In this document: piece by piece, positions 1 to 23,860 of the stretch | Numbering within the stretch: position 1 is the stretch's first letter | How the letters are laid out: each line of letters starts with the position of its first letter | IMG/VR virus record: IMGVR_UViG_3300042992_000235 | Span: 1-23,860 of that record | DNA: 23,860 nt | Strand: one strand, 5' to 3' | Source of the DNA: a virus | Notes under the pieces: generated by a model | Told to the model about the DNA's origin: nothing | What the model saw: only the letters and a program-made list of their open reading frames with translations | Database searches by the model: none | Translations under genes and position numbers: made by a program

Positions 1-324
1 CTTAACCATTGCACCGTGAATGCACATCTTATCGCTACCACTAGGGGCTGATGCCTGTACTGGCGGTGCTTTAGGGGCAAACGCTGGTACTTCTGCAACA
101 ACTTCCCCACCTAGGGATGCCTGAACAATAGCCACTGGGTCAGTTGCTAGTACACGTGGTGTTGATACACCAGTGAACGCTTCCTCCAGTGTGCTGATTG
201 CATCAGGTCCACCCTGTGCTACCAAGTCATTGACGTTAGCGATTAACTCTTCGGCACTGTCACCACGTGCTGTGATGATTGTGCCCTTGCTTGTCTTTAC
301 GTTAACTACATAGTTCTTTTCCAT
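1..324 (-). CDS. Partial phage protein next to Cas4-like nuclease (C-terminus beyond left edge)
   Basis: The gene reads leftward off the window, so only the first 108 residues are visible. It starts with MEKNYVVNVKTSKG. Its ATG shares one base with the stop of the nuclease gene (TAATG). The first part looks like a small beta/alpha domain, followed by an Ala/Pro-rich linker and then the start of a probable metal site (KMCIHGAMVK). From memory, actinophages often carry a protein with a C-x-HG motif and a later Cys beside their Cas4-type exonuclease, and it may work with it in DNA handling, for example binding single strands. That role is inference; the diagnostic C-terminus is missing. Coding status is secure, function is not. 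Confidence 0.7.
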   Translation of the reverse strand, partial: MEKNYVVNVKTSKGTIITARGDSAEELIANVNDLVAQGGPDAISTLEEAFTGVSTPRVLATDPVAIVQASLGGEVVAEVPAFAPKAPPVQASAPSGSDKMCIHGAMVK

Positions 325-983
325 TACTTATCTCCATTCTGATACTTACAATCGTTACTAAAATTACACATCTTACAGTGGTCAAAGTTAGGTATAAAGA
401 TACCAGCCCTCCGAGCCTTGTCAAACATTCCTACAATCTCTGACACCGTTTCCCGTGTCCACTTATCTAGGTTGATTAACTCTGATGTTGCGCCCTTACG
501 TGCATCCCAGTATAGCCCATACTTGGGACGGACACCGAACACTTCCTCCATGGCTACCGCATAGATACCCAACTGAAAGTCTGATGACGGCATACGTGCG
601 CCAGACTTGATGTCCAGTACCACAAGGCTACCGTCAGGTAGCACCATCATTCGGTCAAGTGCACCCTTAACCATGACACCATCTAGGTTCATGTTGAATA
701 CAAGTTCAATGGCAGGTACACCTTGAGGTGTGACCCATAGTTCTAGATTGTGTTCCGCATTGCGGAAGTTAACCCAGTTGTTCACCATGTTTAAACCGTT
801 TGCTTGCCACCAGTCCCCGTCTTCTTTGTTGGGATTGGCTATGGTTGCACGACCACCAGCACGCCACGTGGATGTGTCTTCCTGCCCCTGTACGCCACGC
901 TGACGGGTTAAATTGGCTTCCCAGTAGGTAGACCACAACTCTTCAGGCGTAGCCTGTGTAGGGATTAGTTCTTGTTGTTCCAT
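324..983 (-). CDS. Cas4/RecB-family PD-(D/E)XK exonuclease, catalytic C-terminal part
   Basis: This 219-residue ORF carries most of a Cas4-like nuclease. Visible motifs are AIELVF (Glu93), GALDR (Asp110), the core LDIKSG (Asp124, Lys126), a QLGIYA motif (Gln137, Tyr141), and three C-terminal cysteines (203, 206, 212) of the kind that bind a 4Fe-4S cluster. Family members resect DNA ends for recombination or replication. The N-terminal part of the usual single chain (first cluster Cys and active-site His) is missing here and sits in the ORF immediately upstream at 983-1186. The two ORFs share one base (TAATG), and a GAGGGA Shine-Dalgarno lies just before this ATG. Together they give 286 residues, near the normal family length. 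Activity therefore probably needs both chains. Confidence 0.88.
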   Translation of the reverse strand: MEQQELIPTQATPEELWSTYWEANLTRQRGVQGQEDTSTWRAGGRATIANPNKEDGDWWQANGLNMVNNWVNFRNAEHNLELWVTPQGVPAIELVFNMNLDGVMVKGALDRMMVLPDGSLVVLDIKSGARMPSSDFQLGIYAVAMEEVFGVRPKYGLYWDARKGATSELINLDKWTRETVSEIVGMFDKARRAGIFIPNFDHCKMCNFSNDCKYQNGDK

Positions 984-1186
984 TATCGTCCCTCAAGTTC
1001 CCATAGTTGACGGTCATAGGCTTCGGTTGCTTCGTGAACAGCAACACCACCAGCCAACCACCATGTCTGACCTTCAGGGACAGCCAATGCTTTCTGTAAC
1101 CAGTACTTGTACCCACAAGAATTGTACGTACCTATCTGGCTATGGCTTACGTGTACAGGTAACTCATACCCATTCACCTTAATCAT
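983..1186 (-). CDS. Cas4/RecB-family exonuclease, N-terminal part (split gene)
   Basis: This 67-residue protein starts with MIKVNGYELP. It has the typical family N-terminus: SHSQIGTYNSCGYKYW, with Cys24 as the probable first iron-sulfur ligand, then WWLAGGVAVHEATEAYD with His51 as the probable active-site His. It stops at the point where the family normally runs through a variable linker, and the catalytic remainder follows in another frame at 324-983. The start at 1186 is preferred over upstream in-frame starts because AGAGGA lies six bases before it and because a promoter and two hairpins occupy 1205-1308. It heads the transcript from the promoter at 1280-1308. Confidence 0.85.
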   Translation of the reverse strand: MIKVNGYELPVHVSHSQIGTYNSCGYKYWLQKALAVPEGQTWWLAGGVAVHEATEAYDRQLWELEGR

Positions 1187-1204
1187 TTGTCCTCTGTTTC
1201 TTAT

Positions 1205-1258
1205 GTTCGCCCTTAAAGGCGAACCTACTATTGGTTCTGCCTTAGCAGAACTTATGTT
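1205..1258 (-). promoter_or_regulatory. 5' leader with two tandem hairpins
   Basis: Read on the minus strand, AACATAA (1258-1252) abuts a perfect stem GTTCTGC/GCAGAAC (1251-1234, loop TAAG). A second perfect stem GTTCGCC/GGCGAAC follows (1224-1205, loop TTTAAG). Both lie between the predicted transcription start (about 1273) and the start codon at 1186. No T-run follows either stem, so they do not look like intrinsic terminators. The same AACATAA-plus-hairpin arrangement opens the rightward leader at 7021. Confidence 0.7.
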
Positions 1259-1279
1259 GTTTGTTGTTGTCGTTGTTAA

Positions 1280-1308
1280 GTTATAGCCCATGTTATGGTG
1301 GTTGTCAA
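1280..1308 (-). promoter_or_regulatory. Sigma70-type promoter for split nuclease genes
   Basis: On the minus strand, TTGACA (1308-1303), a 17-bp spacer and TATAAC (1285-1280). The predicted start is near 1273, 22 bases before the first leader hairpin. This is a near-consensus match at the ideal spacing, in a non-coding gap between two leftward genes. Confidence 0.75.
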
Positions 1309-1387
1309 ATCGTACACGGCGTGTCATGGGAGCAGTGATGAAACATGGAGGTGAAAAAATCACCGCTCAACCACGACAGCCATACTT

Positions 1388-1416
1388 ATTTTCCCATAAG
1401 TTTTACCTTATGTCAA
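1388..1416 (-). promoter_or_regulatory. Possible weaker promoter overlapping a stop codon
   Basis: TTGACA (1416-1411) overlaps the stop of the 1403-1738 gene. A 17-bp spacer ending in TGG and GAAAAT (1393-1388) follow. The -10 is poor, though TG-N before it gives an extended -10. It would add to the stronger promoter at 1308. The low confidence reflects the -10. Confidence 0.3.
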
Positions 1417-1738
1417 ATAAATCCCCTTGTACTTCATCGGTATCTGCGAATACCTTTGTAGGTGCAAGTAGTTTAAACACCTTGGCTACATCACCTTGCT
1501 TGAGTGCACGAATGTTACCTCGTCCCTCGTAGTCCTTAGTAGCCATTGTGTCTGACTCGTAAGGTCCGAACAAGAATTGTCCAACACCTTGATAGTTCAC
1601 ACCTACTACGTAGAGTTCACGTTCACGGCGCATGTCATCTATCATCTTCCAGATAATCTCCGCTAGGTACACCACGTCATGGTGCTCTTGCTCAAGGACA
1701 TCTGCAATAGCCTCAAGTTCTTTCTTACGTGTCCTCAT
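1403..1738 (-). CDS. Hypothetical early phage protein, 111 residues
   Basis: I do not recognise a family with certainty. The N-terminal half (residues 1-40) is a charged helix (KKELEAIADVLEQEHHDV), the middle (about 41-75) looks like a beta-strand region (ELYVVGVNYQGVGQFLFGPY), and the C-terminus ends in GDLFDIR. The strand region with GPY and a following loop resembles small actinophage proteins found near Cas4 genes, but no function is implied. The ATG is preceded by AAAAGGTTTCA and overlaps the stop of the 36-residue gene upstream (ATGA). It is the last gene before the promoter gap at 1280-1400. Confidence 0.75.
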   Translation of the reverse strand: MRTRKKELEAIADVLEQEHHDVVYLAEIIWKMIDDMRRERELYVVGVNYQGVGQFLFGPYESDTMATKDYEGRGNIRALKQGDVAKVFKLLAPTKVFADTDEVQGDLFDIR

Positions 1739-1845
1739 TGAAACCTTTTATTGCGTAGTTCTTTTATCAGAAACATGTTGTCTTTGTATAGTTTTCTTTG
1801 AGAGATTAACTGTAAGGCTATGATTATAATTAGGATTGTTTTCAT
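1735..1845 (-). CDS. Small single-pass membrane protein, 36 residues
   Basis: The protein starts MKTILIIIIALQLI and continues with a basic tail (RKLYKDNMF...LRNKRFQ). The first 15 residues form one hydrophobic segment, so an N-in or signal-anchor topology is plausible. It is coupled on both sides: its ATG overlaps the stop of the 1842-2027 gene (ATGA), and its stop overlaps the next start the same way. GGCAGGAC precedes the start. The double overlap is the main evidence that this short ORF is real. Function unknown. Confidence 0.6.
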   Translation of the reverse strand: MKTILIIIIALQLISQRKLYKDNMFLIKELRNKRFQ

Positions 1846-2027
1846 TGTCCTGCCAACATCTCTTCCTCTAGCAAAGCGGCTTGCATGGTAAATAGTAAGC
1901 GTTCAAATGTCTTACGTTCCATAAAGAAATGCGTATTGCCTAGAAAGATTGACCCAGTATCAGGCTCAACCTCTACGTGTATCTCTTCGTATACATCTTT
2001 CTCTTTCTCAACTGTGCTGATTACCAT
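1842..2027 (-). CDS. Hypothetical acidic protein, 61 residues
   Basis: It starts MVISTVEKEKDVYEE and continues with strands and one helix (FERLLFTMQAALLEEEM). I do not recognise it. The start at 2027 shares a base with the whiB stop (TAATG). An in-frame TTG 15 bases upstream, inside whiB, is less likely. Its stop overlaps the next small gene. It is probably translated from the same message as whiB. Confidence 0.7.
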   Translation of the reverse strand: MVISTVEKEKDVYEEIHVEVEPDTGSIFLGNTHFFMERKTFERLLFTMQAALLEEEMLAGQ

Positions 2028-2314
2028 TACTTCTTTGTCCAATCATTTTCTGGTAAGTCCAATCTTATCTTGCGTTTATTGCGGATAGTACGTCTCTCGT
2101 ATGGCGTAGTGCCACCCCAGAAACCATACTTTTCGTGCTTAATGGCGTACTCCATGCACTCAACAAGGATGTTGCAGTTAGAACAAAACTCTTTCAAGTC
2201 TGCTACCTCTTGCGCCGTCCTCTTGTTGTCATAGTCCTGATAGAACACATCCACACCCATACGTGCACAGTTCTGTGTGCCGTCATAGTTGGGATACTTA
2301 ATCTCATTCGTCAT
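2027..2314 (-). CDS. whiB: WhiB-family iron-sulfur transcriptional regulator
   Basis: This 95-residue protein has the complete WhiB signature. Cys16 lies in NCARMG, followed by Cys44, Cys47 and Cys53 in FCSNCNILVEC, the four 4Fe-4S cluster ligands. Then comes the GFWGG turn (family consensus G-[VI]-W-G-G) and a basic C-terminal tail (ERRTIRNKRKIR) that contacts DNA. WhiB proteins bind the host housekeeping sigma factor and alter promoter choice; some mycobacteriophage WhiB proteins act as dominant-negative versions of host WhiB2. Here it could redirect transcription or affect host division. A GGAGGA Shine-Dalgarno lies nine bases before the ATG. It overlaps the upstream 41-residue gene by 11 bases and is coupled to the downstream gene by TAATG. 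This gene is the strongest host marker in the window. Confidence 0.95.
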   Translation of the reverse strand: MTNEIKYPNYDGTQNCARMGVDVFYQDYDNKRTAQEVADLKEFCSNCNILVECMEYAIKHEKYGFWGGTTPYERRTIRNKRKIRLDLPENDWTKK

Positions 2315-2429
2315 CTAAGTATTCCTCCACTGGTTCTGAATCTATACAGCCGTGCTCATTACAAGTCCAGTAGTGATAGCCGTCACGGGTATCCTGCCAC
2401 ACCCAATCACAATGCATAGTCTCACTCAT
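2304..2429 (-). CDS. Cys/His-rich mini-protein, 41 residues
   Basis: The protein is MSETMHCDWVWQD..., with HCDW near the start, WTCNEHGC in the middle and an acidic tail (EPVEEYLDDE). Three Cys and several His in a tiny chain suggest a metal-bound fold. It overlaps the preceding mini-gene by eight bases and whiB by eleven. It contains whiB's Shine-Dalgarno, so its translation may influence whiB. Function unknown. Confidence 0.6.
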   Translation of the reverse strand: MSETMHCDWVWQDTRDGYHYWTCNEHGCIDSEPVEEYLDDE

Positions 2430-2547
2430 TGTCTGGTCTCCCCTCGCAAGCGTGCCAAGGGTCATTCAATCCACACCGCTTACATACATACACATCCTGT
2501 GTGTATACGGTGTGTAGTTCATCATCATCTAATTCATACGGTGACAT
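2422..2547 (-). CDS. Zinc-ribbon-like mini-protein, 41 residues
   Basis: MSPYELDDDE is followed by VCKRCGLNDPWHAC, a compact C-x2-C...H-x-C motif expected to bind one zinc ion. A strong GAGGAGG lies nine bases upstream of the start, inside the end of the 2534-2962 gene. The gene overlaps both neighbours. The metal motif, strong ribosome binding site and tight packing support a real gene. The partner or nucleic-acid target cannot be read from the sequence. Confidence 0.65.
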   Translation of the reverse strand: MSPYELDDDELHTVYTQDVYVCKRCGLNDPWHACEGRPDNE

Positions 2548-2962
2548 CAGGTCTAGCCTCCTCTAGTTCTTTCATGGCATAGTAAAGTAATCCATGTATG
2601 TCGTTGCAGTTAAGGTACTCAAGGATAGATAGTTTAAGTATCGCATCACCTAACTCGTACTCGTATGAGTACTCATAGAATGTTACGGTGCTGTGGTTAA
2701 AGTCAACCACTGGCACATATCCGTACTCAGTGTCCGTTACGTTGTTGATACTAAAGGCATACCCCGTTGTGCTATCCCATGCCTTGCCGATTAGTTCCGA
2801 GATAACAATACGGTTAGCACGTTCGCTACTACGGCTATGTGCACCTGCCTTATAGATTGCATTGCTAAGGTCGCTGTTCCATGTTGCACCACCCCAGTGT
2901 GAGTACAGGTACAACACGTCACCAGTTCTATCTACTACACCGAATGTAAACCTGTCACCCAT
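2534..2962 (-). CDS. Conserved hypothetical phage protein with YLYSHWGG motif, 142 residues
   Basis: The N-terminus DRFTFGVVDRTGDVLYLYSH followed by WGG, then RANRIVISELIGKAW, is a pattern I recall from many actinophage early proteins of unknown function. The N-terminal half looks beta-rich and the C-terminal third is helical (DAILKLSILEYL, LLYYAMKELEEA). GAGGAGG lies just before the ATG. The gene overlaps its upstream neighbour by eight bases. Coding status is secure, function is not known. Confidence 0.85.
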   Translation of the reverse strand: MGDRFTFGVVDRTGDVLYLYSHWGGATWNSDLSNAIYKAGAHSRSSERANRIVISELIGKAWDSTTGYAFSINNVTDTEYGYVPVVDFNHSTVTFYEYSYEYELGDAILKLSILEYLNCNDIHGLLYYAMKELEEARPDVTV

Positions 2963-3125
2963 TAGTTACCTCCTCAATGGTTTCGTCAATAGTAATAGAA
3001 CCTGTTTCATTCCATTCGGCTAAGTCAATCTCACGAGAAAACTCAAAAGCCTTGTCCTCTGTTTCTGCATCAACCTCAAGCGTGTATGTTTCTTTCATCA
3101 CCATTGTTATTAAATACTTACCCAT
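2955..3125 (-). CDS. Hypothetical acidic protein, 56 residues
   Basis: It starts MGKYLITMVMKETYTLEVDA and looks like a short beta hairpin, a helix (TEDKAFEFSREIDLAEW) and a last acidic strand. GAGGAGG precedes the start by about nine bases. It overlaps the 40-residue gene upstream and the 2534-2962 gene downstream. I do not recognise it. Confidence 0.6.
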   Translation of the reverse strand: MGKYLITMVMKETYTLEVDAETEDKAFEFSREIDLAEWNETGSITIDETIEEVTNG

Positions 3126-3240
3126 TGTTCATACCTCCTCTGATTACAATGTATTCATCATATGTTTCGTCACTTGCCATACGTACCATTAGTGCATCTA
3201 GTTGTGAGTACGTGTCTTGCTCTCGCTTAAATAGTTTCAT
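3118..3240 (-). CDS. Hypothetical mini-protein, 40 residues
   Basis: MKLFKREQDTYSQLDALMVR and a second half ending in IVIRGGMNNG. GGAGG lies six bases before the ATG. The start lies inside the end of the 3227-3532 gene (14-base overlap), and its end overlaps the next gene by eight bases. Evidence is packing and the ribosome binding site only. Confidence 0.5.
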   Translation of the reverse strand: MKLFKREQDTYSQLDALMVRMASDETYDEYIVIRGGMNNG

Positions 3241-3532
3241 TGCTTTCCTCCACGTAAATTATGATACTTGAATCTTCATCTGTCCAAGGTATCTCCGTAA
3301 CGAAATACCCAATAGGGTTATGTGCCATACCTGATACAAGGATTAAACCCTCGTACTCATCATCACGGTATGACCATACTTGTCGTGACTCTTTATGTTT
3401 GTTGACAAACTCATACTCATTACCATAAGTTTCAAACATAATGCCGTTGCCTTCGTTGTCCTGCCAACTAGCATTACTATCTAGGTGATTAACTACTGGC
3501 TTAAACTTTTCTTCCCACTCTTGCACGTTCAT
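3227..3532 (-). CDS. Conserved hypothetical phage protein, 101 residues
   Basis: The core (VWSYRDDEYEGLILVSG...NPIGYFVTEIPWTDED) resembles a small phage family I remember by the pattern VWTYVDGDEG...GYFITEKPW, with no known function. It is acidic and probably beta-rich. A GGAGG sits in a repeated 26-base leader (3536-3561), which recurs before the 4252-4419 gene. Confidence 0.8.
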   Translation of the reverse strand: MNVQEWEEKFKPVVNHLDSNASWQDNEGNGIMFETYGNEYEFVNKHKESRQVWSYRDDEYEGLILVSGMAHNPIGYFVTEIPWTDEDSSIIIYVEESNETI

Positions 3533-3535
3533 TGT

Positions 3536-3561
3536 GAAACCTCCATAGTTTCCTAGTTGTT
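3536..3561 (-). repeat. Repeated translation-initiation leader, copy 1
   Basis: On the minus strand, GAAACTATGGAGGTTTC (3552-3536) can form a five-pair hairpin GAAAC/GTTTC with GGAG in the loop. With flanking bases it matches 4421-4446 at 25 of 26 positions. It carries the ribosome binding site of the 3227-3532 gene. Confidence 0.65.
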
Positions 3562-3562
3562 G

Positions 3563-3757
3563 TTAGATGTAAACTTGCTCATTTAGTTTTCGCAATAGTT
3601 CATTCAACTTTTGCCTTTCACGGCGTGTCATAATGCCATAGTCTAACATTACCTTGTCTAGTATCTGCTTGTACTCATCCTGATGTCGTGCTACCAACTC
3701 TTTACGTGCTAGGTACATGCAGTGCTGGTATATCTTGTTGTATTCCTTCTTGTCCAT
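3563..3757 (-). CDS. Small helical protein, 64 residues
   Basis: It is nearly all helix with many basic and acidic residues (ARKELVARHQDEYKQILD, TRRERQKLNELLRKLNEQV). The pattern of a helix with RH-x-x-E-[FY] followed by a basic helix recalls small actinophage proteins of unknown role. AGGAAAG lies before the start and overlaps the previous gene's stop region. Confidence 0.75.
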   Translation of the reverse strand: MDKKEYNKIYQHCMYLARKELVARHQDEYKQILDKVMLDYGIMTRRERQKLNELLRKLNEQVYI

Positions 3758-3765
3758 TGTCTTTC

Positions 3766-3948
3766 CTAATCGTTTACTAATGCGTAGCGATTTGCTACTA
3801 GGTGTTGACGGTATCTCCGCATAGCCTCAATCTTGTCATAGTCATAGTATACTTGACGTTCATACCATGACCCACCAAGTACCGTGTCTCGTACGTGTGC
3901 GCTAATCTCTAGTGCACCTGACGGGTGTATCTTCCTTGTTGTAATCAT
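3766..3948 (-). CDS. Hypothetical protein, 60 residues
   Basis: MITTRKIHPSGALEISAHV continues with a WYERQVYYDYDKIEAMRRYR segment. It probably has two strands and a C-terminal helix. The start is coupled to the upstream stop by TAATG at 3948. Not recognised. Confidence 0.72.
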   Translation of the reverse strand: MITTRKIHPSGALEISAHVRDTVLGGSWYERQVYYDYDKIEAMRRYRQHLVANRYALVND

Positions 3949-4127
3949 TACATTGCTCCTTGTTTACGTGCTCTTTCAATGTTGGCTAGACTATCTAACC
4001 TACCCTGCCAATAGTTACGCTCAGCCATGTCGCTAAAGCCCACCTCGTTTAGTTTATAAAACACGTACTCAATCTCTGTGTTTAGGAATTGATTATCCGT
4101 GTGCCATAGTTGCTCTGTCGTGCTCAT
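3948..4127 (-). CDS. Hypothetical protein, 59 residues
   Basis: The start at 4127 (MSTTEQLWHTD) is chosen because it shares a base with the stop of the 4127-4258 gene (TAATG) and has AGGAT before it. An ATG at 4142 would add five residues. The chain is helical (YVFYKLNEVGFSDMAERNYW, LDSLANIERARKQ). Not recognised. Confidence 0.7.
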   Translation of the reverse strand: MSTTEQLWHTDNQFLNTEIEYVFYKLNEVGFSDMAERNYWQGRLDSLANIERARKQGAM

Positions 4128-4258
4128 TATCCTATTCTCCATTCTGTTTTAGATGTAAAGTCTTTACCGCAAGTGTCGCATATCTCTACGTTCTCATGGT
4201 AATTTTGCTCGCAGATTATGCAATCGTTAAGGCAATCGCCTAGGTGTACCGTTACCAT
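4127..4258 (-). CDS. Cys-rich mini-protein, 43 residues
   Basis: MVTVHLGDCLNDCIICEQNY is followed by ICDTCGKDF, giving five Cys in two clusters (C-x3-C-x2-C and C-x2-C), typical of a small zinc ribbon. The start overlaps the end of the 55-residue gene by seven bases, and the stop overlaps the next start (TAATG). The motif and double overlap support it. Function unknown. Confidence 0.65.
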   Translation of the reverse strand: MVTVHLGDCLNDCIICEQNYHENVEICDTCGKDFTSKTEWRIG

Positions 4259-4419
4259 AGCAAGGTCACCTCTTCATCCCACATACCAGCGTGATGCCCG
4301 TGTTGAAACTTGATAGCCTCTACGCTAGGTAGATTCCACGTGTGTCCACACTCACACTTACCGTTGTAGTATTGTGACTCTTGCCCTTGAATTAGTCTTG
4401 TCTTTAGTGCGTGCTCCAT
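4252..4419 (-). CDS. Cys/His-rich mini-protein, 55 residues
   Basis: The protein carries KCECGHTWNLPSV followed by a HGHH cluster, which could bind a metal as a short zinc finger. It is the first gene after the promoter at 4453-4481. GGAGG sits in the repeated hairpin leader (4421-4446), eight bases before the ATG. It overlaps the next gene by seven bases. Function unknown. Confidence 0.68.
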   Translation of the reverse strand: MEHALKTRLIQGQESQYYNGKCECGHTWNLPSVEAIKFQHGHHAGMWDEEVTLLW

Positions 4420-4420
4420 T

Positions 4421-4446
4421 GAAACCTCCATAGTTTCTTAGTTGTT
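4421..4446 (-). repeat. Repeated translation-initiation leader, copy 2
   Basis: This is the second copy of the 26-base leader, with one mismatch to 3536-3561. GAAACTATGGAGGTTTC (4437-4421) places GGAG in a hairpin loop directly upstream of the ATG at 4419. Confidence 0.65.
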
Positions 4447-4452
4447 ATACTT

Positions 4453-4481
4453 ACCTTATCAAGGTATCTAACATATGTCAA
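4453..4481 (-). promoter_or_regulatory. Sigma70-type promoter
   Basis: On the minus strand, TTGACA (4481-4476), a 17-bp spacer ending in TTGA (extended -10) and TAAGGT (4458-4453). The same ending and -10 recur at 6439-6467. The predicted start is near 4446, at the repeated leader of the 4252-4419 gene. Confidence 0.65.
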
Positions 4482-4512
4482 GTACCTTTACTATATCTTT
4501 ACTATTTTGTTA

Positions 4513-4632
4513 TCAGTTCGTTGCAAGAATAAACATCCATAGTATGATGCCTATGATTACCGCACCCATACCAAAGAATAGTGCGCCGTCTAGTACCCGT
4601 GCCCAGTTCCACTTGCTTACGATTCTTGCCAT
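4513..4632 (-). CDS. Small membrane protein, 39 residues
   Basis: MARIVSKWNWARVLDG is followed by one hydrophobic helix (residues about 17-37, ALFFGMGAVIIGIILWMF). A basic N-terminus before a transmembrane helix suggests N-in topology. GGGAG lies eight bases before the ATG. The start overlaps the end of the 4617-5039 gene. It could be a small membrane effector; there is no evidence for a holin role. Confidence 0.6.
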   Translation of the reverse strand: MARIVSKWNWARVLDGALFFGMGAVIIGIILWMFILATN

Positions 4633-5039
4633 GTCACATCTCCCGTGTAGTACTCAATCACTGAGTCGTGATTCTCCATACTGTAGTCTAGGTTCGTGAT
4701 GATATCGTCCAAGTCTTCGTCAGGCTTGACCGATAACGATACCTCAAACTCTACGGTCACGGTCACGGTCACATCCTTGGTTAACTCAATGTCTAGCCAG
4801 TCGGCTATCTCCTGAGCGTGCTCACCTAGGTCATCATAAGCCTCCAGCAGGTAGTCTTTCACATGCTCTATCTTGCGCTTGAGTTCTGCTAGTTCTTCTT
4901 GCCGTCTCTTATCGTAGCGTAGTATTGCACTAATCTCTTGGGCATTCATAACCCTAGGCTTAGCGTCATCATACGCCGTGTCACTCTCGTTGATTACGAT
5001 AGTGGCGTGCCCGTCATACTTAATCTCTTCATTCTCCAT
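4617..5039 (-). CDS. Acidic protein with coiled coil, 140 residues
   Basis: Residues about 40-75 form a charged coiled coil (RYDKRRQEELAELKRKIEH), and residues 88-100 are a Val/Thr strand (DVTVTVTVEFEVSL) encoded by a triple GGTCAC micro-repeat. The C-terminus is acidic. I do not recognise a family. GGAG lies eight bases before the ATG, in the short gap after the 5054-5326 gene. Confidence 0.75.
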   Translation of the reverse strand: MENEEIKYDGHATIVINESDTAYDDAKPRVMNAQEISAILRYDKRRQEELAELKRKIEHVKDYLLEAYDDLGEHAQEIADWLDIELTKDVTVTVTVEFEVSLSVKPDEDLDDIITNLDYSMENHDSVIEYYTGDVTWQES

Positions 5040-5053
5040 GTTATTCTCCTTGT

Positions 5054-5326
5054 TTACTTGCGTTCACCCAGTGCCACTAGTGCACCGTGTAGTGTGTCAA
5101 ACTCTTGGAACTCTCCAAGGTCATCTAGTATCTGCCCAGTCTCGCTTATCTGGCGGATAGTGTACATCTTGGGGCTATCCATATCATACCTCTCTGAGGT
5201 GATAAAGTATCTCCCGTCAATCAGTTCACTCTCTATCTTGCTATTGAAGAATCGCATTGCTTGAGCGTCAAAGAAGTGACCGCCGTTGGCTTTGCTGATT
5301 GCCTTAGCCTCTTTCATTGTCTGCAT
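5054..5326 (-). CDS. Conserved hypothetical phage protein, 90 residues
   Basis: The pattern GGHFFDAQAMRFFNSKI, then YFITSER, YTIRQI and LGEFQEF is a small phage family I recall as a domain of unknown function (possibly DUF7447; I am not certain). It looks like a compact alpha/beta fold. GGAGGCAAC directly precedes the ATG, the same initiation string as at 5938. The 5304-5477 gene overlaps its start by 23 bases. Confidence 0.8.
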   Translation of the reverse strand: MQTMKEAKAISKANGGHFFDAQAMRFFNSKIESELIDGRYFITSERYDMDSPKMYTIRQISETGQILDDLGEFQEFDTLHGALVALGERK

Positions 5327-5477
5327 GTTGCCTCCATTGTTTGTAGCCCTTGTACCCTACCCAAATAACTAAGCCTAGGTAGATAGTTCGTGCAGGTAGT
5401 AGTAACTCTATCCAGTGTGTCTCAAGTACTAGCCCGTTATTATTCAGGTTGTACTCAAGGTGTAGATAGTATTCCAT
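5304..5477 (-). CDS. Small membrane-associated protein, 57 residues
   Basis: MEYYLHLEYNLNNNGLVLET leads to a hydrophobic stretch (LLLPARTIYLGLVIWVGY, residues about 25-42) and a polar tail. AAGGAGG lies four bases before the ATG, and the promoter at 5498-5526 is directly upstream. Its 3' end overlaps the next gene by 23 bases and contains that gene's Shine-Dalgarno. Not recognised. Confidence 0.62.
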   Translation of the reverse strand: MEYYLHLEYNLNNNGLVLETHWIELLLPARTIYLGLVIWVGYKGYKQWRQHADNERG

Positions 5478-5497
5478 CTCGCCTCCTTGTTATCGTT

Positions 5498-5526
5498 AGT
5501 CTAGCATACCTTGACTAAGTTGTCAA
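5498..5526 (-). promoter_or_regulatory. Sigma70-type promoter overlapping upstream stop codon
   Basis: On the minus strand, TTGACA (5526-5521), which overlaps the TGA of the 5523-5792 gene, then a 17-bp spacer ending TGC (extended -10) and TAGACT (5503-5498). It lies in a short gap and feeds the small gene starting at 5477. Confidence 0.6.
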
Positions 5527-5792
5527 GCGTAATCGTAATTACCCATTAACTCGTAGGCTTGATGGTCAAGGTTAGCGATTACCCGCTTAACCATGTTCTG
5601 TTGCTTGCTCGTGGTCACACTGTACTTATTCAAGTTCACGTACCACGTATCCTCTATCTGGCTATATCGTGCTATCTCCGTGTCGTAGGAGTAGACTCTA
5701 TACCATTCGTGCTCTCTCGTGGCTCTCATACTATGCCCGTGCTTGAAAGGCTCTAGTATCTCCAGCGCTTGCTCTACTTCTTTATAGTTCAT
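5523..5792 (-). CDS. Hypothetical protein, 89 residues
   Basis: It starts MNYKEVEQALEILEPFKHGH. The middle (WYRVYSYDTEIARYSQIEDTWYVNL) looks like an antiparallel sheet, and the C-terminal third is helical (TTSKQQNMVKRVIANL). GGAGG precedes the ATG, which overlaps the upstream stop (ATGA). I do not recognise the family. Confidence 0.75.
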   Translation of the reverse strand: MNYKEVEQALEILEPFKHGHSMRATREHEWYRVYSYDTEIARYSQIEDTWYVNLNKYSVTTSKQQNMVKRVIANLDHQAYELMGNYDYA

Positions 5793-5938
5793 TGTACCTC
5801 CATTATATCTTGCTCGTCAGATACCGAGAGTCCCACTAGTGAGCCAAACTCGCTTATCACTTTCGCTAGTATCTCGTCAGGTAGGCTAGTCTCATCCGCC
5901 CATTCTGTCAAGAGTTGCTTGACTTGCTCCCTATCCAT
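5789..5938 (-). CDS. Acidic mini-protein, 49 residues
   Basis: The start at 5938 (MDREQVKQLLTEWADE) is fixed by GGAGGCAAC immediately before it; a longer reading from 6019 has no such site and would overlap the 5949-6257 gene. It is acidic and helical. The stop overlaps the next start (ATGA). Function unknown. Confidence 0.65.
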   Translation of the reverse strand: MDREQVKQLLTEWADETSLPDEILAKVISEFGSLVGLSVSDEQDIMEVQ

Positions 5939-5948
5939 GTTGCCTCCG

Positions 5949-6257
5949 TTAGTTGTATTGCTCCACGTGTCGGACACTATCCAAATAGGCTCGTGTCTTG
6001 TCTGCTCGCTCACGCTCATGCTCCCGTTGTAATTGGCGCATCAGTTGGGCTTGCTCTAGTCGTAATCTCGCTTGCTCTCGTTGTGGGTCAACCTGACTAG
6101 GCTTAGGCTTGCGCTTGCGTGCTCGCTCGCCCTGTGCAGGGTAGTAGCCGTCCAATGAGTTGGCACTACGTAATCCGTACGCTCTACGTGGCTTGTAGTA
6201 CAAGTCCAGTTCGTAAACCGTTGGAGTACCTGACCCGTATATGCTACGGGTATCCAT
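5949..6257 (-). CDS. First gene of the left operon: basic coiled-coil protein, 102 residues
   Basis: This is the most promoter-proximal gene of the leftward operon. Its N-terminus is Tyr-rich (TVYELDLYYKPRRAYGLR), followed by a strongly basic linker (GERARKRKPKPSQ) and a long charged helix rich in Arg, Glu and Gln (REQARLRLEQAQLMRQLQRE). This could bind nucleic acid or form a coiled coil. First-transcribed phage genes often take over the host, but nothing here proves that. The ribosome binding site is weak (AAAGG or AAGTGA). Confidence 0.75.
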   Translation of the reverse strand: MDTRSIYGSGTPTVYELDLYYKPRRAYGLRSANSLDGYYPAQGERARKRKPKPSQVDPQREQARLRLEQAQLMRQLQREHERERADKTRAYLDSVRHVEQYN

Positions 6258-6297
6258 TGTCTATCACTTACCTTTCATCTAGTCCGATATTACCGTG

Positions 6298-6338
6298 TCT
6301 TACTTTGTCTTACATTCTTACTATATCTTACTTTGTCT
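6298..6338. repeat. 13-bp direct repeat pair at promoter P4 (candidate operator)
   Basis: TCTTACTTTGTCT occurs at 6298-6310 and 6326-6338 on the plus strand. The right copy fills most of the spacer of promoter P4, and the left copy lies just downstream of its predicted start. That is a typical placement for repressor sites. Confidence 0.6.
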
Positions 6339-6348
6339 AACTTGTCAA
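6320..6348 (-). promoter_or_regulatory. Leftward promoter P4
   Basis: On the minus strand, TTGACA (6348-6343), a 17-bp spacer and TATAGT (6325-6320). The predicted start is near 6313, giving a leader of about 55 bases before the first gene. Confidence 0.75.
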
Positions 6349-6438
6349 GTAACAGAATCTTAAAGCGTTAGAGTTATCTCTCATCCCTTGGACTGCTACT
6401 AAGAGCCTAACCCGATACCTTTATTCTGTTATGTCTTA

Positions 6439-6467
6439 ACCTTATCAAACTATCTCTAGTCTGTCAA
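6439..6467 (-). promoter_or_regulatory. Leftward promoter P3
   Basis: On the minus strand, TTGACA (6467-6462), a 17-bp spacer ending TTGA (extended -10) and TAAGGT (6444-6439), the same -10 element as at 4453. Confidence 0.65.
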
Positions 6468-6522
6468 GTTCTTAAGTCTCTGGCGTGTCGGCTAACCTTC
6501 ACTCTTTCAACTTAATAAACCT

Positions 6523-6551
6523 AGACTATCACACCTTTGAAACCTTGTCAA
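6523..6551 (-). promoter_or_regulatory. Leftward promoter P2
   Basis: On the minus strand, TTGACA (6551-6546), a 17-bp spacer ending GGTGTGA (extended -10) and TAGTCT (6528-6523). The GGTGTGATA string around the -10 is shared with P1. Confidence 0.65.
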
Positions 6552-6561
6552 GTTTATTTGG

Positions 6562-6587
6562 TAACGAATTGATAACGAAATATAACG
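6562..6587. repeat. Three phased TAACG motifs
   Basis: TAACG begins at 6562, 6573 and 6583, which is 11 and 10 bp apart, so all copies face one side of the helix. The cluster lies between the start of P1 and the -35 of P2. Related pairs occur at 6647-6663 and 6954-6970. Confidence 0.55.
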
Positions 6588-6607
6588 GGGTCAATTTGTG
6601 GTGGCGC

Positions 6608-6636
6608 ATTATATCACACCATCAAGCCATTGTCAA
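6608..6636 (-). promoter_or_regulatory. Leftward promoter P1 (perfect consensus)
   Basis: On the minus strand, TTGACA (6636-6631), a 17-bp spacer ending TGA (extended -10) and TATAAT (6613-6608). All twelve core bases match the sigma70 consensus at optimal spacing, so this should be a very strong promoter. Confidence 0.85.
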
Positions 6637-6646
6637 GGGTGACACG

Positions 6647-6663
6647 ATAACAATTTAGTAACG
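6647..6663. repeat. 17-bp repeat ATAACAATTTRGTAACG, copy 1
   Basis: ATAACAATTTAGTAACG contains two TAACR motifs 11 bp apart. A copy with one mismatch lies at 6954-6970. This copy is just upstream of promoter P1, the other just upstream of the rightward promoter. Confidence 0.6.
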
Positions 6664-6669
6664 GGTAGA

Positions 6670-6678
6670 CTGTCCACA
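6670..6678 (+). other. Outlying DnaA-box-like site
   Basis: CTGTCCACA differs by one base from TTGTCCACA, the box preferred by actinobacterial DnaA. It lies on the far side of the iterons from the main box cluster. Confidence 0.4.
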
Positions 6679-6696
6679 CTCTCAAACTAGTACAAC

Positions 6697-6756
6697 TTTC
6701 AACTATTGAATTTTCAACAGTTTAAATTTCAATAGTTTAATTTTCAACTATCCCCT
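6697..6756. repeat. Four tandem 15-bp iterons
   Basis: Units start at 6697, 6712, 6727 and 6742, an exact 15-bp period: TTTCAACTATTGAAT, TTTCAACAGTTTAAA, TTTCAATAGTTTAAT and TTTCAACTATCCCCT (the last degenerates at its 3' end). The region is very AT-rich. The spacing and the DnaA boxes that follow suggest an origin of replication. Confidence 0.75.
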
Positions 6757-6782
6757 AGGGGTGTGGAGGGGGTGTATCCAAT

Positions 6783-6824
6783 CCGTCCACAACTTATACA
6801 CACCTGTGGATAACCTGTGGAAAA
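6783..6824. other. DnaA-box cluster, candidate replication origin
   Basis: Four 9-mers begin exactly 11 bp apart. CCGTCCACA (6783, two mismatches to TTGTCCACA) and TTATACACA (6794, matches TTATNCACA) are on the plus strand. TTATCCACA (6813-6805, perfect) and TTTTCCACA (6824-6816, one mismatch) are on the minus strand. One box per helical turn and opposed pairs suit cooperative DnaA loading. An AT-rich stretch (6852-6900) that could unwind lies to the right. This implies host DnaA may help start phage replication. Confidence 0.72.
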
Positions 6825-6953
6825 CGTATGACCCGCCCCAACCGAATCAGCCGATGTAATATCTATATAGACTCCCATCAAATATTTTTTTCAGTATTTT
6901 GGTAATAGGCACACAACTAAAACCCATTGGAATAAGGACTTTAAAAATAGTTT

Positions 6954-6970
6954 ATAACAATTTGGTAACG
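6954..6970. repeat. 17-bp repeat ATAACAATTTRGTAACG, copy 2
   Basis: ATAACAATTTGGTAACG is the partner of 6647-6663 (one mismatch). It ends 16 bp before the -35 of the rightward promoter, a position where an activator could contact RNA polymerase. Confidence 0.6.
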
Positions 6971-6974
6971 AAAC

Positions 6975-6993
6975 GTTACAGTCCCTTTGTAAC
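6975..6993. promoter_or_regulatory. Inverted repeat over the rightward -35 (candidate operator)
   Basis: GTTACA (6975-6980), seven bases, TGTAAC (6988-6993) form a dyad suited to a dimeric regulator. It overlaps the -35 hexamer TTGTAA (6987-6992). Confidence 0.55.
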
Positions 6994-7015
6994 AGGGTTA
7001 GTATATATGTAGGAT
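6987..7015 (+). promoter_or_regulatory. Rightward promoter of the virion operon
   Basis: TTGTAA (6987-6992), 17 bp, TAGGAT (7010-7015), each hexamer matching four of six consensus bases. The predicted start is near 7022, immediately before the hairpin array. Its weakness compared with the leftward promoters, and the dyad over its -35, suggest regulated late transcription. Confidence 0.6.
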
Positions 7016-7020
7016 AAAAT

Positions 7021-7130
7021 AACATAAGTGCGCTTTGGCGCACACAACCTAATGGCAGCCTTTTGTGGCTGCCTAACATAACCTAAAGCAGCCCTTTGGG
7101 GGCTGCTATTATGAGCGCCTTTCGGCGCTC
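7021..7130 (+). promoter_or_regulatory. 5' leader with four tandem GC-rich hairpins
   Basis: After AACATAA (7021-7027) come four perfect stems: GTGCGC/GCGCAC (7028-7043, loop TTTG), GGCAGCC/GGCTGCC (7054-7073, loop TTTTGT), AGCAGCCC/GGGCTGCT (7087-7107, loop TTTGG) and GAGCGCC/GGCGCTC (7113-7130, loop TTTC). The stem sequences differ but the T-rich loops are alike. AACATAA recurs at 7075-7081. No clear T-run follows the stems. The array begins within a few bases of the predicted transcript 5' end. The same arrangement with two hairpins occurs at 1205-1258 on the other strand. Confidence 0.78.
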
Positions 7131-7167
7131 TTATATTAAGTTCTTTATATCATTTTATTTAGACATG

Positions 7168-7188
7168 ATTTAGCGGTGGATGCTAAAT
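7168..7188 (+). promoter_or_regulatory. Fifth leader hairpin
   Basis: ATTTAGC/GCTAAAT with loop GGTGGAT lies 25 bases before the start codon at 7214, in an AT-rich part of the same leader. It is weaker than the GC-rich stems and might affect translation of the first virion gene. Confidence 0.4.
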
Positions 7189-7213
7189 TAAATTACACCA
7201 ATTAGGAGAGCCA

Positions 7214-7603
7214 ATGGCTGTCGCACCAAAGAAGACCACCAAGCCTAAGGCTGTTGCTAAGCCGAAGTCTAGCACCACCGTAAAACCAGTTACCCGTGGT
7301 GGACCTGGCGCTGGTGGAAAGAACGTATCCAAAGGGGCACGTAACCCAACAAGCACAGACAAGGCATTTAAAGCCCACAAGAAGGCTATTGAAAATGCCC
7401 GTGCAACATACGATGGTCTAAAGCGTGCTCAAACGTCAGACCCACTTGGAAGAGTTCTAAAGGGTGGCTTTGGAAAGTACGACAAAAAGTTCAAAGAACT
7501 AGATGCAGTTTTTCAAAAACTAACCAAAGATGACAACTACTTTCAAAGTTCTGGATATGCGTCTGGCTATGGTAATGGTCTAACAAAGAAACCAAAAAAG
7601 TAA
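7214..7603 (+). CDS. Lys-rich basic protein upstream of terminase, 129 residues
   Basis: The first 45 residues are low complexity and basic (PKKTTKPKAVAKPKSS), like histone H1 or the tail of actinobacterial HupB. The rest is a basic helical domain (FKAHKKAIENARATYDGLKR) ending in a Gly/Tyr and Lys-rich tail. AGGAG lies six bases before the ATG. It is the first gene of the virion operon and sits where a small terminase subunit is often found, but I see no typical small-terminase fold. A DNA-binding packaging or virion protein is the best guess, by position and charge only. Confidence 0.8.
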   Translation: MAVAPKKTTKPKAVAKPKSSTTVKPVTRGGPGAGGKNVSKGARNPTSTDKAFKAHKKAIENARATYDGLKRAQTSDPLGRVLKGGFGKYDKKFKELDAVFQKLTKDDNYFQSSGYASGYGNGLTKKPKK

Positions 7604-7626
7604 GTAACCAGATAGGATAACTTCAT

Positions 7627-9513
7627 ATGGCAGCCAAAGGCGGTGCAGAGCACCATAATGTGGTACGCCTTAGAGAAGACAAGTCCAAGGTTATAGCCCA
7701 CGTAGAGACTGGCATTGAGGTGCGAGCCGCTATTGCCATGGTCGGTCGCAAGCCCGATGTTCTAAAGAAGTGGCTCACAGACCCTGTGTTCGCCAAAGAT
7801 TTAGAGATAGCCCGAACTGCTGGCTCAGACCTAATGAAGGTCACCCTGGGAAGTGAGAACGGCAAGAACATAGACTTCGCCACGTTCTCCAAAGAGTTCT
7901 TAGGTAACGAAGTATTCCCTCACCAGCAGGACTGGATTGACGTTCTGGAGGGAAGGGAGCCTAGTTGGCTCCATCCAGCCATGTCCTATGAAAAGGGCAA
8001 CAAGAACCGTATCTTAATTAATGTGCCACCTGAGCACGCCAAATCCACCGTAATCACCGTAGGCTATAGCACCTATCGCATTGCTATGGATTCCAACGTG
8101 CGTATCATTGTGGTGTCTAAGACTTTAAATAAAGCCCGTGAGTTCGTCTACTCCATCAAGCAGCGACTTAGCCATCCACGTTATGCCAAGTTGCAGCAGG
8201 TCTATGGACCATCTGGTGGTTGGAAAGAAGACTCTGACACCTGGAAGACCGATACGGTCTACCTAGGTCAAGAAGCCCGTGACTCATCCGAAAAGGACCC
8301 TACGCTTCAGGCGCTAGGTATTGGTGGTCAGATTTACGGTGCCCGTGCTGACCTGATTATTCTAGATGACGTTATCACTACTGCCAATGCCCACGAGTGG
8401 GAGAAGCAGTTAGAGTGGCTTCAGAAGGAAGTAATCACCCGTCTGGGTAAAAACGGTAAACTACTTATCGTAGGCACCCGTATCGGAGCGGTAGATTTAT
8501 ACCGAGAACTTCGTAACCCAGAGCACTGGTCTGGTGGCGTTAGCCCGTTTACACGCCTGGCTATGCCAGCCGCACTTGAAATTGACGATGACCCTAAGAA
8601 GTGGGTTACTCTCTGGGAGCGCTCAGACCGTCCTTGGGACGGCGATGATGACGCTGTACCAGACGAAGATGGTTACTACCAGAAGTGGGATGGACCAGCA
8701 CTTTTTGCAAGACGTAGCGAGGTAACAGCCTCAACATGGGCTTTAGTTTACCAGCAACAGGATATTGACGATGACGCAATTTTTAACCCAACGATTGTTA
8801 ATGCCTGTGTTAACCGTATGCGTAAGCCTGGTCCTCTCCGCATGGGAGCGCCTGGACATCCACGAGACGGACAATGGGTAACCCTTATTGGTATGGACCC
8901 TGCTATGGCAGGAAAGACTGCGTTAGTTGTTTATGCGATTGACCGTCAGTCTGGTAAGCGTCTAGTCCTAGATGCCTACAATATGTCAGACCCAACACCT
9001 GGCAAGATTCGTGCAATCATTGAAGACTGGATTAACACCTACCGCCCAGTAGAACTGCGTATTGAAATCAACGCCCACCAGAAGATGTACGAGGTGGACG
9101 AAGAGTTCCGCCAGTACCTGGCTAATAAGGGTGTAAGGTTCTCCAGTCACTTCACTGGCAAGAACAAGTGGGACACCGACTTCGGTGTGGCTGCTATGCA
9201 GGGCTTGTTTGGTACCATGACAAGCAACAAGCACAACCGAGATAATCTCATTGAACTACCAGACCCTCAGTACCACGAGGGTATCAAGGCTCTAATCAAT
9301 CAGTTGATTACTTGGAAGCCTGGAACTCGTAACCCTACAGACGTTGTAATGGCTCTGTGGTTCTGCGAGATTAAAGCCAAAGAAATGATTCAGCACTCTG
9401 GGAATCAAATCTGGCACGCAACTAGCCGCTTTGTTACTCAACGACAGATGGCACAGCAAGCAGTTGTTAATCTTGACGATTTAGCAATGGAACAATTTAC
9501 AACTTATCTTTAA
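7627..9513 (+). CDS. terL: Terminase large subunit with N-terminal helix-turn-helix-like segment
   Basis: This 628-residue packaging motor pumps DNA into proheads and cuts it. A Walker A-type loop VPPEHAKST is at residues 133-141, a Walker B ADLIILDD ends at Asp247/Asp248, and LLIVGTR (279-285) is the coupling motif. The RNase H-like nuclease has Asp424 (IGMDPAM), Glu480 (LRIEINAHQK) and Asp572 (TDVVMALWF) as probable metal ligands. Residues about 20-62 (ETGIEVRAAIAMVGRKPDVL, then KKWLTDPVFAKDLE) look like a helix-turn-helix of the type used by small terminases, so DNA recognition may be built in. It is followed nine bases later by the portal gene. Confidence 0.95.
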   Translation: MAAKGGAEHHNVVRLREDKSKVIAHVETGIEVRAAIAMVGRKPDVLKKWLTDPVFAKDLEIARTAGSDLMKVTLGSENGKNIDFATFSKEFLGNEVFPHQQDWIDVLEGREPSWLHPAMSYEKGNKNRILINVPPEHAKSTVITVGYSTYRIAMDSNVRIIVVSKTLNKAREFVYSIKQRLSHPRYAKLQQVYGPSGGWKEDSDTWKTDTVYLGQEARDSSEKDPTLQALGIGGQIYGARADLIILDDVITTANAHEWEKQLEWLQKEVITRLGKNGKLLIVGTRIGAVDLYRELRNPEHWSGGVSPFTRLAMPAALEIDDDPKKWVTLWERSDRPWDGDDDAVPDEDGYYQKWDGPALFARRSEVTASTWALVYQQQDIDDDAIFNPTIVNACVNRMRKPGPLRMGAPGHPRDGQWVTLIGMDPAMAGKTALVVYAIDRQSGKRLVLDAYNMSDPTPGKIRAIIEDWINTYRPVELRIEINAHQKMYEVDEEFRQYLANKGVRFSSHFTGKNKWDTDFGVAAMQGLFGTMTSNKHNRDNLIELPDPQYHEGIKALINQLITWKPGTRNPTDVVMALWFCEIKAKEMIQHSGNQIWHATSRFVTQRQMAQQAVVNLDDLAMEQFTTYL

Positions 9514-9521
9514 GGATATTC

Positions 9522-11300
9522 ATGGCACTCTCAATGGAACAGGTCGCTGACAAGGTACTTTACCTACGCCAGCGATACTCAGTACGTGACCAGCGTATGG
9601 CTGATATCACTGCTGTACGCCGTGGTGACATGGTATCGGTATACCCAGACATGTTCCCTGAGGGCATGAACAAGCCAATGATTGCCAACTTCGTTGACGT
9701 TGTTGCTCGTGACTTGGCTGAGGTCCTAGCACCTCTACCTTCGTTTAATTGTCAGACACCTGACGTAACATCTGACAGGGCAAAGAAGAACGCTAACTTG
9801 CGTTCTATGATTGTCAACAACTACGTTGAATATTCTGGGTTACAAACCCAGATGTATACAGGCGCAGATTGGTATAATACCTATGCCTTCCTGCCGTTTG
9901 TTGTAGAGCCTGACTTTGAGGCTCGTATGCCACGCATTCGTGTAGAAAACCCATTGGGTGCTTACCCAGAATATGACCGCTACGGACGATGTGTTTCATA
10001 TAGCAAGCGTTACCTTAAGTCCATTGGAGAACTACTTGTAGAGTTCCCAGAGTACGAACGCCAAATCCTTGGTGGAGATGACCGCAGAGACATTGACCTC
10101 GGCACTCTACTTGATTTGATTCGCTACGAGGACAAAGACCAAGTAATCCTGTTCCTCCCACAGCGAGGAAACCTTCCTCTGCGCAAGGCAAAGAACCCAC
10201 TAGGTAAACTAAGTGTGCGTATTGCCAAGCGTCCAGGCATTGACACCGAAGACCCACGTGGTCAGTTTGATGATGTCATCTGGGCACAGATTGCTCGTGC
10301 TCGCTTTAGCCTTCTTGCCATGGATGCTGCTGAGAAATCAGTTAATGCACCTATGGTTGTACCACAGGACATGCAAGAGTTTGCGTTTGGTCCTGATGCA
10401 GTCATGCGTACTGCCAACCCACAGGGTGTTCGCCGTGTTGGTCTAGAGATTCCAATGGGCGCATTCCAAGAACAACAGATTCTTGAGCAAGAAATGCGCA
10501 TGGGTGCTCGTTACCCAGAAGGTCGCTCAGGAAACATCAATGCATCCGTAATTACGGGTTCTGGTGTTCAGGCACTTCTTGGTGGCTTTGATTCCCAAAT
10601 CAAGGCTGGTCAACAAATCCTTGCAGAAACATTGCAGGATGTCATGGCACTAGCCATGGAAATGGACGAGAAGTTGTTCCCTGGCGAGAAGTCAACACAG
10701 ATGACTTACAACGGTGCTCCGTACGTTTTGAAGTACAGCCCAGAAAAAGACATCAAGGAAGATTACAGCGTACAGGTACGCTACGGTCTGATGTCAGGAC
10801 TTGACCCATCACGTGCCCTTATCTTCAGCCTTCAGGCACTACAGGCAAACCTAATCTCACAAGAGTTTGTAATGCAGGAACTACCTTGGAACGTAAACGT
10901 ATCTAAAGAAATTGAACGCATTGACATTGAAAAGATGCGTAACGCATTAATGGGTGCGCTAAGCGCAACATCCCAAGCCATTCCACAGATGGCTGCTCAG
11001 GGACAAGACCCATCAGATATCGTAATGAAGATTGCTCAAACCATTGATAGTCGCCGTAGTGGTAAGAGCGTTGAAGATGCTGTAATGGAAGTATTCAAGA
11101 AACCAGAACAGCCAGAACCAGCAGTAGAAGAACAGACTCCTGAGAGCCTACTTGAACAAATGGCTGCTGGTCCACAAGCAGCCCCAGGCGAGGGTGCTCC
11201 AGTTGAAGCACAAGGACCCGAACCTATGGGTGGTGCTCCTGTAGCAGCATCCCCTGGGGCACCTACCATTCAGGATATCCTAGCGCAACTAGGTGGATAA
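9522..11300 (+). CDS. Portal protein
   Basis: This 592-residue protein is the dodecameric ring at the capsid vertex through which DNA passes. The family is recognised from its place after the large terminase, its length, and its body (LYLRQRYSVRDQRMADI, FVDVVARDLAEVLAPLP, RVENPLGAYPEYD, then a long helical region with IDIEKMRNALMGAL). The last about 65 residues are Pro/Glu/Ala-rich and probably disordered. AAGGA overlaps the terL stop. It is coupled to the next gene by TAATG. Confidence 0.9.
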   Translation: MALSMEQVADKVLYLRQRYSVRDQRMADITAVRRGDMVSVYPDMFPEGMNKPMIANFVDVVARDLAEVLAPLPSFNCQTPDVTSDRAKKNANLRSMIVNNYVEYSGLQTQMYTGADWYNTYAFLPFVVEPDFEARMPRIRVENPLGAYPEYDRYGRCVSYSKRYLKSIGELLVEFPEYERQILGGDDRRDIDLGTLLDLIRYEDKDQVILFLPQRGNLPLRKAKNPLGKLSVRIAKRPGIDTEDPRGQFDDVIWAQIARARFSLLAMDAAEKSVNAPMVVPQDMQEFAFGPDAVMRTANPQGVRRVGLEIPMGAFQEQQILEQEMRMGARYPEGRSGNINASVITGSGVQALLGGFDSQIKAGQQILAETLQDVMALAMEMDEKLFPGEKSTQMTYNGAPYVLKYSPEKDIKEDYSVQVRYGLMSGLDPSRALIFSLQALQANLISQEFVMQELPWNVNVSKEIERIDIEKMRNALMGALSATSQAIPQMAAQGQDPSDIVMKIAQTIDSRRSGKSVEDAVMEVFKKPEQPEPAVEEQTPESLLEQMAAGPQAAPGEGAPVEAQGPEPMGGAPVAASPGAPTIQDILAQLGG

Positions 11301-11812
11301 TGACTACAATCATTGCCATCAGAGATAGCAAAGGATTCACCTTTGCAGCAGATGCACAAGTAACTGACACCGAACGACCATACATGCATAAAAGCATGAA
11401 GAAGATTGTTGAAGTCGGTGATTATGTTATGGCTGGTGCAGGTAACTCACGTTGTTGTGATGTTATCTTATATGGCTGGCAACCACCTACCTATGACGGA
11501 ACAGAACACTACACCTTTATGGTGTCAAAGTTTATTCCAGAGATGCGTAAGCAACATGAAGACGCTGGCATTACACTAAAAGAAGATGAAGACTTTGTTT
11601 TCCTAGTTGGTTTCAACGGGAGAGTATTTCATGTCGCTGGTAATTATGCGGTACTAGAAACCAATACTGGTTTATATGGCATAGGAACTGGTGCGGCATA
11701 CGCACTTGGTGCCCTTGCTCAAGGTGCAACCATTCCAGAAGCAATGAAAGTTGCTAAGAAGTTTGATATTAATACTGGTGGAAAAACCCAGACAGTTGAA
11801 AGAGGGCAATAA
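11300..11812 (+). CDS. Proteasome beta/HslV-like Ntn-hydrolase (candidate capsid maturation protease)
   Basis: This 170-residue protein aligns by eye with HslV along its whole length. It starts M-TTIIAIRDSKGFTFAADAQ. Removing Met exposes the nucleophile Thr1. In mature numbering Asp17 and Lys33 (MHKSMKKIV) fall exactly at the proteasome/HslV catalytic positions, and GIGTGAAYALGAL puts Thr129 at the place of Ser129 in the SGG motif, before the usual helix (IPEAMKVAKKFD). No HslU-like ATPase is in the window. The gene lies between portal and scaffold/capsid, where tailed phages usually encode a prohead protease, so that role is proposed. Alternatives are degrading host proteins or an inactive structural relic, though all catalytic residues are kept. 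Confidence 0.85.
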   Translation: MTTIIAIRDSKGFTFAADAQVTDTERPYMHKSMKKIVEVGDYVMAGAGNSRCCDVILYGWQPPTYDGTEHYTFMVSKFIPEMRKQHEDAGITLKEDEDFVFLVGFNGRVFHVAGNYAVLETNTGLYGIGTGAAYALGALAQGATIPEAMKVAKKFDINTGGKTQTVERGQ

Positions 11813-12243
11813 TGGCAAGAGGTGGTTTGCGTACACAGCGCACGAATACTGAAGCAAAGCCAGTATCTGGTCCTGGTAGTCTCTCACAGCGCACAGACAT
11901 GGACCCTATCCAGCCAGGTCAAGTTCCTACCTCTCAGGTTCCAGTTGTACCGCCAGTGCCCGTACAGGCACAAGGACAACCATCAGGTAGTGAGATGAAT
12001 AAAATTACTTCACTCTTTGCACCAACAGAACGTCCTAACGAAGCAGTTACCGAAGGAATAAGTGTTGGTCCAGGTAGCACACCAGACTCTGTTCAAACTG
12101 GTCGCTTTACCATAACAACTCAGTATCTACCAGAACTACAACGTCTTGCACAAATCAAGGAAACACCTCAGATATTTAAAACGTTTGTTAAATATGTTGA
12201 GGCAGTCAATCGTCTGGATGACATAAATGCTACTGGTCAATAA
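11812..12243 (+). CDS. Probable virion protein with disordered N-terminus, 143 residues
   Basis: The first about 70 residues are rich in Pro, Gln, Ser and Val (QVPTSQVPVVPPVPVQAQGQ) and probably disordered. The C-terminal part is helical (QYLPELQRLAQIKETPQIFK). It is coupled by TAATG to the Ntn-hydrolase gene and overlaps the next gene by 17 bases. Its place in the head module suggests a virion or assembly role; the sequence itself is not diagnostic. Confidence 0.75.
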   Translation: MARGGLRTQRTNTEAKPVSGPGSLSQRTDMDPIQPGQVPTSQVPVVPPVPVQAQGQPSGSEMNKITSLFAPTERPNEAVTEGISVGPGSTPDSVQTGRFTITTQYLPELQRLAQIKETPQIFKTFVKYVEAVNRLDDINATGQ

Positions 12244-12409
12244 CGTAACATCGTTCCTTAATGTCTTTGGCGTTGAGGAACCAGACCTAGTTATGACACT
12301 AGCGACAATGCCATGGAAGTCTGAAGATGACCGTGATGGATTTATTAATGAAATTGTTTCCATGAATAATGGTCAACTATACAAGCGTAATCTAGTGAGG
12401 GTGCGCTAA
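12227..12409 (+). CDS. Small head-module protein, 60 residues
   Basis: It starts MLLVNNVTSFLNVFGVEEPD, with an acidic helical middle (WKSEDDRDGFINEIVSM) and a basic end. It overlaps the previous gene by 17 bases and is coupled to the giant gene by TAATG. The in-frame codon before its ATG is a stop, so no longer version exists. Its function is not recognised. Confidence 0.65.
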   Translation: MLLVNNVTSFLNVFGVEEPDLVMTLATMPWKSEDDRDGFINEIVSMNNGQLYKRNLVRVR

Positions 12410-15400
12410 TGTCACTATTTGATGTTTATGATAACCAGCGTGATAAGCGTGGTCGTGTACAAAAGTTTATTGATGGATTAGCACTATCTGTAAGTGGTAC
12501 CTTTGACCAAATCTCAATACCTTCTTTAACAAAGGGACTAACATTTGGTTATGTTGGTCAAAAGACCGCAGCATCAGGCGTACCAACAACTGACATTGCA
12601 CAACAAATTACTGAAGAAGCAGAATTTGCTGTTAATGATGCTCAAGTCAAAGCGAACAATACACTTCTCTGGCCCATTCAAACATTTGTTACACGACCAA
12701 TATCAACGGCTATGCTTGCCGCAAATGATGGATACCAACAGCAAGCGATTGGTGAATCACAAAATATTAAAGGTCCCTTTCTTTCTTATGACGTGCTTTC
12801 GGCTGCAACAAATCCAGAACTGTTCCGCAAGGCTTGGATAGATTCACGTGGTGTATCACCGATGCAAGCGTTTGTTGGATACATTGGTGACAATGTAAAT
12901 GGTACTCAAGGAACAGATAAAATTATTTGGTCAAGTGAAAAGGATGTTTCTGAGTATTTTGACCATGGCATCCAACGCTGGATTACTTGGGGTGGAGATA
13001 CAGCAATAGCCTGGTGGCTTGACCCTGGTGTTGTGGCAAGTGCTGGAATTGGTTTTGGTGCACGAAAGTACATTACAAGACCAGTAAGTTCCAAGAGAAT
13101 GAACCAAACGCTTAAAGATATTGATGACGCTGTAATTAATTACGTAAATAATGACTGGTCAACATTCGTTGGTTTTGCAAAAGAAAATGCTGGTGACCCA
13201 GCCTTAATTGCTAGGCACTCAATGATGGCTGGAAACCGTCCATTGGCTGAAATAGTTGCTAAGACTGCAAGTTACGGTAACGATACTGGAGACTATCAAC
13301 CTTTAGCACGCACACTTAAAGTTGGCATTGGTGACCCAAAGACTATAGACGAACTTGCTTACGATACAACTTTAACCGCTCAAGAATTAAGTAATATAAC
13401 TGGTGAAGTTGCAAGCATTAAGCAAAAAATTGCAGACTTAAAAGGTAAGCCAATAACAAGTGGCTCAAGTCAGTTCTTAATTGGTACACAGCGCAAGAAT
13501 GCTCTTGAGAACTACCGCCGCAACATCTTGGTAAAAGACCTAGATGGACTTCGTGGAGAAGTTAAAGCCGTACGTACTAACCTTGAAGTACTTGATGACA
13601 TTATTGCTGAAGTACCTGTTGGCTCCATTGGAAGACAGACCGTATCACGCTTTAAAGTAATTGAACAAAGCAGAGTTAAGAACGCAATTAAGAATGATGC
13701 AAACTACTGGCAAAGTGAACGCATTGGTCCGTTTGCTTATGTAACAAACTGGATAAATCCAAGCGGGATGCTACAAGAGTATCCTGCATACTACGCAACT
13801 GTTGGCGGTATTGCTGGTGACCGCTCACATCTTGAATACGCTGCTCGTGTACGCCAGTACGGAAAAGCAACAGCCAAGTCTGGTAATGAACAACGTGAAC
13901 TTTACAACAACTTTTTTTCCCTTCGTGAGAAGACACAGCAGTTACAAGCCTTTGACGAACTTGACGAAAAAGTTATTGTTGACGTAATTAAAAAAGAAAT
14001 TACAATTCCTAAGAATGCAACTCCAGAACAAATGGAGACATTCAATGAACTTGTGCAAATTGTTGCAAGCAAGTCCACTGCCCATCGTAATTCCATGATT
14101 ACAAAACTTGTTGATGAAAATTACACCATTGATGATGGCTTTGGAAGCGCAATGTACGTAAAGGAACTTTCAGACTTCCAGGATTCAATCGCATTTCAGA
14201 TTGCTCAAGAGCGTGGCACAGGCTCAAAGGTAACACAAAAAGATATTGAGGCTGCCAAGGCTGAGGTAAGAGCAATCTTTGCAAAAACACCTTCACGTTC
14301 ACCTCAGGTTCCAGCCGTACACTTTGGTCTTGACATTCGCCAGTTTTCTAAATCAGTTCGTGAAAACAGGTCATCACTACAGGCTATGTTTGATGAACTT
14401 GTAAGCAACCCACGTTACAAAGACATGGACATGAAAGAAATTGTTTCTTTATTTTCTGACGAAAAGTCCAGAAAAATGTTGTACACAGAAAAAATTGCAT
14501 CTGCCCCAGAAAAAGGATTGAAAGCCTGGGACACATCTTTAAGTGCTTTAGATACTTTCTATACTCAGTACTGGAAGCCAACAACTCTTGCAAGCGTTAA
14601 ATACGCAACTCGTAACGTTGGTGATGGATGGCAGCGTGGTCTTGCTATATCACTAGAGTGGTCACGTGACTACGGTGTACCTGCTAGAGAAGTCCTAGCC
14701 TCTGCTTTTGATAGAGGTGTTTGGCAACGATACACTGGCAATAAAGAAAAAACGTTTGAAGCACAGAAGTCAAAGTATTTACTTTACAAATACCGTGAAG
14801 AATTTAAAGATATAGAAGTTGCTGAAAACTCTCGCATTGCCGATGCTTTATTTAACACAAGCGACTCAGTATTTTCAACATTTACTCAGGCTCTAAACTC
14901 TGCCGATGACATAGCAACCGCATATGCCGCTGGTCGTGGACCAGCAGTTCCAATCATGGATGACATTAGAGGATTCTCTCAAACATTTGGCTACAGAATT
15001 TTAGATTCCAAGAATGTTCCAGATGGAGTTGACCAGCAACTGCTATCAAAGTTTGTTGATGGAGACCATGCTGGTGCATTTGATATTCTAGCCTCATCTG
15101 ATGAGCGTTTTGTACTTGATACTCTTGCAGAACTACAAAAGAGAGTTAGAAAAGAACGAGATTCTATTAACGAAATTTTTAATAAAGAGGAATTTTTCTT
15201 TACCGTGCCTAACGGTGCTCAAGTTCAACTTGGATTTATCTACAAGATGCTTGAGCAAATGGATTTTTCAATTCAAAACACTGCCAATGCTGCAATTCTA
15301 AAAGCAACCGCACGCAATAAGGCTGAAAGTTTTATCAACAAGACAGATGTTCTACGTAGTCTTGAGCGATACGGTGAAGGTGAGTTCCAAGTTACTAAAA

Positions 15401-18126
15401 GTGGCTTGATGATGGATGACTCTTTCGCTGGAATCGTTGGCGATATGATGCGTAAAGAAATTAGTTCCGCAAATACCGTTCTTGCTACCGTATTCGGTGC
15501 AGACCGTGTGGTAATTGGTAACATTCTTAACGGACGTGTACGTCAAGATGTAGTATCCCCGTTTAATGTTGTCCCAAGAGAAGGCAATCTTACCGCTGCT
15601 ACGCTAAATACAGAGTGGGCACCTATTGCTGCAGACTATGCTAATCGTCAACTTCGTGATGCAGTAACTAAGAAGTTAACAACTCTTGATACTGCAGACC
15701 CAGCGTCAATTTCAAAGGTAACTGCGTGGGCTAAATCAAATGACCCTGAGGCTGTTAAATGGCGTGAGTTGATGGCTATAACAATCAGTAACCTTGAAAA
15801 CAAATATGACGTTAATGACCCAATTAGTCTTTTAGTACAGAACGATGCCATTTTCCTAGAAGGAACATTGCCACGTTTTGGCATTGATGGTCGTGTTGTT
15901 GCACCATTAGTTGATGACGCAGGTAACTACATACTAACTCGCCGTGGTGAAGTTATTCCTGGAACTGGAATTATTGCCGAAGAGTCAGGTCAGTTAGTAC
16001 CTGGCTTACGTGCTAAGGCTGTTGAAGGTAAACTAACCGCTGAAGACATGAATGCCATTCCTGAACGTCAACGTGTCAGTGTTAGTGGAAATGTTCTTGA
16101 AGAAGAAACAGGAAACATTTGGGAACGTGGCGTACAAAAACTGTTTGAAATCATTGGAACAAAGCCAGAAGATTTGGCTGTAAAGAATCCAATCTACAGA
16201 ATGGTATACCAGGCAGAGTCTAGAAGAATAGCATCCCTATGGAAAGATGCTGGTCGTAGCGATGACTGGATTAATGCCAACGCAGATAAGTTACGTGAGT
16301 CAGCACATCGTGCTGCTTACAAGACTGTAATGGAAAGATTGTATTCCGTACAGCGCAAGACTGACCCAGCAGAAACACTTCGTTTGTTCTCTCCATTCTG
16401 GATGGCTAAGCAGAACTCAAACCGCTTCTGGTTTGGTTACGCTGCTAGAAACCCACAGGCTATACCACGTTACTTTCTTATCTGGTCATCTCCGTCTCGT
16501 GTCTTTGACGTAGAGAATGAAGATGGACAAGATGTAGAGTTTGTAAATCCGTTTGACCCTAAGGGTGCTGCGGTAAAGTTTACATTGCCTGAGACCATTG
16601 CTTCCAAGATGGGCATGACTGAGGGTGACAGAATGTCAGCATCCCTTGGAACTTACGACTTGATTAACAATGGTTTCTACCCAATCATGCCAGAGTTTGG
16701 TGCACCAGTTTATGACTTTGCAGCAAGTGCTGCATTGCTTGGAATGTCTGGTTCATTGGTTGACCCAGAGCCGCTACTAATTAAGTTTGGCGTAGACCCA
16801 AATAAGGTTCGTGACTTGTTTGCTGGTTACGTTAAGACTGGAGCACCAGTATCTGAACGTGACAAGTTTTTTAACTTCTTAATTAATCCAAACGCATGGA
16901 TGCGTTCTGTATTAACTGCAGGTGAAGATGTGCCATTAGCAAACAATGTCACTGGTTTCTTAGACCCAGCAGCAGCCAATCGTTTTGCTGCTGGAGTTAA
17001 TAAGAACTTCAAGTTCCTATACGAAGACTTTGCTAACAAGCAAGTTGTTGAAGGTGTAGATTCCGATATCACCTATCTTGACCAAATCACCACTATTGCT
17101 GATTTAACACAACAGGCTATTGGTCTTACTATCCAAGAAAATATGTGGGAAGCATTCTTTTCGTTTCTTGGACCTGTCGGTTCCATAAAGATAGAAAAGT
17201 ATGCTGACATTAAGGCAAAAGAACTTCGCCAGTATCAGGATATGTATGGTTATGACGAGGGCAAGTACCGCTTCATGATTGATAACACCAAGATTGCAGC
17301 CGATGGTTCTGTTGAAAGATACGGTTCATATACGTTATCTATTGCTGAGGGCAACACACGTGAGACAAATCCATTTGGTGTGATAGCAACTCCACAAACA
17401 GTTAAGGCTATCAACTACAACAAGGACCTATGGACCACATTAACCCAAGCGTCAATGGGTAAAGACGTAACACCAGACAATAAAGTTGTTGGTATGTTGT
17501 TTAACATGGGAGATAGAAACAAAGACTTCTCCGAAACAGCAAATGCAAAACTATACCAACTAAACGTTAAACGTGCGAATGTAAATCGTGAGGCTGAGCA
17601 ACGTGCTATGGCTGTTGATATGGGCTATGACGAATACTTTACCTTGCTGGATAAGTATGAGTCTGAGGCTGAAAGCAACGGTATTATTCCTGGTTCAAAA
17701 GAGTTTAAGGATATCTACGGCGAAGACCTAAAGGCTGCGGAAGATGCGTTAGCAAAGCGTAATCCTATTTGGGCTAATGATAGTTCAGTCTTTAATATGG
17801 GTAAGTCAAACCTAAACACTCAGATTATTCTTGAAGCCATGGGTGACGAGAACTATGTCAATACCATCGTCAAAAACAATCGTGCACTAGAGGCTTTGTA
17901 TTACTACATGGAATACCGCAAGCCAATGGTTGAAGAACGTCTGAGTATATCAGATAACGAAAAGACAAACATCTATAACACTAATGCCTTTGATGACCTT
18001 GTTGCCCAAAAAGAAGATTTACTTAACCAGTTGATTGCGTGGGAACCAACGTTTGAACCAATAGCAAAGTACTACCTAAAGAGGGACCCACTGCTTTCAG
18101 ATGGCGAACTAGCGAGGATTAAATAA
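12409..18126 (+). CDS. Giant (1,905-residue) probable internal virion/ejection protein
   Basis: This single ORF fills nearly a quarter of the window. Most of it is predicted soluble and helical. Two stretches resemble conserved parts of giant phage virion or polyvalent proteins as I remember them: YWKPTTLASVKYATRNVGDG near residues 721-740 (pattern W-K/R-P-x-x-L-x...R-N-V), and a segment near 1285-1345 with ERLYSVQRK then LFSPFWMAKQNSNRFWFGY (pattern ...SPF-x-x-A-x-x-N). I see no convincing lysozyme or transglycosylase motif. Podoviruses store proteins this large inside the capsid and inject them to build a channel across the cell envelope. The position between portal and scaffold fits. Coupled on both sides by TAATG. 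Confidence 0.85.
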   Translation: MSLFDVYDNQRDKRGRVQKFIDGLALSVSGTFDQISIPSLTKGLTFGYVGQKTAASGVPTTDIAQQITEEAEFAVNDAQVKANNTLLWPIQTFVTRPISTAMLAANDGYQQQAIGESQNIKGPFLSYDVLSAATNPELFRKAWIDSRGVSPMQAFVGYIGDNVNGTQGTDKIIWSSEKDVSEYFDHGIQRWITWGGDTAIAWWLDPGVVASAGIGFGARKYITRPVSSKRMNQTLKDIDDAVINYVNNDWSTFVGFAKENAGDPALIARHSMMAGNRPLAEIVAKTASYGNDTGDYQPLARTLKVGIGDPKTIDELAYDTTLTAQELSNITGEVASIKQKIADLKGKPITSGSSQFLIGTQRKNALENYRRNILVKDLDGLRGEVKAVRTNLEVLDDIIAEVPVGSIGRQTVSRFKVIEQSRVKNAIKNDANYWQSERIGPFAYVTNWINPSGMLQEYPAYYATVGGIAGDRSHLEYAARVRQYGKATAKSGNEQRELYNNFFSLREKTQQLQAFDELDEKVIVDVIKKEITIPKNATPEQMETFNELVQIVASKSTAHRNSMITKLVDENYTIDDGFGSAMYVKELSDFQDSIAFQIAQERGTGSKVTQKDIEAAKAEVRAIFAKTPSRSPQVPAVHFGLDIRQFSKSVRENRSSLQAMFDELVSNPRYKDMDMKEIVSLFSDEKSRKMLYTEKIASAPEKGLKAWDTSLSALDTFYTQYWKPTTLASVKYATRNVGDGWQRGLAISLEWSRDYGVPAREVLASAFDRGVWQRYTGNKEKTFEAQKSKYLLYKYREEFKDIEVAENSRIADALFNTSDSVFSTFTQALNSADDIATAYAAGRGPAVPIMDDIRGFSQTFGYRILDSKNVPDGVDQQLLSKFVDGDHAGAFDILASSDERFVLDTLAELQKRVRKERDSINEIFNKEEFFFTVPNGAQVQLGFIYKMLEQMDFSIQNTANAAILKATARNKAESFINKTDVLRSLERYGEGEFQVTKSGLMMDDSFAGIVGDMMRKEISSANTVLATVFGADRVVIGNILNGRVRQDVVSPFNVVPREGNLTAATLNTEWAPIAADYANRQLRDAVTKKLTTLDTADPASISKVTAWAKSNDPEAVKWRELMAITISNLENKYDVNDPISLLVQNDAIFLEGTLPRFGIDGRVVAPLVDDAGNYILTRRGEVIPGTGIIAEESGQLVPGLRAKAVEGKLTAEDMNAIPERQRVSVSGNVLEEETGNIWERGVQKLFEIIGTKPEDLAVKNPIYRMVYQAESRRIASLWKDAGRSDDWINANADKLRESAHRAAYKTVMERLYSVQRKTDPAETLRLFSPFWMAKQNSNRFWFGYAARNPQAIPRYFLIWSSPSRVFDVENEDGQDVEFVNPFDPKGAAVKFTLPETIASKMGMTEGDRMSASLGTYDLINNGFYPIMPEFGAPVYDFAASAALLGMSGSLVDPEPLLIKFGVDPNKVRDLFAGYVKTGAPVSERDKFFNFLINPNAWMRSVLTAGEDVPLANNVTGFLDPAAANRFAAGVNKNFKFLYEDFANKQVVEGVDSDITYLDQITTIADLTQQAIGLTIQENMWEAFFSFLGPVGSIKIEKYADIKAKELRQYQDMYGYDEGKYRFMIDNTKIAADGSVERYGSYTLSIAEGNTRETNPFGVIATPQTVKAINYNKDLWTTLTQASMGKDVTPDNKVVGMLFNMGDRNKDFSETANAKLYQLNVKRANVNREAEQRAMAVDMGYDEYFTLLDKYESEAESNGIIPGSKEFKDIYGEDLKAAEDALAKRNPIWANDSSVFNMGKSNLNTQIILEAMGDENYVNTIVKNNRALEALYYYMEYRKPMVEERLSISDNEKTNIYNTNAFDDLVAQKEDLLNQLIAWEPTFEPIAKYYLKRDPLLSDGELARIK

Positions 18127-19352
18127 TGAGTGAAATGTCAGGTCCAGCAGGACCAGGTAAATCAAAGAACCCTAAACCAAAGTTCACACCTACTCCTACG
18201 CCAACCCCTACTCCTACGCAATCAAAAGCACCTGGTGGATTTAATTACGTTCCAAATCAAGGTGGCAATAAAGGTAAGACTGACAGTGGGATTAAGTTCA
18301 AGGGTAATGAGTTCGGTTCCAGAAGAGAGTCAACAGACATTCTTTGGAACGAAGGTGCTTACGGTCAAACATTAACCTACCGCAGTGTCGGTGATGCCAA
18401 AGATTACCTAAGTCCTTCGGTACCTGAGTACTCATTTGTTAAGTCTGCCTACGAATCGTGGGGCAAGGCTACCTATGGAAAGAAAACATTAAACTCTTTC
18501 TGGGAACAAATTGTTGAGGATGCTGCCAATAACAGTACAACTCCTTGGAATATTATTGCTGGCTTTCAGCAACAGATGAATGACCTTCCAGAAGGAAGTG
18601 CACCAGGACCAAGTGGATACCGACCTCAAACTCCAAAGTTTATTGGCACCTCTCGTGCTGATGCTGACTTCTTTATTGAATCCGCAATTTCAACTACCTT
18701 TGGTCGTTCTGCCACAAAACAGGAAAAAGAAAACTTTTACAAGAAGTTAATTGCAGGTCAAAAGGCTGCGACCAAGCAAGCACAACAGGGTAAAGGTACT
18801 GGATTCTCTGAAGATAAATTCAAGCAGGATTTCCTTTACGAAACATTAAAGTCAGACTTAAAGAAAGACCCAGATGCAAAACTTCTAGGTGATGCCTTTG
18901 GCATTCAAAGTCAAATTGAACAGTATGCCAACGATATGGGACTAGTTAAGAATCTTAAGACAATTAATCGTGACGTTCTTCGCATCATAAAGGGAGAAAA
19001 TTTAAACGATGTGCTTGGCTCCTACAAGGAAGAAGCAATCAATCTGTTTAAGCCGTTATCAGATAAGTTGCGCAACGATAACACTCCAAATCTTTTAGAA
19101 GGTTTAACGGTTAGGGAAGCACTTACCCCATACACAAACTTTATTGAAGGAATGTTGGACAAAACTCCTAACACAATAAAACTAACTGATGGTGTTATGC
19201 AAAAAATTATTGGTTCAGATGTGTTGCCAGATATGGGAACTGTAAATCAAATGGTTCGTCAGATGAGTGAGTTTAATGGCACAACCACAGCGAAGAGAGA
19301 AGCAGCAGACCTTGGTCTATCTTTTGTTAGAGCATTTAGAGGCGGAGCGTAA
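18126..19352 (+). CDS. Probable virion protein with Thr-Pro repeat linker, 408 residues
   Basis: A short Gly/Pro/Lys head is followed by a run of Thr-Pro dipeptides at residues 21-31, a rigid extended linker. The body (from about 60) is a helical globular region (WGKATYGKKTLNSFWEQIVE, LNDVLGSYKEEAINLF). It is coupled by TAATG to the giant gene before it and to the gene after it. I do not recognise a family. Co-translation with the giant protein suggests they act together, for example as ejection proteins. Confidence 0.8.
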   Translation: MSEMSGPAGPGKSKNPKPKFTPTPTPTPTPTQSKAPGGFNYVPNQGGNKGKTDSGIKFKGNEFGSRRESTDILWNEGAYGQTLTYRSVGDAKDYLSPSVPEYSFVKSAYESWGKATYGKKTLNSFWEQIVEDAANNSTTPWNIIAGFQQQMNDLPEGSAPGPSGYRPQTPKFIGTSRADADFFIESAISTTFGRSATKQEKENFYKKLIAGQKAATKQAQQGKGTGFSEDKFKQDFLYETLKSDLKKDPDAKLLGDAFGIQSQIEQYANDMGLVKNLKTINRDVLRIIKGENLNDVLGSYKEEAINLFKPLSDKLRNDNTPNLLEGLTVREALTPYTNFIEGMLDKTPNTIKLTDGVMQKIIGSDVLPDMGTVNQMVRQMSEFNGTTTAKREAADLGLSFVRAFRGGA

Positions 19353-20236
19353 TGGCTGACGAATTAACAGCATACAAAAATAACATTGATGTATTCAAGG
19401 CTTACCTGTCTTTGTTAAATTTTGATGTCAATGCTAGAGAAAACCAATCTTGGATTCAAGCATTGTTTAACATATCAAAGCCACAGATTGATTCTGGTAT
19501 TGATGCTGCAATAGTTCCAGATTTAATTTTAAAATCTGGAAAAGCACCAAAGGAATTTACAGAACGTTTTTCTGCAATGTTAAAGGCTAATGAAGATGCC
19601 CTTAAGGGAGGATTTGAAGCACCATACTCTTCAATCTCTGACTACATTACCGCAGAAAATGAGTACCGCTCTAGGTTGCTTGCTGTTCCAGAATTTAAAA
19701 AGTACGCAAAGACTGACAGCATCAAGAAATTTATTGAAGGTGGAAACTCAATAGGTGAAGTTGAAGATAGAATCAACAACGCCTTGTTCGCTGTTAAGGG
19801 TGCCGATGCTGGACTTAAAGAACAGATTAAAAAGTTCTTTCCTGCTGCAAACGATGAAGACCTGGCTGACGCTTTACTTACTGGTAAAACCGATGCACTA
19901 ACACAGAAACAAAGATTTGGTCAGGCTGAGATTCTAACAGAAGCAGTAACTGCTGGCATAAGCCTAGCCTCTGATGTTTCCGAACTTCAAAAGCGTGGAG
20001 TTACTCGTGAAATAGCAGCCAAGGGATTGAGTCAAGTTGCCCGTGAGAAGACTGGCATTCAACAGGCTGCTCGTACCTTTGGTCAGACTGGACCAAGTCA
20101 AACAGAACTAGAACAGGAAGCACTACTTGGTATTGAGTCTAAGTCTGCTAGACAACTACGTTCACAGGCTCGTGCACAATTTGCTGGACAGTCTGGCATT
20201 GCAACTGGTTCACTAGGTCGCAAGAAACAAGTATAA
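19352..20236 (+). CDS. Probable virion protein, 294 residues, helical
   Basis: It is largely alpha-helical (YKNNIDVFKAYLSLLNFDVN, LKEQIKKFFPAANDEDLADA, ILTEAVTAGISLASDVSELQ), with a Gln/Ala/Arg-rich C-terminus. It is coupled by TAATG to the 408-residue protein. Three large non-enzymatic proteins in a row before the scaffold gene resemble an internal virion set. Function is inferred from position only. Confidence 0.78.
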   Translation: MADELTAYKNNIDVFKAYLSLLNFDVNARENQSWIQALFNISKPQIDSGIDAAIVPDLILKSGKAPKEFTERFSAMLKANEDALKGGFEAPYSSISDYITAENEYRSRLLAVPEFKKYAKTDSIKKFIEGGNSIGEVEDRINNALFAVKGADAGLKEQIKKFFPAANDEDLADALLTGKTDALTQKQRFGQAEILTEAVTAGISLASDVSELQKRGVTREIAAKGLSQVAREKTGIQQAARTFGQTGPSQTELEQEALLGIESKSARQLRSQARAQFAGQSGIATGSLGRKKQV

Positions 20237-20242
20237 CAAACT

Positions 20243-20269
20243 CTCGGTGGATTAACCGCCCCCACCGAG
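20243..20269 (+). other. Hairpin between internal protein and scaffold genes
   Basis: CTCGGTGG/CCACCGAG with an 11-base loop lies just after the stop at 20236 and is followed by AAAAG rather than T-residues. It could be an RNA processing or 3'-end stabilising structure that sets scaffold and capsid mRNA levels apart from the upstream genes. Confidence 0.5.
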
Positions 20270-20359
20270 TAAAAGAGCGGTAGTACATACCAACCTGCAT
20301 ACCCCTGTGTAGGAGTGAGACATGTACGAACAACAACTAATGTAAGGGAGATAGTTGCG

Positions 20360-20851
20360 ATGAGCAACAATAATCAAGACTGGGACGATGACTTAGAGTT
20401 TGAGGATTACTCGGACGAACCATCACGTGGTTCATCTGATGATGTTCTTAAGAAAGTCCGCCGTGCCGAACGTGCGAAAGACAAACAACTCAAAGAGTTG
20501 CAAGCCGAATTGGATTCATTGCGCAAATTCCAGCGAGAAGCAACAATCAGCCAAGTCTTGGCGGAGAAAGGTGTCAACCCAAAGGTTGCCAAATTCATTC
20601 CAGCAGATATTGAAATGTCCTCGGACAGCATCAGTAACTGGCTGACTGACAATGGTGAACTATTTGGTGTTGCTGCACCTGTACAACAAAACGCAGCACA
20701 CAGTGAAGACTTTGCTGCTTTGCGTCAAATAGATGCAGTAACATCTGGGGCTATTTCTCCAGATGATGTTAATGATGCATTCAACATCATGAATAACGCT
20801 GGCTCTGCGGAGGAATTACTTAACTTCCTCTACAGCCAAGGCGTTGAATAA
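20360..20851 (+). CDS. Capsid scaffolding protein
   Basis: This 163-residue protein directly precedes the major capsid gene. It has an acidic N-terminus (DWDDDLEFEDYSDEPS), a charged coiled coil at about residues 28-60 (LKKVRRAERAKDKQLKELQA), the string EKGVNPKVAKFIPAD that I recall from actinophage scaffolds, and a helical acidic C-terminus. Scaffolds shape the prohead and then leave or are cleaved. The ATG at 20360 is preferred (AAGGGAG upstream); a GTG at 20315 would add 15 residues overlapping the leader. It is a possible substrate for the HslV-like protein. Confidence 0.85.
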   Translation: MSNNNQDWDDDLEFEDYSDEPSRGSSDDVLKKVRRAERAKDKQLKELQAELDSLRKFQREATISQVLAEKGVNPKVAKFIPADIEMSSDSISNWLTDNGELFGVAAPVQQNAAHSEDFAALRQIDAVTSGAISPDDVNDAFNIMNNAGSAEELLNFLYSQGVE

Positions 20852-20885
20852 TCGCAAATCAATCTAACCCCTAAGGAAATATACT

Positions 20886-21896
20886 ATGCCGAATACAGGC
20901 TTATCAGGTGGTAGTGCAGCAACTAACGGTGGTCTTGGTGGTGGCGCTTACGCTTCCGCTAACAACGTTGGTGCTTTCACTCCATCAAACGCCGCAGGTC
21001 TAGTTCAGAAGGCGTACGACCGTCTTGTTGAATTTGAACTGCGTGCAACCCCACTCATCCGCTCCGTAGCGGACAAGAAGCCAGCACGTCAGGCAATGCC
21101 TGGTTCAAGTGTTGCGCTACAAATCTACAACGACCTTGCTGTTGCTAAGACTGCTTTGTCGGAAGATGTAGACCCAACAGCAGTAGCACTTGCTACTCCA
21201 GACATCGTAACCGTAACTCTAAACGAATACGGTAACGCAACTGTAGTAACTCGCAAGTTGCAGTTGATGTCTCTTGCAGACGTTGACCCTGCTGTTGCAA
21301 ATATCCTTGCATTCAACATGGCTGATAGCATTGACGAACTTGCACAGGATGCCCTAATTGCTGGTACTAACGTACTATACGCAACTGGTGGTTCAACTGT
21401 AGCAACAACAACCTCAGGTATCACTTCAGATGACACAATCACTGCTGCAGATATCCGTAAGGCTGTTGCCAAGTTGCGTACCAACAAGGCTAACGGACGT
21501 AAGGGTTCAATGTACTGGTGTGGTATTCACCCAGAAGTATCCCATGACCTCCGTGCTCAGAGTGGTTCCGCTAACTGGCGTCTACCGCACGAGTACTCAG
21601 CACAGAGTAACATCTGGGCTGGCGAAATCGGAAACTTTGAAGGTGCTTACTTCATTGAGTCCCCTCGTCTACGTAAGGGTGCAGACGGTGCTTCAAGCAT
21701 TCCTGTATACCGTACGTTCCTTGCAGGACAGCAAGCACTTGCTGAGGCTGTAGCCGAAGAACCACACGTGGTTATCGGTCCAGTCGTTGACAAGTTGATG
21801 CGTCAGCGTCCAATCGGTTGGTACGGTGTTCTAGGACACGCTATCTACCGTCAGGAAGCATTGTTCCGCATTGAGTCTGCTTCAAGTATTGCTTAA
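20886..21896 (+). CDS. Major capsid protein
   Basis: This 336-residue protein follows the scaffold gene. It has a Gly/Ala/Ser-rich N-terminal arm (LSGGSAATNGGLGGGAYASA), a helix like an HK97-fold spine (VDPAVANILAFNMADSIDEL then AQDALI) and the C-terminal pattern RPIGWYGVLGHAIYRQEALF. That ending is like capsid proteins of the N4-gp56/HK97-like group. It would form the capsid shell. AAGGA lies upstream. Codon use looks more uniform than in the internal virion genes, as expected for a highly expressed gene. Confidence 0.9.
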   Translation: MPNTGLSGGSAATNGGLGGGAYASANNVGAFTPSNAAGLVQKAYDRLVEFELRATPLIRSVADKKPARQAMPGSSVALQIYNDLAVAKTALSEDVDPTAVALATPDIVTVTLNEYGNATVVTRKLQLMSLADVDPAVANILAFNMADSIDELAQDALIAGTNVLYATGGSTVATTTSGITSDDTITAADIRKAVAKLRTNKANGRKGSMYWCGIHPEVSHDLRAQSGSANWRLPHEYSAQSNIWAGEIGNFEGAYFIESPRLRKGADGASSIPVYRTFLAGQQALAEAVAEEPHVVIGPVVDKLMRQRPIGWYGVLGHAIYRQEALFRIESASSIA

Positions 21897-21912
21897 TTAG
21901 CGACACTAATCT

Positions 21913-21944
21913 CACTCCTAAGTCATATAACGGGCTTAGGGGTG
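21913..21944 (+). terminator. Hairpin after capsid gene (attenuating terminator?)
   Basis: CACTCCTAAG/CTTAGGGGTG forms ten pairs (one G-T) with a 12-base loop, followed by GGGTTATGTTT, a poor T-tract. A partial terminator after a capsid gene is common in phages and would reduce expression of the tail genes. Confidence 0.55.
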
Positions 21945-21976
21945 GGGTTATGTTTCTAAACTAGAAGGAAAACATA

Positions 21977-22228
21977 ATGGCTTATCTATTCGTACCACCT
22001 ACAGTGGACCAAGGTCCTGCTGGAGGACACTGGTTGTTCTGGAGATACACACTTAAGCGTGGTATTACTGTCTACAAAATTGACAACCAGTGGTACGAAG
22101 AGCAATACCCATCGCAAGATGATTTAGATATTGCAGATGTTTACTACCTAGGTGGACACGAATACACAGTAACCGAAGCCGAAAAGGATGACCTTGAGGC
22201 TGCTGGCTATGATGTGATTACGTTATGA
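21977..22228 (+). CDS. Small protein after capsid gene, 83 residues
   Basis: It is aromatic and acidic: FVPPTVDQGPAGGHWLFWRY, then TVYKIDNQWYEEQYPSQDDL and a C-terminal HEYTVTEAEKDDLEAAGY. The last part looks like a short strand-helix. I recall similar small proteins next to actinophage tail genes but no function. AAGGA precedes the start, and the stop overlaps the next start (ATGA). Confidence 0.75.
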   Translation: MAYLFVPPTVDQGPAGGHWLFWRYTLKRGITVYKIDNQWYEEQYPSQDDLDIADVYYLGGHEYTVTEAEKDDLEAAGYDVITL

Positions 22229-22455
22229 CACTGTTAGAATCTCTGTCCGTAGTTTCTCTAGCCCTAGGAATTATTGCCATGCTAGGTAAGTGGTTAATTG
22301 TTAATCCACTAAAAAGATTTATTAAAGACCAGACATATCCTATCCAGCCTTCGGCTAATGGTGGTCGCAGTCTTCCAGACATTGCCCGTACGGTGGACAG
22401 GATTGAAAAGCGTTTAGATGAGCACATTACATTACATCTTAAGGATGAACTATGA
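22225..22455 (+). CDS. Small membrane protein with C-terminal coiled coil, 76 residues
   Basis: One transmembrane helix at about residues 6-25 (LSVVSLALGIIAMLGKWLIV) is followed by a Pro/Gly linker and a short coiled coil (ARTVDRIEKRLDEHITLHLK). The layout resembles the mycobacteriophage DUF2746 proteins and some holin-like proteins; that is a memory-based guess. It overlaps both neighbours by four bases (ATGA). No endolysin is seen nearby, so a lysis role is not supported. Confidence 0.72.
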   Translation: MTLLESLSVVSLALGIIAMLGKWLIVNPLKRFIKDQTYPIQPSANGGRSLPDIARTVDRIEKRLDEHITLHLKDEL

Positions 22456-22780
22456 GTGGTAAGTACAATATCGTAGCCGAACAAGGTGCTACGTTTAATC
22501 TTAACTTCCGTGTTGAGACAGACGGTACTGCTTGGGATTTGTCTGACTACACATTTGCTATGCAGGTTCGCCGTTCTACATCCTCAAGCACAACCCTACT
22601 TAATATTACCTCAGCAACAATGACAGCCATAGGTCAAGTATCTGTAACTGTAGATGCAGCCACTATGTCTGATGTCCCTGCTGGTCGTTGGGTATACGAC
22701 ATTGAACTTACATCCTCTGGCGATGAGGTTACTCGTATCTTGGAGGGTCGCTTTATTGTAACAGCACAGGTGACACAATA

Positions 22781-22781
<1 letters not shown>
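22452..22781 (+). CDS. Beta-rich baseplate/fibre adaptor-like protein, 109 residues
   Basis: It begins [20 protein letters not shown] and continues as a set of short strands ([44 protein letters not shown]). This is the pattern of the small beta-sandwich found at the N-terminus of BppU-type baseplate proteins and in fibre-attachment proteins. It lies directly before the tail-fibre gene (TAATG), so it probably helps anchor the fibre. Confidence 0.75.

Positions 22782-23860
<1,079 letters not shown>

Follow-up and report, generated by a model that had tools for sequence, protein, structure and literature searches.

Does a short segment between two divergent phage operons bring a host replication initiator onto the phage genome and, if so, what for? 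The segment lies at about 6.7 kb in an IMG/VR viral record of 23,860 bases, which was analysed whole and is referred to here as the window. An earlier note on this DNA had proposed that four 15-bp iterons, four DnaA-box-like 9-mers and an AT-rich stretch form a plasmid-like origin, at which host DnaA and an iteron-binding phage protein start replication. Direct use of host DnaA is known for few tailed phages. Found in phages of very abundant lake bacteria, and again in at least 120 other viral contigs, a compact DnaA array that can be swapped would reveal a common phage tie-in to host replication control. The segment of ~350 bp is small enough for direct testing, and natural pairs of relatives with near-identical terminases, one with boxes and one without, provide a ready-made comparison.

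Genome layout and likely host

The location between divergent operons stands as first described: leftward early/replication genes and rightward terminase and structural genes flank the segment (Table 1). The terminase is at least 94% identical in dozens of contigs, and the closest named records by this protein (54% identical) are OX376640 and OX376641, that is, LanE43-AprE7 and LanE43-AprF5, both cultured on 'Ca. Planktophila' (PMC10202952). Because these nearest named phages were cultured on that bacterium, and taking into account the WhiB-like regulator, the host is likely a freshwater actinobacterium of the 'Ca. Planktophila' order. A search for the host through prophages found no relative of the major capsid protein in 84,980 genomes.

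In complete relatives the left operon encodes a DnaB-like helicase, a Toprim primase, RusA and an exonuclease. No initiator gene was recognised in that operon, and the left-operon genes searched gave no match to Rep/initiator families, a search that may not reach distant families. For the proteins encoded closest to the array in the left operon there are almost no family assignments, and no dnaA gene was recognised in the phage.

Table 1. Positions of the features discussed, in window coordinates
Feature	Position	Strand	Remarks
Leftward genes	below 6257	-	encode, among others, a WhiB-like regulator and a RecB/Cas4-type exonuclease split in two
Second leftward promoter-like site, TTGACA-17-TATAGT	6320..6348	-	score 11/12
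Perfect sigma-70-type promoter of the leftward operon, TTGACA-17-TATAAT with TG	6608..6636	-	score 12/12
Left anchor of the exchangeable cassette, GGGTAGACTGTCC	6663..6675	.	read by eye
TTTCAA repeats, overlapping 18-bp palindromes of TAGTTGAAnnTTCAACTA type, probable dimer operators	6688..6751	.	inverted repeat
CCCCTAGGGG palindrome, between operators and boxes	6752..6761	.	similar short C/G palindromes in several relatives
Slot 1, weak DnaA-box-like 9-mer CCGTCCACA	6783..6791	+	3 mismatches to TTATNCACA
Slot 2, DnaA box TTATACACA	6794..6802	+	
Slot 3, consensus DnaA box TTATCCACA	6805..6813	-	identical in 12/13 box-bearing sequences
Slot 4, DnaA box TTTTCCACA	6816..6824	-	TTTTCCACA or TTATCCACA in 13/13 box-bearing sequences
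Right anchor TATGACCC	6827..6834	.	kept in relatives with and without boxes (by eye)
Candidate DNA-unwinding element, least stable 100 bp	6857..6956	.	stability scan
Conserved right module ahead of the late operon	6869..7020	+	exact core in 27 viral stretches
GTAACGAAACGTTAC palindrome in the right module	6965-6979		
Weak rightward promoter, TTGTAA-17-TAGGAT	6987-7015	+	read from the sequence, below the promoter-scan threshold
Rightward genes	from 7214	+	encode, among others, the terminase large subunit, portal, HslV-family peptidase and major head protein
Terminase large subunit (TerL)	7627-9513	+	

A phased DnaA-box array next to the window's least stable stretch

The array consists of three strong DnaA boxes and one weak one at exact 11-bp steps, two per strand. 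The four 9-mers and their period were thus confirmed, with the qualification that the box at 6783 is weak; several relatives carry a better box in this slot, such as TTGTCCACA, TTATACACA or TTATCAACA. Three strong boxes within 40 bp occurred in 1 of 2000 Markov windows and the 11-11 phasing in 0 of 2000. The hexamer TTTCAA lies at 6697, 6712, 6727 and 6742, exactly 15 bp apart. No other 6-mer of the window recurs four times with a fixed period (periods 8-30), and none of 400 first-order Markov windows contained any such 6-mer. For boxes and hexamers alike, these simulations bear out the statement that such regular spacing is hard to get by chance.

The AT-rich stretch described after the boxes is real. 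Its core, which starts 33 bp right of the array, is the least stable 100 bp of the window, and the 50- and 200-bp minima fall at the same place; at the 50-bp scale, 6701-6750 comes second. Among relatives with boxes, one (G002) has its genome minimum directly right of the array and another (G004) its second lowest value there. The second lowest value also falls at the corresponding place in a relative without boxes (G009), and in two unrelated phages with arrays (G021, G022) the least stable DNA is not beside them.

Conservation, gain and loss of the array

Relatives were picked by terminase identity and not by boxes. With the last box as the point from which slots were numbered backwards, the window and 12 relatives (13 sequences) share the order forward-forward-reverse-reverse with steps of 10-12 bp. 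In slots 1 and 2 most variants are still DnaA-box-like, for example TTGTCCACA and TTATACACA; the column counts for the slots overstate conservation, since these 13 sequences were chosen for having boxes. By a less biased count, at least two phased box pairs are present in 11 of 22 distinct loci, the other 11 having fewer than two. The expected conservation of spacing in relatives was therefore found in part: the 11-bp period persists as 10-12 bp steps wherever boxes occur, about half of the relatives lack boxes, and the 15-bp repeats are inherited independently. Boxes keep their place while the flanks change, and the DNA to their left is unrelated among, for example, the window, L004, L010 and L023. 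Several relatives have a second small box group further left, and the complete box-bearing relatives G002 and G004 have a single cluster.

Mapped onto the terminase tree, the presence or absence of boxes switches about six times, and well-supported branches force at least two of these changes; some relatives without boxes have a TerL near-identical to that of relatives with them. Replication genes are the same in both groups, and no gene, as a candidate initiator, convincingly separated the two. As the replication genes are retained where boxes are missing, the machinery they encode cannot depend on the array.

The TTTCAA repeats are overlapping palindromes

Comparison of relatives changed the reading of the left-hand repeats. 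The positions and the period of TTTCAA are exact as first described, and the interpretation as 15-bp iterons was rejected: the units are better described as 18-bp TAGTTGAAnnTTCAACTA-like palindromes, neighbouring copies of which overlap by 3 bp, and the fourth 15-bp unit is half a unit. Palindromes accompany boxes in the window, L003, L017 and L019 and occur without boxes in L021, L028 and L029, and boxes occur without palindromic repeats in L004, L007, L010, L012 and L016; therefore, the two repeat sets do not form one obligatory unit. The TTCAA palindromes are probably operators of a phage regulator and not an obligate part of an origin.

Inspection by eye delimited a cassette that is bounded by GGGAGACTGTCC on the left and TATGACC on the right and that contains the DnaA-box array, TAGTTGAAnnTTCAACTA-like palindromes and/or TAACGA repeats; in L021, the TAACGA repeats lie at the place that the DnaA boxes occupy in the others. 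The left anchor, which is GGGAGACTGTCC in most relatives and GGGGGATAGTC in the cultured phages E7 and F5, recurs (by eye) at the left edge of the variable stretch whether or not boxes are present. In the window, the TAACGA motif recurs at 6558-6587, 6646-6665 and 6952-6979, partly in 11-bp steps and together with the GTAACGAAACGTTAC palindrome; motif and palindrome are a possible site of a second regulator.

Host-type boxes and the predicted binding of DnaA

We examined the dnaA locus of 25 actinobacterial genomes of 1.0-1.5 Mb, a host group that was inferred from size, G+C and class and in which a few higher-G+C genomes may be of other lineages. The locus has boxes in these genomes, nearly all with a perfect TTATCCACA, and some pairs are 10-12 bp apart. 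The exact 21-mer ACACCTGTGGATAACCTGTGG of the phage array was found in only 3 of 84,980 genomes, none evidently from the likely host group, and in one of them, from Elusimicrobia, it lies directly upstream of dnaA. Its convergent 11-bp pair TTATCCACAnnTGTGGATAA occurred in 2 of 297 sampled Actinomycetes chromosomes and was absent from the small actinobacterial genomes sampled. That the 21-mer is so rare and once stands beside dnaA supports DnaA as the binder and disfavours a simple copy of the host origin; the idea that the array is a copy of the host oriC is ruled against by this rarity and by the absence of the pair from the small genomes.

Overall, because the array keeps its place, order and spacing, has the host-type box and adjoins the least stable DNA, we accept it as a predicted host-DnaA-binding array, with a probability of roughly 85%. 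The phage probably borrows the host initiator, since sites of the host-DnaA type lie evenly one helix turn apart and are swapped among relatives.

Similar arrays in other viruses

Three boxes at 11-bp steps were found in at least 120 other stretches of the viral collection, the same pattern read backwards in none, and a looser pattern with 13-bp steps in 4. Among 328 close spacings in other viral contigs 11 bp dominates, at loci that had been preselected by the 11-bp pattern. Longer arrays are present in two phages that share hardly any genes with the window phage: G022 has boxes at 16237, 16248, 16259, 16270, 16281, 16292, 16303, 16314 and 16325, and G021 has three clusters near promoter-like sequences. 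Clusters of DnaA boxes also occur in annotated phages of other hosts, including Lactococcus phiL47, Streptomyces phages, the T7-like P483 and Arthrobacter phages, and the 4 annotated records with such clusters that we inspected have no origin annotation. In Escherichia phage P483 (L291), five TTATCCACA boxes lie in the non-coding region between a packaging gene and the early genes.

In 35 of the 120 matches listed, a gene for a small basic protein lies a few hundred bases from the array; these proteins form one family, gave no family match and may be terminase small subunits. One phage family (L189, L206, L199, L178, L173, L188 and others) carries 10-14 DnaA boxes, with a conserved small basic protein, also without a PHROG match, 200-450 bp away. 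In L181, an ORF overlapping a relative of this protein matches endolysins.

Tentatively, and with less than even confidence, helically phased host-DnaA arrays could represent a widespread, horizontally exchanged element upstream of terminase genes in several unrelated lineages, by which lytic phages would, where early and late genes meet, use the host initiator or capture it. We found no report of phased DnaA arrays beside terminase genes in open-licence papers.

A replication start as the candidate role

The most likely role of the array is to start replication, a plausible best-explanation reading of the sequence to which we would give an even chance. We infer the following course. An exchangeable control cassette, set between the leftward early/replication and the rightward terminase/structural operons of a lytic phage of freshwater actinobacteria, would recruit host DnaA to the helically phased array, two boxes forward and two reverse at 11-bp steps. 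From its sites at 6783-6824, DnaA would assist in opening the unstable stretch next to them (6857-6956), where helicase and primase, either those of the phage (left-operon genes of complete relatives) or the host enzymes, could be loaded.

Unstable DNA beside initiator sites, as expected of an origin, is found here. An origin should also be present in all members sharing the replication genes, about half of which have no boxes; a different origin in those relatives would also explain the missing boxes. An iteron plasmid origin should have direct repeats with a nearby Rep gene, and iterons and boxes should occur together; here the repeats are palindromic, no Rep family was matched and each repeat set is found without the other.

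The GC-skew check proposed around 6.7 kb gave no support to an origin. Raw skew switches at divergent and convergent gene junctions, in relatives with and without boxes alike, and, since it does so at both kinds of junction, follows gene direction; fourfold sites showed no origin-like pattern and no shift at the antipode, and did not clearly set near rightward genes apart from far ones. Skew was dropped as origin evidence, being confounded by gene direction and the same in relatives without boxes. Given that half of the relatives have no boxes, that there were about six gains or losses, that skew lends no support and that the palindromes are inherited independently, sequence comparison indicates that the cassette is an exchangeable control module and not an obligate iteron-plus-DnaA origin. 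From the original proposal of joint initiation, DnaA is thus supported by the sequence and an origin is plausible, while the joint plasmid-like unit falls, the palindromes being independent.

Among known systems, bacterial oriC and dnaA-promoter arrays likewise space consensus TTATCCACA boxes by about one helix turn and, in Elusimicrobia, share the 21-mer with the phage array, whereas here the array is in a phage with no recognised dnaA and its TTATCCACAnnTGTGGATAA pair is rare in Actinomycetes chromosomes. The iteron plasmid origins of P1, F and RK2, which use DnaA (PMC4980987), also combine DnaA boxes with tandem repeats and AT-rich DNA within a short segment; they differ from this phage, which has no recognised Rep gene and whose repeats are palindromes with an inheritance independent of the boxes. 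For Pseudomonas phage PseuGes_254, Ori-Finder proposed an origin made up of DnaA boxes and AT-rich repeats (PMC11512268), in that case a single-genome prediction for an unrelated phage. Within the phage group itself, LanE43-AprE7 and LanE43-AprF5 (OX376640, OX376641; PMC10202952) share with the window the layout, a TerL at 54% identity, the left anchor (as GGGGGATAGTC), the right anchor (as TTTGACC) and the AT-rich module, and differ in having no DnaA-box array.

Alternative roles

DnaA at the array could instead repress or activate the divergent phage promoters according to host replication state, with no initiation there. The operons on its two sides do diverge, a perfect leftward promoter is 146 bp off, and a weak rightward promoter is also present; the array and palindromic operators replace one another at this site, and clusters 1 and 2 of the three in G021 are followed, no more than a few hundred bp on, by gene starts and promoter-like sequence. 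However, the closest promoter is at least 146 bp away, the distances vary (146, 207, 217 and 285 bp) and 9 of the 13 box-bearing sequences have no good leftward promoter within 900 bp. This variation and these missing promoters are unlike fixed-geometry regulation, and we regard transcription control as unlikely, at about one chance in a handful.

The array might instead be a sink for DnaA, which would soak up the host protein as phage copies rise and so stop new rounds of host replication. Its location and strand order are more constrained than a sink needs, and such a sink would have just three good boxes per genome to work with here. The boxes are exactly of host type, other phages carry up to 14 of them, and clusters also occur in P483, a T7-like phage and so of a group not known to need DnaA. 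Titration appears improbable on this balance.

A packaging or entry element, in which the array would be part of a pac/cos-linked or DNA-transfer stop region beside the terminase, would fit the position of 7 of 13 arrays at most 3.2 kb upstream of TerL in records with a recognised TerL (about 1 expected; P 2e-5, or 1e-3 after one family was collapsed); these records are few, were selected on contig size and are not all independent. In T7-like and Arthrobacter phage records, boxes are located close to the ends, and contig ends differ among relatives of the window. DnaA boxes are also reported in the injection stop signal of T5 (PMC13250531), like this phage a lytic one with non-coding repeats and palindromes; the T5 signal differs in belonging to a phage with two-step DNA entry. 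That close relatives with near-identical TerL have no boxes is odd for a terminase recognition site, and we consider a packaging or entry role quite improbable. Chance or a compositional artefact has a negligible probability, contradicted as it is by the shuffle tests, the conservation, the reversed-pattern control and the presence of the array in independent assemblies.

Other features of the window

The RecB/Cas4-type exonuclease is encoded by two ORFs (324-983 and 983-1363, - strand) that match successive parts of one profile and overlap at TAATG. Because several relatives keep this junction, the split looks like a real two-gene arrangement and not a sequencing error. Short G+C hairpins (GTGCGC, GGCAGCC, GCAGCCC, GAGCGCC) stand in a row in the rightward operon's leader (7028-7130); relatives have them in the same position, with stem sequences that have partly changed. 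At the other end of the window, 22946-23695 is a long collagen-like Gly-X-Y repeat region with 9-bp and 18-bp tandem repeats, probably a tail fibre gene.

Follow-up and report, generated by a model that had tools for sequence, protein, structure and literature searches.

A conserved row of leader hairpins on the late mRNA of freshwater actinobacterial phages

Structured leaders of phage and bacterial transcripts

A structured 5' leader is a known kind of element in phage transcripts and has been described in HK022, where putL, a pair of stem-loops shortly past PL, exerts its effect across 10 kb or more (PMC9378689). The put RNAs have a shared sequence, and specific bases in them bind RNA polymerase (PMC9378689). 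Antitermination by put, from two stem-loops (~70 nt) near an early promoter, depends on the zinc-binding domain of the RNA polymerase beta' subunit. LoaP dual-hairpin leaders likewise precede a long operon; their stems are conserved in sequence, and a specialised NusG paralogue is encoded with the operon.

Other leaders have been connected to the stability of mRNA. E. coli ompA, the B. subtilis aprE leader, and RNase J roadblocks all have a strong hairpin at the 5' end or close to it, and stabilisers of the ompA/aprE type combine an abundant mRNA with a generic stem sequence. The classical 5'-terminal stem-loop known from the work on ompA tolerates a tail shorter than 14–18 nt. In Bacilli, 5' roadblocks shield long untranslated downstream RNA from RNase J1 (PMC3997798). 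In the actinobacterium M. smegmatis, a strong hairpin pair near the 5' end of the esxB mRNA gave no stabilisation, deletion of both hairpins raised the transcript level, and no correlation emerged across the transcriptome (PMC11728522).

The DNA analysed here (the window, 23,860 nt, positions 1 to 23,860 of the virus record IMGVR_UViG_3300042992_000235) carries a leader that resembles both groups in part. Like HK022 putL and putR, leaders of this type mostly place two stem-loops just past a phage promoter from which a long operon is read, and as in LoaP leaders the hairpins precede that operon. Unlike put, which belongs to the early operon, the leader here heads the late operon, and the late run lacks evident internal terminators. 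With the ompA/aprE-type stabilisers it shares a strong hairpin near the predicted 5' end, an abundant mRNA, and a generic stem sequence, but it differs by its several consecutive hairpins and, in the window clade, by a predicted tail of about 15 nt. Rfam gave no match at gathering score in the window or in 16 related loci, and the matches obtained by E-value on the leader were all far below the gathering scores and not credible. No report of the element was found in the open papers searched, with subscription journals mostly outside the search. In a large family of freshwater actinophages, a deeply conserved RNA element that is absent from Rfam thus stands at the head of the late mRNA. Isolates in culture and tractable Streptomyces relatives are available, and the element opens to direct experiment how phages keep an mRNA of nearly 30 kb intact and fully transcribed in actinobacteria, whose rules of mRNA decay and termination are poorly known.

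Genome context, late promoter, and transcript start

The window belongs to an actinophage genome and contains terminase, portal, and capsid genes and a WhiB gene (2087–2275, minus strand). WhiB is present in all records and, together with the isolated relatives, points to an actinobacterial host. Scans of prophage and MAG contigs for the host yielded no relative at first and then one weak, unrelated match. Early genes run leftward (minus strand) and virion genes rightward (plus strand) from a divergence gap at 6258–7213. The leader is followed by a small basic, lysine-rich open reading frame (7214–7603, plus strand), which in some close relatives is absent or swapped for unrelated-looking small basic frames. 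The first conserved gene of the late run is the terminase large subunit (7627–9513, plus strand; phrog_38, E 2.8e-59). A virion-region protein of 1905 aa (12409–18126, plus strand; phrog_10618) had no Pfam domain above the cut-off, and a tRNA scan of the sequence found none. Near the window end, overlapping open frames of low-complexity, repeat-like composition occupy 22803–23479, possibly reflecting a collagen-like tail protein in another frame.

Complete relatives measure 38–41 kb and have one co-directional late run of 26–29 kb, extending from the leader to a convergent junction, and not the 16-kb operon that had been assumed in the preliminary description. A strict terminator scan of five complete relatives found a GC hairpin with a T-run at the junction in all five and no strong U-run terminator within the late run. 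Inside the run, one weak terminator candidate was present in each of four of the five genomes and corresponded in three to a hairpin at the capsid gene; in G005, the strict scan lists a leader hairpin. The scarcity of visible terminators, which had been offered as a reason for antitermination, thus leaves nothing evident to antiterminate: the single U-run terminator stands at the end of the run. The capsid-gene hairpin is a long GC stem directly 3' of the major capsid stop codon (21894–21965, plus strand; core of about 18 bp with 4 G-U pairs). A hairpin at this site was present in all seven relatives in which a capsid gene was found, with a different sequence in distant ones, and it looks like an RNase III site, a leaky terminator, or a 3' stabiliser.

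The late promoter core GGGTTAGTATATATGTAGG (6995–7013, plus strand) was defined by comparison with relatives. One clear near-exact copy is found in each genome of the window type, and the core also lies upstream of the terminase leaders in several clades. Upstream of the core, the −35 region contains a dyad GTTAC-N9-GTAAC (6975–6993, plus strand) that is conserved at this place in relatives, and three half-sites GTAAC, GTTAC, and GTAAC surround this region at 6965–6993 (plus strand). The dyad is a probable operator or sigma contact, and its replacement by GTTCGG..TTTGAAC in other clades suggests a regulator of shifting specificity. The last gene of the early run, outside the window, is sigma-factor-like (G001 13564–14262, minus strand; phrog_354, E 2e-16) and has homologues in all ten relatives tested. 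Sigma70_r2 of Pfam and TIGR02943 gave no match and Sigma70_r4 exceeded the cut-off in F5 only, the Pfam sigma models missing the protein in the window clade. This sigma-like protein probably reads the late promoter together with the host RNA polymerase. A search for a single-subunit RNA polymerase (PF00940) gave no match; its control also matched nowhere, and the search is hence uninformative. The early genes have a perfect sigma70-type promoter, TTGACA-17-TATAAT (6636–6608, minus strand), whose leader is without hairpins. A second strong sigma70-type promoter match for the early genes lies at 6348–6320 (minus strand).

A TAGGAT at 7010 was considered as the −10 element and rejected because relatives (L034, L281) do not conserve it, and the transcript start is consequently placed near 7010–7014, where the promoter core of the relatives makes it probable. 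From the same core, the first hairpin probably begins about 14–18 nt into the transcript. The array is thus near the start, as had been proposed, but probably not within a few bases of it. Leaders of the L131, L133, and window types have a predicted tail of about 11–18 nt before the first stem. A stem directly follows the promoter core in three other lineages, the L105 type, the L066 type, and F5/E7, so that the 5' end itself would be paired.

The hairpins and their conservation in relatives

Four perfect GC hairpins with differing stems and T-rich loops are present on the plus strand at 7028–7130, shortly downstream of the late promoter, in agreement with the preliminary description. H1 (7028–7043) reads GTGCGC-TTTG-GCGCAC, H2 (7054–7073) GGCAGCC-TTTTGT-GGCTGCC, H3 (7087–7107) AGCAGCCC-TTTGG-GGGCTGCT, and H4 (7113–7130) GAGCGCC-TTTC-GGCGCTC. 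H3 is 74% like H2 over 31 nt and may be its duplicate. The RNA from 7010 to 7220 folds at −78.6 kcal/mol versus −51.3 ± 4.1 for shuffles (z −6.6; none of 200 as good), whereas the early leader on the opposite strand folds like its own shuffles (z −0.7). The minus strand of the array folds equally well (z −6.8); since perfect inverted repeats fold on either strand, folding by itself cannot tell the strand. The described lack of terminator T-runs applies to H1–H3, but H4 is followed by TTATATTA and is listed as terminator-like by a lax scan. A boxA-like CGCTCTTA at the 3' arm of H4 was rejected, as in relatives it changes along with the stem. After H4 comes the AU-rich TTATATTAAGTT (7131–7142, plus strand), which reads TTATATAGGT in many relatives; other clades have a TATAT-type sequence behind their final hairpin. 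The weaker fifth hairpin that had been noted does exist (H5, 7168–7188, plus strand; ATTTAGC-GGTGGAT-GCTAAAT) but is not conserved, being absent in L003 and L009, where the frame at 7214 is also absent.

Terminase searches of viral contigs and a scan for the exact promoter core retrieved several hundred loci. After removal of duplicates, 190 terminase-upstream regions were compared, and 155 non-redundant late leaders with a recognisable core (terminase 54–100% identical) were scored for perfect GC hairpins within 140 nt, between promoter core and terminase gene. The mean was 1.94 per leader (n = 155), while first-order Markov shuffles gave 0.05 and the 140 nt preceding the core gave 0.14, and at least one such hairpin was present in 149 of the 155 leaders. 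Hairpin number ranged from 0 to 4, with two in 81 of the 155 leaders, one in 43, and four in 20; the window clade has four and most other clades two. By this definition at most one hairpin is present in leaders of the L055 type, whose fold is also weaker (median z −1.9). Neither stem nor loop sequence is shared between clades. The 8 nt after the stems contain a mean of 2.3 T, and many hairpins are followed by none.

The nearest cultured relatives are the Planktophila phages E7 and F5 (OX376640, OX376641) (PMC10202952). Their terminase is 54% and their capsid protein 68% identical to those of the window, and their late leader forms two AT-rich hairpins. More distantly, Streptomyces phages of the Beephvirinae (WRightOn, Manuel, Immanuel3, Dennebes; terminase about 42% identical) have two covarying hairpins before the terminase gene, preceded by a TATA-rich promoter-like core. 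These hairpins are high in GC and about 90–110 nt apart, in a leader longer than that of the window type. Leaders of the L105 clade contain conserved tandem G-A motifs, GACGARCG..AGYGAGT and GTAGYGA-hairpin-GARCGAAG (L175 1360–1500 and relatives, alignment A4), as well as repeated G-runs and conserved unpaired motifs, and as aligned this leader is a more elaborate RNA than plain hairpins.

The check for covariation in related phages that had been proposed was carried out in three clades, and compensatory changes were found in each. Among the 22 leaders of the window clade, 98.4% of 609 cells are paired and 9 of 28 pairs show two-sided changes, a count reached in none of 500 shuffles; they affect four of seven pairs in H2, three of seven in H4, and also H3. 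H4 occurs as GAGCGCC/GGCGCTC, GTGCCCC/GGGGCAC, GACCGCC/GGCGGTC, and GATCGCC/GGCGATC. The second clade has 99.6% of 266 cells paired and two-sided changes in 10 of 14 pairs. For the third (L105), two-sided changes were counted in 13 of 19 predicted pairs, and two of its stems are flanked by tandem G-A steps. Kinship among the sequences inflates these counts of two-sided changes, while a control with slid partners was only 29–56% paired. The arms of H1 are 100% paired with zero variation in the 22 leaders, only the length and sequence of its loop varying, whereas H2–H4 drift. Judged from these alignments, pairing itself is preserved in the leader while the sequence changes freely.

Orientation is also marked. 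The closing pairs of 156 distinct hairpins are, in 5' to 3' direction, C-G in 138, T-A in 15, G-C in 2, and A-T in 1, and their loops contain 390 T versus 135 A. As a DNA palindrome gives no reason for such an asymmetry, the strand under selection is, on this evidence, the plus-strand RNA. Together with the compensatory changes, this strongly supports the earlier proposal of RNA structure and not sequence repetition. G-U pairs are nearly absent: in two clades, 71 changed cells are two-sided and 1 is one-sided. No internal G-U was found when stems with one internal non-Watson-Crick pair (one mismatch) were scanned for; 5 of 22 leaders of the third clade have U-G at one loop-closing pair. Non-Watson-Crick pairs are too scarce for a comparison of G-U and A-C polarity to be informative. 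Either maximal stability is selected or template-switch-type mutation keeps the repeats perfect, and the inversion of the H4 loop between L117 and L021 (TTTA to TAAA) fits template switching. The scarcity of G-U makes covariation weaker as the sole proof, but the strand asymmetry and the fixed place are unaffected by it.

Possible functions of the leader

In the sequences compared, presence, position, conservation of pairing, and strand asymmetry show that the phage late mRNA begins with a 5' leader of hairpins conserved at the RNA level. Stem sequence and number are free, the place is fixed, and the RNA strand is favoured, which indicates a need for structure near the 5' end and not for sequence. 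For this reason, a generic leader shield for the late mRNA is tentatively favoured, at somewhat less than even odds. Transcription from the late promoter, probably by host RNA polymerase carrying the phage sigma-like factor, would begin near 7010–7014, and within about 15 nt the nascent RNA would form successive hairpins that fold fast, are very stable, and have U-rich loops closed by C-G. These would seal or roadblock the untranslated 5' end and so guard the 26–29 kb message from 5'-dependent decay of the RNase J/E type; Rho loading, backtracking, or R-loops may be countered as well. Such a function would make little demand on sequence, and four hairpins instead of two in the window clade could be duplications that add redundancy.

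Differences between clades in stems, loops, and number, including the AT-rich stems of F5 and E7, are consistent with a generic structure. The hairpins lack U-runs, the early leader has no such structure, and in three lineages the predicted 5' end would itself be paired; the roadblocks of Bacilli offer a favourable precedent (PMC3997798). A hairpin after the capsid gene in the same transcript would be expected if structure manages stability or processing of the mRNA. Against a shield, the mycobacterial esxB hairpin pair provides an unfavourable analogy (PMC11728522). The tail of about 14–18 nt in the window clade would also exceed the limit of the classical 5'-terminal stem-loop, and the invariance of H1 and the unpaired motifs of the L105 clade hint at specific recognition.

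The chief rival to the shield is a put-like cis-acting processivity RNA, which would stay on RNA polymerase and suppress pausing or Rho-dependent or intrinsic termination over the late run. The two hairpins just past the promoter in most clades, the single long late run, the special conserved motifs in H1 and the L105 clade, and the weak terminator-like long hairpin after the capsid gene would all suit it. The put parallel raised in the preliminary description is not supported as membership in the put family, since clades have no hairpin sequence in common, contact bases included, and the number varies from 0 to 4. Put RNAs moreover contain non-canonical pairs and make sequence-specific contacts, and the hairpins here are plain and perfect; the five complete relatives scanned offer no strong internal terminator to overcome, and read-through of the end terminator would enter early genes. 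A put-like effect on pausing or Rho is conceivable but rather unlikely. LoaP-type control finds no partner in the phages, as a NusG paralogue (PF02357) was absent in 11 phage genomes or records in which the controls matched, and the stems are not sequence-conserved as in LoaP leaders; a host-encoded factor stays conceivable. A family-wide, sequence-free processivity leader, in which perfect Watson-Crick hairpins would act on RNA polymerase by their fold alone (anti-pausing, anti-Rho) with a phage sigma partner in abundant freshwater actinobacterial phages, is regarded as unlikely.

Binding of an RNA-binding protein, from phage or host, that would recognise H1 specifically and serve late autoregulation of translation or assembly would explain why the H1 arms are constant while H2–H4 vary, and a small basic frame often follows directly after the leader; the G-A motifs of the third clade would fit as well. 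It is nevertheless distinctly unlikely, given the variable H1 loop, the lack of a motif common across clades, the position of the hairpins well upstream of the ribosome site, and the absence of the basic frame from several relatives that keep all four hairpins. Late promoters with a leader terminator exist, as in lambda pR', and a leader attenuator that ends transcription early until a late factor allows read-through could draw on H4, which with TTATATTA passes the lax scan. H4 alone is borderline, however; the other GC hairpins have no U-run, as their T-poor 3' flanks show, whereas the phage's own late-end terminator has a clear one, and attenuation is highly improbable. DNA-level palindromes, whether they form cruciforms or are inverted repeats that template-switch mutation keeps perfect, would account for the near-absence of G-U, of which the capsid-gene hairpin has four, and for the H4 loop inversion. 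They hardly come into question in view of the strong strand asymmetry of closing pairs and loops, the fixed place behind the late promoter only, the tandem G-A motifs, and a variable loop length ill-suited to a dimeric DNA-binding protein. A packaging site or phi29-like pRNA was considered, with position alone looked at, and was set aside.

Elsewhere in the window, a perfect hairpin GTTCGCC/GGCGAAC (1205–1224, minus strand) lies just upstream of the start of a probable exonuclease domain and is kept in G001, G002, and G004 with an altered loop.
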